From positions 186,001-250,000 of the forward strand of contig NZ_JBGCCU010000002.1 of assembly GCF_041261445.1 (NCBI RefSeq): a stretch of 64,000 nucleotides of DNA. The letters run 5' to 3'. Shown here piece by piece: positions 1-64,000 of the stretch. Every line of letters begins with the position of its first letter. Positions within the stretch are counted from its first letter, which is position 1. Origin of the DNA: Catenulispora sp. EB89. GTDB lineage: Bacteria > Actinomycetota > Actinomycetes > Streptomycetales > Catenulisporaceae. Made by a program: the position numbers and the translations under genes. The notes beneath the pieces are model-generated. The model saw nothing but the letters and a program-made list of their open reading frames with translations. It did no database searches and had not been told where the DNA came from.

Positions 1-407
1 CCCTCGCCCTCGGGCACCCACTCGCGGTCGGTGCTGACCAGCGCGTCGATGGCGGCCAGGAACAGGTCCTCGGGCAGCTCCGGCATCGCCATCCGGGCCG
101 CGCTGCGGTTGAAGCGCGCGGCGTTGGCGTCGGGGCGGAAGGAGACGATCTGGCCGTCGTCGGTCCGGAACGCCTTCAGACCCTCGAAGATCTCCTGGCC
201 GTAGTGCAGGACCGAGGCCGCCGGGTCCAGGCTCACCGGGCCGTAGGCCGCCAGGACGGCGTCGTGCCAGCCCTTGCCCTCGGTGTAGCGGATCGTGACC
301 ATGTGGTCGGAGAAGATCTGGCCGAACCCGCCGACCGCCTTCAGCGCCTCGCGCTCTTCAACGGGCTTGGGGGTGCTGCTCGGCTTAAGTTCGATGGTCA
401 GTGACAT
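1..407 (-). CDS. ilvE: Branched-chain amino acid aminotransferase (5' part only)
   Basis: This PLP enzyme transfers the amino group in the last step of valine, leucine and isoleucine synthesis and the first step of their breakdown. Only the first 135 residues lie in the window; the gene continues past base 1. The visible part has the class IV aminotransferase N-terminus: MSLTIELKPSSTPKP, then HYGQEIFEGLKAFR (about residues 75-88) and FRPDANAARFNRSAARM. The PLP lysine lies outside the window. The ATG at 407 has an AAGGAGG ribosome site 9 bases upstream. leuB lies just upstream on the same strand, so the pair forms a branched-chain amino acid locus, as in Streptomyces. The call is firm; only the 3' part is unseen. 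Confidence 0.95.
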   Translation of the reverse strand, partial: MSLTIELKPSSTPKPVEEREALKAVGGFGQIFSDHMVTIRYTEGKGWHDAVLAAYGPVSLDPAASVLHYGQEIFEGLKAFRTDDGQIVSFRPDANAARFNRSAARMAMPELPEDLFLAAIDALVSTDREWVPEGE

Positions 408-501
408 CTCGCGCGTCCTCCTTGACGGCCTAGACGGCCAGCTCTGGCCCGGTGTGCAGCCGAGGTGCGCAGCTCGCAGCGCCCCTCCCAGGGAAAATCC
501 C

Positions 502-507
502 ATTATC
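502..507 (-). promoter_or_regulatory. Possible -10 element for ilvE
   Basis: On the minus strand this reads GATAAT, about 95 bases before the ilvE start. No clear -35 box is seen at 16-18 bases. An inverted repeat CGAGG-CATA-CCTCG lies just upstream at 532-545. This is inference from sequence only. Confidence 0.3.
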
Positions 508-574
508 TGAGACCGTACCTCAGGAGCGGGTCGAGGCATACCTCGGTTCACGCCCTGGCGCGGGCGTGACGCAA

Positions 575-607
575 ACCGGCCTGGCATCCTGCTGCCGCCA
601 GGCCGGT
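575..607 (-). terminator. Hairpin terminator after leuB
   Basis: A perfect 11-base inverted repeat, ACCGGCCTGGC at 575-585 and its complement at 597-607, with an 11-base loop. It lies 30 bases past the leuB stop and is followed on the minus strand by TTTG. It would separate leuB from ilvE transcription, although read-through is possible. Confidence 0.7.
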
Positions 608-637
608 CTCCGGGTGTGGATGTGTTACAGCGGCGTG

Positions 638-1714
638 TTACAAACCGGCGGCCCTGGCCGCCAGCGCGTCGCCGATCTCGGAGGTCGTCCGCGGCGTGGT
701 CTGCGTGGCGCGCTCGGTGAGGTCGGCCTCGACGGCCGCCTCGATCCGGCGCGCGGACTCGGACAGGGCCGGGCTGGCCTTGGTCCGTCCGAGGTGGTCC
801 AGGAGCAGGGCGGCGGAGAGCACCGCGGCGGTCGGATCCGCCTTGCCCTGCCCCGCGATGTCCGGCGCCGAGCCGTGTACGGGCTCGAACATCGACGGGA
901 ACGTGCCGGTGACGTCCAGGTTCCCGGAGGCCGCCAGCCCGATGCCGCCGGTGACGGCGGCGGCGAGGTCGGTGATGATGTCGCCGAACAGGTTGTCGGT
1001 GACGATCACGTCGAACCGCTCCGGCTGGGTGGCCAGGAAGATGGTCGCGGCGTCGACGTGCAGGTAGTCGGTGGCCACCTCGGGGAACTCCGCGGCGACC
1101 TCGGTGAAGATCCGGCTCCACAGAGAGCCGGCGAAGACCAGCACGTTGGTCTTGTGGACCAGCGTCAGCTTCTTGCGCGGCCGGGCCTGGGCCCGGGCGA
1201 AGGCGTCGCGCACCACGCGCTCGACGCCGTAGGCGGTGTTCAGGCTGACCTCGGTGGCCACCTCGTGCACCGTGCCCTTGCGGATGGTCCCGCCGTTGCC
1301 GGTGTACGGACCCTCGGTGCCCTCGCGGACCACCACGAAGTCGACCGCGCCGGGCTCCTTCAGCGGACCCGGTACGCCCGGGAACAGCCGCGAGGGCCGC
1401 AGGTTGACGTGGTGGTCGAACGCGAAGCGCAGCTTGAGCAGCAGCCCGCGCTCCAGCACGCCGGAGGGCACGCTCGGGTCGCCGATCGCGCCGAGCAGGA
1501 TCGCGTCGTAGCCCTTGAGCTCGTCGAGCACCTCGTCCGGAAGCGTCTCGCCGGTGGCGTGGTAGCGGCGGGCCCCGAGGTCGTACTCGGTGCCCTCCAC
1601 CTTCACGTCCTGCGGCAGCGCGGCCTGCAGGACCTTCAGGGCCTCGGCGGTGACCTCGACGCCGATGCCGTCGCCGGGGATCACGGCCAGCCGGATGGAA
1701 GAGGGTGCTGTCAT
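638..1714 (-). CDS. leuB: 3-isopropylmalate dehydrogenase
   Basis: Oxidative decarboxylation of 3-isopropylmalate to 2-ketoisocaproate with NAD+, the third step of leucine synthesis, in the cytoplasm. The 358-residue product has the usual family length. The N-terminus carries [13 protein letters not shown], the middle carries [17 protein letters not shown] (substrate-binding loop), and [17 protein letters not shown] and [15 protein letters not shown] are the Mg/isocitrate-isopropylmalate signature near the C-terminus. The start is the ATG at 1714 with AGGA close upstream; the spacing is short. It lies between serA and ilvE on the same strand, the common actinobacterial arrangement. A hairpin follows the stop. 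Confidence 0.96.
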
Positions 1715-1778
1715 GGTCCTACGGTAGACCGTGTCTCGATGGGCAAGCTGCGAGCGTTCGCTATCTGGACAGCGGGCC

Positions 1779-1883
1779 TCAGCGGCTGCGCCGGTCCAGC
1801 GCCTGCTGCAGTGCCTCGCGGGCGGCCGCGGCCGCCTCGGAGGACGCGGCGGAAGTGTGACGGGGACGGCGGGTGCGGGTCAT
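1779..1883 (-). CDS. Small Arg/Ala-rich protein, 34 residues
   Basis: A 34-codon frame beginning [17 protein letters not shown], then a run of Ala, then [12 protein letters not shown]. The ATG at 1883 has GGAG 8 bases upstream, which is better than the leuB ribosome site. The basic N-terminus and Ala/Gln/Leu C-terminus suggest a short helix. It ends 65 bases before leuB on the same strand, so it could be the first gene of a leuB transcript. I do not recognise the family. Bases 1884-2147, between it and the divergent methyltransferase, hold a locally AT-richer stretch near 2010-2035 where promoters for both directions would fit, but no clean -10/-35 pair is seen. Confidence 0.4.
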
Positions 1884-2147
1884 GGCGGACTCCAGACAGA
1901 CTCGAGATGCGGAATTGTCGTCGTAATGGGGAGGACGACTCCGAAGGGGTGCCGGAGTACTGCTGAGAATCGACTACCGCGGTAAGGGTGGCCTGCGGCG
2001 CAAGGAAAACACTAGGACATCCGACTAAATCTTGTCTGCGTCGCGGGCGGATGTTCTTACGATGTGAGACCACCGCGAAGCGCCCCACTCCGTCCCCGTT
2101 CGCCGTCCGAGTGCCGCTTCCGCCCCGCGGGCGAAGAATCAGGAGCT

Positions 2148-2978
2148 ATGAGCCAGGCCCCCGCGCACCGCCACGGAACCCGCGCGCACCAGCCCGAACA
2201 GCCCCGCGAGCGCTACGGCGACCGCCTCTTCCGCCCGGAGCGCCTGACCACGGAGATCCCCCGCCTGTCGGCCCTCGCGGCGATGTACGACGACCACACC
2301 TTCCGCTGCCTGAAGGCCCTCGGCGTGTCCCCCGGATGGCGGTGTCTGGACGTCGGCACGGGCCTCGGCTCCGTGGCCCGTTGGCTGGCCGCCGCCGTGG
2401 CCCCGGAGGGCACCGTGACGGCCCTGGACCGCAGCACGCGGATGCTGCACTACTCCGCGAACCCCTCGAACCTCGAAGACCTGGAGGCCGACGCCCTGGA
2501 CGCCGAGCCGGGCCGGTACGACCTCGTGCACTGTCGCACCATGCTGATGCACACCCCGCAGCGCACCGCCCTGCTGGCCCGCCTGGCCTCCTGGGTCCGC
2601 CCCGGCGGCTGGCTGATGGTCGGCGACGACGTGGACTTCGCCACCCACTCCTCGGCGCACCAGGCGCTCCGCCAGACCTTCACCGCGATGCGCCGCATGC
2701 TGAACACCACCATCGGCACCGACTTCCACTTCGCCCGCGACTACCCGGGCCGGCTGCGCGACCTGGGCCTGACCGACATCGGCGTGGACGCCGCGACCCC
2801 GGCGCTGCGCGCGGGCGCCGCGGCGAACGAGTTCTGGCTGCGGACCTGGGACCAGCTGTGGCCGCGGATGGAGCTGGACGAGGCGGTGTACCGGGAGGCG
2901 CGGCGGCTGTTGCAGGATCCCGAGGTGGTGGACCTGTCGCTGACGCACATCACGGCCTGGGGCCGGCTGCCGGAGTAG
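2148..2978 (+). CDS. SAM-dependent methyltransferase
   Basis: A 276-residue class I methyltransferase. Motif I is CLDVGTGLGSVARWLAA at about residues 67-83, an acidic residue follows in VTALDRSTRML (motif II), and YDLVHCRTMLMHTP matches motif IV. The next segment, RLASWVRPGGWLMVGDD, is the usual post-IV strand. The substrate is not evident; the N-terminal 30 residues are His/Gln/Arg-rich and probably disordered. The ATG at 2148 has AGGAG only 2 bases before it, so the start is imperfect, but no better in-frame start lies nearby. It is monocistronic and shares a terminator region with the convergent serA. Confidence 0.85.
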   Translation: MSQAPAHRHGTRAHQPEQPRERYGDRLFRPERLTTEIPRLSALAAMYDDHTFRCLKALGVSPGWRCLDVGTGLGSVARWLAAAVAPEGTVTALDRSTRMLHYSANPSNLEDLEADALDAEPGRYDLVHCRTMLMHTPQRTALLARLASWVRPGGWLMVGDDVDFATHSSAHQALRQTFTAMRRMLNTTIGTDFHFARDYPGRLRDLGLTDIGVDAATPALRAGAAANEFWLRTWDQLWPRMELDEAVYREARRLLQDPEVVDLSLTHITAWGRLPE

Positions 2979-3076
2979 CGATCCGCGCGGCGGCGCCACC
3001 GCCGGGGCACGTCGGCAAGCCAGGCAAAAGGGTTGTCCCGGCTCGTGCTCGCGCGGCCGGTGCGGCCCGGCACGCC

Positions 3077-3110
3077 GACGGGCGGCTCCGGAATCCCGGA
3101 ACCGCCCGTC
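3077..3110. terminator. Bidirectional hairpin between methyltransferase and serA
   Basis: The stem GACGGGCGG-C-TCCGG pairs with CCGGA-A-CCGCCCGTC around a 4-base loop, with one internal mismatch. It lies 36 bases past the serA stop and 98 bases past the methyltransferase stop, so it may serve both. Confidence 0.7.
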
Positions 3111-3146
3111 GCAGCATTCTCATTCACCGGCTCCCGCCGGCCCCGC

Positions 3147-4754
3147 TCAGTTCTCCAGCGAGATGCTGTGCACCGCCGTCGCGCCGATGGCCGCCTTGAT
3201 CTCCTCCAGCAGCCCGGCCGGCACCACCGAGTCGACGGTCAGCGCGACCAGCGCCTCGCCGCCCTTGGCGGCGCGGGCGACCTGCATGCCGCCGATGTTG
3301 ATGCCCGCGGCGCCCAGGACCCCGCCGAGCTGGCCGACCACGCCGGGACGGTCGGTGTAGCGCAGGAAGAGCAGGTGCTCGGCGATGGTGACGTCGAGCT
3401 GGAAGTCGTCGACCTCGACGATCTTCTCCACCAGGCGCGGGCCGGTGACGGTCCCCGACACCGACACCACCGAGCCGTCGGCCAGGACGCCGCGGACCGT
3501 GGTCATGTTGCGGTAGTCCGGGCTGTCCGAGCTGGTGGTCAGGCGCACCTCCATGCCGCGCTCGGTGGCCAGCAGCGGGGCGTTCACGTAGGACACCGAG
3601 TGCTCGACCACGTCGGCGAACACGCCCTTGAGCGCGGCCAGCTCCAGCACCTTCACGTCGTGCTGGGTGATCTCGCCGCGGACGATCACGTCCAGCTGGG
3701 TCGGCGCGGCGCCGGCCAGGGCGGTGAACACCCGGCCCAGGCGCTCGGCCAGCGGCAGGCCGGGGCGCACGTCCTCGGCGATGGTGCCGCCCTGCACGTT
3801 CACCGCGTCCGGGACCAGCTCGCCGGCCAGCGCCAGGCGCACCGACTTGGCCACCGCGATGCCGGCCTTCTCCTGGGCCTCGTCCGTCGAGGCGCCCAGG
3901 TGCGGGGTCACGACGACCTGGTCCAGGTCGAACAGCGGGGACTCGGTGCACGGCTCGGTGACGAACACGTCCACGCCGGCGCCGCCGACCCGGCCCTCCT
4001 TGATCGCGATGGCCAGCGCGGCCTCGTCCACGATGCCGCCGCGGGCCGCGTTGATGATCCGCACGCCCGGCTTCACCTTGGTCAGCGCCTCCTCGCCGAT
4101 GAGCCCGAGGGTCTCCGGCGTCTTCGGCAGGTGCACGGTGATGAAGTCGGACTCGGCCAGCAGCTCGTCCAGGCTCACGACCTTCGCGCCGAGCTGCCCG
4201 GCCCGGGCCGGCTGCACGTACGGGTCGTAGGCCAGCAGCCGCACGCCGAACGGCGCCAGCCGCTGCGCGACCAGCTGCCCGATCCGGCCGAAGCCGACGA
4301 TGCCGACGACCTTCTCGTCCAGCTCCACGCCGGTGAACTTGCTGCGCTCCCACTTGCCGGACTTCAGCGAGGCGTTGGCCTTGGGGATGTGCCGCGCGGT
4401 GGCCAGCAGCAGCGCGATGGCCAGCTCCGCGGCCGAGGTGATGTTCGAGGTGGGGGCGTTCACCACCATGACGCCGGCCTTGGTGGCGGCGCCGACGTCC
4501 ACGTTGTCCAGCCCGACGCCGGCCCGGGCGACCACCTTCAGCTTGCCGGCCACGGCCAGCGCCTCGGCGTTCACCTGGGTCGCGGAGCGGACCAGCAGGG
4601 CGTCGGCCTCGGGCAGCGCGGCGAGCAGCTCGGCGCGGTCGGCGCCGTTGCAGTGCCGGATCTCGAAATCGGGGCCGAGCGCGTCGACCGTGGCCGGCGA
4701 CAGTTCCTCGGCGATCAGGACGACGGGTTTCTCGGACACCACAGGCTTCGTCAC
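3147..4754 (-). CDS. serA: D-3-phosphoglycerate dehydrogenase
   Basis: Oxidises 3-phosphoglycerate to 3-phosphohydroxypyruvate with NAD+, the first step of serine synthesis. The 535 residues match the long actinobacterial form. It has the N-terminal catalytic half (VLIAEELSPATVDAL), NAD-binding VGIVGFGRIGQLVAQRL near residue 150, the signature INAARGGIVDEAAL and the His of VVTPHLGASTDEAQEKAG. An intervening allosteric domain follows, then a C-terminal ACT domain ending near FLRYTDRPGVVGQLGGVLG, where serine feedback binding would occur. The start is GTG at 4754, with GGAAGAG 8-14 bases upstream. The position next to leuB and ilvE suggests an amino acid locus. Confidence 0.96.
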   Translation of the reverse strand: MTKPVVSEKPVVLIAEELSPATVDALGPDFEIRHCNGADRAELLAALPEADALLVRSATQVNAEALAVAGKLKVVARAGVGLDNVDVGAATKAGVMVVNAPTSNITSAAELAIALLLATARHIPKANASLKSGKWERSKFTGVELDEKVVGIVGFGRIGQLVAQRLAPFGVRLLAYDPYVQPARAGQLGAKVVSLDELLAESDFITVHLPKTPETLGLIGEEALTKVKPGVRIINAARGGIVDEAALAIAIKEGRVGGAGVDVFVTEPCTESPLFDLDQVVVTPHLGASTDEAQEKAGIAVAKSVRLALAGELVPDAVNVQGGTIAEDVRPGLPLAERLGRVFTALAGAAPTQLDVIVRGEITQHDVKVLELAALKGVFADVVEHSVSYVNAPLLATERGMEVRLTTSSDSPDYRNMTTVRGVLADGSVVSVSGTVTGPRLVEKIVEVDDFQLDVTIAEHLLFLRYTDRPGVVGQLGGVLGAAGINIGGMQVARAAKGGEALVALTVDSVVPAGLLEEIKAAIGATAVHSISLEN

Positions 4755-4832
4755 GACAGCTCTTCCTTCTCGCAGGTCAGGAGTGAATTCGCCCGGATTC
4801 CACGACGCTGTGATGTGGGCTGTACGCGATTC

Positions 4833-4884
4833 AATATAGCCCTTGGGTGGTGCGTCTCACGTCTGTCGCCGCGTAATGAGACGC
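4833..4884 (-). promoter_or_regulatory. Probable serA promoter with inverted repeat
   Basis: TATATT reads on the minus strand at 4833-4838, about 80 bases before the serA start, a good -10 candidate in GC-rich DNA. Upstream at 4852-4884 is an 8-base inverted repeat (GCGTCTCA, 17-base spacer, TGAGACGC) over the expected -35 zone, which could be an operator. The rest of the 222-base gap to mrp holds no gene. Confidence 0.35.
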
Positions 4885-4976
4885 GGTGTCGGTTGTACAA
4901 GTTGGAGTGTGGTGCGTGACGCAGCGCATACAAGGCGGCCTCCGTCACCGTGCGGGGAAGACGTAGCATCGTGTGC

Positions 4977-6131
4977 ATGAGTATCACCGTCGAGCACGGG
5001 ATCACCGAGGACGCCATCCACAAGGCGCTCTCGAAGGTCCAGGACCCTGAGATCCACCGCTCCATCACCGAGCTGGACATGGTGAAAGAGGTCCACGTCG
5101 CCGCCGACGGCGCCGTCCAGGTGGCCATCTTCCTCACGGTCGCCGGCTGTCCGATGAAGGACCGGCTGACCAACGACATCAAGCGCGAGGTCGGCGCGAT
5201 CGACGGCGTCACCGCGGTCGAGGTCGAGCTGGACGTGATGAGCTCGGAGCAGCGCGACGCGCTCAAGACCAAGCTGCGCGGCGGCCAGGTCGACCGGGAG
5301 ATCCCGTTCGCCCAGCCCGGCAGCCTGACCCGGGTCTACGCGATCGCCTCCGGCAAGGGCGGCGTCGGCAAGTCCTCGGTCACCGTGAACCTGGCCGCGG
5401 CGCTGGTCGCGAAGGGCCTGAAGGTCGGCGTCGTGGACGCCGACATCTACGGCCACTCGATCCCGCGCATGCTCGGCGTGACCGAGCCCCCGACCCCGAT
5501 CGACGACATGATCCTGGCGCCGACCGCGCCCTCGGGCGTGAAGGTCATCTCCATCGGCATGTTCACCCCGGGCAACTCCCCGGTGGTCTGGCGCGGCCCG
5601 ATGCTGCACCGCGCGATCCAGCAGTTCCTGGGCGACGTCTACTGGGGCGACCTGGACGTGCTGCTGCTGGACCTGCCCCCGGGCACCGGCGACATCGCCA
5701 TCTCGGTGGCCCAGCTGGTCCCGAACGCGGAGATCCTGGTGGTCACCACCCCGCAGCAGGCCGCCGCCGAGGTGGCCGAGCGCGCCGGCACCATCGCCGT
5801 GCAGACCCGCCAGCGCATCACCGGCGTCATCGAGAACATGTCCTGGATGCCCTGCCCGCACTGCGGCGAGCAGGTGGACGTCTTCGGCAGCGGCGGCGGC
5901 GAAACCGTGGCCGAGGCCCTGACCCGGGCCACCGGCACCAAGGTCCCGGTGCTCGGCCAGGTCCCGATCGACGTGCGGCTGCGCGAGGGCGGCGACAACG
6001 GCCAGCCGCTGACCGTCTCGGCCCCGGAGTCGCCGGCGGCGCAGGTGCTGATCGGGATCGCGGACAAGATCGCCACCCGGAGCCGCGGGCTGGTGGGGAT
6101 GTCGCTGGGCGTCTCACCGGTGCGGAAGTAG
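4977..6131 (+). CDS. mrp: Mrp/ApbC iron-sulfur cluster carrier ATPase
   Basis: A cytoplasmic P-loop ATPase that binds and delivers Fe-S clusters to target proteins. The 384 residues comprise an N-terminal MIP18/DUF59 domain (about 1-100; KVQDPEIHRSITELDMVK) and the Mrp/NBP35 ATPase. The deviant Walker A is ASGKGGVGKSSVTVNLA at about residue 124, followed by VDADIYGHSIPRML, and LLLDLPPGTGDIAISVAQL is the second signature. The cluster-binding CPHC pair is in NMSWMPCPHCGEQ. The ATG at 4977 is used because the family begins about there; its ribosome site is weak, so the mRNA may have a very short leader. It is divergent from serA. Confidence 0.94.
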   Translation: MSITVEHGITEDAIHKALSKVQDPEIHRSITELDMVKEVHVAADGAVQVAIFLTVAGCPMKDRLTNDIKREVGAIDGVTAVEVELDVMSSEQRDALKTKLRGGQVDREIPFAQPGSLTRVYAIASGKGGVGKSSVTVNLAAALVAKGLKVGVVDADIYGHSIPRMLGVTEPPTPIDDMILAPTAPSGVKVISIGMFTPGNSPVVWRGPMLHRAIQQFLGDVYWGDLDVLLLDLPPGTGDIAISVAQLVPNAEILVVTTPQQAAAEVAERAGTIAVQTRQRITGVIENMSWMPCPHCGEQVDVFGSGGGETVAEALTRATGTKVPVLGQVPIDVRLREGGDNGQPLTVSAPESPAAQVLIGIADKIATRSRGLVGMSLGVSPVRK

Positions 6132-6173
6132 TTCGGCAGCTCGCAGAACACTGAGCGCGTGCCACGATGAGGC

Positions 6174-7184
6174 ATGCGCTCAGCACCCCCTCTCGGCGAC
6201 GAACTGACCGCCCTGCTCGGCAGCCCGAAGCGGGTGCGATCGCTCGCCAGCAGCCCGCGCTCAGAGGTCTGGCGCGCAAGACTGGATGGCACGCCGGCGG
6301 TGATCAAACAGCTGGTCGCCGGCCCCGGTGCGGAGGAGCGCTACGCCCACGAGGTCGCGGCGATTCAGGCCGCGTCGGTCGTGCAGCCGGCGGTGGTGCC
6401 GCGGCTCCTCGGCACCGATCCGGCCGAGCGCGTGCTGGTGACGGAGTCCATCGAGGAGCAAAAGCCCGCCGCGGACTGGGTCATCGGCTACGCCTCGGCG
6501 CTGGGCCGCCTGCACAGCACACCGACCGAGGGCGTCGATCTGCCGACCTGGTCCGGGCCGACAAGCGCGGACATCGAGGCGTTCCTGAAGCTGGCCGCGT
6601 GGCTCGGCATCCCGGTTTCGGATGAAGTCGGCACCGAACTGGAAGCCATGCTGACCCGGCTCGCGGCCCGCTCCGCGCGCGGGGACCTGCTCCACGGCGA
6701 CCCCTGCCCGGCCAACGACCTGCACACCGCGGACGGCGTCCGCTTCGTCGACTTCGAGCAGGCCGCGCTCGGCGACGGCACCGTCGAGCTGGCCTACCTC
6801 CGCATCGCGTTCCCGACCTGCTGGTGCGCGACCGCGCAGCCGCCCGAGCTGATCGCCGAGGCCGAGGCGGCCTACGCCGCGGCCACCGGCCGCGTGATCG
6901 ACGAGCACGAACTCGCCGACGCCTGCGCGGGCTGGACGATCCGCGGCGACGCCCTGGTCCAGCGCGCCCACCGCGAGACGGCGGACCACCTCGCGCGGCT
7001 GACCGTCGAGGACTGGAAGTTGTGGACGGTCAGCGCCCGGGACCGGCTCGCCTACCGGCTCGGCGTGGTGGGCCGGCTCGGCGACGGACCACTCCGCGAG
7101 ACGGCGCTGCTCGCCGAGCGGATGCGCGAAGCCATGCTCCAGCGCTGGCCGGGCCTGCGACCTCTGCCGACCAAGCGGCCCTGA
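6174..7184 (+). CDS. Aminoglycoside phosphotransferase-fold kinase
   Basis: A 336-residue APH-family protein of unknown substrate. The catalytic (Brenner) loop is LLHGDPCPANDLH and the metal-binding Asp is in VRFVDFEQAALGD, about residues 177-205. A Lys-containing ATP-site strand, GTPAVIKQLVAG, lies near residue 45. The loop reads HGDPCPAND where antibiotic kinases usually have HGDxxxxN, with both catalytic residues kept, so it is probably active. It starts 43 bases after mrp on the same strand and may share its transcript. GAGG lies a few bases before the ATG. Resistance or small-metabolite phosphorylation cannot be told apart. Confidence 0.82.
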   Translation: MRSAPPLGDELTALLGSPKRVRSLASSPRSEVWRARLDGTPAVIKQLVAGPGAEERYAHEVAAIQAASVVQPAVVPRLLGTDPAERVLVTESIEEQKPAADWVIGYASALGRLHSTPTEGVDLPTWSGPTSADIEAFLKLAAWLGIPVSDEVGTELEAMLTRLAARSARGDLLHGDPCPANDLHTADGVRFVDFEQAALGDGTVELAYLRIAFPTCWCATAQPPELIAEAEAAYAAATGRVIDEHELADACAGWTIRGDALVQRAHRETADHLARLTVEDWKLWTVSARDRLAYRLGVVGRLGDGPLRETALLAERMREAMLQRWPGLRPLPTKRP

Positions 7185-7285
7185 CAGCAGCGCCTCTCCT
7201 CACCGACTCCTCGCATCGGGCGTCTGGCGCGCCTCGCCGCCGCGCGAAATCCTTCTGCCGCAAGCCGAACCGCCGCCACAAAGCC

Positions 7286-7321
7286 CGAGAGCGGGTCTCA
7301 GAAACCTGAGACCCGCTCTCG
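7286..7321. terminator. Strong bidirectional terminator
   Basis: A perfect 16-base stem (CGAGAGCGGGTCTCAG and its complement) with an AAAC loop. It lies between the stop of the kinase on the plus strand and the end of the whiB7 cluster on the minus strand. No gene is seen in the remainder of 7185-7413. Confidence 0.85.
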
Positions 7322-7413
7322 CCATGTGTCCGCACCGCCGGAAGGACCCCCGATCCCGCCCCGGCAGCCGGGTAACCGTTTTCGCGGCCTGCGCCGCCGG
7401 TACCGGTGCTCCG

Positions 7414-7566
7414 TCAGTTCAGGAACAACCCGGCGAGCGTCCGGCGCGCACGGCGCCCGCTCTCCCGGCGCAGACGACTCGCCTCTCGCAGCAGCCGCTG
7501 GCGGTCAGCCTCGTCGCGCAGCTCCTGTGATCGGTATCGTGCGGCTTCTTCGTATTGGAATAGCAT
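7414..7566 (-). CDS. Small basic coiled-coil-like protein, 50 residues
   Basis: The frame begins MLFQYEEAARYRSQELRDEA and continues as Arg/Leu/Glu-rich helix with a basic end (ESGRRARRTLAGLFLN). The ATG at 7566 has a perfect AAGGAG 6 bases upstream, which decides the start. The same frame stays open upstream to an ATG at 7722 that overlaps the whiB7 stop as ATGA, giving a 102-residue alternative whose first 35 codons also have GC-rich third positions. Either start puts it directly downstream of whiB7, probably on the same transcript. The function is unknown; the charge pattern would suit nucleic acid or ribosome binding, but that is a guess. Confidence 0.55.
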   Translation of the reverse strand: MLFQYEEAARYRSQELRDEADRQRLLREASRLRRESGRRARRTLAGLFLN

Positions 7567-7718
7567 CTTGAAACTCCTTGTGGGATCGCCGGTCTCGGCG
7601 GTCGCTGAAATCTGTCTCGGGTACTGCTGGAACTGCGTGTCCTGCTGGGCCTGCTGCGGGCTCGCGGCACGGCGGCCGGGGTTCTGCAGCATGCGCTGAC
7701 GCGGAAGACCGTGGACGC

Positions 7719-8060
7719 TCATGCCGGGATCGCGACCTTCTTGGCGGCCTCGACCGCGGCGGCGGCCTCGACGGCGATCTGGGCCTCGACCAGGGCGGCG
7801 TCCTTGCGGGGACGCCCACGCGGCCGCTTGCGGGCCACGATCACACCCTGGACGAAGAGCTCACCGCCCCAGACCCCCCACGGCTCGCGGCGCTCGAGGG
7901 CGCCAGCCAGGCAGGCGGCCTTCACCGGGCACTCGACGCAGATCGCCTTGGCGAACTCGACGTCGGCCGGGGTCTCGGCGAAGAACACCTCAGGGTCGTA
8001 AGCCCGGCAGGGCAGGGTGGTGTCGGTCTGCTCGACGACCGTGTCGAACACGTTCTGCAC
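7719..8060 (-). CDS. whiB7: WhiB7/WblC-type transcriptional regulator with AT-hook
   Basis: A 113-residue Fe-S regulator that, in this family, binds the housekeeping sigma factor and switches on intrinsic antibiotic-resistance genes. The four cluster cysteines are C18, C41, C44 and C50 (ICVECPVKAAC). GVWGG follows, and the AT-hook RPRGRPRK is near residue 80, the mark of WhiB7 as opposed to other Wbl proteins. The tail is Ala/Glu/Val-rich. The start is GTG at 8060 with GAGGTGA upstream. The neighbours uvrD2, mrx1 and nudC are the same as for mycobacterial whiB7, which supports orthology. The upstream leader has a hairpin and extra reading frames (see 8180-8213 and 8699-8830). Confidence 0.93.
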   Translation of the reverse strand: MQNVFDTVVEQTDTTLPCRAYDPEVFFAETPADVEFAKAICVECPVKAACLAGALERREPWGVWGGELFVQGVIVARKRPRGRPRKDAALVEAQIAVEAAAAVEAAKKVAIPA

Positions 8061-8179
8061 TGTGAGTCACCTCGTCAGTCGGTTTCTTCCGGCTTGAGTT
8101 CTTCAGGCCGGTCTCTTGCGGTACCGCTCCCGATCCGGGGTCACCGTCACGGGCCGTACTGTCGTGCTGGGAAACACGA

Positions 8180-8213
8180 AGGCCGCGGATCCCTTATCGG
8201 GATTCCGCGGCCT
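8180..8213 (-). terminator. Terminator or attenuator before whiB7
   Basis: AGGCCGCGGATCCC pairs with GGGATTCCGCGGCCT across a TTATC loop, with one bulged base. On the minus strand the sequence after it is TCGTGTTTCCC. It lies 119 bases before the whiB7 start and 31 bases past the stop of the 152-residue gene. It can simply end that gene's transcript, or act as a whiB7 attenuator as described for mycobacterial and streptomycete whiB7. A 15-codon GTG frame at 8103-8150, between hairpin and whiB7, lacks a ribosome site. Confidence 0.7.
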
Positions 8214-8243
8214 CAAGTCCTGCCGGGCTGAAGATAACTCTCT

Positions 8244-8702
8244 TCATCCAGGTGGACTGGAAGTGCGGAAGTCCCTGTGGCTCACCGGCTTGGAGCCGTT
8301 GTCGCCCTTGCTGCTGTCGTTGCCGTCGTAGTCGCGCTCGGAGGTGCCACTGCCGTCGATACCGCTGCCGTTCGGCGCCTGCGGGTCCTCCAGGACCCGG
8401 CCCGTCAAGGGGGCCGGAGCCGGCTGGAAGGCCGGACGCGGACGCTCTTGTCCCAGCTGACCGACATAGCCGTGCCGCTCCAGCAGGCCTTCGCCCAGGG
8501 CGACGAGCCCCAGGAAGCCGGCCGCACCGGCCAGGCCGGTACCGGAGACGGACTCCACCTGCCAGACGGCGGCGGCCGAGCCGAAGCACTCCTGCCCCGA
8601 CACCAGGCGGCAAGCGGCGGCGAACTCCTCGAACGCGCGGTAAACCGGCGCAGGGGTCATCGCCTGCACGTCGTCGACAACAACGTCGGTCATGTACCTC
8701 AT
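8244..8702 (-). CDS. Hypothetical protein upstream of whiB7
   Basis: A 152-residue protein of no recognised family. Residues 1-40 form an acidic helical start (MRYMTDVVVDDVQAM), then a Cys pair in ACRLVSGQECFGSA, and a hydrophobic Gly/Ala/Leu stretch (residues about 56-76) that could be one membrane helix or a packed core. The last 60 residues are Pro/Gly/Ser/Asp-rich and probably disordered. The ATG at 8702 has AAGGAGG 9 bases upstream. Third-position GC supports this frame over the two overlapping ones. It is co-directional with whiB7, and its start overlaps the end of a 43-codon frame (8699-8830) as ATGA, suggesting coupled translation. Confidence 0.6.
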   Translation of the reverse strand: MRYMTDVVVDDVQAMTPAPVYRAFEEFAAACRLVSGQECFGSAAAVWQVESVSGTGLAGAAGFLGLVALGEGLLERHGYVGQLGQERPRPAFQPAPAPLTGRVLEDPQAPNGSGIDGSGTSERDYDGNDSSKGDNGSKPVSHRDFRTSSPPG

Positions 8703-8830
8703 CGAAATTCGCCTCCTTCACTTCGCTTGGTGTGGACGGAGCCGCTGGCAGTCGGCACCACACGTCTTACAGATGGGATGTTCAGTTGAGCCGCACACAG
8801 TGCTGCGCCCGGGCGATCTCTCGCCCGCAT
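8699..8830 (-). CDS. Possible leaderless upstream reading frame, 43 codons
   Basis: The frame starts MRARDRPGAALCAAQLNIPS and ends with the stop overlapping the next gene's ATG (ATGA). Its ATG lies 5 bases after a TTAACC -10 element, so the message would begin at or next to the A of the start codon and be leaderless. Codons 2-7 form a hairpin, CGGGCGA-GAGA-TCGCCCG (8810-8827). Third positions are not strongly GC-rich, so it looks more like a regulatory leader peptide than an ordinary gene. Inference only. Confidence 0.4.
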   Translation of the reverse strand: MRARDRPGAALCAAQLNIPSVRRVVPTASGSVHTKRSEGGEFR

Positions 8831-8835
8831 CGGAA

Positions 8836-8874
8836 GGTTAAGTGATCCCCGTACAGGGCCGCAAACTATTTTTG
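8836..8874 (-). promoter_or_regulatory. WhiB7-type promoter candidate
   Basis: On the minus strand: an AT run CAAAAATAG, then TTGCGG (-35, 8859-8864), a 17-base spacer, and TTAACC (-10, 8836-8841). An AT-rich patch just upstream of the -35 box is the known hallmark of WhiB7-controlled promoters. The bases from here to 9103, on the other side, contain no gene and no clear plus-strand promoter. Confidence 0.5.
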
Positions 8875-9103
8875 ACCTGCGGTTACGCCCTTGAGCCAGA
8901 ACTTTCGGCTCCGATGGCCCCCACCATGGTCGACACAGTTGCCCCCAACCTCGACGCTGACCATGCTGTCAGAGCCGCACGGGCCTGTCACCCCTTTCAC
9001 GCCAACTTTCTGGAAAACTTCGGAGGAAGATGGGCGAGTATGGGGCGAGGATGAGTGGCGACGGGGCGCACCACCGTTAAAGGGCGAGGGATACAGGGGC
9101 GGG

Positions 9104-10372
9104 ATGGACAGGAACCACGGTGCCGTCGGCGACCCGGAGGACGATGACGTCTTCGGCCCGGTCGAGGACGGCGAAGAAGTCTTCGAGTGGATCGACGACG
9201 AGAACGGCCCGGACGCGTCCGACGAGTCCGGGGCCAAGCAGCCGAGCCTGACGTTCCGGGAGCGCGTGGCCGCCGTCCGCGCGGGCGGCCGCCGGCTGCG
9301 CCGCTCGCGCCGCGAGATCGCGGCCACCGCCGCGGCGGTGGTCCTGGCTTGCGGCATCGGCGGCGCCTGCACCGCCTGGTTCGACAACGTCGCCGGCGCG
9401 GCCGACCGCGCCGAGGTGGTCTCGCTGGCCGTCGACTCCGTGGTGAACGGCGACCCCGCGGCCGCCTCCTACAACTCCCAGGACTCCTCCGCGGTCGGCC
9501 AGTACGTCGTCGAGATCGCCAACAACGGCCCGGACGCGGTGACCCTGGACTCCGTGGGCGTCGACGCCGGAACCCTGATGACCAGCACCGCCTGGAAGCC
9601 GGTCGGCGGCTCGCCCCGGATCCCCGGCGGCGGCACCGCCAGGGTCGCGCTCACCGCCAAGCTGTTCTGCCCGATGGTGCTCATGGCCCAGCAGACCGGG
9701 ATGTTCGGCGACACCGCCGGCACCGGGGGCGGGCCCTCGCTGGCGTTCCCGGCGCTGCACGTCGCGGTCCGCGACGGCGACGGCGACCTGCGCTCCCTGA
9801 CCCTGCCGACCCGGGTCGCCACGTCCGCCCCGCCGTCCGCGAACAGCGGGCTGATGACGTTCACCAGGCCCGGCAGCACGGCCGGCCCGCAGATCGTCTC
9901 CGCCGACGCCGGGGCCTGCAGCCAGTTCACGGCCGACCGCGCCCAGCGCCTGGCCCTCGGCGGCACCGCGCGGTTCACGACCGACGTCGCCTTCACCTAC
10001 GTCAAGGTCCATTCCCCCACATCCGACGGGGTGTTCGTGCTCGACTTCACGGTGAAGAACACCAGCAACCACGCCGTGACCCTGACCAAGCGCGCCGACG
10101 TGTCCTTCCTGGACGACAACCAGCTGCGCACCGACTGGCTCCCCTCGCCCCTCAAGCTCGCCGCCGGCGCGAGCGCGCCGGCCCAGCTGACGATCGACAT
10201 CCACAACTGCACCAGCGTCCTGGCCGGCGTCTCGGTGCTCGGCGAGACCATGCTCGAAGTGGACGACCTGAACGGCAGCCCGCCGCAGCCGGTGTTCATA
10301 GACCAGGCGCTGTCCGGCTCGCTGCGGCTGGCCGCGGACATCGTCCAGCAGGAGAAGGCGGCGTGCCCATGA
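9104..10372 (+). CDS. Membrane-anchored exported protein A (paralogue of B)
   Basis: A 422-residue protein with an acidic cytoplasmic N-terminus (about residues 1-50, EVFEWIDDENG), an Arg-rich stop (RRLRRSRREIAAT) and one membrane helix (AAAVVLACGIGGACTAWF, about 72-90). The rest is outside the cell and looks beta-rich, with repeated VxI/NNGPDAV-type strands. Four outer cysteines occur at AKLFCPM, GACSQF, IHNCTS and the end KAACP. The gene just downstream has the same layout and the same four-cysteine pattern. The ATG at 9104 is preceded by AGGGGCGGG. No family is recognised; a cell-surface or envelope role is inferred. It overlaps protein B by ATGA. Confidence 0.7.
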   Translation: MDRNHGAVGDPEDDDVFGPVEDGEEVFEWIDDENGPDASDESGAKQPSLTFRERVAAVRAGGRRLRRSRREIAATAAAVVLACGIGGACTAWFDNVAGAADRAEVVSLAVDSVVNGDPAAASYNSQDSSAVGQYVVEIANNGPDAVTLDSVGVDAGTLMTSTAWKPVGGSPRIPGGGTARVALTAKLFCPMVLMAQQTGMFGDTAGTGGGPSLAFPALHVAVRDGDGDLRSLTLPTRVATSAPPSANSGLMTFTRPGSTAGPQIVSADAGACSQFTADRAQRLALGGTARFTTDVAFTYVKVHSPTSDGVFVLDFTVKNTSNHAVTLTKRADVSFLDDNQLRTDWLPSPLKLAAGASAPAQLTIDIHNCTSVLAGVSVLGETMLEVDDLNGSPPQPVFIDQALSGSLRLAADIVQQEKAACP

Positions 10373-11586
10373 CCGATCTGATCGAGTCCGAGGACGAACT
10401 CCTCGACCCGCCGGCCGGCCCGGCCGTCGCGGCACCCCCGCACCGCCTGGCCTCCGCCCTGCACCGGCTGCGCGAGCGCACCCCGCTGGGCGCCGGGGAA
10501 GAGATCGACCCGGACCGCCGGCGCCGTCTGGGCCTGGCCGCCCTGCTCGCGGTCGCGATAGCGGCCGGCGCCGGCGCGACCGGCGTGGCGGTGCACAGCC
10601 GCGACCTCGACCACGCCCAGACCCGCACCCAGGACCGGGTCCTGCTGCACCTGCTGGGCGGCGGCGCCAGCATGAACTTCGGCGGGGACATCTCCCAGGA
10701 CATCGGCGCGCCCGGCACCTTCCAGACCCCGCTGTCCGCCGACTTCACCGTCGCGGTGCGCAACGACGGCGCGAAGCCGTTGCAGGTCACCGCCGTCGGG
10801 ATCGCGGTACCCGGGGTCGACGTGGTCGCCGCCGCGCCGGCCACGACCCTCGCCCCCGGCGACTCGGAGTCCCTGACCAGCCGCGTCGCCGTGCACTGCA
10901 CCGCCGCGGACCTGCCGCGGTACCCCTCGGGCGTGACGCTGACCGTGCGCACCCCGGCTGCGGACGGCAAGGCCGCCGGCGCCCCGACCTCCCTGCCGCT
11001 GGCCTTCGACGCCGGGCACCCCAGCGCCCTCCCGCTGGCGTCGAACGGCGTCTTCACCGAGGTGGACGGCTTCAGCACCACCTCGACCAGCAGTTTCTAC
11101 CAGCTCTGCGGCGACGTGCTGACCATGATCCCGCCCCGGGTGAGCGCCACGGCGAGCCCCGGCGACGCGAGCCAGCGCAACCCCGTGGTGGGCTACACCC
11201 TGCACATCGACAACAGCCCCGACGCCGCGCAGATGGCGGTGGTGCTGGCGAAGCCGCCGGCCGTCCCCGGCGTGAGCGCGCAGACCGACCTGGCCGGTCC
11301 GGAGCAGATCGGGAGCCAGGGCCTGGACGTGAACGTCACGGACCGGATCACCGACTGCGACGCGTTCGGCACCTACCTGGCCGTCCGGGGCGGCGCCACG
11401 CAGGCCCCGGAGGCGCTGAACGCGGCCACGCCGATCGGGCTGCAGCCGGTCGACCCGCGGTTCCAGACCACCCCGACGCCGCTTTCCATCACGGCCCAGG
11501 CGGTCTTCGACGGGGTCACGCCGGGCACCGCCGACCTGCAGTCCACGCTGCTGACTCAGCTGGCGGCGGTCTGCCCCATGCTGTGA
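10369..11586 (+). CDS. Membrane-anchored exported protein B (paralogue of A)
   Basis: A 405-residue protein translationally coupled to protein A (ATGA at 10369-10372). The N-terminal 60 residues are cytoplasmic, with DPDRRRRLGLAALLAVAIAA starting the single membrane helix (about 63-82). The outer part is beta-strand-like (FTVAVRNDGAKPLQVTAVGI). The cysteines are at VAVHCT, YQLCGD, ITDCDA and the end AAVCPML, matching protein A in order and position relative to the C-terminus. This suggests two disulfides and an ancient duplication. The function is unknown. Its last 31 bases overlap the 3' end of uvrD2 on the opposite strand. Confidence 0.7.
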   Translation: MTDLIESEDELLDPPAGPAVAAPPHRLASALHRLRERTPLGAGEEIDPDRRRRLGLAALLAVAIAAGAGATGVAVHSRDLDHAQTRTQDRVLLHLLGGGASMNFGGDISQDIGAPGTFQTPLSADFTVAVRNDGAKPLQVTAVGIAVPGVDVVAAAPATTLAPGDSESLTSRVAVHCTAADLPRYPSGVTLTVRTPAADGKAAGAPTSLPLAFDAGHPSALPLASNGVFTEVDGFSTTSTSSFYQLCGDVLTMIPPRVSATASPGDASQRNPVVGYTLHIDNSPDAAQMAVVLAKPPAVPGVSAQTDLAGPEQIGSQGLDVNVTDRITDCDAFGTYLAVRGGATQAPEALNAATPIGLQPVDPRFQTTPTPLSITAQAVFDGVTPGTADLQSTLLTQLAAVCPML

Positions 11587-13817
11587 CCGTGGCTCTCGAT
11601 GAGCCCCAGCACCTCCTCGCCGTAGCGGTCCGCCTTCGCCTTGCCGACTCCGGCGATCCGGGTCAGCGCGGCGGGCGTGGCCGGCCGGGTCTCGCCGATC
11701 GCGGTCAGCGTGGCGTCGGTGAAGATGCAGTAGGCGGGCAGCTTCTGCTGCTTCGCCTGCCCCGAGCGCCATTCCCGCAGCGCCTCGTACAGCTCCGGGC
11801 TCAGGTCGCTGGGGCAGGTCTCGCAGCGGCCGATCTTGCGCTCGGCCGGGTCGATCAGGGACTTGTGACACACCCGGCAGGTGATCGGTTCGACGATCCG
11901 GCGCGAGGGCCGGTCCTCGGCGTCGCTCGAACCGCCGGAGCCGCCGGAACCTCGCCGCCGCGCTGAGCCGCCGCCCCTTATGACGCCGCCCGCCGCGCCC
12001 TCCCGGGTGTCGCGCCCCACGCCGCCGCGCAGGCCGTCCAGGAAGCGCGAGGGACTGCGCGAGGCCCGGCCGCCCGGCGAGCGCGCAAGCGACCAGGACA
12101 GGAACAGCCGCTCCCGGGCCCGGGTGACCCCGACATAGAGCAGCCGCCGCTCCTCCTCGATCTGCTCCGGGGTCTCGGCGTAGGTGATCGGCATCATGCC
12201 CTCGGTCATGCCGACCAGGAAGACCGCGTCCCATTCCAGGCCCTTGGCGGCGTGGAAGGTGGACAGCGTCACGCCCTCGACGGTCGGCGCGTGCTGGGCG
12301 TCGGCGCGCTCGCGCAGCTCGGCGCTGAACCGGTCGAGGCCGGCGTCCGGATGCGTGCGGCCGTACTCCTCAGCCAGGGCCACCAGCGCGGCCAGCGACT
12401 CCCAGCGGTCGCGCAGGCGCCCGGCGCCCTTGGGCGCCAGCGGGGTCCAGCCGTGGCTGGAGAAGATGGCGCGGACCTCGGAGGCCAGGTCGCCGCCCTC
12501 GTCGTCGTCCGGCGCGCCGTCCGGCCCGGACCGCCCCGGCAGCGTGTCGGAGGCGTGGTCGGACCGGGCCTTGGCGGCCCCGCGCAGCCAGACCTGGATC
12601 GCCTCGCGGACCTCGGGGCGCTCGAAGAAGCGCTCGACGCCGCGCAGTATGTAGGGCACGCCGGCGTCGCTGAGCGCCTGCTCGTACTCCTCGGACTGCG
12701 CGTTGATCCGGTAGAGCACGGCGATCTCGGAGAGCCGGACGCCGGCGTCCACCAGCTTCTTGATCTCCCGCGCCACCTCGCGCGCCTCGGTCTCGGCGTC
12801 GGGGTGCTCGGCGAACTTCGGCCGCGGCCCGTCGGCCCGCTGCGCGATCAGCTGGACCCGGGCCTTGGCGGCCCGGCCCTCGGCCCGGTCCAGCAGGGCG
12901 TTGGCCAGCGCGACGACCTGCGGCGTGGAGCGGTAGTCGCGGACCAGCTTGACCATGGTCGGGTCGTCGAAGCGGTCGGCGAAGTCCAGCAGGTAGCGCG
13001 GGTCGGCGCCGGTGAAGGAGTAGATGGTCTGGCTGGCGTCGCCGACCACGCACACGTCGGCCCGGTCCCCCAGCCAGCAGTCCAGCAGGCGCTGTTGCAG
13101 GGGGTTGACGTCCTGGTACTCGTCGACGGTGAAGAAGCGGTACTGGTTCCGCACGGTCGCGGCGATGTCCGGGCGCTCCTCCATGATCCCGATGGTGAGC
13201 AGGAGCACGTCCTCGAAGTCGATGGCGTTGCGGTCCCGCTTGGCGCTCTCGTACTCGGCGTAGACCTTGGCCACCTCGGCGGCGTCGCGCGGCGGCGTCC
13301 GCAGCGCCTTGGCCGCGGCCGCGGCATAGTCGTCGGCCACCACCTGCGTCGACTTGGCCCACTCGATCTCCCCGGCCAGGTCCCGCAGCTCGGCACGCTC
13401 GGCGTTCAGCCGCAGCCGCCGCACCGCCTCGGAGACCAGCGGGATCTTGGAGTCGATCAGCTGCGGATTCGGCCCCCCGACGGCCTTGGGCCAGAAGTAC
13501 TGGAGCTGCCGCAGCGCCGCGGCGTGGAACGTCCGCGCCTGCACGCCCCCGGCGCCCAGCTGCCGCAGCCGCCCCCGCATCTCCCCGGCGGCCCGCTGCG
13601 TGAAGGTGACCGCCAGCACCTGGCTCGGGATGTACTCCCCGGTCGCCACGCCATAGGCGATGCGGTACGTGATGGCCCGCGTCTTGCCGGTCCCGGCCCC
13701 GGCCAGCACGCACACCGGACCGTGCAGCGCCTCGACCACGGCACGCTGCTCCGGATCGAGCGCGTCGAGCAGCGCGGCGACGGGAACCGGTCCGGAGCCG
13801 GATTGAGTCTGCGGCAT
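11556..13817 (-). CDS. uvrD2: ATP-dependent DNA helicase UvrD2
   Basis: A superfamily 1A 3'-5' helicase involved in DNA repair and essential in mycobacteria. It is 753 residues. Walker A is VLAGAGTGKTRAI (about 37-49), motif Ia LAVTFTQRAAGEMRGR, motif II FFTVDEYQDVNPLQQRLL, motif III VVGDASQTIYSFTGADP, and motif VI YVGVTRARERLFLSW. The C-terminus has a CxxC pair set (CRVCHKSL, RCETC) and an HRDC domain (RIAGVGKAKADRYGEEVL), the mark of UvrD2. The ATG at 13817 is chosen by family start. It is divergent from mrx1 and convergent with protein B, overlapping it by 31 bases. Confidence 0.95.
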   Translation of the reverse strand: MPQTQSGSGPVPVAALLDALDPEQRAVVEALHGPVCVLAGAGTGKTRAITYRIAYGVATGEYIPSQVLAVTFTQRAAGEMRGRLRQLGAGGVQARTFHAAALRQLQYFWPKAVGGPNPQLIDSKIPLVSEAVRRLRLNAERAELRDLAGEIEWAKSTQVVADDYAAAAAKALRTPPRDAAEVAKVYAEYESAKRDRNAIDFEDVLLLTIGIMEERPDIAATVRNQYRFFTVDEYQDVNPLQQRLLDCWLGDRADVCVVGDASQTIYSFTGADPRYLLDFADRFDDPTMVKLVRDYRSTPQVVALANALLDRAEGRAAKARVQLIAQRADGPRPKFAEHPDAETEAREVAREIKKLVDAGVRLSEIAVLYRINAQSEEYEQALSDAGVPYILRGVERFFERPEVREAIQVWLRGAAKARSDHASDTLPGRSGPDGAPDDDEGGDLASEVRAIFSSHGWTPLAPKGAGRLRDRWESLAALVALAEEYGRTHPDAGLDRFSAELRERADAQHAPTVEGVTLSTFHAAKGLEWDAVFLVGMTEGMMPITYAETPEQIEEERRLLYVGVTRARERLFLSWSLARSPGGRASRSPSRFLDGLRGGVGRDTREGAAGGVIRGGGSARRRGSGGSGGSSDAEDRPSRRIVEPITCRVCHKSLIDPAERKIGRCETCPSDLSPELYEALREWRSGQAKQQKLPAYCIFTDATLTAIGETRPATPAALTRIAGVGKAKADRYGEEVLGLIESHGHSMGQTAAS

Positions 13818-13931
13818 CCGTCCATGTTCGCATCCATCACCGACACCCAGAACGCGACCATGCGGAAGAATCAGCCCCCCGCGCTGGTTGCACCCCCTGG
13901 ATGTTCCCGACAGCCGATGAGGAAGTGGAAG

Positions 13932-14186
13932 ATGAACGACCAGATCACGATGTACTCGACGACCTGGTGCGGTTACTGCCGCCGGCTGAAGAGCCAGCTC
14001 GAGCGCGAGGGCATCGGATACACCGAGGTCGACATCGAGCAGGTCCCGGACGCCGCGGACTACGTGATGAGCGTCAACGGCGGCAACCAGACCGTCCCGA
14101 CCGTCGTGGTCGTGGCGCCGGGCGGGGAGAAGGTCGCGATGACGAATCCTTCGCTGGCCCAGGTGAAGGCGGCTGCCGGGCTCTGA
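13932..14186 (+). CDS. mrx1: Mycoredoxin (glutaredoxin-like)
   Basis: An 84-residue thioredoxin-fold reductase that uses mycothiol to reduce mixed disulfides. The active site is TTWCGYCRRLKSQL with cysteines 13 and 16; CGYC is the mycoredoxin form. The cis-Pro is in QTVPTVVVV. It lies beside uvrD2 and near whiB7, as in M. tuberculosis. The ATG at 13932 has a purine-rich AGGAAGTGGAAG upstream; an in-frame ATG at 13917 would add five residues. Confidence 0.93.
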   Translation: MNDQITMYSTTWCGYCRRLKSQLEREGIGYTEVDIEQVPDAADYVMSVNGGNQTVPTVVVVAPGGEKVAMTNPSLAQVKAAAGL

Positions 14187-14216
14187 GCCGGCGCGCGGTT
14201 CCACCACCGCGACGAG

Positions 14217-14239
14217 CCTCCGGTCCCCGGGACCGGAGG
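14217..14239 (+). terminator. Terminator after mrx1
   Basis: A near-complete palindrome, CCTCCGGTCCC-C-GGGACCGGAGG, followed by TTTGT, 30 bases after the mrx1 stop. An almost identical hairpin recurs at 14355-14380. Confidence 0.75.
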
Positions 14240-14285
14240 TTTGTCGCGTCCGTGCCGCTGGCGCGGGCAAGACGCTGGCCTCGCT

Positions 14286-14315
14286 GACGCTGCCGACCTT
14301 GACGCTGCCGACCTT
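14286..14315 (+). repeat. 15-base tandem repeat, two copies
   Basis: GACGCTGCCGACCTT occurs twice head to tail, between the two similar hairpins. No gene is supported here. Confidence 0.8.
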
Positions 14316-14354
14316 GGCGGCGCCGCCGGCCGGCAACGAGCTGCGGCGCGACGA

Positions 14355-14380
14355 GCCTCCGGTCCCGCCGGACCGGAGGC
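14355..14380. terminator. Second copy of the mrx1 terminator hairpin
   Basis: GCCTCCGGTCC and its complement around a 4-base loop, embedded in GCGCGACGAGCCTCC, which also precedes the first hairpin (CCGCGACGAGCCTCC). It lies 138 bases after the first and before the tiny minus-strand frame at 14419-14478, for which it could act as terminator. Confidence 0.65.
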
Positions 14381-14418
14381 TTCGGCGTGCCCGATCACGC
14401 TCGCGTCTGTCCGGTTCG

Positions 14419-14478
14419 CTACCGCTGGCCGTTGCGGAAGAGGCGTATCAGGCGGCGGATGATGAAAACGATGAACAT
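14419..14478 (-). CDS. Tiny membrane-active peptide candidate, 19 residues
   Basis: The whole peptide is MFIVFIIRRLIRLFRNGQR: a hydrophobic front and a cationic amphipathic back. GGGAGG ends 5 bases before the ATG, an ideal ribosome site. Upstream lies a candidate promoter: TTGACG falls inside an inverted repeat at 14565-14582, with GGTAAC about 18 bases on. A hairpin follows at 14355-14380. The composition resembles small toxic or membrane-regulatory peptides, but no family is recognised and the frame is short enough to arise by chance. Confidence 0.35.
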   Translation of the reverse strand: MFIVFIIRRLIRLFRNGQR

Positions 14479-14564
14479 GATGGCCTCCCAGGCCTTCCAA
14501 AGATGCGCTGACGTCCCCGTTCTCGGGTTCGTCTGCGAAGTTACCGAGCGTCGCCGCGAGCAGC

Positions 14565-14582
14565 GTCAACCCACGGGTTGAC
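14565..14582. promoter_or_regulatory. Inverted repeat, possible operator
   Basis: GTCAACCC-AC-GGGTTGAC, 8-base arms with a 2-base centre. The left arm read on the minus strand supplies TTGAC, a -35-like element upstream of the 19-residue frame. On the plus strand it lies 98 bases before the small secreted frame at 14680. Confidence 0.4.
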
Positions 14583-14679
14583 TCCGGGGTGGAACGCGGG
14601 TGGAAGGGTCGACCACCTTCGGGTGGGATATGCGGACTCTGCGTGACGAGCCGGTCACCCCGCGACTACACCTGGAGTC

Positions 14680-14841
14680 ATGACCAAGACAGCAGGCGTC
14701 TTTCTCGCCCTCATCGTCGTGGGCATCGCGGTGACCACGCACACGCATGCGTCAGGGCCGGTGTGTCCGGCGACGACGACGAGTGGGCATGCGGCCTCGA
14801 GCAGCAGCGGAGGCAACAGCAGCGGGAGCAACGGCCGCTAG
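14680..14841 (+). CDS. Small secreted or membrane peptide, 53 residues
   Basis: MTKTAGVFLALIVVGIAVTT forms a signal/anchor helix, then THASGPVCPATTT with a single Cys, then a Ser/Gly/Asn tail (SSGGNSSGSNGR). GGAG is 2 bases before the ATG, so initiation would be inefficient. Third positions are GC-rich. It ends 23 bases before the convergent protease stop. The family is unknown; a lipid-modified Cys is unlikely because the lipobox is not canonical. Confidence 0.4.
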   Translation: MTKTAGVFLALIVVGIAVTTHTHASGPVCPATTTSGHAASSSSGGNSSGSNGR

Positions 14842-14864
14842 CCGCACAGCCTTCAGGCCCCGCC

Positions 14865-15965
14865 TCAGGGCGCCGGCGACCCGTTCGCGATGTTGTAGAG
14901 CTGCTTCGCACTCGCGTCCAGATACGGCCCGGCGAGCCAGTTCCCGCTGTGCGCGTTGTGCGCGCTGCCGACGGACGTGTTGGTCACCAACGACATCTCG
15001 CCCGCAGCCTGCCCCGGCGCCCGGGCGAACCAGCCGCCGCCCGAAGCGCCGCCGGTGAGATCGCAGCCGGCGCGGTACTCCTTCGCCTGCGGCCCGAGTT
15101 CGGTGACGTTCAGCAGTTGCACCGAGTCGGCCGTGCATCCCCACTGCGACATCCCGTTGAAGGGCTGCGCCGCCGGATAGCCGCGGATCGAGATCGGCGG
15201 TGTCTTGCCCTGCGCGGTCGGGGCGTTGAACCACATCGGCACCGGCTTCGCGCCTGCCGACTCCACCGCCGAGTCCAGGGTCTGGCCGTCGCTGTTGCGG
15301 CCGACCTCGATCACCGCGTAGTCGTGCGCCAGGTCGCCGCCGTGCTCGTCGCCGGTCTTGACCCACTCCGGCGAGGTCCAGACGTGGACCGCCGGGAAGG
15401 TGCCGAGCGGGGCGTACGCCGACAGGTCGCTGGGGTCGACGTTCGGGTCGCCGTCGGCGTTGTCGAAGGCCGGGACGAACACCATGTCCAGGTGCCAGGT
15501 CCCGCCCTTGCCGTCGTGGACGCAGTGCCCCGCGGTCCACACCAGGCTGGCGTTCTGGCTCTTGATCACGGTGCCGGAGCACACGTAGTAGTTCCCGGAG
15601 TTGGCGTCGCCCTGCCGGTAGAAGAAGAGCTTGCCGGTCACCGCGCCGCTGGGCGTGGTGTACGGGCCCGGCAGCTGGTGCGCCGTGATCGGCTGCGGCA
15701 GCGGGGCGTTGTCGAACGAGGGCAGCGACTGCTGTCCGGTCAGTCCGCCGTCCTTGCCCTGATGGGCGCCGCCGGCCGCGGACGGCGCGTTCGGGCTGAG
15801 CACCGAGCCGACGAAGTCCTTGCCGAAATCCCCGGTGGCGGACGACTCCCCGATGACCCCCGAGCTGGAGCAGGCGGCGGTCAACGATGCCACGGTCGTC
15901 AGTGCGACCAGCGTCGACAGCACTCGGCTCTTGATCACCCGGCCCCCGCGTGGGCGTATCAGCAT
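14865..15965 (-). CDS. Secreted trypsin-like serine protease lipoprotein
   Basis: A 366-residue S1-fold protease of the V8/glutamyl-endopeptidase type. The N-terminal export signal ends in a lipobox, ASLTAACSSSG, so it is probably anchored to the outer face of the membrane. The catalytic His is in SLVWTAGHCVHD, the Asp in GGDLAHDYAVIEV and the Ser in DLTGGASGGGWFARA. Other Cys pairs (YYVCSG/AGHC) fit family disulfides. The ATG at 15965 has GGGAGG 8 bases upstream. It lies between the mrx1 region and nudC and is monocistronic. The target is unknown. Confidence 0.9.
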   Translation of the reverse strand: MLIRPRGGRVIKSRVLSTLVALTTVASLTAACSSSGVIGESSATGDFGKDFVGSVLSPNAPSAAGGAHQGKDGGLTGQQSLPSFDNAPLPQPITAHQLPGPYTTPSGAVTGKLFFYRQGDANSGNYYVCSGTVIKSQNASLVWTAGHCVHDGKGGTWHLDMVFVPAFDNADGDPNVDPSDLSAYAPLGTFPAVHVWTSPEWVKTGDEHGGDLAHDYAVIEVGRNSDGQTLDSAVESAGAKPVPMWFNAPTAQGKTPPISIRGYPAAQPFNGMSQWGCTADSVQLLNVTELGPQAKEYRAGCDLTGGASGGGWFARAPGQAAGEMSLVTNTSVGSAHNAHSGNWLAGPYLDASAKQLYNIANGSPAP

Positions 15966-16058
15966 GGCGTCGCCTCCCCTCCCTTCAACGCCGACGACAC
16001 TACCAATGGTTCTCTAAAAGAAGCCTGAGTCGCCGGCGAATCCGATGAGGGTGGAAGC

Positions 16059-17084
16059 TCAGGACGCGACCGGATCGCCGCCGTACCAGTGGTCGACCAG
16101 GCGGCGCGCGATCGAGATCTCGGTAGGCAGCATCAGGAGTTCACCGGTGTTGACGGCCTCCTTCAGCTCCGCTCGCGAGTACCACTTGGCCCAGTCGAGT
16201 TCGGCGCCGTCCAGGTGCAGCGTGGGGTCCTCGACGGTGGCGGTGAAGCCGAGCATCAGGGAGCGCGGCAGCGGCCAGGGCTGGCTGCCGAGGTAGCGCA
16301 CCGAGGTGATGCGCAGTCCGGCCTCCTCCGCGCACTCGCGCGCGACCGCCGCCTCCAGCGTCTCTCCGGGCTCGACGAAGCCCGCCAGCACCGAGGCCCG
16401 GTTCGGCGGCCACGACGCGTTCCGGGCCAGCAGCAGCCGGTCGTCCGGGTCGGTGACGGCCATGATGACGGCCGGGTCCGTGCGCGGGTAGTGCTCGGTG
16501 CCGCAGTGGTCGCACTTGCGGACCGAGCCGGCGTAGGTCACGCGCGTCCGGTGCCCGCACACGCCGCAGAAGCTGTGCGTGCGGTGCCAGTTGTCCAGGC
16601 CGACGGCGTGCGCCAGCAGGCCGCCGTCGCGGTCCGGCAGCGCCGCCGCGACCTCGCGGACGTGCCGCAGGTCGCCCAGCGCCGGCGCCTCCTCGGCGGC
16701 CGGCGGCCGCGGCGAGGTCAGCGCCGCGCCCGGGGTGGAGGCGGAGCCGGCGGTGGAGGCCGTCGGCAGGCCGTCCGGGCCGGGCGTGCCGACGCTGACC
16801 GCGAAGTAGGCGACGTCCTCGTCGTCCAGCCCGAGGAAGTAGCGCTGGGCGTCCGGGTAGAGCGCGTCGAAGACCGCGCCGGGGTGGAAGACCAGACCCG
16901 CTTCCGGGTCCAGGACCGCCTCGGCCCGGCTGTCGTCGACCGCGAACACCCGGGTGCCCGGGTCGGCCCAGGCCGCGGCCAGCCAATCGTCGTCGGTGCG
17001 CCGCTCGCCGGCGCGGTCGACGACCGACCGCGCCAGGAGCATCCGGCCGAGCTCGCCTTCGAAGAACCGTGTCTGGCCGCTCAT
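16059..17084 (-). CDS. nudC: NADH pyrophosphatase NudC
   Basis: A Nudix hydrolase that splits NAD(H) to NMN(H) and AMP and, in other bacteria, removes NAD caps from RNA. It is 341 residues. The zinc site is CGVCGHRT and KCDHCGTEHYP, and the Nudix box is GFVEPGETLEAAVARE followed by CAEEAGLR. The NudC signature SQPWPLPRSLMLGF follows about 15 residues on. The ATG at 17084 has GGGGAGG 8 bases upstream, so the longer frame to 17156 is rejected. It neighbours uvrD2 and mrx1 as in mycobacteria, and the dipeptidase ends 33 bases upstream on the same strand. Confidence 0.94.
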   Translation of the reverse strand: MSGQTRFFEGELGRMLLARSVVDRAGERRTDDDWLAAAWADPGTRVFAVDDSRAEAVLDPEAGLVFHPGAVFDALYPDAQRYFLGLDDEDVAYFAVSVGTPGPDGLPTASTAGSASTPGAALTSPRPPAAEEAPALGDLRHVREVAAALPDRDGGLLAHAVGLDNWHRTHSFCGVCGHRTRVTYAGSVRKCDHCGTEHYPRTDPAVIMAVTDPDDRLLLARNASWPPNRASVLAGFVEPGETLEAAVARECAEEAGLRITSVRYLGSQPWPLPRSLMLGFTATVEDPTLHLDGAELDWAKWYSRAELKEAVNTGELLMLPTEISIARRLVDHWYGGDPVAS

Positions 17085-17116
17085 CGTGCGTCCTCCCCGA
17101 ACCGTCCCGGCCGCCG

Positions 17117-18547
17117 TCAGCGCTTCTCGTCCGACGCCTCGGCCAAGTCCGACCACAGGTAGGCGGCCGCCTCGGCGCCCTTGAGCAGCAGCGGAATCGT
17201 CATGCTCTCGTTCGGCGAGTGCCAGCCGTCCGAAGGCAGCGACACCCCGAGGAACACCACCGGCGCCTCGATGACTTCCTGCAGGTCAGCCTCCGGGCCG
17301 GAGCCGCCCTCGCGGGTGAAGAGCACCTCGCGCGGGTCGTCGGGCTCGCCGAAGGCCTTGCCCATGGAGCGGGTGATCGCCTGCACGGCCGGGTGGTCCA
17401 GCGGGGTCATGCAGGGCTTCACGCCGTCGGACTCCCAGTGGTGCGCGCCGGTGAGGCCGGCCGGGATGTTGGCGTAGAACCAGTCCTCGAACTTCTTCGC
17501 GACGTCCAGCGGCTCCTGGCCGGCGACGAGGCGCATCGAGATCTTGGCGTGCGCCGCGGACGGCACGATGGTCTTGTGGCCGGGGCCGGTGTGGCCGCCC
17601 CAGAAGCCGTTCAGCTCGAACGTCGGCCGTGCCCAGACCCGCTCCAGCGTGGTGAACCCGGCCTCGCCGGCAGTCGCGGCGGACTTGGCGTTGCCCAGCC
17701 AGGCCTGCTCGTCGAAGGGGAGCTTGGCGAACATCTCGCGGTCGGTCTCGGTGAGCTCGACGACGCCGTCGTAGAACCCGGGGATCACCACGCGCTTGTC
17801 GTCGTCGTGCACCCGGCCCAGCAGGCGCACCAGCTCGGTCAGCGGGTTCGGGATCGCGCCGCCGAACGAGCCGGAGTGCACGTCGTTGGCCGGGCCCCGC
17901 AGGTCGATCTGGCCGGTGATCATGCCCCGCATGCCGGTGCAGGTGGACGGCGTCTCGCGGTCCCACATGCCGGTGTCGGAGACCACGACGACGTCCGCCT
18001 TCACGCGGTCCCGCTTGTCCTCCAGCAACGCGCGGAAGTTCGGCGAACCCGACTCCTCCTCGCCCTCGGCGATGATCTTCAGGTTCACCGCCGGCGCGGT
18101 CCGCCCGGTCACGGCCAGGTGCGCCCGCAGACCGAGCAGGTGGAAGGCCAGCTGCCCCTTGTCGTCGGCGGCACCGCGCGCGTAGAGGCGGTCCCCCTTG
18201 ACCGTCGGCTCGAACGGCGGGGTGTCCCACAGCTCCAGCGGCGTCACCGGCTGCACGTCGTGGTGGCCGTAGACGGCGACGGTCGGCGCGCCGGCGTCGC
18301 CGGACGGCCACTCGGCGAAGACGGTCGGCAGCCCCTTGCCACCGGCGGTCTCCCAGATCTCAACGGTCGGAAAACCGATTTCCCGCAACTTCGCCGCCAG
18401 CCACTCCGCCGACCGCCGCACCTCCGGCGCGCTCTCCGGATCCGAGGAGATGGAAGGGATGCGCAGCCATTCATTGAGCTCGGCGAAGAACTCGTCGGCG
18501 TGCTCGGCTACATACGGACGGACGGCTTTGTCCGAGGCAGAAGTCAT
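17117..18547 (-). CDS. M20-family dipeptidase
   Basis: A 476-residue di-zinc peptidase of the carnosinase/PepV-like M20 branch, cytoplasmic. The metal His is in VAVYGHHDVQP (about 93), the bridging Asp in ARGAADDKGQ, the catalytic Glu in IIAEGEEESGSPNF, and a second Asp in VVVSDTGMW. The dimerisation lid starts with GMITGQIDLRGP and carries VHSGSFGG. The ATG at 18547 begins MTSASDKAVRPYV. It precedes nudC by 33 bases and follows the aldehyde dehydrogenase start of the same-strand group by a 47-base gap. The likely role is turnover of short peptides. Confidence 0.92.
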   Translation of the reverse strand: MTSASDKAVRPYVAEHADEFFAELNEWLRIPSISSDPESAPEVRRSAEWLAAKLREIGFPTVEIWETAGGKGLPTVFAEWPSGDAGAPTVAVYGHHDVQPVTPLELWDTPPFEPTVKGDRLYARGAADDKGQLAFHLLGLRAHLAVTGRTAPAVNLKIIAEGEEESGSPNFRALLEDKRDRVKADVVVVSDTGMWDRETPSTCTGMRGMITGQIDLRGPANDVHSGSFGGAIPNPLTELVRLLGRVHDDDKRVVIPGFYDGVVELTETDREMFAKLPFDEQAWLGNAKSAATAGEAGFTTLERVWARPTFELNGFWGGHTGPGHKTIVPSAAHAKISMRLVAGQEPLDVAKKFEDWFYANIPAGLTGAHHWESDGVKPCMTPLDHPAVQAITRSMGKAFGEPDDPREVLFTREGGSGPEADLQEVIEAPVVFLGVSLPSDGWHSPNESMTIPLLLKGAEAAAYLWSDLAEASDEKR

Positions 18548-18594
18548 GCCTGCACCTTACTCCTGCCCCGGATCATCAACTTTGCGGGAACCGG

Positions 18595-19977
18595 TCAGCC
18601 GACGAGGTCCGCGGGGACGCCCTGCAACGCCACCGGACGGATGAACCGCCGGATCGCCTCAGTGCCCACGGACGTGCTCCAGGACGCCGACGTGGCCGGC
18701 CACGGCCCGCCGTGCTGCATCGCCTCGACCACGGCCACACCGGTCGGCACAGCGTTCCAGACCACGCGTCCCGCCCTCGCCACGAGCGAGGGCAGCAGGG
18801 TGCGGGCCGCCTCGCGGTCCGCGGTGCTGGCGTCGTCGGCGATGATCGTCGCGGTCAGCTGTCCCTCCAGCGAGTCCGCGAGCGCCGGGTACTCCGCCGG
18901 GTCCGCGCGCACGATCACCGTCGCCGGGCCGAAGTGCTCCTCGCGGTAGTCGCCGGCGAAGTCCTTCGCAGAGATCTGCGCCGCGAACGGCTTCCCCGCC
19001 CGCTCGGCGTCCGCACCCGCGCCGGTGATCTGTTCCTGCCAGCGCCGGTGCGCCGCGGCCATGCCGTCGGTGAGCATCGGGATCGGGCCGTTGTCGGCGA
19101 TGAGGGTACCGGTCAGATCGCCCAGCGCCTCGCCGTCGGCGGTCTCCGGGACGAACACCACGCCCGGCTTCGTGCACAGCTGCCCGGCCGAGCCGGTCAC
19201 CGCGCCGGCCAGGGTGGCCGCCCACTTCTCGCGGTCCGCCTGGTCGGCGATCGCGCCGGGCAGCACGAACACCGGGTTCACGCTCCCCATCTCCGCGTAC
19301 ACCGGGATCGGCTCCGGGCGCGCGGCCGCGGCGTCCATCAGCGCGCGGCCGCCGCCGAAGGAGCCGGTGAAGCCCACCGCCTTGATCGCGGGGTGCTGGA
19401 CCAGCTCGATGGACAGCTTGTTGGGGTCGCCGTCGGTGGACTCGGCGTCCAGGAAGCCGAAGGTGCCCTCCGGGGCGCCGGCCCCGGCGACCGCCGCGCT
19501 CAGGATCTCGGCGATCCGGCGCGACAGCCGCGGCTGGGCCGGGTGCCCCTTCACGACCACCGGGCAGCCGGCGGCCAGGGCGGACGCCGTGTCGCCGCCG
19601 GGGACGCCGAAGGCGAACGGGAAGTTCGAGGCCGCGAACACCGCGACCGGCCCGAGCGGGACGTCGACCGTGTACACGTCGGCGCCGCCGAGCCCGGCGC
19701 CCGGCGAGCTGCGGTGCGACAGGTGCCGGCCGGCCGCCACGTGGTCGCCGTACAGCCGCAGCTGCCCGGTGGTGCGGGTGACCTCGCCGTCCAGCCGCGC
19801 CTCGGTGAGCCCGGTCTCGGTGCCGGCCAGGGCGACGAGCTCCGCGCGCGCCGCGTCCACGGCGTCGGCGCACGCGTGGAGCAGGTCGCGTCGGCGCTCG
19901 GCGTTCCAGGAACCGTAAACGCCCGCCGCGGACGCCGCGGCGTCGGCGGCCTGATCCAGTGTCGTGTGATATGTCAC
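18595..19977 (-). CDS. NADP-type aldehyde dehydrogenase (2-ketoglutarate semialdehyde type)
   Basis: A 460-residue aldehyde dehydrogenase. The catalytic Cys is in SAGQLCTKPGVVF, the general-base Glu in YAEMGSVNPVFVLP, and the cofactor loop is VGFTGSFGGGRAL. The pairing of EMGSVNPVF with GGGRAL is typical of the 2,5-dioxovalerate (ketoglutarate semialdehyde) branch acting on sugar-acid or hydroxyproline breakdown products. The start is taken as GTG at 19977 (MTYHTTLDQ), without a good ribosome site. A sugar-binding lipoprotein lies next upstream, which fits carbohydrate use, but the pathway partners are not in the window. Confidence 0.85.
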   Translation of the reverse strand: MTYHTTLDQAADAAASAAGVYGSWNAERRRDLLHACADAVDAARAELVALAGTETGLTEARLDGEVTRTTGQLRLYGDHVAAGRHLSHRSSPGAGLGGADVYTVDVPLGPVAVFAASNFPFAFGVPGGDTASALAAGCPVVVKGHPAQPRLSRRIAEILSAAVAGAGAPEGTFGFLDAESTDGDPNKLSIELVQHPAIKAVGFTGSFGGGRALMDAAAARPEPIPVYAEMGSVNPVFVLPGAIADQADREKWAATLAGAVTGSAGQLCTKPGVVFVPETADGEALGDLTGTLIADNGPIPMLTDGMAAAHRRWQEQITGAGADAERAGKPFAAQISAKDFAGDYREEHFGPATVIVRADPAEYPALADSLEGQLTATIIADDASTADREAARTLLPSLVARAGRVVWNAVPTGVAVVEAMQHGGPWPATSASWSTSVGTEAIRRFIRPVALQGVPADLVG

Positions 19978-20087
19978 CGGACCAGGGTAACCCCGGTCCG
20001 GTCGAGCGCCCAAGCCCTCGGGCTGAGCAGTACCGCTATTCGGACGCCGGCACAGCCGGCCGCCTCCAGCGGAACAGCCGGCCGCGT

Positions 20088-21461
20088 CTACTTGGACGGC
20101 GCGGACTGCGCCCAGAACGTCGCCGAGTCCGCCTTCAGCTTGCTGATGAACGGCTGCGGAGCGAGCTTGCCGGTCATGAACGAGACCGCTGCGGGCTGGA
20201 ACACCGTCGTGTACCACTTGGAGTCGTCGCGCATCAGCGCGTCCTGGTCCGGGAAGACCGTCCGGTTGGTAAGCGCGGTCTGCACCTTGGCCAGCACATC
20301 CGGCGCCGGGATGTCGATCCGCGGGGTCATGTTGCCGGCCTCCGAGGAGATCTTCGACAGCTGGTTCTTGGCCATGAAGTAGAGGACGAACTTCTCCGCG
20401 GCGTCCGAGTTCCTGCCGGCCTTCGGCACCGCGAACCCGAAGAAGTTCACGCCCGCGGAGTTGTCCGAGGGCACGCCGCCCTGGTCCGGCATCGCCGGGA
20501 ACACGAAGCTGTCCACGTCCGTGGTGCGCTTGGTCTCGCTCGGCACCCATGTGCCACCCAGGATCAGCGCGGCCTTCCCGGCGGCCCACGCGTTCTGCTG
20601 GTCCTTGGCGTGGGTGCTGGTGGTCCCGGTGTCCTCGGTGTTCCAGCCGGGCGCGAAATAGCCGCCCTTCACCAGCGCCTCAAGCTTCTGCGCGCCGTCC
20701 AGCAGCCGCGCGTCGTCCCAGCGGCTGTCGGTGCCGGGCCCGGTGGGCCGCTCCTCGGCGGTGCGCTTGAACTGGCCGGGGCCGAGTTCGCGCTCGAACA
20801 TCCACTCCACCCAGTACGCGGCGTTGCCGCCGGTGGCGTCCAGCGCCAGCGGCGCCTGCCCCCGGCTCTTGATCTGGTCCAGCAGGGTCATGAACGCGTC
20901 CCAGGTCCGCGGCGGGTTCGAGGACAGCTGCGGGAACTTGCCCTTGTCGAAGAACACCGACTCGGAGGCGACCTCGTAGGGCACCATCACGAGCGAGCCG
21001 TTCGCGTCGGTCATCAGCGGCGTGTACTTGTCCGGCACGATGTCGGTCAGGTTCTGGTTCTCGCCGGGCACCGGCCGCTGGTACAGCGAGGTCAGGTCGT
21101 CGACCGCCACGCCCTCGGCCGAGGCGCCCAGGATGGTGTTGACGCTGCCGTCCGACAGGTCCGGCACCGGCTTGCCGGTCTTGACGGCGGCCGCGACGTC
21201 GTCCAGCACGGCCCGACCGTGCCACTGGACGGTCACCGTGACCCCGGTGGCGGCCTGGTACCCGGCCAACGCCTCCTTGATCGCTGCGGCCTGCGGCTCG
21301 TCCTCCCTCCACATGGACCAGTATGTGAAGGACTTGGCGCCCCCGGACGCGCCCGACGACTTGCTGCTCGAACAGGCCGGAACGGTCGCGGCCATGACGA
21401 GCACCGCTGCTGTCACGGCTATGTTCCGCCTCTTATGTCTTCCCCTGGACTGCGATGGCAT
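20088..21461 (-). CDS. ABC sugar-transport solute-binding lipoprotein (orphan)
   Basis: A 457-residue family 1 extracellular solute-binding protein. The signal ends in lipobox AATVPACSSSKSSG. The body shows the family pattern: FTYWSMWREDEPQAAAIK, DLSDGSVNTILGASAEG, MVPYEVASESVFFDKGKF, AAGKAALILGGTW and NFFGFAVPKAG. It would capture a sugar or oligosaccharide outside the membrane. No permease or ATPase gene is adjacent, so it must share a transporter encoded elsewhere. A LacI-type operator half-match lies 22 bases before its start (21483-21496). Confidence 0.9.
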   Translation of the reverse strand: MPSQSRGRHKRRNIAVTAAVLVMAATVPACSSSKSSGASGGAKSFTYWSMWREDEPQAAAIKEALAGYQAATGVTVTVQWHGRAVLDDVAAAVKTGKPVPDLSDGSVNTILGASAEGVAVDDLTSLYQRPVPGENQNLTDIVPDKYTPLMTDANGSLVMVPYEVASESVFFDKGKFPQLSSNPPRTWDAFMTLLDQIKSRGQAPLALDATGGNAAYWVEWMFERELGPGQFKRTAEERPTGPGTDSRWDDARLLDGAQKLEALVKGGYFAPGWNTEDTGTTSTHAKDQQNAWAAGKAALILGGTWVPSETKRTTDVDSFVFPAMPDQGGVPSDNSAGVNFFGFAVPKAGRNSDAAEKFVLYFMAKNQLSKISSEAGNMTPRIDIPAPDVLAKVQTALTNRTVFPDQDALMRDDSKWYTTVFQPAAVSFMTGKLAPQPFISKLKADSATFWAQSAPSK

Positions 21462-21482
21462 GACGGCAGGGTACGACGATGG

Positions 21483-21496
21483 GGAAAACGCTTACA
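21483..21496 (-). promoter_or_regulatory. LacI-type operator candidate before the sugar-binding gene
   Basis: On the minus strand TGTAAGCGTTTTCC matches the LacI-family consensus TGnnAnCGnTnnCA at all fixed positions but the last. Placed just before the gene, it would repress it without the sugar. The flanking sequence has two small GC hairpins (21501-21534) that may end adnB transcription. Confidence 0.45.
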
Positions 21497-21577
21497 ACGC
21501 GGGGCGACCGCCCCGTTCGGGTGCCGTTCACCCGGTGGGCGAAAGGGCCTGGCGACCGTTACCCCGGACCGGGCGTC

Positions 21578-24500
21578 TCAGCCGTCTCCGAACAGCTCTT
21601 CAAGCTCTTCGCGCTCGGCCAGCCCGGTCGGGCGGACGGTCTGTCCGTCGCGCACGTAGACGAACGCCGCGGACACCGCCGACAGCGGCACGCCGCGCAT
21701 CTCCGCCCAGGCCAGACGGTAGACCGCGAGCTGGACCGGGTCGGCGTCGTGCGACCGGGAGGTCTTCCAGTCGACGACCTCCCAACCGTCAGCGGTCTTG
21801 TACACGGCATCGATGCGCCCGCGCACCACCCGGCCGGCCAGCACCACCTGGAACGGCTGCTCGACCGCGGTCGGCACGGAATCGGCCCACGGCGTCCGCA
21901 GGAACGCCTCCTGGAGTTCCTTGAGGTCCACCTCGTCGGCGATCTCCTCGTCGGCGGCGCCCGGCAGGTCCTCGTACTCGAACAGCGCCTGCTGCCCGAA
22001 CAGCGACTCGATCCAGGCGTGGAACTTGGTGCCCAGCCGGGCCGAGGGCTGCGGCGGCTGCGGCATGGGGCGGGCCAGCTCGCGGCGGAAGCGCGAGGGG
22101 TCGTTGCGGTACCGCAGCAGCTGGGAGGCGGACATCGAGGAGGGCAGCGGGGCGTAGCGCTGGATGGAGTCGCCGCGCTTGAGCTCTTCCAGCAGGGCTT
22201 CCAGGTCGCGGTCCCAGGAGGCGATGGCCGCGCGGTCCTCGGCGGTGGCGGCGGTCTCGGCGTCGAGCAGATGCGGCTCGGCCGGCGGCGGCGCGCCCTC
22301 GCGTTGACCGGGCACGTGGACGGCCGGTCCATCGGGATCGCGCTGGTCTTGAGATTCCTCAGTAACGCTTTGAGGATCGGGTTCCTCGGAGCCTGGCTCC
22401 GCGGCGCCCGATTCCCCGGATACCGGTTCCCCGGATACCGGTTCCCCGGATACCGGTTCCTCGTCCGGTTCCTCTTCTGGTTCCTCGTACTCGGGTTCAT
22501 CGAAATTCGGCTCGTCGGCATCCGACGGCATGCCGGCGGCCGGCGCGGTCTCCATCGGCTCGCCGTACACCGCCGCCTGCCGCCGCCACAGCGCGGCCAT
22601 CACCATCTCGGCCCCGATCCGCCGCCGCTCGGCCGCCTCGGCGTCCGGCAGCACCGGCCAGTGCGCCTCGGTCGCGCCGAGGCTGGGGTTCACGGCGTCC
22701 GGGTCCGGCTCGGCGGCCCAGGCGACGATCTCGCCGTGGCCCTCCTGGCAGTGCTCGAACAGCCCGGTCAGCCAGGTGTCCGGTCCGCGGCGCCGCTTCT
22801 GCGTCGGCCCCCACCAGTGCCCGGAGGCGGTCAGGTAGTAGCGCGGCCGGGTGACCGTCACGTACTCCAGCCGCAGGTCCTCCCAGGACTCGTACTCCTT
22901 GGCCTGCTCCTTGAAGGACTTGAACGCGGCGGTGTTGCCGGCGTCGTCCAGGCTCGGCAGGTGCTCGGCGTCGCCGCGCAGCGGATAGGGCAGCACCGCG
23001 CCGGAGCCGATCCACGACTCGCGCGGCTTCTGCGCGGCGCCGGCCAGGTGCGGCACGAACACCGCGTCCCACTCAAGCCCTTTCGACTTGTGCATGGTCA
23101 GCAGCTTCACCGAGTCGCCCTGCGACGGCAGCGAGGCGTCGATGCCGCGCTCGTGCCGCTCGGCCGCCTTCAGATAAGCACGGAAAGCGGTTACTGACTG
23201 GTCTCCCTCCAGGTCCTGGAAGTCGGCCGCCCGGCTGAGGAACGCCGCGAGGGTCTCCGCCGAGCGCTGCGCCACCAGCTTCGGCGAGGCCGCGACCTCC
23301 ACGTCCAGCCCGGTCACCGAGATCACCCGGTGCAGCACGTCCAGGACCGGTTCGGACAGCCGGCGGCGCAGGATCCGCACCTCGGAGGCGAACCGCGCGA
23401 AGCGCACCCGCGCCTCCGCCGAGAAGGGCAGATCAGGGCCCGGATCCGCCATCGCGTCGGACAGCGACACCACCTCGGTCGGATCCGACCCCGCGACCGC
23501 CTCGGCCAGCCGGTCCCGGCCCGCCCGGTCGGCGTACTCCGTGGGATCGCGCACCAGCGCCCGGGCGCGCATGCCGAGCAGCGCCAGGTCCCGCGCGCCG
23601 ATCCGCCAGCGCGGCCCGGTCAGCAGCCGGACCAGCGAGGCGTTGGCGATCGGCTCGTCCAGCACGTCCAGCATCGCGATCAGGTCCGCGACCTCCGGCA
23701 GGTGCACGAGGCCGGAGAGCCCGACCACCTCGACCGGCAGGCCCTGCGCGTGCATCTCCTCGTACAGCGGCGGGATCTGGTTGCCCTTGCGCACCAGCAC
23801 CGCGATCTCGCGCAGCGCGATCCCGCCCCGGTAGTGCGCGTCGGCGACCATCCGCGCGACCCACTTCACCTCGTCCTCGGCGGTCTCGGTGAGCCCGACG
23901 CGGGTCCAGCCCTGGTTCGCCTTCTCCTCCGAGGGCCGCAGCTGCCGGACGCCGGTGTGCCGCTGGCGCAGCGGGTCCGAGACCACGTTCGCGAACTCCA
24001 GCAGATGGCCGCCGCTGCGCCGGTTCTCGCTCAACGCGTAGCCGTGCGAGCGGGAGCCGTCCGCCTTCGCGAAGTGGTCCGGGAAGTCGTCGAGGTTCGC
24101 CACCGAGGCGCCGCGCCAGCCGTAGATGGACTGGCAGGGGTCGCCGACCGCGGTCACGGGGTGGCCGCCGCCGAACAACCCGACCAGCATCCGGCGCTGG
24201 GCCACCGACGTGTCCTGATACTCGTCGAGCAGCACCACTCGATACTTCTCACGCTCGATCGCCCCGACCTCGGGCCGCTCCTCGGCCAGCCGCGCGCCGA
24301 GGACCATCTGGTCGCCGAAGTCGATCAGGTCGCGCCGCACCTTCAGGTCCCGGTAGCGCTCGACCAGCTCGGACAGCTCGACCCGCTGCCGGGCGACGTC
24401 GGCGGCCTTGAGGAAGTCGGTGTAGCCGCGCTTGGCCTTGCCGTTCCTGGGGTCCCGGAACGACTCCGCCTGCCCGATGAACGCCTCCTCGTGCTCGCGC

Positions 24501-25054
24501 AGTTGCTCCGGGGTCACCAGGTGCTCGGACAGCTCGCCGTCCAGGGCCAGCACCTTGTCCGCGAGGTCGGCGACCTTGCCCTTGAAGTAGCGCAGCTCCT
24601 TGGGCCCGCGCACCGCGGTGACGGCGAGCTGGTAGCGCGTGGCGTCGGCCAGCAGCCGTGCCGAGGGCTCCAGGCCCAGGCGCAGACCGTGTTCCTTGAT
24701 CAGGCGGTCGGCGTAGGCGTGGTAGGTCGAGACCGTGGGCTCGCCGACCGACTCCTCGATATCGGAGTCAGGGTTGTCGAGCTCTTCGTCCTCCAGCTTC
24801 CGCAGCGCCTTGCGGATGCGCTCCGACAGCTCGGCGGCGGCCTTGTTGGTGAACGTCAGCCCGAGCACCTGGTGCGGCCCGACCTGCCCGGTCCCGACCA
24901 GCCACACCACGCGCGCGGCCATCACGGTGGTCTTGCCCGACCCCGCGCCGGCCACGATGACGGCCGGTTCGAGCGGCGCCGTGATGGCTTCGAGCTGTTC
25001 TTCCGTGTAAGGAACCCCGAGCAGTGCTTTGAGATCTTCGGTGTCCCGGATCAA
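21578..25054 (-). CDS. adnB: AdnB, helicase-nuclease subunit
   Basis: The motor subunit of the AdnAB complex, the mycobacterial-type counterpart of RecBCD/AddAB that resects double-strand breaks. It is 1158 residues. The UvrD-like motor has Walker A VIVAGAGSGKTTVMAAR (about 32-48), LTFTNKAAAELSERIR, VVLLDEYQDTSVAQRRML, GDPCQSIYGWRGASV and VTVTRPRYYLTASG. The C-terminal RecB-like nuclease has KTADGWEVVDWKTS followed by QLAVYRLAWAEM. A repetitive acidic linker sits between them (DNA repeat 22412-22456). The TTG start overlaps the adnA stop (TTGA at 25051-25054), so it is coupled to adnA. Later starts are possible but would cut into the motor. Confidence 0.9.
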   Translation of the reverse strand: MIRDTEDLKALLGVPYTEEQLEAITAPLEPAVIVAGAGSGKTTVMAARVVWLVGTGQVGPHQVLGLTFTNKAAAELSERIRKALRKLEDEELDNPDSDIEESVGEPTVSTYHAYADRLIKEHGLRLGLEPSARLLADATRYQLAVTAVRGPKELRYFKGKVADLADKVLALDGELSEHLVTPEQLREHEEAFIGQAESFRDPRNGKAKRGYTDFLKAADVARQRVELSELVERYRDLKVRRDLIDFGDQMVLGARLAEERPEVGAIEREKYRVVLLDEYQDTSVAQRRMLVGLFGGGHPVTAVGDPCQSIYGWRGASVANLDDFPDHFAKADGSRSHGYALSENRRSGGHLLEFANVVSDPLRQRHTGVRQLRPSEEKANQGWTRVGLTETAEDEVKWVARMVADAHYRGGIALREIAVLVRKGNQIPPLYEEMHAQGLPVEVVGLSGLVHLPEVADLIAMLDVLDEPIANASLVRLLTGPRWRIGARDLALLGMRARALVRDPTEYADRAGRDRLAEAVAGSDPTEVVSLSDAMADPGPDLPFSAEARVRFARFASEVRILRRRLSEPVLDVLHRVISVTGLDVEVAASPKLVAQRSAETLAAFLSRAADFQDLEGDQSVTAFRAYLKAAERHERGIDASLPSQGDSVKLLTMHKSKGLEWDAVFVPHLAGAAQKPRESWIGSGAVLPYPLRGDAEHLPSLDDAGNTAAFKSFKEQAKEYESWEDLRLEYVTVTRPRYYLTASGHWWGPTQKRRRGPDTWLTGLFEHCQEGHGEIVAWAAEPDPDAVNPSLGATEAHWPVLPDAEAAERRRIGAEMVMAALWRRQAAVYGEPMETAPAAGMPSDADEPNFDEPEYEEPEEEPDEEPVSGEPVSGEPVSGESGAAEPGSEEPDPQSVTEESQDQRDPDGPAVHVPGQREGAPPPAEPHLLDAETAATAEDRAAIASWDRDLEALLEELKRGDSIQRYAPLPSSMSASQLLRYRNDPSRFRRELARPMPQPPQPSARLGTKFHAWIESLFGQQALFEYEDLPGAADEEIADEVDLKELQEAFLRTPWADSVPTAVEQPFQVVLAGRVVRGRIDAVYKTADGWEVVDWKTSRSHDADPVQLAVYRLAWAEMRGVPLSAVSAAFVYVRDGQTVRPTGLAEREELEELFGDG
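22412..22456 (+). repeat. 15-base tandem repeat in the adnB linker
   Basis: Three exact copies of TTCCCCGGATACCGG. On the coding (minus) strand they give the pentapeptide GEPVS repeated, inside an acidic Pro/Glu linker between motor and nuclease. The unit is in frame, so copy number could vary without damage. Confidence 0.9.
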
Positions 25055-28000
25055 AGGAGTTGCTTTCCCTCGGGCTGTTTCGGGCAGCACTTGCGGAAGA
25101 CGCAGGTGCCGCACTGTTTCTCGCCGTACGCGGCGAAGTTCTCGTCCAGGACCCGCGCCGCCATCTTCGCGAGCTTCTTCTCGATCGGCGTCTCGCCGGG
25201 CTGCTCCCGCGAGGGGTCCTGCTCGGCGGTCTTGGGCAGCCCGGCCGCGTCGCCCTCGCGCAGGAACACCAGCTCGGCACCGCCGGACTCGTTCGAGACG
25301 CCCTGTATCGCGCCCTCGCGCACCACCAGCTGGTAGACCGCGAGCTGCGGGTGTTCCTGGGCCTCGTTCTTGGTCGGCACATTCTTGCCGGTCTTGAAGT
25401 CGACCACGTAGACCAGCCCGGCCTCGTCGGTCTCCACCCGGTCGAAGGAGCCGCGGATGCGCAGGTCGAAGCCCTCTCCTTCGCCTGCTTCCTCGGAACT
25501 GACGTTGAGCCGGACGTCGAAGTCCTGCTCCGAGGAGTGCAGCAGCCGGCCGCGGTCGGTGACGTGCCAGGCCAGGAACCGCTCCAGCGCGGCCCGCGCC
25601 TCCTCCTTCTGCTGCGGCGACTGCCACTGCGCCTCGAAGGACAACCGGTCCCAGACCCGGTCCAGCCGCTCCATCAGGACGTCCAGCCGGGCCGGGGTGT
25701 CGCCCTTGGCGACCTCGTCGGCGAGCACGTGCACCACGTTGCCGAAGCCGAGCGCGACGGTCTTCTGCTCGTGCGCGGCGGCCTCGTGGTCCAGGAACCA
25801 GCGCAGCGAGCACTCGTCTATGGCCGCGACCTGGCTCGCGGACAGCAGCAGCGGCTTGTCCGGATCGCGCACCGGCTGCTCGGAGGAGGTCTCCTCGACC
25901 AGGCCCCACCACTTGTCGGGGTGTGCGGAGGGCACCAGCGGCCGGCCGTCCCCGGCCTGCGCGTCGGCCAGCCGGGCCAGCCGCTCGGCCGCGGCCTGCC
26001 GCAGCTGGTCGGAGCTCTTCGGGTCGGTCAGCACCCGGCGCAGGTCGGCGACCAGGGCCGGGATGGCCAGCGCGCGCTTGCGCAGGCCGGGCAGCGGCTG
26101 CACCTCGACGCCGAGTTCGTACACGAACCGCGAGGGCGCCTCGGCCGCGGCGTCGTCGCCGATCAGGGAGCTGTCGACGGCGGTCACGACCAGCCGCTCG
26201 CGGGCCCGGGTGGCGGCCACGTAGAACAGCCGGCGCTCCTCGGCGAGCAGCGTCGCCGCGGTCGGGATCTCCTCCATCGACCGCAGGCCGTTGCGGCCGA
26301 TCAGGTCGGCCTGGAGCAGCGAGCCGCGCAGCCGCAGGTCCGGCCACAGGCCGTCCTGGACCCCGGCGACGATCACGAAGCGCCACTGCAGTCCCTTGGA
26401 CTTGTGCGCGCTCATCAGCTGCACCGCGCCGCCGCGCGAGGACTGCGCCGCCATCGAGTCGCCGGCCAGCTCCTGCGCCTCCAGGTCGGCGATGAAGTTG
26501 CGGACGCCGCGACCGGTCGCGCGGTCCTCGGCGCGCGAGGCGTAGTCGAAGAGCACGCACACCGCGTCCAGGTCGCGGTCCGCCGAGCGTCCGGTGTTGC
26601 CGCCGCGCTGCGCGGTGCGCTCCAGGCGCTCGGGCCACTTGGTGGCGCTCCACAGCTGCCACAGCGCCTGTTCGACCGAGCCGCCGCCGCGCAGGATCTG
26701 GCGGGTGCGCAGCAGGAGCATGCCGAGCTGGTAGGCGGGACGTGCGACGTCCTCTTCCATGGCGATCAGGCGCGCGGGCTCGGCGAGGGCTTCGCGGAGC
26801 AGGACCTCGCTGGGCCGGACGCCGTTAACGGTCGCGTCGGTGATCTCTCGGGGCTCGGGCGCGACAGCGTTCTGGTTCGCCACGCGCTCCTCGGCGCGCA
26901 GCGCGCGAGCCAGCTTGCGGAGTTCGAACGCGTCCATGCCGCCGAGCGGTCCGGACAGCAGCGACCGCGCGACCTCCGGCGTCAGCGCGTTCTCGTTGTC
27001 CGCGACCCGCAGCGCCTGCAACAGCACCGAGACCGAGGGCTCGGCGGCCAGCGGCAGCTCGTCGCCGGAGGTGTCGACCGGCACGCCGGCGGTGATCAGC
27101 GCGCGCCGCAGCGCCGGGATCGAGCGGGTCGCGGAGCGGACGAGAACGGCGATCTCGTCCCACGGGACGCCGTCCTCCAGGTGCGCGCGGCGCACCATGT
27201 CCACGATGTTGTCGAGCTCGGTGTTCGGCGTCGGGAAGGTGAAGACCTGGAGCGAGCCCTCGACCGGCGCGCCGTCCACGACCGGCCCCTCGGCGGCCAG
27301 GTCGCGGTGCTCGCGCACCTTCTCGACCGGCAGCAGCGGGATCGGCATGCGCCGGGTGAGCTCGCGCGAGGCCTTCAGCAGCGCCGGGCCGCAGCGGCGC
27401 GAGGTGCGCAGCACCGCGGTGTCGGCGGCGGTGCCGTCCATGTTCCGGAAGGACTCGGGGAAGTCGAGGATGCCGCGCACGTCCGCGCCGCGGAACTGGT
27501 AGATCGACTGGTCCGGGTCGCCGAACACCACCAGGTCGGCGCCGTCCCCGGCCAGTGCCTGGAGCAGCCGCACCTGGGAGGGGTCGGTGTCCTGGTACTC
27601 GTCCACGAACACCGCGCGGAAGTCGTGGCGCAGTTCCCGGCGGACGTCGTCCTGCCCGGCCAGCAGCACCGCGCGGTGCACGAGCTCGCCGTAGTCCAGG
27701 ACGCCCTGGACGTCGAGCACGTCGAGGTACTCCTCGAAGAACGCCGAGGCGGCGTACCAGTCGCCGCGGTCGGCCCGCCGCGCGGCCTCGGCCAGCTCGG
27801 TCGGGTCCAGGCCGAGCTCCCGCGCGCGGGCCAGCACGGTCCGCAGCTCCTCGGCGAAGCCGCGGGTGGCCAGCGCCGCGCGCAGGTCCTGCGGCCACTG
27901 GATGCGCTCGCCGAGCGCACCGCCGCCTATTCCGACATCGATGCTGCCGGAGACCAGGTCACGGACGAACACGTCCTGCTCGGGGCCGGAGAGCAGCCGG

Positions 28001-28398
28001 ATCGGCTCGGTGAACAGCTCGGGGTCCTGGAAGCGGCGGACCAGTGCGTAACAAAAGGAGTGGAACGTGGTCGCCAGCGGCGCGACGCCGGACATCGACA
28101 GCCGGCGGCCGATGCGGTCGCGCAGTTCGGAGGCGGCCTTGCGGCTGAATGTGAGGATCAACACCTGGTCGGGGCGCAGCGCCGCGCGATCGGGGTCGGT
28201 CTTGGAGATGACCGCTTCGACCAGCGTGTGCGTCTTCCCGGTGCCGGGTCCGGCCAGCACCAGGAGCGGCCCGCCGGGGTGGTCGACGACGCGGCGCTGC
28301 GCCGGGTCCAGCGGGGGTCCGCTGACCTGGGACGGCGCCTGCGTGTCGAACAACGTTTCGAATCCTTCGCCGGTGGGTATACCCGAGCGATACACCAC
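25051..28398 (-). CDS. adnA: AdnA, helicase-nuclease subunit
   Basis: The partner of AdnB in double-strand break resection. It is 1115 residues. The N-terminal UvrD-like motor has VLAGPGTGKTHTLVEAV (about 47-63), LILTFSRKAASELRDRIG, AVFVDEYQDTDPSQVRLL, FGDPDQSIYQFRGADV and FYVAATRARERLVV, so all the ATPase motifs look intact. The C-terminal nuclease has VYVVDFKTGKNVPTK, and the Fe-S cysteines are in IDECSLRWFLDH and QCGTCVFRKCCPK. The start is GTG at 28398, with GAGG 3 bases upstream; a GTG one codon on has better spacing. A GTGACA box 17 bases from TCATAG just upstream is a possible promoter. The stop overlaps the adnB start. Confidence 0.93.
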   Translation of the reverse strand: MVYRSGIPTGEGFETLFDTQAPSQVSGPPLDPAQRRVVDHPGGPLLVLAGPGTGKTHTLVEAVISKTDPDRAALRPDQVLILTFSRKAASELRDRIGRRLSMSGVAPLATTFHSFCYALVRRFQDPELFTEPIRLLSGPEQDVFVRDLVSGSIDVGIGGGALGERIQWPQDLRAALATRGFAEELRTVLARARELGLDPTELAEAARRADRGDWYAASAFFEEYLDVLDVQGVLDYGELVHRAVLLAGQDDVRRELRHDFRAVFVDEYQDTDPSQVRLLQALAGDGADLVVFGDPDQSIYQFRGADVRGILDFPESFRNMDGTAADTAVLRTSRRCGPALLKASRELTRRMPIPLLPVEKVREHRDLAAEGPVVDGAPVEGSLQVFTFPTPNTELDNIVDMVRRAHLEDGVPWDEIAVLVRSATRSIPALRRALITAGVPVDTSGDELPLAAEPSVSVLLQALRVADNENALTPEVARSLLSGPLGGMDAFELRKLARALRAEERVANQNAVAPEPREITDATVNGVRPSEVLLREALAEPARLIAMEEDVARPAYQLGMLLLRTRQILRGGGSVEQALWQLWSATKWPERLERTAQRGGNTGRSADRDLDAVCVLFDYASRAEDRATGRGVRNFIADLEAQELAGDSMAAQSSRGGAVQLMSAHKSKGLQWRFVIVAGVQDGLWPDLRLRGSLLQADLIGRNGLRSMEEIPTAATLLAEERRLFYVAATRARERLVVTAVDSSLIGDDAAAEAPSRFVYELGVEVQPLPGLRKRALAIPALVADLRRVLTDPKSSDQLRQAAAERLARLADAQAGDGRPLVPSAHPDKWWGLVEETSSEQPVRDPDKPLLLSASQVAAIDECSLRWFLDHEAAAHEQKTVALGFGNVVHVLADEVAKGDTPARLDVLMERLDRVWDRLSFEAQWQSPQQKEEARAALERFLAWHVTDRGRLLHSSEQDFDVRLNVSSEEAGEGEGFDLRIRGSFDRVETDEAGLVYVVDFKTGKNVPTKNEAQEHPQLAVYQLVVREGAIQGVSNESGGAELVFLREGDAAGLPKTAEQDPSREQPGETPIEKKLAKMAARVLDENFAAYGEKQCGTCVFRKCCPKQPEGKQLL

Positions 28399-28490
28399 GG
28401 TCCTCTATGACAACACAGACCACCGACTGTCACGCCCGATTCGGCAATCGATCATGCCTGCGCGCCGATCATGCCGTACCGGCGAACGCG

Positions 28491-28520
28491 AAGGACCCGC
28501 GGGTTCGACCGCGGGTCCTT
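28491..28520 (-). terminator. Terminator of the ABC exporter operon
   Basis: A perfect 12-base stem AAGGACCCGCGG with a 6-base loop and its complement, 31 bases past the permease stop. The 153-base gap to adnA otherwise holds only the adnA promoter zone. Confidence 0.85.
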
Positions 28521-28551
28521 CACTCTCTTAGGCGCACTTCCCTATCCGGGT

Positions 28552-30870
28552 CTATTCGCTGCGCAGCACCTCAGCGATCGACGACCGGGCCGCGGAGCGC
28601 GCCGGGACCAGCGCGCCGAGGACCGCGATCCCCACGCCGGCCAGGAACATCCAGGCCAGCAGCGGCAGCGAGTAGACGTGGATCATGCTCGGCGCGAGGT
28701 CCAGGCCCTGGGCGCGTTCGATCATCGAGACGATCAGCGCGTGCAGGCCGTAGCCCAGCGGCAGCCCGACGATCCCGCCGAGCAGCCCGAGCAGCCCCAT
28801 CGAGGTCACGATCATCCCCACCACCTGGCGCGGGGTCATGCCCACCGACTTCAGCATGCCGATGTCGCGGCGGCGCTCGCGGGTGTTCAGCAGCACGGTG
28901 TTGAACACCCCGAGGGCGGCGACCAGGCTGAGCACGATGGTGATGACCGCCGCGAACATCTCCAGCTCGGCGTTCGGGTTCCCGTAATCGCGGACGGTGA
29001 CGTCCCAGGTCGGGTCCAGCGCCTTCAGCTTCGCGGCCAGCGCCTGCCGGTCCGCACCGGCCGCGGCGTGCACCTCGAAGCCGTCGGCCTGACGGCCCGG
29101 CGCCAGCTGCTGGAAGGTGCTCCAGTCCGCCTGGAACATGCCGTCCCCGCCGGTGATCCCCTCGCCGACGATGACGTCCTTCGCGGTACGGCCGTTCGAC
29201 TCGATGGTCAGGGTCTGGCCGACGGCCAGGTGGTGCCGGTTCAGGAACCGGGCCGGGGCCACGATCTGGTTCGGGCCGTCCAGCCAGTGCCCCTTGACGA
29301 TGGTCCAGCCCATCATCGCCGAGTCGCCGCCGTAGTACTGCACGTTGACCTCGCTGGTCATCCCGGCGATCCCGACCATGTCGCCGGCCTGCGACGCCAC
29401 TCCGTCCACGCCGGGGACGGCGCGCATCGCCCGCTCCATGGCGGCCGGGGCCACGTTCACCGACTTCGCCGGGTCGTGCCCGACGTCCACGGCCACCGCG
29501 CCGATGCGGTCCGAGGCGGCGCTGGTGTCGCTCATAGTGCGGGCCAGGCCGTTGGCGAAGACCACGGTGGTCACCCCGAGCAGCACCGCCGCGAAGGTCA
29601 GGGCGCTGCGGGCGGGCCGGGCGAACGGCAGCCCCAGGCCCATGCTCACCGAGCGCGGCAGCCGGGAGCCGGCCAGCTTGCGCTGCACCTTCAGGCCGCG
29701 GCCGCGCCTGGGCGCCGAGCCGGCCGAGATCGCGGCGATCGCCGACATCCCCGCCGCGCGCCGGGCCGGGAGGTAGGCGGCCAGCGCGACCAGCAGCGGC
29801 ACCCCGAGCAGGCACACCGCGTCCACCAGCGGACTGATCTGCTGCTGGCCGCCGAGCCCGTTGAAGGCCTTGTTCAGCAGCGGCGAGCCGACCACCAGCC
29901 CGATCGGCACCCCGACCACGGTCCCGACGACGGCCGGCACCGCCATGGTGGCCACGTAGACCCGGACCACCTGGCGCGGGGTGAAGCCGATGGTCTTGTA
30001 GATCCCGATGTCCCGGTATCCGGAGACCACGGCCCCGCTGACCACGTTCAGCACGATCAGCACCGCGACCGCGACCGCCAGCACGCCGAACGCGATCAGC
30101 ATCGGCAGCAGGCTCTGCAGCTTGGCCAGCATCTCGGCGCGGGTGGTGTGCCAGGACTGGAAGCCGGTGAGGGTGCCGGTCGGCAGGTTCCCGGTCGCGG
30201 CGGTCACGTCCGCCTTGACCTGGGCGTCGCTGCCGGCGTGCGCGAACCGGTAGAGCATTTCCAGGTGGTCCGGGTGCAGGGCCGCCATCTGGGCGGGCAC
30301 GACCCAGGCGTCAGCGGTCTGCGAAACGGAGTACGCGTACCCGACGATGGTGAAGGTGGGCAGGCCCGGGCCGGTGATGGTGGTGGCGTCCTGCCCCGGC
30401 GGCGCCGGGAGGACCTGGCCGACCGGCTGGTCCAGCACGATCTCCCCCGGCGCGCTGGGCCACCGGCCCTGCCACAGCCGGACCCGGTCCACGTCGCCGG
30501 GTCCGGGCTGCGAGCGGCCGACCACGGTCATCTGCATCGGGCCGCCCATGTGCGGCATCTGCATGCTGACCTGCGCCGCTTCGAACGGCCCGGCCGCCCC
30601 GGTGACCCCGGCGGCGTGCGCGGTCGCGGCGAGCTGCTGGTCAGTGGCCTTGGCGCCGTCGAAGGCGACGACGGCGTGCGCCCCGTTCTGCTGCCCGAAG
30701 GCCTGCTCGAACGGCCCTCTCGAGGCCTCCAGCAGCCCCAGCCCGAGCACCGCGCTCATCGCGGACATGGTGACGACGAGCCCGATGACGAAGGTCTGGA
30801 CCTTGCGGCGTTTCACGGCCGCGCGCGAGGCGCGCCAGACCGGTCCCTTGGCGAATCTCATGGCGTTCAC
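28552..30870 (-). CDS. FtsX/MacB-type ABC transporter permease
   Basis: A 772-residue membrane protein with the two-unit actinobacterial layout. A first helix near residue 30 (VQTFVIGLVVTMSAMSAVL) is followed by a large outer domain, three helices forming an FtsX domain at about 245-375, then a second outer domain and a second FtsX domain (about 640-770), ending ALVPARSAARSSIAEVLRSE. Such permeases export peptides or lipids, or act mechanically, rather than import. The GTG start overlaps the ATPase stop (GTGA at 30867-30870). The adjacent divergent histidine kinase/regulator pair suggests the exporter is induced by envelope stress or antimicrobial peptides. Confidence 0.9.
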   Translation of the reverse strand: MNAMRFAKGPVWRASRAAVKRRKVQTFVIGLVVTMSAMSAVLGLGLLEASRGPFEQAFGQQNGAHAVVAFDGAKATDQQLAATAHAAGVTGAAGPFEAAQVSMQMPHMGGPMQMTVVGRSQPGPGDVDRVRLWQGRWPSAPGEIVLDQPVGQVLPAPPGQDATTITGPGLPTFTIVGYAYSVSQTADAWVVPAQMAALHPDHLEMLYRFAHAGSDAQVKADVTAATGNLPTGTLTGFQSWHTTRAEMLAKLQSLLPMLIAFGVLAVAVAVLIVLNVVSGAVVSGYRDIGIYKTIGFTPRQVVRVYVATMAVPAVVGTVVGVPIGLVVGSPLLNKAFNGLGGQQQISPLVDAVCLLGVPLLVALAAYLPARRAAGMSAIAAISAGSAPRRGRGLKVQRKLAGSRLPRSVSMGLGLPFARPARSALTFAAVLLGVTTVVFANGLARTMSDTSAASDRIGAVAVDVGHDPAKSVNVAPAAMERAMRAVPGVDGVASQAGDMVGIAGMTSEVNVQYYGGDSAMMGWTIVKGHWLDGPNQIVAPARFLNRHHLAVGQTLTIESNGRTAKDVIVGEGITGGDGMFQADWSTFQQLAPGRQADGFEVHAAAGADRQALAAKLKALDPTWDVTVRDYGNPNAELEMFAAVITIVLSLVAALGVFNTVLLNTRERRRDIGMLKSVGMTPRQVVGMIVTSMGLLGLLGGIVGLPLGYGLHALIVSMIERAQGLDLAPSMIHVYSLPLLAWMFLAGVGIAVLGALVPARSAARSSIAEVLRSE

Positions 30871-31604
30871 GCGGTCCTCTCCACGGCGCGCTCGGCCACG
30901 ATCCGGCCGTCGGCGACCTCGACCAGGCGGCTGGCGCAGCGGGCGGCCAGGCGCGGGTCGTGGGTCACCATCAGCAGGGTCTGCCCGAGCTGGTTCAGGT
31001 CGATCAGCAGGTCCATCACCTGCTCGCCGGAGCGGCTGTCCAGCGCGCCGGTCGGCTCGTCGGCCAGCAGCAGGGCCGGCCGGTTCATCAGGGCGCGGGC
31101 CACCGCGACGCGCTGGCGCTCGCCGCCGGACAGCTGCTGCGGGTAGGTGTTCTGTCGGTCGGCGATGCCCAGCTCGCCGAGCAGTTCCAGCGCGCGGCGC
31201 CGGGCCTGGCCGGCCGGGACGCCGCTGAGCTGCGCGGCCAGCGCGACGTTGTCCAGCGCCGGCAGGTCGTCGATCAGGTTGAAGAACTGGAAGATCATCC
31301 CGATCCGGCGGCGGCGGAACAGCGCCAGGCCGGTCTCGTTCAGCGCACCGAGGTCCTCGCCGTGCACGACGACCTGCCCGGAACTGGGCCGGTCCAGCCC
31401 GGCGACCAGGTTCAGCAGCGTGGACTTGCCGCAGCCGGACGGGCCCATGACGGCCACGGCCTCGCCCTGGCGGATGTGCAGCGTGACGCCGTCGAGGGCG
31501 GTGGTGTCCCCGAACTCCTTGCGGACGGCGTCGAGACGGACGATGGGTCCGGTGGCTTCTGCGGACTCTGCGGTCCCTGCGGACTCGGCGGCGGTAGCGG
31601 TCAT
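30867..31604 (-). CDS. MacB-type ABC transporter ATPase
   Basis: A 245-residue ATPase of the LolD/MacB class. Walker A is VMGPSGCGKSTLLN (about 50-63), the Q-loop lies in GMIFQFFNLIDDL, the signature is QQLSGGERQRVAVARAL, Walker B is LLLADEPTGALDS and the switch His is in LMVTHDPRLAAR. The first 20 residues are Ala/Glu/Ser/Thr-rich and dispensable. The ATG at 31604 lies 84 bases from the divergent kinase gene. It is translationally coupled to its permease. Confidence 0.94.
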   Translation of the reverse strand: MTATAAESAGTAESAEATGPIVRLDAVRKEFGDTTALDGVTLHIRQGEAVAVMGPSGCGKSTLLNLVAGLDRPSSGQVVVHGEDLGALNETGLALFRRRRIGMIFQFFNLIDDLPALDNVALAAQLSGVPAGQARRRALELLGELGIADRQNTYPQQLSGGERQRVAVARALMNRPALLLADEPTGALDSRSGEQVMDLLIDLNQLGQTLLMVTHDPRLAARCASRLVEVADGRIVAERAVERTA

Positions 31605-31688
31605 GTGATCAACGTATGGTGGGGGCGCACCGCGGCGGATCGGTCCGTGGTGGTAATCGTCCGGGCCTCTCATCCTGGGGATGTAGAC

Positions 31689-32531
31689 ATGCTGTGGGTG
31701 CTGGTGGGGGCGCTGCTCGCGGCGTCCGCGGCGGCGGGATGGTTCGCGGTCCTGCTGCGCCGGGAACGCGGGCGCTACGCCCGGGCCATCGAGGAGCGCG
31801 GGTGGCTGCTGGAGAAGGAGCGGGAGAGCGCCGCGCAGCAGGCCGTGGACGGTGAGCGGGCGCGGATCGCGCGGGAGCTGCACGACATCGTCAGCCACAA
31901 CGTGAGCATGATGCTGATCCAGGCGGGGGCGGCGCGGCAGGTACTGGCGGCTTCCCCTCCCCTGACCGAAGCCACCGGGGAGCCGGCCGCCTCGGAAGTG
32001 GCCGAGGACGCGTTGCTGGCCGTCGAGAGCGCGGGCCGCGAGACCATGACCGAGCTGCGGCATCTGCTCGGCGTCCTGGCGCCGGCGCAGGACGGCCGCG
32101 ACGACGGGCCTGGCCTGGCGCCACAGCCGACGCTGGCACGGCTGTCGGCGCTCGTGGACAAGATCGCTTTCGCCGGGCTTCCGGTGGACGTGCGGATCTC
32201 CGGCGAGCCGCGCGCGTTGCCCGGCGGCATTGATTCGACGGCGTACCGGGTGGTGCAGGAGGCGCTGACCAACGCGCTCAAGTACGGCGGGTCGAACGCC
32301 GAGCTGACCGTCCGCTACGACGACCGCTACCTGCGGATCGAGGTGCTGACCAGTGGGAACGGCTCACTGACCGGGATCGGCGGGACCGTCTCCAGCGAGT
32401 CGCTCGGCACCGGCCGCGGCTTGATGGGCCTGAAAGAACGCGTCGCGGTCTACGGCGGCGATCTGGATGCCCGCCGTCGCCTCGGCGGCGGCTTCCGAGT
32501 CCGTGCGAAGATACCTTTGGACGCACCATGA
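31689..32531 (+). CDS. Sensor histidine kinase (HisKA_3 type) with minimal sensor
   Basis: A 280-residue NarL-type kinase. It has one N-terminal membrane helix (VLVGALLAASAAAGWFAVLL), no extracellular domain and a short coiled linker. The phospho-His is in RIARELHDIVSHNVSMM (about residue 64). The N-box is YRVVQEALTNALKYG and the ATP lid/G2 is GRGLMGLKERVAVYGG. With no sensor domain of its own it may read the flux or state of the divergent ABC exporter, as BceS-type systems do; this is inference. Its stop overlaps the regulator start (ATGA). Confidence 0.9.
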   Translation: MLWVLVGALLAASAAAGWFAVLLRRERGRYARAIEERGWLLEKERESAAQQAVDGERARIARELHDIVSHNVSMMLIQAGAARQVLAASPPLTEATGEPAASEVAEDALLAVESAGRETMTELRHLLGVLAPAQDGRDDGPGLAPQPTLARLSALVDKIAFAGLPVDVRISGEPRALPGGIDSTAYRVVQEALTNALKYGGSNAELTVRYDDRYLRIEVLTSGNGSLTGIGGTVSSESLGTGRGLMGLKERVAVYGGDLDARRRLGGGFRVRAKIPLDAP

Positions 32532-33211
32532 GCCCCCGTGTCTTGATAGCCGACGACCAGTCCCTGGTCCGCACCGGTTTCCGCATGATCCTGACCGCCA
32601 ACGGCATCGAAGTCCTCGGCGAGGTCTCCGACGGCCTGGAGGCGGTCGAGGCCGCCGCCCGGCTGAAGCCCGACGTGGTGCTGATGGACATCCGCATGCC
32701 GAACCTCGACGGCCTGGAGGCCGCGCGCCGGATCCTGGCCGCCGACCCCCGGATCCGGATCCTGATGCTCACCACCTTCGACCTGGACGAGTACGTCTAC
32801 GAGGCCCTGGCCGCCGGCGCCTCCGGCTTCCTGCTGAAGGACGTCACCCCCGAGCACCTGGTGGCCAGCGTCCGCCTGGTGGACACCGGCGACGCACTGC
32901 TGGCACCGTCGATCACCCGCCGCCTGGTGGAGAAGTTCGCAGCCCCCGCCGCCGACTCGGCAGGCACCCCGCCGAGAACCCCCGCCGTCCACCGCGACCT
33001 GGCCGCCCTGACCCCGCGCGAACTCGAGATCCTGACCCTCCTGGGCCGCGGCCTGTCCAACACCGAGCTGGCCGCGCACCTGGTGCTGTCCGAGGCGACG
33101 GTGAAGACGCACGTCGCGCACATCTTCACAAAACTCTCGCTCCGCGACCGGGCGCAGGCGGTGGTGGTCGCTTACGAGACCGGCCTGGTCGCGCCCGGCG
33201 ACGAGGACTGA
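32528..33211 (+). CDS. NarL/LuxR-type response regulator
   Basis: A 227-residue regulator. The receiver domain has the acidic pocket D9-D10, phospho-acceptor D54 (VVLMDIRMPN), Thr in LMLTTFDLDEYV and Lys in GFLLKDVTPEHL. The LuxR helix-turn-helix is LTPRELEILTLLGRGLSNTE then EATVKTHVAHIFTKLSL. It is coupled to the kinase by ATGA and probably controls the divergent exporter. Its last codons form half of a hairpin that is duplicated 134 bases downstream. Confidence 0.95.
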   Translation: MSPRVLIADDQSLVRTGFRMILTANGIEVLGEVSDGLEAVEAAARLKPDVVLMDIRMPNLDGLEAARRILAADPRIRILMLTTFDLDEYVYEALAAGASGFLLKDVTPEHLVASVRLVDTGDALLAPSITRRLVEKFAAPAADSAGTPPRTPAVHRDLAALTPRELEILTLLGRGLSNTELAAHLVLSEATVKTHVAHIFTKLSLRDRAQAVVVAYETGLVAPGDED

Positions 33212-33222
33212 GGCCGGGCGCG
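33191..33222 (+). terminator. Hairpin spanning the response-regulator stop codon
   Basis: GCGCCCGGC and GCCGGGCGC pair around a 13-base loop that contains the last codons and the TGA stop. The same 32 bases, with one change, recur at 33325-33356. Confidence 0.6.
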
Positions 33223-33324
33223 GGCCGGCGGCGGGCTGTTCGGCCTGGCCCGGCGCGGCGCGGCTTGCCCGACCTGGCCCGGCTGCAGCTGCCGGCGCCG
33301 CAGCCATTGCCCGGCCCGCGCGCC

Positions 33325-33356
33325 GCGCCCGGCGACGAGAACTGAGGCCGGGCGCG
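33325..33356 (+). repeat. Second copy of the response-regulator 3' hairpin
   Basis: A 32-base copy of 33191-33222 with a single G-to-A change, again forming a 9-base stem. The 102 bases between the copies are low-complexity GGCC-rich DNA without a gene. It lies 8 bases before the end of the convergent alkyltransferase-like gene, so it may terminate that gene as well. Confidence 0.8.
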
Positions 33357-33364
33357 TATCGCCC

Positions 33365-33736
33365 CTACTCCCCCGCGAAGTCCTTCGGCACCTCGTCCAT
33401 CGACCCGCGCCCCGGCGTCCCGTCCTCCCCCGGCGACCAGCGGGCCCGGACCATGTCGATCCGGCTGCCGTCCGGCTTCAGCGGCGTGCCCTCCTCGCGG
33501 TAGTTGGCCAGCGCCTCGCGCTCGTGCCCGGGCAGGAAGCCGCCGTCGCTGCGCACCACGCGCCACCAGGGGGAACCGCCGCCGTACTTGGCCATCGCGG
33601 TGCCGACCTGGCGCGGGCCGCCCTCGCCGAGCCAGTCGGCGACGTCGCCGTAGGCCATCACGCGGCCCGGCGGGATCCGGTCCACCACTTCGAACACGCG
33701 GTCCACGTACGGAGGCAGTTCGGGTGGTTTGCTCAC
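33365..33736 (-). CDS. Alkyltransferase-like protein (MGMT-fold, no catalytic Cys)
   Basis: A 123-residue protein of the DNA O6-alkylguanine methyltransferase fold. The DNA-binding segment is RIPPGRVMAYGDVADWLG and PRQVGTAMAK. At the active site, where methyltransferases have PCHR, it reads GGGSPWWRVVRSDGGF, so the acceptor Cys is replaced by Trp. That is the mark of ATL proteins, which bind damaged guanine and pass it to nucleotide excision repair. The GTG at 33736 has AGGAG 8 bases upstream; an ATG at 33742 is too close to it. Confidence 0.85.
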   Translation of the reverse strand: MSKPPELPPYVDRVFEVVDRIPPGRVMAYGDVADWLGEGGPRQVGTAMAKYGGGSPWWRVVRSDGGFLPGHEREALANYREEGTPLKPDGSRIDMVRARWSPGEDGTPGRGSMDEVPKDFAGE

Positions 33737-33893
33737 TTCCATCACTCCTGTCGAGGTAATCCGCCGCGCCCCGGGGAACCCCCTCGTGGGACGATCAACC
33801 ACAGTCGCCGCACTCGCGGGGCGCCAGGGACTATCGTCCTTGTGTCCGACACGGCGCACCACGACGACAACAAGAGCAGAAAACAGGTGGACA

Positions 33894-36458
33894 GTGGCAG
33901 GGGAGCCCGGCACCACCTCACCGACCCGACCGGGTCCGGTCGAGGCTGCCACGCCTGCCGTCAGCCTGCCCGCCGCCGGGTCGGGAGGTCCTGGTACGCC
34001 CCGGAAGTCCGGATCCGACGACAGCCCGGCCGCGCGCCCCACCCGCGCGCCGACACCCGGCCGGCCGACGTCCGTGCCGGTCATCGACGAGCCGCCGGAG
34101 CCGCGCCGCATACGCCGCCCGGCCGATCTGCTCCGCGCGGCGGCCAGCTTCGTCTTCATGCTCCTGTTCCTGGGCATCGGGATGGTCGCCGGCGGCACCA
34201 CCCGAGGCGCGGAGTCGGACATCTCCAAGCTGTCCGCGGACCAGAAGCTTCCACTGGGCCTCGTACTTGCAGTGACGTCGATGCTCCTCGCGGTGGTTCC
34301 CATCGTGCTGGCGATCGACCGGCTGTACCAGCGCGACTCGCGGCGCGTGGTGGACTCGGTGCTGGCCGCGGCGATGGCCTACCTGGGCGCGGTCGGGCTG
34401 AACGCACTGGTCGCCTCGCCGCACATGCCGAAGACCATCCGGGACGCGCTGACGCTGCCGACCAACGCCGCCGGGGACACCGCGGCGTTCCACATCTACC
34501 TGACGACCGTCGTGGCCTATCTGACGATCATCGGGTTCTCCAACCGGCACAACTTCCAGACCGCGACCTGGATCGCGCTGATCGCCTACGGCGTGGTCAC
34601 CCTGATCCAGGGCGACGCGACGATCATCAGCCTGGCCGAGACCGTCCTGCTGGGCCGGCTGGTGGCCTTCGGCTGGCGCTGGGTCCGCGGGGTGATCAAC
34701 GACCGGCCGACCGGCGAGGCGGTGCACCACTCGCTGTCGCAGGCCGGGCTGGACCCGCTGTCGTGCCGCCGGGTCCCGGACACCGAGGACGTGCGGCGGT
34801 ACGTCGTGGCCACCGTGGACCGCGGCGACGTCGACGCCATCGTCCTGGACCGCGACCAGCAGGCCGCGGGCCTGGTGTACCGGCTCTACCGCCGGGCCCG
34901 GCTGCGCGGCCCGGCGCAGCGCCGCAACCTGCTGAGCCTGCGCCGGATGCTGGAGCAGGAGGCGCTGATGTCGTACGCGGTCACCGCCGCCGACATCAGC
35001 ACCCCGCGCCTGCTGGCCGTCCGCGACCTGGGCCCGGACACCGGCCTGCTGGCCTACCAGCTGGTCCCGGGCCGCACTCTGGAGCAGCTGACCGCCGAGG
35101 AACTCACCGACGACCTGCTCAGCCAGCTCTGGAGCATGCTCGCCGAACTGCACGAGCACCAGCTGGCGCACCGGCGGCTGTCGGCGCACGCGTTCCTGAT
35201 CGACGAGGACGGCCGGCCCTGGCTGACCGACCTGCGCCTGGGCGAGGTCGCGGCCGGCACGCTGTCGCGCCGCCTGGACACCGCCGAGATGCTGACCGTG
35301 ACCAGCCTGTACTTCGGCTACGAGCGCAGCGTCGCGGCAGGCGTGACCAGGCTCGGCGAGGACGACATCGCAGCGGCGCTGCCGATGCTCCAGCCGGTGA
35401 TCCTGACCCGCAACACCCGCGCCGCACTGAAGAAGTCGAAGGGCCTGCTGAGCAACATCCAGGAGGCGGTCCAGGCCCTGCACCCCTCGGTGGAGCCGGA
35501 GCCGGTGAAGCTGGAACGCTTCGGGCCCCGCACGCTTTTCTCGGTGGTCGGCCTGGCCTTCGCGGCCTACCTGCTGCTGGCCTCGAACTACTCCTGGTCC
35601 AGCCTCAGCGCGGTGAACTGGTGGTGGACCGGCGCGGTGGCACTGGCCTCGGCGGGAACGTACGTCGCGGCGGCGATGGCCCTGGACGGCTTCGTCCCGG
35701 AGAACCTGCGCTGGCACCGCACGGTGCTGTCACAGGTGGCGGCCTCGTTCGTGACCCTGGTGGCCCCGGCGGCGGTCGGCGGCGTGGCGGTGAACACCCG
35801 CTACCTGCAACGCACCGGCATCCCGACCCGCGCGGCGGTGACAGCGGTCGGCGCCCAGCAGATCATGGGCCTGGTCCAGCACCTCCTGCTGATCCTGATC
35901 TTCGGCGTCATCGCCGGCAGCTCCGGCGACAACAGCGGCGGCGGCTCCCACGCCTCCAGCGCCACCCTGATCGCCATCATCCTGGCCCTGGCCCTCCTGG
36001 TCCTCCTGATCGCGACGATCCCCCAACTCCGCCGCTTCGCGGTGAACCGCCTCCGCCCCCTGGTAGCCGGCATCATCCCGCGCATGATGGACGTGGCGCA
36101 GAACCCGATCAAACTCGCCGCCGGCCTCGGCGGCACCGTCCTGCTGTCCCTGCTCTACATCTTCGCCCTCTGGGCCTCCATCCAGGCCTCGGCGACCGAC
36201 GACCGCGCAGCGAAAATCAACTTCGCGGTGGTGGCGGTGGTCTTCCTGACAGCCCAGGCGGCGGGCTCCATCGTCCCGACCCCCGGCGGCGTCGGCGGCG
36301 TCGAGGCCGCGCTGATCGGCGCGCTGACGACCTTCGGCCGCCTGGACACCGGGCTGGCGACGACGGCGGTGCTGCTCTTCCGGCTGATGACGTTCTGGCT
36401 GCCGGTGCTGCCGGGGTGGATCGCCTACAACTACATGACGAGGCGCGGGGAGTTGTAG
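33894..36458 (+). CDS. Pseudokinase fused to LPG-synthase/YbhN-type membrane domain
   Basis: An 854-residue membrane protein. Residues about 1-65 are a Pro/Ser/Thr-rich tail, then come several helices (FVFMLLFLGIGMVAGG on). The middle (about 300-520) resembles a protein kinase with a degraded catalytic loop: ELHEHQLAHRRLSAHAFLID and RPWLTDLRLGE replace HRDLxxxN and DFG, so it is probably inactive. The C-terminal 300 residues are the UPF0104/LPG synthase membrane domain, with FVTLVAPAAVGGVAVNTRYL and SIVPTPGGVGGVEAALIGAL. The likely role is lipid flipping or transport controlled by the pseudokinase. The GTG at 33894 with AGGTGG is the chosen start; upstream in-frame starts exist to 33729. Confidence 0.8.
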   Translation: MAGEPGTTSPTRPGPVEAATPAVSLPAAGSGGPGTPRKSGSDDSPAARPTRAPTPGRPTSVPVIDEPPEPRRIRRPADLLRAAASFVFMLLFLGIGMVAGGTTRGAESDISKLSADQKLPLGLVLAVTSMLLAVVPIVLAIDRLYQRDSRRVVDSVLAAAMAYLGAVGLNALVASPHMPKTIRDALTLPTNAAGDTAAFHIYLTTVVAYLTIIGFSNRHNFQTATWIALIAYGVVTLIQGDATIISLAETVLLGRLVAFGWRWVRGVINDRPTGEAVHHSLSQAGLDPLSCRRVPDTEDVRRYVVATVDRGDVDAIVLDRDQQAAGLVYRLYRRARLRGPAQRRNLLSLRRMLEQEALMSYAVTAADISTPRLLAVRDLGPDTGLLAYQLVPGRTLEQLTAEELTDDLLSQLWSMLAELHEHQLAHRRLSAHAFLIDEDGRPWLTDLRLGEVAAGTLSRRLDTAEMLTVTSLYFGYERSVAAGVTRLGEDDIAAALPMLQPVILTRNTRAALKKSKGLLSNIQEAVQALHPSVEPEPVKLERFGPRTLFSVVGLAFAAYLLLASNYSWSSLSAVNWWWTGAVALASAGTYVAAAMALDGFVPENLRWHRTVLSQVAASFVTLVAPAAVGGVAVNTRYLQRTGIPTRAAVTAVGAQQIMGLVQHLLLILIFGVIAGSSGDNSGGGSHASSATLIAIILALALLVLLIATIPQLRRFAVNRLRPLVAGIIPRMMDVAQNPIKLAAGLGGTVLLSLLYIFALWASIQASATDDRAAKINFAVVAVVFLTAQAAGSIVPTPGGVGGVEAALIGALTTFGRLDTGLATTAVLLFRLMTFWLPVLPGWIAYNYMTRRGEL

Positions 36459-36555
36459 GGGTCACCCGATCGTGGGATTCGGGTTGAGAGACGGGGACGG
36501 ATCGGGGCATACTAGCGAGCAGTAGGGTGCCGCATCTACGAAAGGTGCGGAAGTG

Positions 36556-36592
36556 AAGCCGGGAGCTACCGATGGAATCGGGTGCCCGGCTT
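36556..36592. terminator. Bidirectional terminator
   Basis: AAGCCGGG pairs with CCCGGCTT around an inner, weaker hairpin, and TTTGCGCTTTT follows on the plus strand. It lies between two convergent genes. A smaller hairpin CCGCATC/GGTGCGG precedes it. Confidence 0.65.
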
Positions 36593-36600
36593 TGCGCTTT

Positions 36601-37170
36601 TCAGGGGTCGACATCAACGACGCGGGTCACGGCTTCCAGGTGCTGCCAACCGACCGCATCCCCGTTCAGCCACCAGGCAACGGCGCCAGCGGCGCAATCA
36701 GCAGCCCACAGCGCTGGCTCGGAGGCACTCACGAAGAAGTCGGTCCGGACATCGCATCCGGGTCGGCCGAAGCGCCGCCAGTTCTGAATCAGCCGAAGTT
36801 CAGAGCGATCCTGATCGCGACGCGAATCAAACACGGCCTGGTTCACGCCTTCGACACTCAGCTCGTGCAACAACCTGCCGAGCGACAGTCGGCGAGCTCG
36901 CTCACTCGGCACGCTGGGGCCGTGAATACAGACAGCCACCACGGCAGCGACCGGCAGTCCGGCGACCGCCTCCGCGATCAAAGGACGCCGTTCGGGCCGC
37001 TCGTCGCGCCAATGGAGCTCCCTCGACTTGCCGTACCGCAGGCCCCGCAGCACGGCCCGTACGTCATCGAGGTCACTGTCATCGACCAGCACCGCGGCGA
37101 GCACATAGAAGCACGCTCCTTCGCCTCGCCGGCGACGCATGCTCTCATCCACATAAGCGGTCAGCACCAC
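36601..37170 (-). CDS. DUF3800-like protein
   Basis: About 189 residues. It starts VLTAYVDESMRRRRGEG and continues CFYVLAAVLVDDSDLDDVR and GKSRELHWRD, the pattern of DUF3800 proteins (an RNase H-like fold of uncertain role, often in phage or defence contexts). The reading frame is open to 37239, but a terminator hairpin (37199-37234) lies inside that extension, so the GTG at 37170 (or 37167) is preferred. No ribosome site is evident and the message may be leaderless. Third-position GC is clearly lower than in its neighbours, which suggests recent acquisition. It sits directly behind moeZ. Confidence 0.65.
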   Translation of the reverse strand: MVLTAYVDESMRRRRGEGACFYVLAAVLVDDSDLDDVRAVLRGLRYGKSRELHWRDERPERRPLIAEAVAGLPVAAVVAVCIHGPSVPSERARRLSLGRLLHELSVEGVNQAVFDSRRDQDRSELRLIQNWRRFGRPGCDVRTDFFVSASEPALWAADCAAGAVAWWLNGDAVGWQHLEAVTRVVDVDP

Positions 37171-37198
37171 GCCGATCAGCGTATTGACCAACAAACAC

Positions 37199-37234
37199 GT
37201 CGACCGCCGCCCCAAGCGTGAGGCGACGGTCGAC
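37199..37234 (-). terminator. Terminator after moeZ
   Basis: GTCGACCGCCGCC pairs with GGCGACGGTCGAC (one mismatch) around a 10-base loop, and the minus strand continues GTGTTTGTTGG. It starts 36 bases past the moeZ stop. Confidence 0.75.
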
Positions 37235-37270
37235 TCCACTCAAACGAGCGAAAAACCAGTGCGAAGCCGA

Positions 37271-38452
37271 TCAGTACGAAGGCTTCTCCGGCTCGATCTG
37301 GTTCACCCAGGCCAGGACGCCGCCGCCGACGTGCACCGCGTCCTTGTAGCCCGCCGCGTGCACCACGGCCAGGGCCTCGGCGGAGCGGACGCCGCTCTTG
37401 CAGTGCAGGACGATGCGCTTCGTCGGGTCCAGCTTCTCCAGGGCGGTGCCCATCAGGAACTCACCCTTGGGGATCAGGGTGGCGCCGGGGATGTTGACGA
37501 TCTCGTACTCGTTCGGCTCGCGGACGTCGATGAGCTGGATCTTCTCGTCGGTGTCCAGCCACTCCTTCAGCTGGGTGACGGTGATGGTCGAGTCCTTCGC
37601 CGCGTCGGCCGCCTCCTCGGAGATGGCGCCGCAGAAGGCCTCGTAGTCGATCAGCTCGGTGACGGTCGGGTGCTCGCCGCAGATCGCGCAGTCCGGGTCC
37701 TTGCGGACCTTGACCTGGCGGTAGGTCATCTCCAGGGCGTCGTAGATCATCAGGCGGCCGACCAGCGGTTCGCCGATGCCGGTGAGGAGCTTGATGGCCT
37801 CGGTGACCTGGATGGAGCCGATCGAGGCGCACAGCACGCCCAGGACGCCGCCCTCGGCGCAGCTGGGGACCATGCCCGGCGGCGGGGGCTCGGGGTACAG
37901 GCAGCGGTAGCAGGGGCCGTACTCGGACCAGAAGACCGAGGCCTGGCCGTCGAAGCGGTAGATCGAGCCCCAGACGTAGGGCTTGTTCAGCAGCACGCAG
38001 GCGTCGTTGACCAGGTAGCGGGTCGCGAAGTTGTCCGTGCCGTCGACGATCAGGTCATACTGCGCGAACAGCTCCATCACGTTCGTCGAGTCCAGGCGCT
38101 CCTCGTGCAGGTTGACCTGCACCAGGGGGTTGATCTCCTTGATCGAGTCGCGGGCGGACTCGGCCTTGGAGCGGCCGATGTCGCTCTGGCCGTGGATGAC
38201 CTGGCGCTGCAGGTTGGACTCGTCGACGACGTCGAACTCGACGATGCCCAGCGTGCCCACGCCGGCCGCGGCCAGATACAGCAGTGTCGGGGAGCCCAGG
38301 CCCCCGGCGCCGACGCACAGCACCTTGGCGTTCTTCAGCCGCTTCTGGCCCGCCATGCCCACGTCGGGGATGATCAGGTGGCGCGAGTAGCGGCGCACCT
38401 CTTCCACGCTCAGGTCCGCGGCCGGCTCGACCAGCGGGGGTAGGTTGCTCAC
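37271..38452 (-). CDS. moeZ: MoeZ: adenylyltransferase/sulfurtransferase (MoeB-rhodanese)
   Basis: Activates the C-terminal glycine of small sulfur-carrier proteins by adenylation, then loads sulfur, for molybdopterin, thiamine or other thio-cofactors. It is 393 residues. The E1-like ThiF domain has VLCVGAGGLGSPTLLYL (about 40-56), the zinc pairs CYRCLYPEP and CAICGEHP, and Arg/Asp of the ATP site. The C-terminal rhodanese domain begins IQLIDVREPNEYE and has catalytic Cys in IVLHCKSGVRSAEAL. The GTG at 38452 has GGGAG 5 bases upstream. The position beside the TetR gene matches Rv3206c-Rv3208. Confidence 0.94.
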   Translation of the reverse strand: MSNLPPLVEPAADLSVEEVRRYSRHLIIPDVGMAGQKRLKNAKVLCVGAGGLGSPTLLYLAAAGVGTLGIVEFDVVDESNLQRQVIHGQSDIGRSKAESARDSIKEINPLVQVNLHEERLDSTNVMELFAQYDLIVDGTDNFATRYLVNDACVLLNKPYVWGSIYRFDGQASVFWSEYGPCYRCLYPEPPPPGMVPSCAEGGVLGVLCASIGSIQVTEAIKLLTGIGEPLVGRLMIYDALEMTYRQVKVRKDPDCAICGEHPTVTELIDYEAFCGAISEEAADAAKDSTITVTQLKEWLDTDEKIQLIDVREPNEYEIVNIPGATLIPKGEFLMGTALEKLDPTKRIVLHCKSGVRSAEALAVVHAAGYKDAVHVGGGVLAWVNQIEPEKPSY

Positions 38453-38734
38453 AACATCTCCCAGAGAAGTCTTCGAAGCGCCTGGGGGTAATCCGCGGCA
38501 TTAAGCGACAACCGTCGCACGCCCCACTCGATTCCCGGACCCGCCGTCCACTTCGCGAGACCGCCGGCCGACGGTGTCCGGCGGCGCCCACCTGCGATCG
38601 ACGCGCCTGGCCGCGGCTTGGCGGATCGGCGGCGGATCGGCGGCGAACGGTGCTCGGACCGTCTGCGGACCCCGCACGCACCATCCATGGACCGACCGGG
38701 TGGAAACAACCTACTCGCGCGTAGACTGCTGACC

Positions 38735-39385
38735 ATGACCACTACCGACGCCGCCTACGCGGACACCGGCACGTCCCGGCAACGGTCTGCCAGGCTGCCT
38801 CGGAGTGCCCGCCGCAACCAGCTCCTGGGTGCGGCCGAGGAGGTGTTCGTCGCGCAGGGCTACCACGCCGCCGCGATGGACGACATCGCCGAGCGCGCCG
38901 GCGTCAGCAAGCCGGTGCTCTACCAGCACTTCCCGGGCAAGCTCGAGCTCTACCTGGCGCTGCTGGACAAGCACTGCGACGCCCTGGTCTCGCAGGTGCG
39001 CGGGGCCCTGGCCTCCACCAGCGACAACAAGCTGCGGGTGGCCGCCACCATCGGCGCCTACTTCGACTACGTCGAGCACGAGAGCGGCGCCTTCCGCCTG
39101 GTCTTCGAGTCCGACCTGAACAACGAGGCGGCGGTCCGCGAGCGCACCCACCGGGTCACCCAGGAGTGCGCCGAGGCGATCCGCGACGTCATCGCCACCG
39201 ACACCGGCCTGTCCGACGAGGAGTCGATGCTGCTGGCTGTCGGTCTGACCGGGATCGCGCACGTCACCGCCCGGTACTGGCTGTCCACCGAGGGCGGCCA
39301 GATCCCCCGCGACGCCGCGGCACGGATCGTGTCGCAGCTGGCGTGGCGCGGCATCGGGAACTTCCCGCGCAAGGATTCTGTCTAG
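38735..39385 (+). CDS. TetR-family regulator (Rv3208-like)
   Basis: A 216-residue repressor. The helix-turn-helix is MDDIAERAGVSKPVLYQHFP (about 49-68); the C-terminal ligand domain ends LAWRGIGNFPRKDSV. The ATG at 38735 lies 10 bases after CTACTCGCGCGTAG (38711-38724), a near-palindrome containing the TAGACT -10 neighbourhood; this is probably its own operator, and the message is nearly leaderless. The neighbouring DUF3107, ferritin-like and DEAD-box genes keep the mycobacterial order. The 282-base gap to moeZ holds only promoter-type sequence and a short GGCGGATC repeat. Confidence 0.88.
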   Translation: MTTTDAAYADTGTSRQRSARLPRSARRNQLLGAAEEVFVAQGYHAAAMDDIAERAGVSKPVLYQHFPGKLELYLALLDKHCDALVSQVRGALASTSDNKLRVAATIGAYFDYVEHESGAFRLVFESDLNNEAAVRERTHRVTQECAEAIRDVIATDTGLSDEESMLLAVGLTGIAHVTARYWLSTEGGQIPRDAAARIVSQLAWRGIGNFPRKDSV

Positions 39386-39470
39386 ATAGCTGGCACGCTA
39401 GGACCGTCGGCGACGATGTCGCAGTCGCCGGCGTGCCGCTACGAGCACTCGAGCACTTAAGGAAGCCTTC

Positions 39471-39695
39471 GTGGAAATCAAGATCGGCATCCAGAACACA
39501 GCCCGTGAGCTGAACCTGGAGTCCAACCAGTCGTCCGAAGAGGTGGAGGCCGCCGTGGCCGCCGCGCTGAAGGACGGTGGCGTGCTGACCCTCACCGACG
39601 ACAAGGACCGCAAGGTCCTGGTCCCCGGGGACAAGATCGCCTACGTCGAGCTCGGCGAGCCGACCGGCCGCCGTGTCGGCTTCGGGGCGATCTGA
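39471..39695 (+). CDS. DUF3107 protein (TB9.4-like)
   Basis: A 74-residue conserved actinobacterial protein of unknown role. It reads MEIKIGIQNTARELNLES, then a helical EEVEAAVAAALKDGG, then VLTLTDDKDRKVLVPGDK and ends GRRVGFGAI. The GTG at 39471 has AAGGAAG 6 bases upstream. The family usually lies next to this TetR and the RNA helicase. The fold looks like a small alpha/beta nucleic acid-binding or ubiquitin-like module, but this is not established. Confidence 0.88.
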   Translation: MEIKIGIQNTARELNLESNQSSEEVEAAVAAALKDGGVLTLTDDKDRKVLVPGDKIAYVELGEPTGRRVGFGAI

Positions 39696-39732
39696 CCCGA
39701 TTCGGGAGTTTTCGGTGGGGTAGAAGAGGCGC

Positions 39733-39999
39733 ATGTCCTTTTTCGCTCTACTGTGGCTGGCGGCCCTGGGGCTCGGTATCGGTGCCCTGGGCCGCGCCGT
39801 CGTCAAGCACGGCACCCCGATGGCGACGTGGATGACCACCGTGGTCGGGGTGGTCGGGGCCGTCGGCGGCGGCTCGATCATCCACGCGATCCTCGGCGAC
39901 GGGCACACCTTCGTCGCCACCATGCTCGGCGCCGCTCTGGCCGCGCTGCTGGTGATGGCGATCACGAGCTGGCAGCGGACCCGGGGCGAGGAGTCCTGA
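39733..39999 (+). CDS. Small membrane protein, three helices
   Basis: An 88-residue protein: a helix (FFALLWLAALGLGIGALGRA), a second (TTVVGVVGAVGGGSIIHAI) and a third (MLGAALAALLVMAITSWQ), with a short charged end QRTRGEES. The Gly-rich layout is like the GlsB/YeaQ (transglycosylase-associated) family. The ATG at 39733 follows GAAGAGG. It is probably co-transcribed with the DUF3107 gene 37 bases upstream. Confidence 0.75.
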   Translation: MSFFALLWLAALGLGIGALGRAVVKHGTPMATWMTTVVGVVGAVGGGSIIHAILGDGHTFVATMLGAALAALLVMAITSWQRTRGEES

Positions 40000-40054
40000 C
40001 CGACCCGCGTACTGACCCAGCCGCGTTAGGTGTTAACCCCCCGTACCGCACCGC

Positions 40055-40744
40055 TCACGCACTGAGGCCGAGCGTCGCCATCCGCGCGCCGTGCGCCTCG
40101 GTGAGCCGGGTCAGCATCTTCCCCACCTCGGCCAGGTCCACGGTCGTGGCGCAGTCCGGCGCGGCCAGCACCCCGGCCAGCAGGGCCGCCAGCGCCGCCC
40201 GCCGCGCCGCGATGTGCTGCGCCTGGGTCAGCGCCTCCCCCATGATCCGGCGGCCCCACAGCGCCAGCCGCCCGGAGATCTTCGGGTCCTCCTCGATGGC
40301 CGCGCGCACGTGTTCCACCACGAACGCGCTGTGCCCCAGGTCCTCCAGCACGCCCTCGACCACGGCCCGCGACTCCGGGTCCAGGTAGCGCGCCGCCTCG
40401 CGGTAGAAGTCCGCCGTGAGCGTGTCGCCGATGTAGGCCTTGACCAGCGACTCCAGCCAGCCCGAGGGCTTGGTGTGCTCGTGGAAGGCGTCCACCGGGG
40501 CGGCGAACGGCTGCATCGCCTCGTTCGGGTCCGCGCCGAGCTCGGCCAGCCGGTCCCGGACCCGCCGGAAGTGGTCGAACTCGGCCGCCGCCATGCCCGC
40601 GACCTGCGCCTTTCCGTCCAGCGTGGGGGCCAGGCCGGAGTCGGCGGCCAGGCGCTCGAACGCCGTGAGCTCCCCGTAAGCGACCAGCCCCAGAAAGTCA
40701 ATGACAGCTATCTCATAGGACATGGCTGACGCCGGAGAAGTCAT
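40055..40744 (-). CDS. Ferritin-like protein (Rv3210c-like)
   Basis: A 229-residue helical protein. Carboxylate/His pairs spaced for a di-iron ferritin-like four-helix bundle are seen: AYGELTAFERLAAD, MAAAEFDHFRRVRDRL, YIGDTLTADFYREAA and VLEDLGHSAFVVEHV. It resembles the MiaE-like branch, but the substrate is unknown. The ATG at 40744 is 6 bases after a TAAACT -10 element, so translation is probably leaderless; an in-frame ATG at 40723 is the alternative. It is divergent from the RNA helicase, as in mycobacteria. Confidence 0.82.
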   Translation of the reverse strand: MTSPASAMSYEIAVIDFLGLVAYGELTAFERLAADSGLAPTLDGKAQVAGMAAAEFDHFRRVRDRLAELGADPNEAMQPFAAPVDAFHEHTKPSGWLESLVKAYIGDTLTADFYREAARYLDPESRAVVEGVLEDLGHSAFVVEHVRAAIEEDPKISGRLALWGRRIMGEALTQAQHIAARRAALAALLAGVLAAPDCATTVDLAEVGKMLTRLTEAHGARMATLGLSA

Positions 40745-40750
40745 AGGGGC

Positions 40751-40782
40751 AGTTTATTCAGGTGTTTCCCGTCGGGTACACT
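40751..40782. promoter_or_regulatory. Back-to-back promoters of ferritin-like and DEAD-box genes
   Basis: TAAACT on the minus strand (40751-40756) serves the leaderless ferritin-like gene. TACACT on the plus strand (40777-40782) would start the RNA helicase message about 200 bases before its coding region. The -35 zones overlap each other's -10 zones, so the two promoters may compete. Confidence 0.45.
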
Positions 40783-40990
40783 GTGCGTGACTAGCAGGAT
40801 GCCCGGTCGGTGGCCCGATCGGCTCCGACCCACTGCGGCAACCGGATCCACAGAGGATCCCTCCGAGCCGCGAGGCCGCTCGCTCCTCCAGATGTCTTGA
40901 TCGACGGAGTCGACGCGAGCACGTACGCAAGCAGCACACATAGCACCGTGCTAGCCCCTCGCGCAGTGCCGCTCAACAGAAGAGGCATAC

Positions 40991-43447
40991 ATCATCAGCG
41001 CTGTCACGAACGACATCGAAGACACGAACGACATCGAAGACGGTACCGGCACGGCCGGGACCACACCCGAGACTCCCGAAGCCCTCGAGGCGCAGACGGC
41101 CGAGACGCCGAACGCCGAGACGGCCGAGCCGGCCGAGACCCCCGAGGTCCCCGAGCCGATCGAGAAGACCTTCCGCGACCTGGGCGTGGACGAGCGGATC
41201 GCCGAGGCCCTGTCGGCCGGCGGCATCATCACCCCGTTCCCGATCCAGGCCGCGACCATCCCCGTCGCGCTCACCGGCGCCGACGTGATCGGCCAGGCGA
41301 AGACCGGCACCGGCAAGACGCTGGCGTTCGGCATCCCGGTCCTGCAGCGGATGGTGCGCGAGATCGCCGCCGCCGCGGTGGCCGCCGAGACCGCCGCCGC
41401 CGGCACCCTGGACGAGGGCGCCGCCACCACGGCCGACGCCACCGCCGCCGCCACCGACTCCCTCACGACCGACACCGCCGACGCCGCCGCGACCGGCGCC
41501 AGCGCCGCGCGCGGCGGACGCCGTCCGCGCGGCCGGGGCCGCAAGCCCGCCGGCGGCCCCGCGCCGACCGGCGTTCCGGGCCGTCCGCTCGGCCTGATCG
41601 TGGTGCCGACCCGCGAGCTCGCCGTCCAGGTCACCGAGGACCTCGCGGCGGCCGGCAAGGTCATGGCCGCCCGCGTGCAGTCCGTCTACGGCGGACGCGC
41701 CTACGAGCCGCAGATCGCCGCGCTGTCGGCCGGCGTCGACGTGGTCGTCGGCACCCCCGGCCGGCTGCTCGACCTGGCCAAGCAGGGGCACCTGGACCTG
41801 TCCGGGGTGCGCATGCTGGTGCTGGACGAGGCCGACGAGATGCTGGACCTGGGCTTCCTGCCCGACGTCGAGCGGATCGTCACCCACGTCCCGGACGACC
41901 GCCAGACCCTGCTGTTCTCCGCGACGATGCCCGGCCAGGTCATCGCGCTGGCCCGGCAGTACATGAGCCGTCCGACGCACATCCGCGCGGCCGACCCGCA
42001 CGACACCGGCAGCACCGTCCTCAACGTCACCCAGCGCGTCTACCGGGCCCACGCCCTGGACAAGACCGAGATGCTGGCCCGCATGCTGCAGGCCGAGGGC
42101 CGCGGTCTGACCATGGTGTTCTGCCGCACCAAGCGCACCGCCGCCAAGGTCGCCGAGGAGCTCGACGACCGCGGCTTCGCCGCCGCGGCGGTCCACGGCG
42201 ACCTCGGCCAGGGCGCCCGCGAGCAGGCGCTGCGCGCCTTCCGCAACGGCAAGGTCGACGTCCTGGTGGCCACCGACGTGGCGGCCCGCGGCATCGACGT
42301 CGAGGGCGTCACCCACGTGGTGAACTTCCAGTGCCCCGAGGACGACAAGACCTACCTGCACCGCATCGGCCGCACCGCCCGCGCCGGCGCCTCCGGCACC
42401 GCGGTCACCTTCGTGGACTGGGACGAGGTCCCGCGCTGGAACCTCATCAACAAGACCCTCGGCCTGGACCACCACGAGCCCCGCGAGACCTACTCCACCT
42501 CGGACTGGTTCTTCGAGGAGCTGAGCATCCCGGCCGACTCCAAGGGCCGGCTGCTCAAGTCCGAGCAGACCCGCGCCGGCCTGGCCGCCGAGGAGGTCGA
42601 GGACCTGGGCGAGACCGGCCGCGGCGCCGGCGTCCGGGCCCGCGGCGGCGCGGCCCGCACCGAGCGCGCCGAGCGCACCGAGCGCCCGTCCCGCGCGAAG
42701 CGCGAGCGGGTGCGCACCCGGGGCGGCCGTCGCTCCGCCGACGAGCTGAACGGCGCCGAGGAGGCGCTGTCCGGCTCCGACGCGGCAGCCGACGTGCTGG
42801 ACGAGACCTCGGGCGCCGACAAGCCGAAGCGGAGCCGCACGCGGACCCGCAGCCGGGGCGGAGCGAAGCTCGAGACCACGGCGACCGAGACCGCTGAGAC
42901 GGACGTCGTCACCGACGCCGTCGTGGCGGCCGCCGAGGTCGCCGGCGACGAGACGGACACGCCGAAGCGCACGCGGACGCGGAGCCGGTCGAAGGCCGCT
43001 GAGACGGCCGGGCCGGACGGCATCGCCACCGAGGCTGCCGAGGCCGCTGTGGCCGCCGCGGTCACCGGGGCGGCCGCCGCCGAGGCGAGCGCCGAGGTCG
43101 TCGCCGAGGCCGGGACCGACGAGGCCGAGAAGCCGAAGCGGACCCGCACGCGGAGCCGGAAGCCGGAGACCGCCGAGGCGGCCACCGACACCGTCGAGCC
43201 CGCCGCCGAGGTCACCCTCCCGAAGCAGTCGAGCCGCAGCCGATCGAAGACCGCTGAGCCGACCGCCGAGGAGACCGCCGAGCCGAAGCGCACGCGTTCT
43301 CGCAGCCGGTCGACCGTCGTGGTCGCCGACGCCGTCGAGGCGGGCGCGGGCGACGCCGTCAAGCCGAAGCGCACCCGCCGCGCGCTGGCCGACGCCGAGG
43401 GCCTGACCGCCACCGGCGTCGCCGTGACCGGCAACTACAACTCGTAG
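40991..43447 (+). CDS. DEAD-box RNA helicase with missing canonical start and RS-like tail
   Basis: An ATP-dependent RNA helicase, RhlE-like. The core has the Q motif FPIQ, AKTGTGKTLAF, VVPTRELAVQV, VLDEADEMLDLGF, LLFSATMPGQV, and HRIGRTARAGASG. An 80-residue Ala/Thr-rich insert splits motifs I and Ia. The last 220 residues carry six blocks of the type PKRTRTRSRS separated by acidic Ala/Glu spacers. The first ordinary start is GTG at 41186, but that would cut off the conserved Phe of the Q-motif region (TFRDLGVDERIAEAL). The coding bias runs upstream to ATC at 40991, which has AGAAGAGG 5 bases before it, and there is no ATG, GTG or TTG between the stop at 40952 and 41186. Confidence 0.88.
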   Translation: MISAVTNDIEDTNDIEDGTGTAGTTPETPEALEAQTAETPNAETAEPAETPEVPEPIEKTFRDLGVDERIAEALSAGGIITPFPIQAATIPVALTGADVIGQAKTGTGKTLAFGIPVLQRMVREIAAAAVAAETAAAGTLDEGAATTADATAAATDSLTTDTADAAATGASAARGGRRPRGRGRKPAGGPAPTGVPGRPLGLIVVPTRELAVQVTEDLAAAGKVMAARVQSVYGGRAYEPQIAALSAGVDVVVGTPGRLLDLAKQGHLDLSGVRMLVLDEADEMLDLGFLPDVERIVTHVPDDRQTLLFSATMPGQVIALARQYMSRPTHIRAADPHDTGSTVLNVTQRVYRAHALDKTEMLARMLQAEGRGLTMVFCRTKRTAAKVAEELDDRGFAAAAVHGDLGQGAREQALRAFRNGKVDVLVATDVAARGIDVEGVTHVVNFQCPEDDKTYLHRIGRTARAGASGTAVTFVDWDEVPRWNLINKTLGLDHHEPRETYSTSDWFFEELSIPADSKGRLLKSEQTRAGLAAEEVEDLGETGRGAGVRARGGAARTERAERTERPSRAKRERVRTRGGRRSADELNGAEEALSGSDAAADVLDETSGADKPKRSRTRTRSRGGAKLETTATETAETDVVTDAVVAAAEVAGDETDTPKRTRTRSRSKAAETAGPDGIATEAAEAAVAAAVTGAAAAEASAEVVAEAGTDEAEKPKRTRTRSRKPETAEAATDTVEPAAEVTLPKQSSRSRSKTAEPTAEETAEPKRTRSRSRSTVVVADAVEAGAGDAVKPKRTRRALADAEGLTATGVAVTGNYNS
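41006..41041 (+). repeat. 18-base tandem repeat in the DEAD-box N-terminus
   Basis: ACGAACGACATCGAAGAC twice in tandem, giving TNDIED TNDIED in the upstream extension. In-frame multiples of three agree with this stretch being coding. Confidence 0.85.
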
Positions 43448-43487
43448 TCGCGCCAACTGATCGCACCAACTGATCGCACCCGCCGAC

Positions 43488-43516
43488 GGCCCGAGACCTC
43501 TCACGAGGCTCGGGCC
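43488..43516 (+). terminator. Terminator of the DEAD-box gene
   Basis: GGCCCGAG and CTCGGGCC with an inner CTC/GAG pairing, then TTCGGCTTCTT. A 13-base tandem repeat, CCAACTGATCGCA twice, lies between stop and hairpin (43453-43478). Confidence 0.75.
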
Positions 43517-43640
43517 TTCGGCTTCTTACGGCCCGTCGATGTCCCCGGAGCCGCGACGCACCTGCGGTACCGCGTCGTGAAACCCTGAAGCCGCCGGGCC
43601 GTTCGGCCACGTTCTTGAGTGGTCAACTACGCTCATCCCC

Positions 43641-44513
43641 ATGAGCACGCCGCCCTTCGTCGACCTGCCGCCCCACACCGTCGCGGTCCAGCTGCCGACC
43701 GCGGGCGGACCGCTCGCCGCGCTCCGCGCCACCCCGCCGGCCGGGACGGCGCGGAACGGAATCGCGGTGCTGGTGCCCGGCTACACCGGGTCGAAGGAGG
43801 ACTTCATCGCGGTCCTGGCGCCGTTGGCGGAGGCCGGGTACGAAGCCGTCGCGATCGACCAGCGCGGCCAGAACGAGTCGGCGGGCCCTGAGGATCCGGA
43901 CGCGTACACGCTCCCGCGGCTCGCCGCAGACCTCGCCGACGTCGTCGATGCGCTCGCCGGCGCCGACACCGCCTCGCTGCACGTCATGGGCCACTCCTTC
44001 GGCGGCCTCGTGGCCCGCGAACACGCCCTGGCGCACCCCGACCGCGTCCGCAGCCTCGCCCTCCTGGACTCCGGCCCCGCCGCGATCCCCGGCCGCTCCG
44101 CCGAGCAGGCCAAGCTCCTGGCGGCCGCCGCCGGCTTCATGACCTCGGCCGAGATCTGGGCCGAGATGCAGAAGATGGCCGCCGCCGAAGGGGCCCCGCA
44201 GCACCCGGACCCGGACGTCCGCGCCTTCCTGCAGCGGCGCTTCGAGAACAACGACACCGGCATGCTGGCCGGCATGGGCACCTCGATCCTGACGGCCACC
44301 GACCGGACCGCCGAGCTCGCCGCCGCCGGGCTGCCCCTGCTGGTGGCGGCTGGCGTCGGCGACGACGCGTGGCCGGTCCCGCTCCAGAAGGAGACGGCCA
44401 CGCGCCTGGGGACCGACCTGGTCCTGATCGAGGACGCCGCGCACTCCCCCGCCGCCGAGAATCCCGCCGCCACCGCCCGGCTGCTGGCCGGTTTCTGGGC
44501 TCGGAACGACTGA
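43641..44513 (+). CDS. Alpha/beta hydrolase
   Basis: A 290-residue serine hydrolase. The oxyanion loop is VLVPGYTGSKED (about 44-55), the nucleophile is in VMGHSFGGLVARE and the catalytic His in LIEDAAHSPAAENP near the end. A cap of helices lies between residues 140 and 210. It has no export signal, so it is cytoplasmic. The substrate is unknown; ester or lactone hydrolysis is the usual role. The ATG at 43641 is poorly served by a ribosome site, and no neighbour suggests a pathway. Confidence 0.88.
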   Translation: MSTPPFVDLPPHTVAVQLPTAGGPLAALRATPPAGTARNGIAVLVPGYTGSKEDFIAVLAPLAEAGYEAVAIDQRGQNESAGPEDPDAYTLPRLAADLADVVDALAGADTASLHVMGHSFGGLVAREHALAHPDRVRSLALLDSGPAAIPGRSAEQAKLLAAAAGFMTSAEIWAEMQKMAAAEGAPQHPDPDVRAFLQRRFENNDTGMLAGMGTSILTATDRTAELAAAGLPLLVAAGVGDDAWPVPLQKETATRLGTDLVLIEDAAHSPAAENPAATARLLAGFWARND

Positions 44514-44572
44514 GGCCGAATCAGACCGCGAACGCGGAACGCGGTATCAGAACGCCCTGCCAGAACGCGGTG

Positions 44573-45442
44573 TCAGAACGGCCGGGTCCCGCTCGACCGC
44601 GCCACGAGCTCCTCGTACACGGCCGGATCCGTGGTCTCGTCGCCGAGCCGGATGTTCGGCTTGCGCGACCCGTGCCAGTCCGACGAGCCCGTGGTCAGCA
44701 GTCCCAGCTCCTTGGCCAGCGCGCGCACCTGGTCGCGCTCCTTGGGCCCGTGGTCCGCGTGGTTCATCTCGATACCGTCCATCCCGGCCTCGGCGAACGC
44801 CGCGATGTCCGCCTCGGACACCACCGGACCGCGGCGCCAGGCCATCGGATGCGCCATCACCGTCACCCCGCCGGCCGCCTTGACCAGACCGATCGCGCGG
44901 ACCGGGTCCATGTCCAGCTTCTCCACCCGCGCGCGGCCGCCCTCGCCGAGCCAGTCCGGCGTGAACGCCGCGTCGACCGAGGCCACCACACCGGCCTCGA
45001 CCAGCGCCGAGGCCACGTGCGGCCGGCCGACCACACCGCCGTCGGCGATCTCCTGCACGTGCTCCCAGGTGATCGGCGCGCCCAGCTCCCGTGCCTTCTC
45101 GACCATCGCCTCGGCGCGGTGCGTCCGGGAGTCGCGGATCTCGGCGAGCGCCGCGGCCAGGTCCGGGTGCTCGGGATCGAACATGTACCCGAGCATGTGC
45201 AGGCCGATCCCGTGGATCTTGCAGGAGATCTCCACGCCGGGCACCACGGTCTGGATGTGCGACCAGACCCCGGCCTCGACGCCGTAGCGCAGCGCCCGAC
45301 GCGCCTCGGACCAGCCGGCCGTGCCGTCGTGGTCGGTGATCGCGACCACGTTCAGGCCGGCCGCCTCGGCCATCGCGACCAGTTCGGCCGGTTCGTACGT
45401 CCCGTCGGACGCCGTGGTGTGGGCATGGAGATCGATACGCAT
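44573..45442 (-). CDS. PHP-domain metal-dependent phosphoesterase
   Basis: A 289-residue PHP hydrolase. The metal ligands are in MRIDLHAHTTASDGTY, VVAITDHDGTAGW, TVVPGVEISCKI, EMNHADHG and the closing TGSSDWHGSRKP. Relatives hydrolyse 3'-phosphoadenosine or nucleoside 3',5'-bisphosphates, and YciV/RnaAm-type members trim RNA 5' ends; which applies here is unknown. The ATG at 45442 is directly at the conserved start. It is downstream of an SDR gene on the same strand by 13 bases, so it is probably co-transcribed with it. Confidence 0.9.
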   Translation of the reverse strand: MRIDLHAHTTASDGTYEPAELVAMAEAAGLNVVAITDHDGTAGWSEARRALRYGVEAGVWSHIQTVVPGVEISCKIHGIGLHMLGYMFDPEHPDLAAALAEIRDSRTHRAEAMVEKARELGAPITWEHVQEIADGGVVGRPHVASALVEAGVVASVDAAFTPDWLGEGGRARVEKLDMDPVRAIGLVKAAGGVTVMAHPMAWRRGPVVSEADIAAFAEAGMDGIEMNHADHGPKERDQVRALAKELGLLTTGSSDWHGSRKPNIRLGDETTDPAVYEELVARSSGTRPF

Positions 45443-45455
45443 GCCCTCACGCTAC

Positions 45456-46220
45456 TCACCTTGTGATGGTGCCGCCGTCCACGACCATCGACTCCCCGTT
45501 GACGAACGACGCCTCGTCGGAGCACAGCCACACCGCCGCCTCGGCGATCTGCTCCGGCTGCCCCATGAATCCCCCGGTGTTCTCCCGGGCCTGCATGTTC
45601 ACCGCCGGCCGCTCCTCGGCCGACGTGCGGATCATCGGGGTGTCGACGACCCCGGGGCAGATCGCGTTGATCCGCAGCCCGGCGTTCCGGTACTCGCGCG
45701 CCGCGGTCTTCGTGAGCCCGAGCACCCCGTGCTTCGACGAGCAGTACGGCGACAGGTAGGGCACCGCCACCAGCCCCGCCGCCGAGGCGATGTTCACGAT
45801 CGTCCCGGCCTTGTTCGGCAGCATCGCGCGGATCTCGTGCTTCAGCGAGAGGAACACCCCGGTGAGGTTGACGCCGAGAACCCGGTTCCAGTCCTCCAGC
45901 GCAGTGTCCGCGATCTTCGCCCCGGTCCCGGCGACGCCGGCGCAGTTCACCGCCGCGTCCAGTCGTCCGTACTCGGCGAGCGCCGCGGCGACAGCCGCCT
46001 CGACCTCCGCCTCCACGACCACATCCGCGCGCACGAACAACGCCGTGCCGCCGGCCTTGCGGATCAGCTCGACCGTCTCCGGCCCCGAATACTCTCCGGT
46101 GTCGGTCCGGTCCACGACCACGACCGCCGCCGCGCCCCGCGCCGCGAACATCTCCGCGGTCGCCCGGCCGATCCCGCTCGCACCGCCGGTCACCATCACG
46201 ATCTTCCCTTGAGCCACCAT
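45456..46220 (-). CDS. Short-chain dehydrogenase/reductase
   Basis: A 254-residue classical SDR. The cofactor loop is VMVTGGASGIGRATAEMF (about 9-26), AVNCAGVAGTG is the NAG-type motif (NCAG) and the catalytic Ser, Tyr and Lys are in NIASAAGLV and YCSSKHGVLG. The Asp after strand two (VVVVDRTDT) favours NAD+. The C-terminus, SFVNGESMVVDGGTITR, is typical. The ATG at 46220 is used. It is divergent from the ECF41 sigma factor by 63 bases. The substrate is unknown. Confidence 0.92.
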   Translation of the reverse strand: MVAQGKIVMVTGGASGIGRATAEMFAARGAAAVVVVDRTDTGEYSGPETVELIRKAGGTALFVRADVVVEAEVEAAVAAALAEYGRLDAAVNCAGVAGTGAKIADTALEDWNRVLGVNLTGVFLSLKHEIRAMLPNKAGTIVNIASAAGLVAVPYLSPYCSSKHGVLGLTKTAAREYRNAGLRINAICPGVVDTPMIRTSAEERPAVNMQARENTGGFMGQPEQIAEAAVWLCSDEASFVNGESMVVDGGTITR

Positions 46221-46283
46221 GGCCGCACGGTAGGTCAGAGGGCGCCAAGCGTCCATGCCCACAGCGGTAATACGCTGGTCGGC

Positions 46284-47234
46284 GTGGATCAGGACCTCCC
46301 CACCGGGGACGACACCAGGGCCGCGCACGTCTTCAACGACCACCGCAGGCTGCTGACCTCGGTCGCCTACCGCGTCCTCGGCCGCTGGAGCGACGCCGAG
46401 GACGTGGTCCAGGACGCCTGGCTGCGCTGGAGCGCCGCCGACTACGCCTCGGTCGAGGACCCGCGGGCCTTCCTGGTCACCGTCACCACCCGGCTGGCCA
46501 TCGACCAGCTCCGCAAGGCCCAGACCCGCAAAGAGTCCTACGTCGGCCCGTGGCTCCCGGAGCCGGTGCTGACCCGGGACGGCGCCGACACCGCCCCGGA
46601 CGCCGCCGACCGCGTGGTCCTGGACGACACCGTCTCGCTGGCCATGCTGCTGGTGATGGAGACGCTGTCGCCGCTGGAGCGCGCCGTCTTCGTGCTGCGC
46701 GAGGCCTTCGACTACAGCTTCGCCGAGATCGCGGCGATGCTGGACCGCACCGAGGCCGCGGTGCGCCAGCTGCTGGTCCGGGCCCGCAACCACGTGCACG
46801 ACAAGCGTCCGCGCTACCCGCTGGACGACGTCAAGCGGCAGAGCATCGCCGAGCGCTTCCTCGCGGCCTGCACCGGCGGCGACGTCGCGCCGCTGCTGGA
46901 GCTGCTCTCGCCAGACGTCACGGTCATCTCCGACGGCGGCGGCGTGGTCACCGCGGCGACGCGTCCCGTGGTCGGGCTGGACCACGTGTCCCGGTTCCTG
47001 CTGGGCATCGTCCAGAAGTACGCGAAGTACATCGAGGACGGCATGGACATCCGCATCGAGATCGCCCCGACCGCGGTCAACGGCGACCCGGCGCTCATCG
47101 CGTTCGCCGACGACAAGATCCTCTACGTCTACGCGCTGGATCTGGACGAGGACGGCCGGATCCGCACGGTCTTCGCCATGGCCAACCCGGACAAGCTCAG
47201 CGGGGTCCGAGCGTTGGAGGACAACGCGGACTGA
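46284..47234 (+). CDS. sigJ: ECF41 sigma factor (SigJ-type)
   Basis: A 316-residue extracytoplasmic-function sigma factor with its own C-terminal regulatory domain. Region 2 is RLLTSVAYRVLGRWSDAEDV and region 4 is FDYSFAEIAAMLDRTEAAVR. The SnoaL-like tail has the ECF41 marks DGGG (VISDGGGVV) and NPDKL (FAMANPDKLSGV), which in this group control activity without an anti-sigma factor. The GTG at 46284 is 10 bases after TAATAC, so the leader is very short. The neighbouring epimerase gene, with a matching promoter, is the expected target. Confidence 0.9.
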   Translation: MDQDLPTGDDTRAAHVFNDHRRLLTSVAYRVLGRWSDAEDVVQDAWLRWSAADYASVEDPRAFLVTVTTRLAIDQLRKAQTRKESYVGPWLPEPVLTRDGADTAPDAADRVVLDDTVSLAMLLVMETLSPLERAVFVLREAFDYSFAEIAAMLDRTEAAVRQLLVRARNHVHDKRPRYPLDDVKRQSIAERFLAACTGGDVAPLLELLSPDVTVISDGGGVVTAATRPVVGLDHVSRFLLGIVQKYAKYIEDGMDIRIEIAPTAVNGDPALIAFADDKILYVYALDLDEDGRIRTVFAMANPDKLSGVRALEDNAD

Positions 47235-47273
47235 GCCCGCGGTACGCCCTGTGGCGCGGGTCACACCGACCCG

Positions 47274-47300
47274 TGTCACAGATCCGGGAGCGGGCCCGTC
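47274..47300 (+). promoter_or_regulatory. ECF41-dependent promoter
   Basis: TGTCACA (47274-47280), a 16-base spacer and CGTC (47297-47300). This matches the published ECF41 promoter consensus, and it lies 57 bases before the epimerase start. No matching element is seen upstream of the sigma gene itself. Confidence 0.8.
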
Positions 47301-47356
47301 CTTGCGGTCGAGAGCGGCGCCAAGACAGCCGCCGAGCCGATCCCAAGGAGCTCACG

Positions 47357-48283
47357 ATGCGTATCCTGCTCGCCGGTGCCAGCGGCGTCTTCGGCCGCGT
47401 CCTCACCCCGGCCCTGATCGACGCCGACCACGAGGTGGTCGGCATCACCCGCACCCCCGACGGCGTCCGCGTGATCGAGGGCATGGGCGCCGGCGCTGTC
47501 GTCGCCGACGTCCTGGACCGCGACCGACTGCTCGCCGCGGTGAGCGGCCGGCGCTTCGACGCGGTCATCAGCCAGCTGACCGCGCTGAAGAAGCCGCCGA
47601 TGCGCAACAAGGACATGGATGTCACCAACGTCCTGCGCACCGTCGGCACCGAGAACCTGATGGCGGCGGCCGAGGCGACCGGCGCCACGCGCTTCCTGAC
47701 CCAGTCGATGATCTTCGGCTACGGCTACGGGGACCAGGGCGCGACCCCGCTGACCGAGGACGCGTTCTTCGGGCCCTCGCCCCGCAAGGCGTTCGCCCGG
47801 CACGGCGAGGCGATGCTGCGCAACGAGCAGATCGCCTTCTCCGAGCCCGGCATCGACGGCGTCGCGCTGCGCTACGGCCTGTTCTACGGCGGCCCCGCGA
47901 CGAACGCCTACGTGGACGTCCTCAAGGCCGGCAAGCTGCCGCTGGTCAAGGCCGGCACCAACGGCTTCGTCCACCTCACCGACGCGGCGGGAGCGACCGT
48001 GGCAGCCGTGGAACGCGGCAAGGGCGGCGAGGCCTACAACATCGTCGACGACACCCCGGCGCCGTTCGCGGACGTGGCCATGGAGATCGCGAAGGACTTC
48101 GGGACGAAGACCCCACGCGTCGTCCCGGCCTGGTTGACGAAGCCGATGCCCTACCTGAACGCCTTCATCACCGGCCGCTGGATCGTCAGCAACGCCAAGG
48201 CCAAGGACCAGCTGGGCTGGCAGCCGCAGTACCCGTCGTTCCGCGAGGGTGTGAAGGCGGACGCCGACGCCGCCGGAGTCTGA
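47357..48283 (+). CDS. NAD(P)-dependent epimerase/dehydratase (ECF41-linked)
   Basis: A 308-residue atypical SDR with N-terminal RILLAGASGVFGRVLTPAL. It has a YG(Y)G-type active-site segment (SMIFGYGYGDQG) and the C-terminal KAKDQLGWQPQYPSFREG of extended SDRs. The standard YxxxK is not obvious. Such oxidoreductases or epimerases are the usual partner genes of ECF41 sigma factors. The ATG at 47357 has GGAG 7 bases upstream. It is likely under the TGTCACA/CGTC promoter. The substrate is unknown. Confidence 0.88.
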   Translation: MRILLAGASGVFGRVLTPALIDADHEVVGITRTPDGVRVIEGMGAGAVVADVLDRDRLLAAVSGRRFDAVISQLTALKKPPMRNKDMDVTNVLRTVGTENLMAAAEATGATRFLTQSMIFGYGYGDQGATPLTEDAFFGPSPRKAFARHGEAMLRNEQIAFSEPGIDGVALRYGLFYGGPATNAYVDVLKAGKLPLVKAGTNGFVHLTDAAGATVAAVERGKGGEAYNIVDDTPAPFADVAMEIAKDFGTKTPRVVPAWLTKPMPYLNAFITGRWIVSNAKAKDQLGWQPQYPSFREGVKADADAAGV

Positions 48284-48331
48284 CGCAGGAGATCCGGCAA
48301 GACATTCGATCAGGACTTCCGGAAAGGGAAG

Positions 48332-48367
48332 CGCCCCTGACCCGGTGAGGGAGTCGAGTCAGGGGCG
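48332..48367. terminator. Bidirectional terminator
   Basis: CGCCCCTGAC and GTCAGGGGCG, a 10-base stem with a 16-base loop, between the convergent epimerase and aldehyde dehydrogenase genes. Confidence 0.8.
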
Positions 48368-48396
48368 AGCACGTTCTGGTCTGCGGACCGGGGTCG

Positions 48397-49842
48397 CTAC
48401 AGGTCGATCCCGGTCAACACCAGTACGCGCTCATATGTGTAGTCCTCCATGGCGTACTTGACGCCTTCGCGGCCCACGCCGGACCCCTTCACCCCACCGT
48501 ACGGCATCTGGTCCGCACGGAAACTCGGGGCGTCGCCGATGATGACCCCGCCGACCTCCAGATCGCGGTGCATCCGGAACGCGGTGTGCAGGTCGTTGGT
48601 GAACACGCCGGCCTGCAGGCCGAACTGCGAGTCGTTGACCAGGCGCACCGCCTCGTCCGCGCCGCTGAACGCGTGCAGCACCAGGACCGGGCCGAAGACC
48701 TCCTCGGTCACCACCTTGGAATTCGCCGGGGCGCCGGCGATGACGGTCGGCTCGTAGCTGGCGCCGTCGCGGCCGCCACCGGTGAGCAGCGTGGCGCCGG
48801 CCCCGACAGCCTCCTCGACCCAGGCCTCGACGCGCTCGGCGGCGGCGGTGCTGATCATCGGGCCGACGTCGGTCGCGCCGTCGGCCGGGTCGCCGGTCTT
48901 CTGCGCCTCGACGGCCGCGACCACCTTGTCCACCAGCCGCTCGTAGACCGCGCGGTCGGCGAACACGCGCTGCACCGAGATGCAGGACTGGCCGGCCTGG
49001 TAGTTGGCGAACGCGGCGATCCGCTGCGCGGCCCAGTCCAGGTCCTTCTCCGAGGAGTAGTCGGCCATCACCACGGCCGCGGCGTTGCCGCCGAGCTCCA
49101 GCGTGACGTGCTTGTGCGGCACCTCGGCCTGGATCATCGAGCCGACCGGGCCGGAGCCGGTGAAGCTGACCACCGGCAGCCGCGGGTCGGTGGTGAGCCC
49201 GGCCATCCGGTCGTTCGGCACCGGCAGCACCGACCAGGAGCCGGCCGGCAGGTCGGTCTCGGCCAGCAGCTCGCCGAGCAGCAGAGCGCTGAGCGGGGTG
49301 GCCGGCGCCGGCTTCAGCAGGATCGGCGCGCCGACCGCGATCGCCGGGGCGACCTTGTGCGCCACCAGGTTCAGCGGGAAGTTGAACGGCGCGATGCCCA
49401 GCACCGGCCCGCGCGGGAAGCGGCGAGTGATGGCGGTGCGGCCGGCGGCGTTGGCGTCGGTGTCCAGGCGCTGCAGCTCGCCGTTGAAGCGGCGCGCCTC
49501 CTCGGCGGCCCAGCGGAAGACCGAGACGGCGCGGCCGACCTCGGCCTTGGCCCACTTCAGCGGCTTGCCGTTCTCGGCGGTGATGAGCGCGGCGATCTCG
49601 TCGGCGCGCTCGGCGATGCGCCGGGAGACGTGGTCCAGCGCCGCCGCCCGGCGATAAGCGGGCTGGTCGGCGGTCTCCTTGGCCGCCTCGGCGGCCGCCG
49701 CCACCGCCTGCTCGACCTGCTCCTCGGTGGGCACCGAGACGGTGGCCACCAGGCGGCCGTCGTACGGCGAGCGCACCTCGTAGCTGTCGGTCCCCGTGAC
49801 CTGCTTACCCGCGATCCAGAACGGCGTTGCCTGCTCAGTCAT
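48397..49842 (-). CDS. NAD(P)-dependent aldehyde dehydrogenase
   Basis: A 481-residue enzyme. The catalytic Cys is in AGQSCISVQRVFA, the Glu in VTLELGGNAAAVV, the cofactor loop is VSFTGSGPVGSMI and APFNFPLNLVAHKVAPA is the conserved early motif. The sequence resembles the lactaldehyde/phosphonoacetaldehyde/GAPN-like branch rather than betaine aldehyde enzymes. The ATG at 49842 is preferred to GTG at 49851. It is monocistronic; gabT is 11 kb away, so a succinate-semialdehyde role is possible but unsupported. The 186-base gap to the next gene shows no signal. Confidence 0.88.
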   Translation of the reverse strand: MTEQATPFWIAGKQVTGTDSYEVRSPYDGRLVATVSVPTEEQVEQAVAAAAEAAKETADQPAYRRAAALDHVSRRIAERADEIAALITAENGKPLKWAKAEVGRAVSVFRWAAEEARRFNGELQRLDTDANAAGRTAITRRFPRGPVLGIAPFNFPLNLVAHKVAPAIAVGAPILLKPAPATPLSALLLGELLAETDLPAGSWSVLPVPNDRMAGLTTDPRLPVVSFTGSGPVGSMIQAEVPHKHVTLELGGNAAAVVMADYSSEKDLDWAAQRIAAFANYQAGQSCISVQRVFADRAVYERLVDKVVAAVEAQKTGDPADGATDVGPMISTAAAERVEAWVEEAVGAGATLLTGGGRDGASYEPTVIAGAPANSKVVTEEVFGPVLVLHAFSGADEAVRLVNDSQFGLQAGVFTNDLHTAFRMHRDLEVGGVIIGDAPSFRADQMPYGGVKGSGVGREGVKYAMEDYTYERVLVLTGIDL

Positions 49843-50028
49843 GGCACTCACAGTAGGCGCGGGCGGCCGGTTCCGCCGGTGTACGCGATGGCCAGTCGAC
49901 GGCGGCGGCTACGCCGTTCGGGCCAGAATGCGGCCGGACCGGCCGTGACTGGCGCTCAAGCAGGTGCGAGACAGGGCCTCCAGCCCTCGACACGCCGGCC
50001 GCGCACGTCGCCGAGAGCCCCGGCGGGG

Positions 50029-50748
50029 TCACCGCGCGGCCGGCCACAGGCTGAACTCGTTGCCGTCGGGATCCAGCATCAGCACCTCGCCGCTGCCCGG
50101 TCCGACACCGACCCAGGTGGCGCCGAGCGAGACCAGCCGGTCGGTCTCCGTCTGCTGCGAACTCTCGGCGACGGCGAGGTCGAAGCGCAGCCGGTTCCTG
50201 CCGTTCTTCGGCGTGACGGGCGGACCGCCCCAGGTGATCTTCGGGCCGCCGTGCGGCGAGCGGATCGCCGTCTCCTGGTCCTGGTCCCAGACCAGCGGCC
50301 AGTCCAGGGCCCGGCCCCAGAAATACCCGACCTCCTGCGAACCGTCGCTCGCCAGCGCCCCGATGAACCCGCACTCGGCGAGGAACACGTTGCCCGCCGC
50401 GATGACGCAGAACTCGTTGCCCTCGGGATCGGCGAGCACGACGTGCGTCGCTTCCGGGCCCTGCCCGACGTCGTGGTACCGGCCGCCGAGTTCGAGCGCG
50501 CGGGCCACGGTCTCCTTCTGGGCCTCGGGAGAAGCGCTGGTCAGATCGAAGTGCATCTGGTTCTGCCGGACCTTCTGCGCCTCCGACGGCAGGAACCTGA
50601 TCCGGAAGCCGGTGTCGTCGGCGGGGACGAGGGCGACACCGTCGCCCTGATCCTCCGCTCGTTCCCAGCCAAGAAGGCCGGACCAAAACCGGGCGAGCAA
50701 GAGCGGATCGTGCGCGTCTATACACAGCGCGACAAGCTGGGCACCCAT
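50029..50748 (-). CDS. Tandem VOC (glyoxalase-fold) protein
   Basis: A 239-residue protein with two VOC repeats: residues 1-115 (ALCIDAHDPLLLARFWSGLL to VVLADPEGNEFCVI) and 116-239 (ending LMLDPDGNEFSLWPAA). Possible metal ligands are present in each half (QMHFDLTS; LRFDLAV), but the usual first His is not clear. Members act as isomerases, dioxygenases or antibiotic-binding proteins; the substrate is unknown. The ATG at 50748 follows no strong ribosome site. It is downstream of the PucR gene by 70 bases on the same strand. Confidence 0.85.
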   Translation of the reverse strand: MGAQLVALCIDAHDPLLLARFWSGLLGWERAEDQGDGVALVPADDTGFRIRFLPSEAQKVRQNQMHFDLTSASPEAQKETVARALELGGRYHDVGQGPEATHVVLADPEGNEFCVIAAGNVFLAECGFIGALASDGSQEVGYFWGRALDWPLVWDQDQETAIRSPHGGPKITWGGPPVTPKNGRNRLRFDLAVAESSQQTETDRLVSLGATWVGVGPGSGEVLMLDPDGNEFSLWPAAR

Positions 50749-50818
50749 CTCTCGACTTAACCACTTCGAGAACTGCGACGCGACTGCATTTCGGCCTCAA
50801 TGCCCCGCGAACGGCCGG

Positions 50819-52270
50819 CTACTGCCCCTCGCGCACCCGCAGCGCGAACCACAGCTCCATGCGCGCGTCCGCCGAATCGGCGGCCGTCAGGTCCTTGCCC
50901 AGCAGCTCACCGGCCCGCGCGATCCGCGCACGCACGGTGTGCCGGTGCACCCCGAGCTCCGCGGCCGCCGAGTCCCACTGGCCGTTGTGCGCCAGCCAGG
51001 CGCGCAGCGTCGGCACCAGTTCCGAGCGGTCCGCCTCGACCAGCGGCCGCAGCACACCGGCCGCGAAGTCCCGGACGCCCTGGTCCGCGAACAGCGTCGC
51101 GAGCCCCGAGCCGGACTCGGCGAAGTACACGGCGGGCCGGCCGCTCTTGCGCGCCGTCGCCAACGCCTCGCCGGCCTGCCGGTAGGCACGTCCGAAGTCC
51201 ACGTAGCCGACCGCGTCCGAGACGCCGCCGGTGAAGCCCTCGTAGTCGGCGGAGGCGACCAGCACCCGCTCGTTGTCCTCTTCGAGCACGAACACCCGGT
51301 CCGAGACCGCCTCGTCGCGGACCGAGTCCCGCGCGACCCGCACCGGCTCGGCCGGCAGCGGCACCCGCAGCTCCCCCGCGGCCTCGTACGCCGCGTCCAC
51401 GTACCCGGCCAGCAGCAGCCGGACCACCGCGCGGCGCAGCGTCAGCTCGGCGACGGTGACGTCCTTGGTGGGCTGCTCGACCCCGAGCGTGAGCAGCGTG
51501 AGCGCGACGGCCAGGATCTGGCGGCCGGTGATGTCCGGGCTGCTCGTACGGCCCAGCACCCCGACGGCCAAGAAACCCATCACGCGCTTGCCGGCCCCGA
51601 GCGCGTGCACCTCGACGTGCCCTGATTCGGTGAGGATCGACGAGCTGCTGGGCAGCGTCCGGCCGCGCAGCCGGGCCAGCTCCGGCGCCAGGTCCAGGTG
51701 GGGCACCGGGCCCGCGCTGTGCAGCACCGAGCCGTCGGCCCCGGCCAGCACCGCCCACGCGCCGGGCCCGAGGCCGCGCACCAGAGAGCGCACCAGGGAG
51801 CGCTGCGGCTCGTGCGCGAGCGCCGACTTCACCAGGTCCTGCTGCGTCCGGTACCCCTCGGTGATGGCGCGGTACTCCTCGGCGGCCAGCGCCTTCGACA
51901 CGGACTTCGCGATCGCGATGAACGGCGTGGCCTTGGGCACCTCCAGCACCGGGAGGCCGTGCGCCGAGGCCGCGGCGACGAACCGCTCCGGCACCGAGGC
52001 GTTGTTCAGCCCGACGCCGAACCCCAGGCCCGCGACCCCGGCGCGCACCAGCCCCGACAGGAAGGCCTCCAGGTCGAATCCCGGGTCGGCCAGGCGCAGC
52101 CCGGTGGTCAGGAGCAGCTCGCCGCCCTCCAGGAACGGCGCCGGGTCGTTCAGTTCCGTGGTGTGCACCCACCGCACCTCGCGCGCGGTGTCCCCGGCCG
52201 GGCCCTCGGAGGTGAGCAGTCGCAGGCCCAGAGGTCGGTCGGCGAGCAGGGAGGCGATCGTCGGCGGCAC
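50819..52270 (-). CDS. PucR-family transcriptional regulator
   Basis: A 483-residue regulator. The N-terminal PucR domain begins IASLLADRPLGLRLL and carries VRWVHTTELNDPAPFLEGGE. The middle resembles a GGDEF-like domain. The C-terminal helix-turn-helix is AAAELGVHRHTVRARIARAG (about 440-459). Family members switch on purine or polyamine use. It is divergent from an NCS1 permease, with only about 90 bases between them, so that permease is its probable target. The start is GTG at 52270; the ribosome site is weak. Confidence 0.92.
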   Translation of the reverse strand: MPPTIASLLADRPLGLRLLTSEGPAGDTAREVRWVHTTELNDPAPFLEGGELLLTTGLRLADPGFDLEAFLSGLVRAGVAGLGFGVGLNNASVPERFVAAASAHGLPVLEVPKATPFIAIAKSVSKALAAEEYRAITEGYRTQQDLVKSALAHEPQRSLVRSLVRGLGPGAWAVLAGADGSVLHSAGPVPHLDLAPELARLRGRTLPSSSSILTESGHVEVHALGAGKRVMGFLAVGVLGRTSSPDITGRQILAVALTLLTLGVEQPTKDVTVAELTLRRAVVRLLLAGYVDAAYEAAGELRVPLPAEPVRVARDSVRDEAVSDRVFVLEEDNERVLVASADYEGFTGGVSDAVGYVDFGRAYRQAGEALATARKSGRPAVYFAESGSGLATLFADQGVRDFAAGVLRPLVEADRSELVPTLRAWLAHNGQWDSAAAELGVHRHTVRARIARAGELLGKDLTAADSADARMELWFALRVREGQ

Positions 52271-52360
52271 AGCCCCAGCCTACGTCGCCGGTCCGCGGCG
52301 CCATCGCCGCTGATCGCCCTTCGAACAGCGGTGCGCGCGCCCCGTACCATGGAGCACGCC

Positions 52361-53737
52361 ATGACGACCACCACCACGCCGGCCGAGGCCGCGCCCTCCG
52401 CAGAGGCCCCGCTCCGCCTCACCACCGAGGCCCCGCGCACCCTCTCCTTCAGCGACCAGTCCGCGTTCTGGGCGAACCTGGGCGTCAGCCTGATCGGGTT
52501 CTCCTCGGCCGCGGTCGTGCTGGTCCCCACCGGCTACTCGCCGCTGCCGGTCCCGGCCTCGCTGCTGGCGCTCGCGCTGGGCACCGTGGCCGGCATGGTG
52601 ATGACCGCGCTGGCCGGCGTGGTCGGCACCCGCACCGGCGCCCCGGCGATGACGGTGCTGCGCGGGCTGTTCGGCACCAAGCTGTCCTGGCTGCCGAGCC
52701 TGGCGAACATCTTCCAGCTGATCGGCTGGGGGGTGTACGAGATCACCGTCATCGTGCAGGGCGTGGACGCCATGACCGGCAAGGTCCCGCGGCCGCTGGT
52801 GGTGGTCGCGGCCGGGGCGTTGTGCACGTCGATGGCGATCTGGCCGCTGGCGGTGCTGCGCGTGCTGCGCAAGTACGTGACCGGCGCGGTCGCCGTCGCC
52901 ATGCTCTACTTCACGGTCCAGCTGCTGCGGAACCCGATCCCGCACCAGAGCGGCACGTCCTGGAGCGGCTTCTTCCCGGCCGTCGACGCCGCGCTCGCGC
53001 TGTCGGTGTCCTTCCTGCCGATGGCCGCCGACTACATGCGGCACGCGCGCAGCTCCCGCCAGGCCGGCGGCGCGGCGGTGCTGGGCTACAGCATCACGCA
53101 GTTCTGGTGCTACGCGATCGGCATCGTGGCGCTCTTGCAGGCCCCGAACGCCGACGTCTTCCACACCATGCTCGGCGTGACCGCCGGCTGGCTCTTCTTC
53201 CTGGTGCTGGTGCTGCGCGAGTCGGACCAGTCCTTCGCGAACGTGTACTCCACCGCGATGTCGATCCAGAACCTGCTGCCCCGCGTCGACCGCCGGATCC
53301 TGGCCGGCGGGGTCGGCGTGCTGGTCACGGTGATCGCACTGTTCGTCCACGACCTCGGCGGCTTCGCGAACTTCCTCGGGCTGATCGGCTCGGTCTTCGT
53401 GCCGCTGGCCGCGGTGGTCGGCGTCGACTACTTCCTGGGCCGCGGCCGCCAGGGCCGCTGGGACCTGTCCGAGCGCTCCCCGGCGCGGCCCGCGATGCTG
53501 CTGCCGTGGGCCCTGGGCTTCGTGGTCTACCAGGTGCTGAACCCGGGCTCGGTGGACTGGTGGGCGCACGGCTGGATGCACGTCCAGGACTGGGTCCACG
53601 TGCACCCGGGCTGGTGGGCCTCGGCCTCGCTGTACTCGTTCGCGGTGGCGGCGCTGGTCACCGGTGCGATCGTGGCGCTGGACCGGCGGCGCGCCCCGGG
53701 AGTCTCGATCCCGGCGCAGGCCGAGGGCTCTGCGTGA
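52361..53737 (+). CDS. NCS1-family purine/pyrimidine permease
   Basis: A 458-residue, 12-helix permease. TM1 is FWANLGVSLIGFSSAAVVLV, followed by a Gly-rich signature GTVAGMVMTALAGVVGTRTGAP and FQLIGWGVYEITVIVQG. This is the cytosine/uracil/allantoin/thiamine-precursor transporter superfamily, probably a sodium or proton symporter. The ATG at 52361 has GGAG 6 bases upstream; an ATG at 52349 would add four residues. It is divergent from pucR and coupled by GTGA to the kinase-fold gene, so an uptake-and-phosphorylate unit is plausible. Confidence 0.9.
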   Translation: MTTTTTPAEAAPSAEAPLRLTTEAPRTLSFSDQSAFWANLGVSLIGFSSAAVVLVPTGYSPLPVPASLLALALGTVAGMVMTALAGVVGTRTGAPAMTVLRGLFGTKLSWLPSLANIFQLIGWGVYEITVIVQGVDAMTGKVPRPLVVVAAGALCTSMAIWPLAVLRVLRKYVTGAVAVAMLYFTVQLLRNPIPHQSGTSWSGFFPAVDAALALSVSFLPMAADYMRHARSSRQAGGAAVLGYSITQFWCYAIGIVALLQAPNADVFHTMLGVTAGWLFFLVLVLRESDQSFANVYSTAMSIQNLLPRVDRRILAGGVGVLVTVIALFVHDLGGFANFLGLIGSVFVPLAAVVGVDYFLGRGRQGRWDLSERSPARPAMLLPWALGFVVYQVLNPGSVDWWAHGWMHVQDWVHVHPGWWASASLYSFAVAALVTGAIVALDRRRAPGVSIPAQAEGSA

Positions 53738-54846
53738 GCGACGACGACTTCGTCTTCGGCATGGGGGCGGAATCGATCGTGCGGCGCGACTGGCCGAGCC
53801 TGGCCGCGGAGGAAATCGAGGCGGTGCTCGGCGAGGAGATCGCCGGGATCGAGTGGCGCAGCCCGCGTCCGCTGTCGACGACCGCGCGCATCCGCCTGCC
53901 CGACGGCCGGCGGCTGATCGTGAAGCGGCTGCCCTCGGCCCTGCGCACCCCGGAGGCGCTGGCCGAGGAACACGGCTTCATGGACCATGTCCGCGAGCGC
54001 GGCATCCCGGTCCCCGCCGCCTGGACCGCCGGAGTCCGCGGCGACTTCGTCTATGAAGTCCAGGAACTCGGGATCGGCGAGGACCTGTATCAGAGCACCT
54101 TCTCCTGGTCCCCCTACTCCCCGAGTTCCCACGCCGCTCCCGCCGGAGCAATGCTCGGCCGCCTCCACATCGCCGCCGAGGGCTATTCAGCCCCACCCCG
54201 CCCCTGGCGCCCCCTGAAATCCGGCTTCTCGCTCTTCGGCTCGGCAGACCCGATCGCGGCCATCGAGCAGATCGCCGACGAGCGCCCACACCTCGCCGAC
54301 TTCCTGGCCGCCCGCGACTGGCGCTCCGACATCGAGCGGTTCCTACTCCCCTTCCACCGACGCCTGAGCCGCGACCTCAGTCCGCTCTGGACCCACAACG
54401 ACTGGCACGGCACGAACCTGCTCTGGTCCGCCGACCGCGACGACCTGTCCGTCACCGCGGTCCTCGACTTCGGCCTCTCCGACCGCACCGCCGCCGCCTA
54501 CGACCTGGCCATCGCGATCGAACGCTTCGCCGTGGACTGGGTCGGCCTGCGCGACGGCGGACCCGCCAACGTTCCCCAGCGCGAACTCCGGTCCTTCCTG
54601 CGCGGCTACACCTGGGTCCGACCGCTCAGCGCCGCCGAGTCCGCGGCACTCCCGAACCTCTTCCCGCTCTGCCACGCCGAATACGAGCTCTCAGAGATCG
54701 ACTACTTCCTCTCGGTCGTCCCCGGCGGCAGCGAGAAGAACGCCGAGATCGCCTACCGCGACTGGCTCCTCGGCCACGCGAAATGGGCGGAGTCCGAGGA
54801 AGGACAAACCTTCCTCGGACTCCTCGGAGGGGACACGCCGGCCTGA
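53734..54846 (+). CDS. Phosphotransferase (APH fold) coupled to the permease
   Basis: A 370-residue kinase-fold protein. The ATP Lys is in RLIVKRLPS (about residue 61), the catalytic loop is LWTHNDWHGTNLLW and the metal Asp is in VTAVLDFGLSD. HND replaces HGD but keeps the catalytic Asp and Asn. The GTG start overlaps the permease stop (GTGA at 53734-53737). Coupling to an NCS1 transporter suggests it phosphorylates an imported nucleoside-like or vitamin-precursor molecule, for example a homoserine/choline/thiamine-type kinase substrate; this is inference. It ends 12 bases from the convergent MFS gene. Confidence 0.85.
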   Translation: MSDDDFVFGMGAESIVRRDWPSLAAEEIEAVLGEEIAGIEWRSPRPLSTTARIRLPDGRRLIVKRLPSALRTPEALAEEHGFMDHVRERGIPVPAAWTAGVRGDFVYEVQELGIGEDLYQSTFSWSPYSPSSHAAPAGAMLGRLHIAAEGYSAPPRPWRPLKSGFSLFGSADPIAAIEQIADERPHLADFLAARDWRSDIERFLLPFHRRLSRDLSPLWTHNDWHGTNLLWSADRDDLSVTAVLDFGLSDRTAAAYDLAIAIERFAVDWVGLRDGGPANVPQRELRSFLRGYTWVRPLSAAESAALPNLFPLCHAEYELSEIDYFLSVVPGGSEKNAEIAYRDWLLGHAKWAESEEGQTFLGLLGGDTPA

Positions 54847-54858
54847 GACCGGCCCCTC

Positions 54859-56388
54859 TCAGTGCCCCTCAGCCTCCTGGGTGTGCTTCGACATCGTGAA
54901 CGCGACGGCCCAGGCGACCACCAGGATCGCCGCGCTGATCGCGAACACCAGGGTCGCGGCGGCCGGGACGCTGGTCATCATCGCGCCCGCCTTGTCGAAG
55001 AACACCGTGCCCAGCGCGGCGATCCCGAAGGCGCCGGCGAGCTGCTGCATCGCGTTGAGCAGGCCCGAGGCCGAGCCGACCTCGGCGTCGTCCAGGTCGC
55101 CCAGCACGGTGCCGAAGATCGGGCCGAAGATCAGGCCCATGCCCATCCCGGAGACCAGCAGCGGGACGATCAGGGTCCAGCTGGTGGTGGTCGCGCCGTA
55201 GGTGTGGACCAGCAGCGCGGAGATCACCGTGCCCAGGGACATGACCAGCATGCCGGCCTGGAGCGTGCGGCGCGGGCCGACCTTGGGCATCAGGGCCTGC
55301 GAGGCGCCCATGGAGACGATCGTGCCGATCGACCAGGGCAGCATCGTCAGCCCGGCGTGCAGCGCGCTGTAGTGCAGGCCGACCTGCAGGAACAGCGTGT
55401 AGACGAAGAACACGCCGCTCATCGCCGCCGCGAAGGAGAACAGCACGGCGATGCCGCTGACGAACGAGCGCTTGCGGAACACGGTCGGCACCACGAACGG
55501 GTCGCGGCCGAGGGCGTTGCGGCGGCGCTGGTGCAGCGCCAGCACACCGAAGGTGGGGACGGACGCGGCCATCATGGCGAACATCCACGCCGGCCAGCCC
55601 GCCTCGCGGCCCTGGACCAGCGGGTAGACCAGCAGCATGACGCCGGCGGTGGCCAGCAGCATGCCGACGATGTCGAGCTTGGGCTTGGCGCCGTCGGCGG
55701 CGTGCTCGTCCCGGGGCAGCACCTTGCTGCCGAAGGCCAGCGCGGCGATCCCGACCGGCACGTTGACCAGGAAGATGGCGCGCCAGCTGAGCCCGAACAG
55801 GTCGGCGCCGACCAGCCAGCCGCCCAGGATCGGGCCGAGGGTCGCGGCCAGGCCCATCATCGGGCCGAAGATGCCGAAGACGGAGTTCATCTTCTCCGCC
55901 GGCACCATGGCCCGCAGCATGCCCAGGCCCTGCGGGATCATCACCGCGGCGAAGGCGCCCTGCAGGATGCGCGCGCCGATCAGCTCGCCCGAGCTCTGCG
56001 CCACCGAGCACAGGACCGAGCCGACCAGGAAGCCGCTGATGCCGACCTGGAACATCCGCTTGCGGCCGAAGACGTCGCCGAGCCGGCCGCCGGTGGTCAG
56101 CATCACCGCGAAGGCCAGCGTGTAGCCGGCGACGATCCACTGCAGGGCCGAGGTGGAGGCGCCGAGGTCGGTCCGCAGGACCGGGCTGGCGATGTTCATG
56201 ATCGTGGTGTCGAGCAGGTCCATGATGTCGGCGCCGATGATCGCGAACAGCGCGAGGATCACGGCCTTGCCGAGCTTGGACTTGGCCGGACTTTGGGCGT
56301 CTTGTGAAGCCTGCCCGTCCGGTGAGCCGGGAGGCGCGCCGTCGGAGTGGTCGACGGTCTGGTTCGAGGTGTCGATCGTGCTGGTCAT
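54859..56388 (-). CDS. DHA2-family (EmrB/QacA) multidrug exporter
   Basis: A 509-residue proton antiporter with 14 predicted helices. The motif D-like start is MDLLDTTIMNIASPVLRTDL, motif A is GRLGDVFGRKRMFQVG, and motif C lies in GLAATLGPILGGWLVG. The N-terminal 50 residues are cytoplasmic and Asp/Ser/Pro-rich. The ATG at 56388 has GGAGGGGG 8 bases upstream. It is divergent from a TetR repressor, with an operator array between them, so it is a drug- or metabolite-inducible efflux system. Confidence 0.93.
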   Translation of the reverse strand: MTSTIDTSNQTVDHSDGAPPGSPDGQASQDAQSPAKSKLGKAVILALFAIIGADIMDLLDTTIMNIASPVLRTDLGASTSALQWIVAGYTLAFAVMLTTGGRLGDVFGRKRMFQVGISGFLVGSVLCSVAQSSGELIGARILQGAFAAVMIPQGLGMLRAMVPAEKMNSVFGIFGPMMGLAATLGPILGGWLVGADLFGLSWRAIFLVNVPVGIAALAFGSKVLPRDEHAADGAKPKLDIVGMLLATAGVMLLVYPLVQGREAGWPAWMFAMMAASVPTFGVLALHQRRRNALGRDPFVVPTVFRKRSFVSGIAVLFSFAAAMSGVFFVYTLFLQVGLHYSALHAGLTMLPWSIGTIVSMGASQALMPKVGPRRTLQAGMLVMSLGTVISALLVHTYGATTTSWTLIVPLLVSGMGMGLIFGPIFGTVLGDLDDAEVGSASGLLNAMQQLAGAFGIAALGTVFFDKAGAMMTSVPAAATLVFAISAAILVVAWAVAFTMSKHTQEAEGH

Positions 56389-56449
56389 GGTGGTCCCCCT
56401 CCGGGACGGATCCGCGGAGAGTGGTCCGCAGATGACGGGAAAATCTGGT

Positions 56450-56482
56450 TGAACGTTGTTCGAGACGAGCGAACGCCGTTCG
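56450..56482. promoter_or_regulatory. Operator pair in the exporter leader
   Basis: Two 13-base palindromic sites of type CGAACG-C-CGTTCG, at 56450-56462 (TGAACGTTGTTCG) and 56470-56482 (perfect). They lie 16-48 bases downstream of the exporter's -10, so a bound repressor would block early transcription. Confidence 0.8.
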
Positions 56483-56497
56483 GTGGGTTGCGTCATC

Positions 56498-56525
56498 ACG
56501 ATATATCTCGTGTGCCGGATGTCAA
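56498..56525 (-). promoter_or_regulatory. Exporter promoter
   Basis: On the minus strand TTGACA (56520-56525), a 16-base spacer and TATCGT (56498-56503). The near-consensus -35 is rare in this GC-rich sequence. Confidence 0.55.
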
Positions 56526-56564
56526 GCTATATCGCGAACCTCGGATCTGCGTCCGATGTCCTCA

Positions 56565-56651
56565 CGAACGCCGTTCGTGGTTCTACGAACACCGTTCTAC
56601 ACGCGAACATCGTTCGAGTCAAACGCCGTTCGAGCTTCCGAACGCCGTTCG
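56565..56651. promoter_or_regulatory. Five-site operator array before the TetR gene
   Basis: Five copies of the same 13-base palindrome at 56565, 56586, 56604, 56620 and 56639, starting 16-21 bases apart, about two helical turns. The first and last are perfect CGAACGCCGTTCG; the others differ by one to three bases. TACAGT at 56659-56664, just after the array, is a likely -10 for the TetR gene, so the array covers its promoter. Confidence 0.8.
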
Positions 56652-56693
56652 TCAGGCGTACAGTGTTCGGAAGAAGGAAGGGAGCCAGACCCG

Positions 56694-57434
56694 ATGGCGA
56701 ATCCAGCAGCACCGAACGAGACTCCGGAAGCGCCGGTCCCCCCGTGGGAGCGCACGCGCAAGGTCAAGGCGACCGCGCGCACGCCGCTGAGCCAGGAGGC
56801 GATCGTCGAGGCGGCGCTGCGCATCCTGGAGTCCGACGGCTACGACGCGCTGTCCATGCGCCGCGTCGCCGCCGATCTGGGCACCGGCGCCGCGTCCCTG
56901 TACGCGCACGTCGCCAACAAGGACGAGCTGCTGAAGCTGGCCATCGACCGGGTGTTCGGCGAGGCCGAGATCCCCGAGCCGGACCCCGAGCACTGGATCG
57001 AGCAGCTGCGCGACGCGATGCGCCAGACCCGGCGGATCCTGCAGGCCCACCCCGGCCTGGCCCGCTCCATGCTCGGCCGGGTGCCGATGGGACCGAGCGG
57101 GATCCGGCTGGTCGAGGGCTTCATGGGCCTGCTGCGGGCCGGCGACCTGCCGGACAAGGTGGCCGCCTGGGCCGGGGACGTCGTCTCGCTGTACGTGGTC
57201 GCCAGCGTCTTCGAGGACGACGTCCGGTTCTCCGTCCACGGCGAGACCTCGCAGGAGGACGTCGAGAAGTGGGCCGGCGAGATGAAGTCCTACGTCAAGT
57301 CCCTGCCGGTCGAGACGTTCCCGAACATGGTGGCGCTGGCCGACCCGATGTTCGAGACCGGGGGCCCGGACGGACGGTTCGAGTTCGGCCTCGACCTGAT
57401 GCTGCGCGGTCTGGCCTCGCACGCTCGGCACTGA
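56694..57434 (+). CDS. TetR-family repressor of the divergent exporter
   Basis: A 246-residue TetR/TetR_C-type protein. Residues 1-30 are a Pro/Lys-rich extension. The helix-turn-helix is MRRVAADLGTGAASLYAHVA (about 56-75), with KDELLKLAIDRVFGE completing the domain. The C-terminal part (HWIEQLRDAMRQTRRIL to FEFGLDLMLRGL) is the tetracycline-repressor-like ligand domain. The ATG at 56694 follows AAGGGAG. The seven inverted repeats between it and the exporter are its likely binding sites, giving autoregulation. Confidence 0.92.
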   Translation: MANPAAPNETPEAPVPPWERTRKVKATARTPLSQEAIVEAALRILESDGYDALSMRRVAADLGTGAASLYAHVANKDELLKLAIDRVFGEAEIPEPDPEHWIEQLRDAMRQTRRILQAHPGLARSMLGRVPMGPSGIRLVEGFMGLLRAGDLPDKVAAWAGDVVSLYVVASVFEDDVRFSVHGETSQEDVEKWAGEMKSYVKSLPVETFPNMVALADPMFETGGPDGRFEFGLDLMLRGLASHARH

Positions 57435-57483
57435 CTCCCAGGCTCGATACAGATCCGGCGCACCGACAGCGAAAGCAGGCGCG

Positions 57484-57511
57484 GCCTGGCGAATCAGGCT
57501 TTTGTGCTTTT
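57484..57511 (+). terminator. Terminator after the TetR gene
   Basis: GCCTG-GCGAAT-CAGGC followed by TTTTGTGCTTTT, a short stem with a strong T tract, 50 bases past the stop. Confidence 0.6.
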
Positions 57512-57577
57512 CAGGGCAGACATCTTCAAAAGGGTTACCTAGTCTCCATCTCAGCACACAGAGATTGGAGACACAGG

Positions 57578-58327
57578 ATGTCTTCTCCCCGCCGCCGGGC
57601 CGCGGCCGCGATAGCGCTCTCCGGAGCGATATCCGCAGCCCTCATCTCCACTCCGGCAGCGTCTGCGGGCATCGTGGAGGGCACCGCGCTGGCCGCGCGG
57701 CCGGCCACCCCCGATCTGCCCGACAGCACCTCCGCGAACTGGGCCGGCTACGTCGCCACCGGCGGCGGCTACTCCTCCGTCAGCGCCGCCTGGACGGAGC
57801 CGGGCGTCTCCTGCCGATCGCAGACCACGTACGCGTCGTTCTGGATCGGCCTGGACGGCGACGGCAGCAACTCGGTCGAGCAGATCGGCACCGAGGCCGA
57901 CTGCTCCGGCGGCCGCGCCTCCTACTCCGCGTGGTACGAGATGTATCCGAACGGCCCGGTCGACGTCGCGGGCCCGATCTCCCCCGGCGACGCGATCCAC
58001 GCCTCGGTCACTTACAACGGATCCGGCCGCTTCACCCTGGTCATCGGCGACCGGACCAGGGGCTGGTCGCACACGTTCACGCCGCACCTGGACAACCCGG
58101 CCCTGGCCTCCGCCGAGGTCATCGCCGAGGCCCCGTCGGACGCCTCCGGCGTGCTGCCGCTGTCCGACTTCGGGGCGGTGGGTTTCACCGGCGCGAGCGC
58201 CGACGGCAGGGCGCTGGGCGCGTTCCGCCCGGACCCGATCACCATGGCCGACGGCGGGACCACGAAGGCCGCTCCCAGCCCGATCTCGTCGGGCGGGGAC
58301 TTCACGGTGACGTGGCACGCCGGTTGA
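57578..58327 (+). CDS. Secreted glutamic (G1/eqolisin-type) peptidase
   Basis: A 249-residue secreted acid peptidase. The signal peptide is about 1-30 (SGAISAALISTPAASA). The mature part starts with TSANWAGYVATGGGYSSVSA, the family start. The catalytic Gln is probably in FWIGLDGDG then SVEQIGTEAD, and the catalytic Glu in SAWYEMYPNGPVD, matching the Gln/Glu dyad of eqolisins. Two Cys (SCRSQ; DCSGG) may form a disulfide. The ATG at 57578 has GGAG 8 bases upstream. The family is best known in fungi and works at low pH, which would suit an acid-soil organism. Confidence 0.88.
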   Translation: MSSPRRRAAAAIALSGAISAALISTPAASAGIVEGTALAARPATPDLPDSTSANWAGYVATGGGYSSVSAAWTEPGVSCRSQTTYASFWIGLDGDGSNSVEQIGTEADCSGGRASYSAWYEMYPNGPVDVAGPISPGDAIHASVTYNGSGRFTLVIGDRTRGWSHTFTPHLDNPALASAEVIAEAPSDASGVLPLSDFGAVGFTGASADGRALGAFRPDPITMADGGTTKAAPSPISSGGDFTVTWHAG

Positions 58328-58411
58328 GCGGGGGCGGCGGCAGCGGCAGCGGTACCGGCGACAGCGGTCGCGGCGGCGGCGACCGGTCCGGCCGCCGCCG
58401 GCCGCGCAGGT

Positions 58412-60409
58412 TCAACCGCGCAGGTCGACCAGCACCGGCGGCGTCCGGAAGCCCTCGGCCGTGGCCAGCGACACCAGGGCGTGGCCGGTCGGGATCTCGT
58501 TGATGATCTCCGAGGGCGACCAGACGTAGCGCTCCACCGGCCGGGTCGCCACCGAGCGCTGCTGCGTCACCGACGAGCCGCCGGTCAGCGCCAGCAGCTG
58601 GCCGGGCCGCCGGGCGTTGCGGCCCATGGACTGCACGCTGCGGCGCCGCTCCGGCGGCCCGGTGATGGTGCCGGAGCGGGTGGTGTTCTCCTGGCCGGTG
58701 GTCACCGTGGTCTCGGCGACCCATTGTTTGCCCCAGAAATCGGCGATGTAGGAGGCGTCCTGCGGGTCGATGCCCGCGAAGACCGCCTTGCAGCCGGTAT
58801 TGGCGAAGACCGTGGCCCGCAGGTCCTCGGGGAACTCGCGCATCGACTGGGCCAGCAGGATCAGGCCCGCGTTGGCCGCCCGGGCCCGCTGCAGGCCCTG
58901 GACCACGTACTCGTCGACGAAGCGGCCGGCGTCGTCGACGATCAGGCCCTTGAAGATCGAGCGGTCGACGTCCGGCGCGGACACGGTCTGCACGAACTGC
59001 GAGACCGCCAGCCGCGCCAGGATCCGCGCGGCCTGCGGGTAGGCGCCCTCCGGGAGGGCGATGCGGACCCGCATCGGCTTGTCGATCTGCCGCATCGAGA
59101 ACTTCTGCTCGCCCCGGCCGTCGAACAGCTCGATCAGCGCCGGCCGGTCCAGCAGCCGCAGCCGCTCCACGAGCAGCCGGGGTCCGCGGCCCTCGGCCAG
59201 TTCGCCGATCAGCTCCTTGAGCGTCGGGTAGCGGCTCTCCCGCTCGCGGAACCAGCTCAGCGCGGCGTCCAGGGCATTGTGCGCGGCGGCGTCGGCCTCC
59301 GGCTCCACGCCCGGCGGCAGCAGCGCGCCGGCCAGCCGGTCGGCGGCCTCGGCCGGGTTGCGCGCGCCGCCGTAGAGGTCGAAGCCCCAGCGCGAGTCCG
59401 GGTCCAGTGGGTCGATGTCGACGTCGAAGAAGCCCGGCAGCGCGTAGTCGCCGTGCGGGTCGATGACCACCACCGAGGCCATGTTGGTCAGCGTCTGCAG
59501 GCCCAGCAGCTCCACGATGGGCCGCGCGAAGCTGCGGGTCTTGCCGCTGCCGGTGGGCCCTATCACCAGCAGCGAGGTGCGCAGGACCTCGGCGTCCAGG
59601 GCGAAGGTCTGGCCGGCGTGGGTCGCCGGGTTCTTCGCCGAGGACGACGCCACACCCAGGCGCACCTGTCCGGTCATCAGGTCGTGCTCGCCGAGCCGGG
59701 CCGGCAGGTCGCGCTGGCCGGAGGGGTGCAGCCAGGCGTGCGGACCGGCGTCCTCGATCTCGGCGGCCACCGCGGCGAGGCGGTTGTCGTCGCCGCGCGC
59801 CTGCCGGATCACCCGGACCACGCGGACATAGTCGACGTCGGTGAGCTCGCCGTGGTCGGCGGCGGAGTCCAGCCGGCTGGCGGCCGCGACGTGGCCGGCC
59901 TGGCGCAGGTCCACCCACATGTCGGGCTTGGGCGGCGGCGGGGCCTTGCGCTTCTTGCCCAGGCCGGGCAGGGCGCCGAGGCGGTCGCCGTGCTGGGCCC
60001 ACAGCACCCGGCCCACCGGCACCCAGCCGCCGGCCCACCCGCAGGCGCCGAGCACGGCGACGAGGTAGATCAGCCACAGCAGCGCACCGCTCAGGCCGAT
60101 CGAGGTGAGGACTATCGACGCGGGCACCGCGAGCACCACGCCGGCCAGCGGCGCGTAGAGCAGGTATCGCAGGGCCCGCTGCCGGGCCTCGCGGGTGACC
60201 CGGACGGCGGCGGCCGCCTCGGGGTCGCGGCCGTAGGCGAAGACCCCCGGCACGTCCACCAGCCGCGGGCCGTGGACCCAGGACTGCACGTCGGGCCGGG
60301 TGCGCTCGGTCCATTTGGTCCCGGTCCAGTAGCGCACCTGCGGTGCTCCGGAAGGGTCGGCGTACCAGCCGGGCGGCAGCGGGCCGGGGCCCTGGCCTTC
60401 AGTCGTCAC
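58412..60409 (-). CDS. DUF2510 membrane ATPase, VirD4/TraG-like
   Basis: A 665-residue protein. The N-terminal DUF2510 motif is PPGWYADPSGAPQVRYW, then two membrane helices (about 86-150). A hexameric-type ATPase follows, with Walker A LLVIGPTGSGKTRSFARP (about 283-300), Walker B ASVVVIDPHGDYALPGFF and a later acidic motif GLIVDDAGRFVDEYV. It then has GLILLAQSMREFPED as in coupling proteins of DNA conjugation. No other secretion or relaxase genes are nearby. The GTG at 60409 is 11 bases from a TGATACA -10, so it is probably leaderless. The gap 58328-58411 is GGC-rich without a gene. Confidence 0.85.
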   Translation of the reverse strand: MTTEGQGPGPLPPGWYADPSGAPQVRYWTGTKWTERTRPDVQSWVHGPRLVDVPGVFAYGRDPEAAAAVRVTREARQRALRYLLYAPLAGVVLAVPASIVLTSIGLSGALLWLIYLVAVLGACGWAGGWVPVGRVLWAQHGDRLGALPGLGKKRKAPPPPKPDMWVDLRQAGHVAAASRLDSAADHGELTDVDYVRVVRVIRQARGDDNRLAAVAAEIEDAGPHAWLHPSGQRDLPARLGEHDLMTGQVRLGVASSSAKNPATHAGQTFALDAEVLRTSLLVIGPTGSGKTRSFARPIVELLGLQTLTNMASVVVIDPHGDYALPGFFDVDIDPLDPDSRWGFDLYGGARNPAEAADRLAGALLPPGVEPEADAAAHNALDAALSWFRERESRYPTLKELIGELAEGRGPRLLVERLRLLDRPALIELFDGRGEQKFSMRQIDKPMRVRIALPEGAYPQAARILARLAVSQFVQTVSAPDVDRSIFKGLIVDDAGRFVDEYVVQGLQRARAANAGLILLAQSMREFPEDLRATVFANTGCKAVFAGIDPQDASYIADFWGKQWVAETTVTTGQENTTRSGTITGPPERRRSVQSMGRNARRPGQLLALTGGSSVTQQRSVATRPVERYVWSPSEIINEIPTGHALVSLATAEGFRTPPVLVDLRG

Positions 60410-60411
60410 AC

Positions 60412-60428
60412 GTTCTGTGTATCAGAAC
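60412..60428 (-). promoter_or_regulatory. Inverted repeat over the promoter of the VirD4-like gene
   Basis: GTTCTG-TGTAT-CAGAAC, 6-base arms with a 5-base centre that contains the -10 element. It touches the start codon region, so a bound protein would block the promoter. The rest of the 227-base gap to gabT has no gene. Confidence 0.45.
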
Positions 60429-60636
60429 TACGACGCGGTGAAAGGGAACGGCGCCCGGCTGCTTCGCGGACGCTCGCCCGACGCTTCCGGCACGGCCTCG
60501 GCGCGGCGTTCCCACTCGCCAATTCGGCTCAACCCCGCCACCGGACCCGCCACCGCGTCCTGTGCCGGGCCGTCACGGCGCGCTTAGGCTGCGAGGGAAC
60601 CGCGCGACCGATAACCACCCAGGAGGCACAGGGACA

Positions 60637-61968
60637 ATGAACGAGCTCAAGCAGGAACGGCGTCTCGTCACCGAGATCCCCGGCCCGAAGTCCCGCGAGC
60701 TGTTCGAGCGCCGCAACAAGGTGGTCGCGCGCGGCATCTCCACGACGCTGCCGGTCTTCGTCACCGACGCCGACGGCGCGGTGCTCCTGGACGCCGACGG
60801 CAACCAGCTGCTGGACTTCGGCTCCGGCATCGCGGTGACCTCGGTCGGGCACGCGGACGCCAACGTCGTGCGCCGGGCCTCCGAGCAGCTGGCGAAGTTC
60901 ACCCACACCTGCTTCATGGTGACGCCCTACGAGTCCTACATCGCGGTCTGCGAGGCGCTGGCCGAGCTCACCCCCGGCGACTTCGACAAGCGCTCGGCGC
61001 TGTTCAACTCCGGCGCGGAGGCGGTGGAGAACGCGGTCAAGATCGCCCGCGCGTACACCAAGCGCCAGGCGGTCGTGGTCTTCGACCACGGCTACCACGG
61101 CCGCACCAACCTCACGATGGCGCTGACCGCCAAGGTCGCCCCGTACAAGGACGGCTTCGGCCCGTTCGCCCCCGAGGTCTACCGCGTCCCCATGGCCTAC
61201 CCCTTCCGCTGGCCCACCGGCCCGGACAACGCCGCGGCCGAGGCCCTGGAGCAGACCAAGACCCTGATCGAGAAGCAGGTCGGCGCGCACAACGTGGCCG
61301 CGGTCCTGATCGAGCCGATCCAGGGCGAGGGCGGCTTCATCGTGCCCCCGGACGGCTTCCTGCCGGGCCTGGCCGACTGGTGCAAGGAGAAGGGCATCGT
61401 CTTCATCGCCGACGAGATCCAGTCCGGCTTCTGCCGCACCGGCGACTGGTTCGCGGTCGACCACGAGGGCGTGGTCCCGGACCTGATCACCACCGCCAAG
61501 GGCATCGCCGGCGGCCTGCCGCTGGCCGCGGTCACCGGCCGCGCGGAGATCATGGACGCCGCCGGCCCCGGCGGCCTGGGCGGCACCTACGGCGGCAACC
61601 CGGTGGCCTGCGAGGGCGCGCTCGGCGCCATCCAGACCATGAAGGAGCAGGACCTCCCGGCCCGGGCCCGCGCGATCGAGGCGCAGATGGTCGGCCGCCT
61701 GACCAAGCTGGCCGCCGCCGACTCCCGCATCGGCGAGGTCCGGGGCCGCGGCGCGATGATCGCCGTCGAGCTGGTGCAGCCGGGCACGAAGGAGCCGGAC
61801 GCGGCGCTGGCGGCCGCGGTCGCGAAGAAGTGCCACACCGAGGGCGTCGTGATCCTGACCTGCGGCACGTTCGGGAACGTGCTGCGCTTCCTGCCCTCGC
61901 TGGTGATGAGCGAGGCGCTGCTGGACGAGGGGCTGACGGTGATCGAGGGGGCGTTCGCCGCGGTCTGA
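60637..61968 (+). CDS. gabT: 4-aminobutyrate aminotransferase
   Basis: A class III PLP enzyme turning GABA plus 2-oxoglutarate into succinate semialdehyde plus glutamate. It is 443 residues, the usual length. The phosphate-binding ALFNSGAEAVENAVKIAR (about 125-142), the cofactor Asp in FIADEIQSGFCRTGDWF and the Schiff-base Lys in ITTAKGIAGGLPLAAV are all present. The ATG at 60637 has AGGAGG 10 bases upstream. It is monocistronic with a strong terminator. A semialdehyde dehydrogenase is not adjacent. Confidence 0.94.
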   Translation: MNELKQERRLVTEIPGPKSRELFERRNKVVARGISTTLPVFVTDADGAVLLDADGNQLLDFGSGIAVTSVGHADANVVRRASEQLAKFTHTCFMVTPYESYIAVCEALAELTPGDFDKRSALFNSGAEAVENAVKIARAYTKRQAVVVFDHGYHGRTNLTMALTAKVAPYKDGFGPFAPEVYRVPMAYPFRWPTGPDNAAAEALEQTKTLIEKQVGAHNVAAVLIEPIQGEGGFIVPPDGFLPGLADWCKEKGIVFIADEIQSGFCRTGDWFAVDHEGVVPDLITTAKGIAGGLPLAAVTGRAEIMDAAGPGGLGGTYGGNPVACEGALGAIQTMKEQDLPARARAIEAQMVGRLTKLAAADSRIGEVRGRGAMIAVELVQPGTKEPDAALAAAVAKKCHTEGVVILTCGTFGNVLRFLPSLVMSEALLDEGLTVIEGAFAAV

Positions 61969-61990
61969 GATCACACAGCGCGGCGGCACC

Positions 61991-62030
61991 GCGGCCGGTA
62001 CGGAATCCTCCGTACCGGCCGCCTCCTTTT
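61991..62030 (+). terminator. Terminator of gabT
   Basis: A perfect 14-base stem, GCGGCCGGTACGGA with an ATCC loop, then CTCCTTTTG. One of the clearest factor-independent terminators in the window. Confidence 0.9.
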
Positions 62031-62121
62031 GCCGCCCCTCCTCCGGACCACCCAGCGCGCGCGGCCCGATACGCGGCGTTAGCGTCGCGATGTACCGCCG
62101 CACGATGAGGGGAGCCCTGAG

Positions 62122-63039
62122 ATGCCCGACCTGGGTCGCGGTTCCGGCTCCCCGCTCGGTTCCGGCTCCCCGCTCGCGCCGAGTCGGGAGGCGGCGGTCT
62201 GGCTGGCCACCACGCCCGACGGGACGGAGCTCTTCCTCCGCGAGTGGACACCGGCCCCGGCCATCACCCCGCGCGGCTCGATCCTGCTGGTCCACGGCCT
62301 CGGCGAGCACAGCGGCCGGTACCGGCGCCTGGCCGGGTTCCTGACCGAGAACGGGTATCGCGTACGGGCCTACGACCACGCGGGCTTCGGCCGCTCGGAC
62401 GGAGCACGCGGGCACATCCGGCGTCCGCTGTCGCTGGTCGACGACCTGGCGACGGTCTTCGAGGACTTCGACGCCGTGGTGCGCGGCGAGGACGCCACCG
62501 CACCGCCGCCACTGGTCCTCGGGCACAGCATGGGCGGCTGCGTGGTGGCGCGCGCGCTGAGCGGCGGACGGCTGCACCCGACGGCGGCGGTGCTGGCGTC
62601 ACCGGCGGTCGGCCAGCACGCGGCGGGCATGCAGAACGCGGCACTGCGCATGGCGGAGTTCCTGCCGGCTCGCCTCACGGTGCCGAACGGCCTCCCGAAG
62701 AGCGCCCTGTCGCACGACCCGGCGGTCGCGGCGGCGATGCGCGAGGACCCGTTCTGCCACGACCGCATCTCGGCGGCCCTCGCCCACTTCGTCTTCGACG
62801 AGGGCGAGCGCGCCGTCGCGGACGCGGGCCGCGTCCCCTGCCCGGTCCTGCTCCTGATCGCGAGCGCGGACCGCGTGATCGACCCGGCCGGCGAACGCCG
62901 CCTGGCCGCGGCACTCCCGGCCGCGACGACCCGCGTGGAGGAGTTCCCGGGGGCGTACCACGAACTGTTCAACGAAGCGGAGCCGACGCGCGCGTTCGCA
63001 CTGGACGCGCTGCGCGGGTGGTTGGAGGGGCTGAAGTGA
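62122..63039 (+). CDS. Alpha/beta hydrolase, monoacylglycerol-lipase-like
   Basis: A 305-residue serine hydrolase of the Hydrolase_4 group. The strand-loop SILLVHGLGEHSGRYRRLAG (about 53-72) and YDHAGFGRSDGARGHI are typical of monoacylglycerol lipases. The nucleophile is in VLGHSMGGCVVARAL, the Asp in LIASADRVIDPAGE and the His in FPGAYHELFNEAE. The first 25 residues are a Gly/Ser repeat (GSGSPLGSGSPL). There is no signal peptide. The ATG at 62122 has GGGGAG 7 bases upstream. It is followed by an exported protein gene 25 bases on. Confidence 0.9.
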   Translation: MPDLGRGSGSPLGSGSPLAPSREAAVWLATTPDGTELFLREWTPAPAITPRGSILLVHGLGEHSGRYRRLAGFLTENGYRVRAYDHAGFGRSDGARGHIRRPLSLVDDLATVFEDFDAVVRGEDATAPPPLVLGHSMGGCVVARALSGGRLHPTAAVLASPAVGQHAAGMQNAALRMAEFLPARLTVPNGLPKSALSHDPAVAAAMREDPFCHDRISAALAHFVFDEGERAVADAGRVPCPVLLLIASADRVIDPAGERRLAAALPAATTRVEEFPGAYHELFNEAEPTRAFALDALRGWLEGLK

Positions 63040-63064
63040 GCGTGCGAGAGACGGAGGCCGGCTG

Positions 63065-63589
63065 GTGAGGGTTCTGAGGGTTCTGATGGCGACGGCGAGC
63101 GCCCTGCCGCTGGCGGTGGCTGTGGCGACGGGTACGGCGATTCCGGCGCGGGCCGAGGACAAACCCGCCAACCCGACAGTCCAACCCAACCCGGCCACCC
63201 CCGGCACCCAGGTCTGGGTCTACGACGCCAACGAATGCACAGCCCCCAGCGGCACCGCGACCTCCCAGGCCCTGACAGCCCCCATCGCCCTGGTCCCCCT
63301 GGCCAACATGACCGGCGGAGGCGGCACACTCCGCCAAGGCCTGCCCGCGGGCACGTACACCATCACCCTGCACTGCGGCAGCACCCTGACAGCCACCCTC
63401 CACGTCGACACCCACGGCACCACACACACCGCGGCCACCCCCACCGGCGCCGCCGCAACCGGCGACGGCTCCGCCGAAGACCACCTCGGCATAGGCGACG
63501 CAGCAGTCGGCAGCGCATTCCTCATAGGCGGCCTCGCCTTCGCCACCGCCTCCTTCATCCGCCGCCGCCGCGCCACCCCGCGCGGATGA
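63065..63589 (+). CDS. Exported protein with C-terminal membrane anchor
   Basis: A 174-residue protein. The signal peptide is about 1-29 (LPLAVAVATGTAIPARAED). The outer domain has Pro/Thr-rich starts (NPTVQPNPATPGTQVWVYD), one Cys pair (NECTAPSG; LHCGSTL) and a Thr/His/Gly linker, then one helix (VGSAFLIGGLAFATASFI) and RRRR. The layout is like a small surface protein held by a C-terminal anchor, but no LPxTG motif is present. The GTG at 63065 has GGAGG 7 bases upstream. The stop overlaps the next gene's ATG (ATGA). Confidence 0.78.
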   Translation: MRVLRVLMATASALPLAVAVATGTAIPARAEDKPANPTVQPNPATPGTQVWVYDANECTAPSGTATSQALTAPIALVPLANMTGGGGTLRQGLPAGTYTITLHCGSTLTATLHVDTHGTTHTAATPTGAAATGDGSAEDHLGIGDAAVGSAFLIGGLAFATASFIRRRRATPRG

Positions 63590-64000
63590 GCGAACCCCCG
63601 GTGGTCGGCATCCCGATCGGCGGCGCCGTTACCGACCAGCAGCCCAAGCCGAGCCCGCACCCGGCATCGCGCGCCGAAGATACGCCGAGCCATTCACCAG
63701 CCAACTCCCGACCACGGGTGTCCAGCACCGGCAGCGGCACCGCGAGCCGCCTCCTTGCGGCCGCGCGCAACACCGGCGATCCACCGCAAGCCGCCGAGCC
63801 GCCTCCCGACAGCAGCCTGGCGCGAAGCCCGGGCACGCTCGCAAGCACGGGGCTACCAGGCGATGCTTCTCCGCACATCTCGCCAACGGCCGCACAGCCT
63901 GCCGAGCCCGGACGCCGCCCGGCCCGAGACCCTAGCTCGCTTGCACACACCGGACTGCCCAACGACACATTGCCCGACAGCTCACCAGCAGCCGCACAGC
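63586..64000 (+). CDS. Pro/Ser/Ala-rich protein, 3' end beyond window
   Basis: The frame stays open from ATG 63586 to the window end (138 codons). The N-terminus is MSEPPVVGIPIGGAVTDQQ, then mostly Pro, Ser, Ala, Arg. A 34-residue period is seen: LASTGLPGDASPHISPTAAQ at 63838 and LAHTGLPNDTLPDSSPAAAQ at 63940. No catalytic domain is reached. Coupling to the exported gene by ATGA suggests a partner role; actinobacterial sortases often follow such genes with a disordered N-terminus, but nothing here proves that. Confidence 0.5.
   Translation, partial: MSEPPVVGIPIGGAVTDQQPKPSPHPASRAEDTPSHSPANSRPRVSSTGSGTASRLLAAARNTGDPPQAAEPPPDSSLARSPGTLASTGLPGDASPHISPTAAQPAEPGRRPARDPSSLAHTGLPNDTLPDSSPAAAQ

Follow-up and report, generated by a model that had tools for sequence, protein, structure and literature searches.

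Multi-operator repression by TetR-family proteins has been described for ActR, which acts with ActA in actinorhodin export in Streptomyces coelicolor, and for SCO7222 of the same organism. In the available extracts of one report (PMC3511530), ActR gives three complexes with an intergenic DNA that contains three palindromes, the footprints of SCO7222 cover three copies of TGGAACGNCGTTCCA, and the divergent genes are repressed 23-fold by ActR and 72-fold by SCO7222. SimR, a TetR-family repressor encoded opposite the MFS exporter SimX (simocyclinone export), uses two separate operators and is released by ligand, according to extracts of PMC5812520. EthR of Mycobacterium tuberculosis occupies a single divergent intergenic region as several dimers, described in the extracts of PMC5403819 as a cooperative octamer on one operator, and controls ethA, a monooxygenase gene. 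For RifQ, a typical inverted repeat was found in the protected sequences (extract of PMC5787919).

The locus analyzed here is located in a 64-kb stretch of DNA, which is the whole sequence examined and is hereafter called the window, from the genome of a Catenulispora strain, a soil actinobacterium (11.9 Mb in 70 contigs). An array of palindromes lies between two divergent genes (Table 1). One codes for an exporter that scored 253 bits against TIGR00711, over the cut-off of 230.2, and a GGAGG was seen by eye before its ATG. The other codes for a TetR-family regulator whose closest solved-structure match was ActR (190.7 bits), followed by SimR (94.5 bits); its best named match was a protein of Catenulispora rubra with 96% identity, in a comparison from which records very near the window's own were possibly absent. 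The locus thus has the hallmarks of the ActR/SCO7222 type, i.e., a TetR_N + TetR_C_1 regulator near ActR, a divergent MFS gene and at least three GAAC...GTTC palindromes. Judged by its sequence, the array is an extended version of this multi-operator switch, with eight sites in two clusters. ActR, in contrast, has three weaker palindromes in 110 bp in the extracts available, and its system sits in an antibiotic cluster, whereas none was seen by eye beside our array. The TGGAACGNCGTTCCA core of SCO7222 is the same as that of the array; however, the SCO7222 system, as excerpted in PMC3511530, has three sites with different outer operator bases, and SCO7223 is a monooxygenase. SimR/SimX and EthR resemble our locus in the divergent MFS exporter and in the predicted loading of several dimers, respectively, but not in the number of operators. 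With its eight sites, the array also does not correspond to a classical TetR/TetA pair, which has two operators between the genes.

Seven matches to the 13-mer CGAACGNCGTTCG with no more than two mismatches were identified (sites 1–7), including three exact copies, two with one mismatch and two with two. The seven-site array of the original prediction is therefore real, although seven sites are reached only when mismatches are allowed, and it is in fact longer: an eighth, degenerate copy with three mismatches (site 8) extends the row beyond the end first reported. The start-to-start spacings from site 1 to site 8 are 20, 95, 21, 18, 16, 19 and 18 bp. The window contained 17 matches with at most two mismatches, 7 in the array and 10 elsewhere, and no enrichment across the 64 kb was seen when as many as three mismatches were allowed (75 matches vs a shuffled mean of 82). 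The signal of the array is the clustering of sites, not the abundance of the motif in the window.

Table 1. Positions in the window of the array, its flanking genes and putative promoter elements
Feature	Positions	Strand	Sequence	Remarks
DHA2 (EmrB-type) MFS exporter gene	54859..56388	-		509 aa, ATG at 56388
Operator site 1 (putative)	56450..56462		TGAACGTTGTTCG	Same place in 10/10 Catenulispora loci
Operator site 2 (putative)	56470..56482		CGAACGCCGTTCG	10/10 Catenulispora loci
Conserved blocks	56498..56538		ACGATATATCTCG + GATGTCAAGCTATATCGCGAA	Between sites 2 and 3
Inferred exporter promoter P2	56498..56525	-	-35 TTGACA, 16 bp, -10 TATCGT	-35 at 56520-56525, -10 at 56498-56503
Operator site 3 (putative)	56565..56577		CGAACGCCGTTCG	
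Operator site 4 (putative)	56586..56598		CGAACACCGTTCT	Right arm common to P1 -10
Inferred exporter promoter P1	56594..56622	-	-35 TTGACT, 17 bp, -10 TAGAAC	-35 at 56617-56622, -10 at 56594-56599
Operator site 5 (putative)	56604..56616		CGAACATCGTTCG	Occupies P1 spacer
Operator site 6 (putative)	56620..56632		CAAACGCCGTTCG	Overlap with P1 -35
Operator site 7 (putative)	56639..56651		CGAACGCCGTTCG	
Operator site 8 (putative)	56657..56669		CGTACAGTGTTCG	Identical in 10/10 Catenulispora loci; holds inferred tetR -10
Inferred tetR -10	56659..56664	+	TACAGT	Inside site 8
TetR-family regulator gene	56694..57434	+		246 aa; TetR_N + TetR_C_1

In the whole genome, all three occurrences of the exact 13-mer are in the array. 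The consensus CGAACRNYGTTCG was found five times in 11.9 Mb, four times in the array and once beside a paralogous TetR gene (the pattern read backwards occurred once), and pairs of GAACNNNGTTC separated by 3–14 bp were found four times, three in the array and one at the same kind of paralogous locus (backwards, none). A stricter doublet pattern had no match in the genome, because no two adjacent sites are both perfect. Frequent occurrence elsewhere in the chromosome had been named as the result that would count against a dedicated operator, and neither the consensus nor the pairs are common there. A wider regulon was considered and finds no support in the five consensus places or in the pairs. 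With one mismatch allowed, however, 57 places were matched (5 in the array) vs 21 for the reversed pattern, so lone weak targets elsewhere in the genome are possible.

We examined nine other Catenulispora genomes, each of which had a TetR orthologue (78–96% identity) and a divergent exporter gene. All eight sites were present in 10/10 Catenulispora loci, and sites 3–8 kept an identical register in all of them (offsets 0, 21, 39, 55, 74 and 92). Sites 1 and 2 are 19 or 20 bp apart, and their distance to the other sites is not fixed. Within sites 3–8, 59/60 columns of the arms were invariant, compared with 8/18 in the central triplets and 5/27 in the linkers. This combination of constant arms with variable centres and linkers is the pattern predicted for protein recognition of DNA palindromes. 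Because the array is present in all ten genomes, we rejected the idea that its sites were amplified recently in this strain.

Where sites 4, 6 and 8 depart from the consensus in a conserved way, they coincide with promoter-like hexamers. Site 4 supplies, through its right arm, the TAGAAC of a candidate exporter promoter (P1), while sites 5 and 6 fall in its spacer and over its -35 element. The corresponding frame, GTTCTA-N17/18-NGTCAA, was present in 9/10 Catenulispora and 49/88 other loci and in 0/9800 random sequences, and in all 58 loci its spacer held a site; the exact frame was missing in one Catenulispora locus (L007) and in 39/88 other loci. Since GTTC is also an operator arm, the association was tested inside the arrays. 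Among the other loci, a left-hand site ending in GTTCTA was followed by GTCAA at the right-hand site in 46/57 neighbour pairs, vs 15/142 pairs without this end, and the computed p value, about 1e-21, overstates the significance because the loci are related. A mirrored frame toward tetR was found in 0/3 and 1/256 cases. Counted from GTTCTA, the site starts in the other loci were mostly at -26 to -28, -8, +10/+11, +28/+29 and +46/+47, and those in Catenulispora at -29, -8, +10, +26, +45 and +63; a site was present at -8 in 48/49 and at +10/+11 in 47/49 of the frame-bearing other loci. The weak point of P1 is that its -10 element lacks the final T with which this hexamer usually ends. The same frame was also found at an ActR-orthologue locus (L046, 400.6 bits to ActR), in the form CGACCACCGTTCTA-TAGT-GGAACGGTGGTCG-TGTCAA, and the sites of this locus resemble the second and third ActR operators in the extracts of PMC3511530.

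The interval from site 2 to site 3 holds blocks that are conserved genus-wide, and these contain a second promoter-like element (P2), which matches 10/12 consensus bases with 0.0 expected. Both block cores were found in 10/10 Catenulispora and 0/88 other regions, and the first core alone in seven others. These blocks are AT-rich and partly form an inverted repeat (CGATATATCTCG and CAAGCTATATCGCG) that is fully kept in the genus. They perhaps correspond to promoter P2 or to the site of a second regulator, and the exporter may be driven by P1, P2 or both.

On the tetR side, the candidate -10 hexamer is contained in site 8, and no good tetR -35 was seen. Sites of the NGTACNNNGTTC type were detected in all ten Catenulispora and in 31/88 other loci, occupied the tetR-proximal position in 38 of these 41, and carried TACAGT as the hexamer in 20/41. 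In 12/41 loci (L047, L057, L060, L062, L069, L074, L083, L085, L072, L075, L080 and L081) the end of the hexamer is 6–7 nt from the first in-frame ATG or GTG, as expected for the -10 element of a leaderless gene, and the tetR genes of these 12 loci are probably leaderless. The distance in Catenulispora is 26–29 nt in 8/10 loci and 56 and 95 nt in the other two. It had been proposed that five sites lie over the tetR promoter and two inside the exporter transcript; this division holds only in part, as the larger cluster also covers the conserved exporter promoter frame.

The occurrence of such sites was further analyzed beyond the ten Catenulispora loci. The survey used the best 80 relatives by similarity of at least 572, from which three (L039-L041) were dropped as duplicates of L006, L009 and L014, together with 11 of the 20 non-orthologous loci L015-L034, giving 88 non-Catenulispora loci. 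One to six sites were detected in 4, 21, 20, 28, 13 and 2 of these loci, respectively, i.e., at least two in 84/88 and at least three in 63/88, compared with 0.083 sites per 450 bp in random sequences with matched dinucleotide composition; because these 88 loci, with the consensus of the window, also served to seed the site matrix, the counts are not independent of it. Several operators had been considered unusual for a TetR system. On the contrary, two or more are the rule in this group, and the extracts of PMC3511530 give three for ActR and three for SCO7222. The remaining nine loci of the L015-L034 set (L018 and L025-L032, 29–36% identity) were outside the main survey and were scanned afterwards with the same matrix. 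Eight of them had no site and L030 had three weak ones, suggesting that the arrays belong to the closer relatives; with these nine added, 85/97 non-Catenulispora loci had at least two sites. A divergent exporter homolog was detected at 55 of the loci of the best 80 relatives, and the others had a different neighbour or none detected.

A search in the opposite direction started from the motif and asked which genes lie beside it. Triple arrays of GAACNNNGTTC were found in 30/394 genomes of the class, with zero in the control columns, and the 30 loci (one per genome) had a TetR homolog in 29 and an MFS homolog in 29 cases. Among these 30 loci, more than four sites were present only at the Catenulispora array described here. 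Many of the TetR matches, which number 47 and are not independent of relatedness, were weak (27–30% identity, or the DNA-binding HTH part alone), indicating that these regulators belong to the TetR family and are not all ActR-like. One proteobacterial record, Pollutimonas bauzanensis (L118), contained an ActR-like TetR protein (37% identity) with two sites of the motif, perhaps as a result of horizontal transfer.

The distance between the spacer site and the tetR -10 type site varied in steps. A distance of 18 bp was measured in 19 loci, 36 bp in 4, 37 in 1, 41 in 1 and 53 in 10, and the main values match the presence of zero, one or two extra operators. The 53-bp group consisted of nine Catenulispora loci and one Streptosporangiaceae strain (L047), and one of the 36-bp loci (L050) had a further tetR -10 type site at 18. 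Locus L007, which shares the site register of the other Catenulispora loci, was left out of this count because its -35 element is off the pattern. A tree of 98 TetR proteins gave full support to the Catenulispora clade and to a group of three 36-bp loci from another genus of the same family, but did not resolve how these two groups are related. L047 fell among the Streptosporangiaceae, with L050 and a five-member clade of 18-bp loci close to it, and bootstrap values on the path between it and Catenulispora were 83–96%, mostly under the 95/80 mark of the tool. The stepped distance across genera (18, 36 and 53 bp) suggests that arrays lengthen by whole operators. Considered together with the tree, repeated growth is the likely reading, and the larger Catenulispora cluster was probably built up one operator at a time, each new unit being added between the exporter -35 and the tetR -10. 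The local amplification of sites suggested by the original prediction is consistent with such growth; however, it would predate the divergence of the ten genomes, and no shared linker sequence was seen between the sites.

It is quite probable, in our assessment, that the adjacent ActR-like TetR repressor uses the array as its operator grid, covering the divergent promoters of the exporter and tetR genes. Ownership of the sites by the adjacent TetR, as originally proposed, is very probable given their presence at 84/88 related TetR loci and their exclusivity in the genome. Binding of the sites by this regulator, both promoters, repression and induction are inferred as follows. The units recognized by TetR dimers would be CGAAC-RNY-GTTCG, and in the absence of inducer the dimers would cover both promoters, with most units registered on promoter elements: sites 4–6 on P1, site 8 on the tetR -10 and site 7 just upstream of it. 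Sites 1–3 lie downstream of the predicted P1 start, and sites 1 and 2 also downstream of the Catenulispora-specific P2, and would act as roadblocks. Release of the repressor would be triggered by a ligand, perhaps a substrate of the exporter, and exporter and repressor would then rise together.

The role of sites 1–3 could be a different one. Only the promoter-embedded sites 4–6 and 7–8 might repress, and sites 1–3 would mainly titrate or buffer the repressor and shape the dose response. The wide sharing of the -8 and +10/+11 positions among frame loci (48/49 and 47/49) fits this possibility, as does the Catenulispora-specific placement of sites 1 and 2 in no fixed register with the others, but both are kept in 10/10 genomes beside a second promoter-like element, and we regard it as unlikely. 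Cooperative coating of one face of the DNA, with regular two-turn spacing and local amplification, was part of the original prediction and is not supported by the geometry. At 10.5 bp per turn, the helix angles of sites 3–8 are 0, 0, 257, 86, 17 and 274 degrees, with a phase resultant of 0.49 vs a random mean of 0.36; sites 3, 4 and 7 are nearly in phase and growth by units is likely, but sites 5, 6 and 8 are out of phase and the array is older than the genus sample. In relatives, sites are most often spaced at 18 bp (99/201), or 1.7 turns, so that neighbouring dimers would wind round the helix. One-face coating is accordingly very improbable, although phases without a single common face argue neither for nor against cooperative loading as such.

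TetR and MFS genes travel together, so their association with the palindromes cannot by itself name the binding protein. Nevertheless, the motif follows TetR loci that have no detected MFS neighbour (e.g., L089, L094 and L098), and the relatives ActR and SCO7222 bind such sites (extracts of PMC3511530), leaving scarcely any credence for a regulator other than the adjacent TetR. Hairpins in the exporter leader RNA would be a practically negligible explanation: CGAAC-NNN-GTTCG could fold into a small hairpin and sites 1–3 would fall in the leader, but the arms are invariant rather than covarying (59/60 columns) and sites also lie over and upstream of the promoter hexamers. An RNA attenuator was judged unlikely from the same invariance, and no terminator-like site was found.

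Beyond the operator grid of the adjacent TetR, we tentatively raise a broader possibility, which the data make conceivable rather than probable: that in ActR-like repressors across Actinomycetota operators double as promoter hexamers and the grid lengthens in steps of about 18 bp, independently in several lineages, with Catenulispora and the Streptosporangiaceae strain each reaching 53 bp, providing an evolvable repression dial. If so, grid length would tune the strength or steepness of repression, and Catenulispora, with eight sites, would have the longest grid in our survey. In the literature searched, which largely excludes subscription journals, we found no account of promoter register or stepped growth, and a search by operator letters, judged by title and the start of the abstract, returned none on TetR operators. 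The related switches form a natural series with two to eight operators, one repressor group and bases common to promoter and operator. Such a series would allow testing how operator number sets the leakiness, steepness and response time of exporter control, and GAACNNNGTTC units spaced out between a TetR gene and an MFS gene offer a simple signature for proposing targets of unstudied TetR proteins.

Additional repeats were observed at other loci. The paralogous TetR locus of the host genome mentioned above (L129) has a second array at C9:14002-14028, with three sites at 16-bp spacing between the TetR gene (39% identity) and a gene read by eye as a luciferase-like oxidoreductase. In congeners, GAACNNNGTTC pairs away from the surveyed loci were detected at G007:C203:4036-4060 and G013:C45:42653-42679. 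Paralogous Catenulispora TetR loci use a centre variant, CGAACTTAGTTCG or CGAACTAAGTTCG, with three sites each in L022, L024 and L033 and one each in L023 and L034, possibly reflecting a specificity change. A different repeat, CGATATACCTCG, was present in at least nine copies in both orientations within about 280 bp of the host genome (L128 2298-2577, G000:C49:10297-10576), upstream of a gene read by eye as a polyprenyl synthetase, and similar repeats also occurred at C4, C7, C32 and C39.
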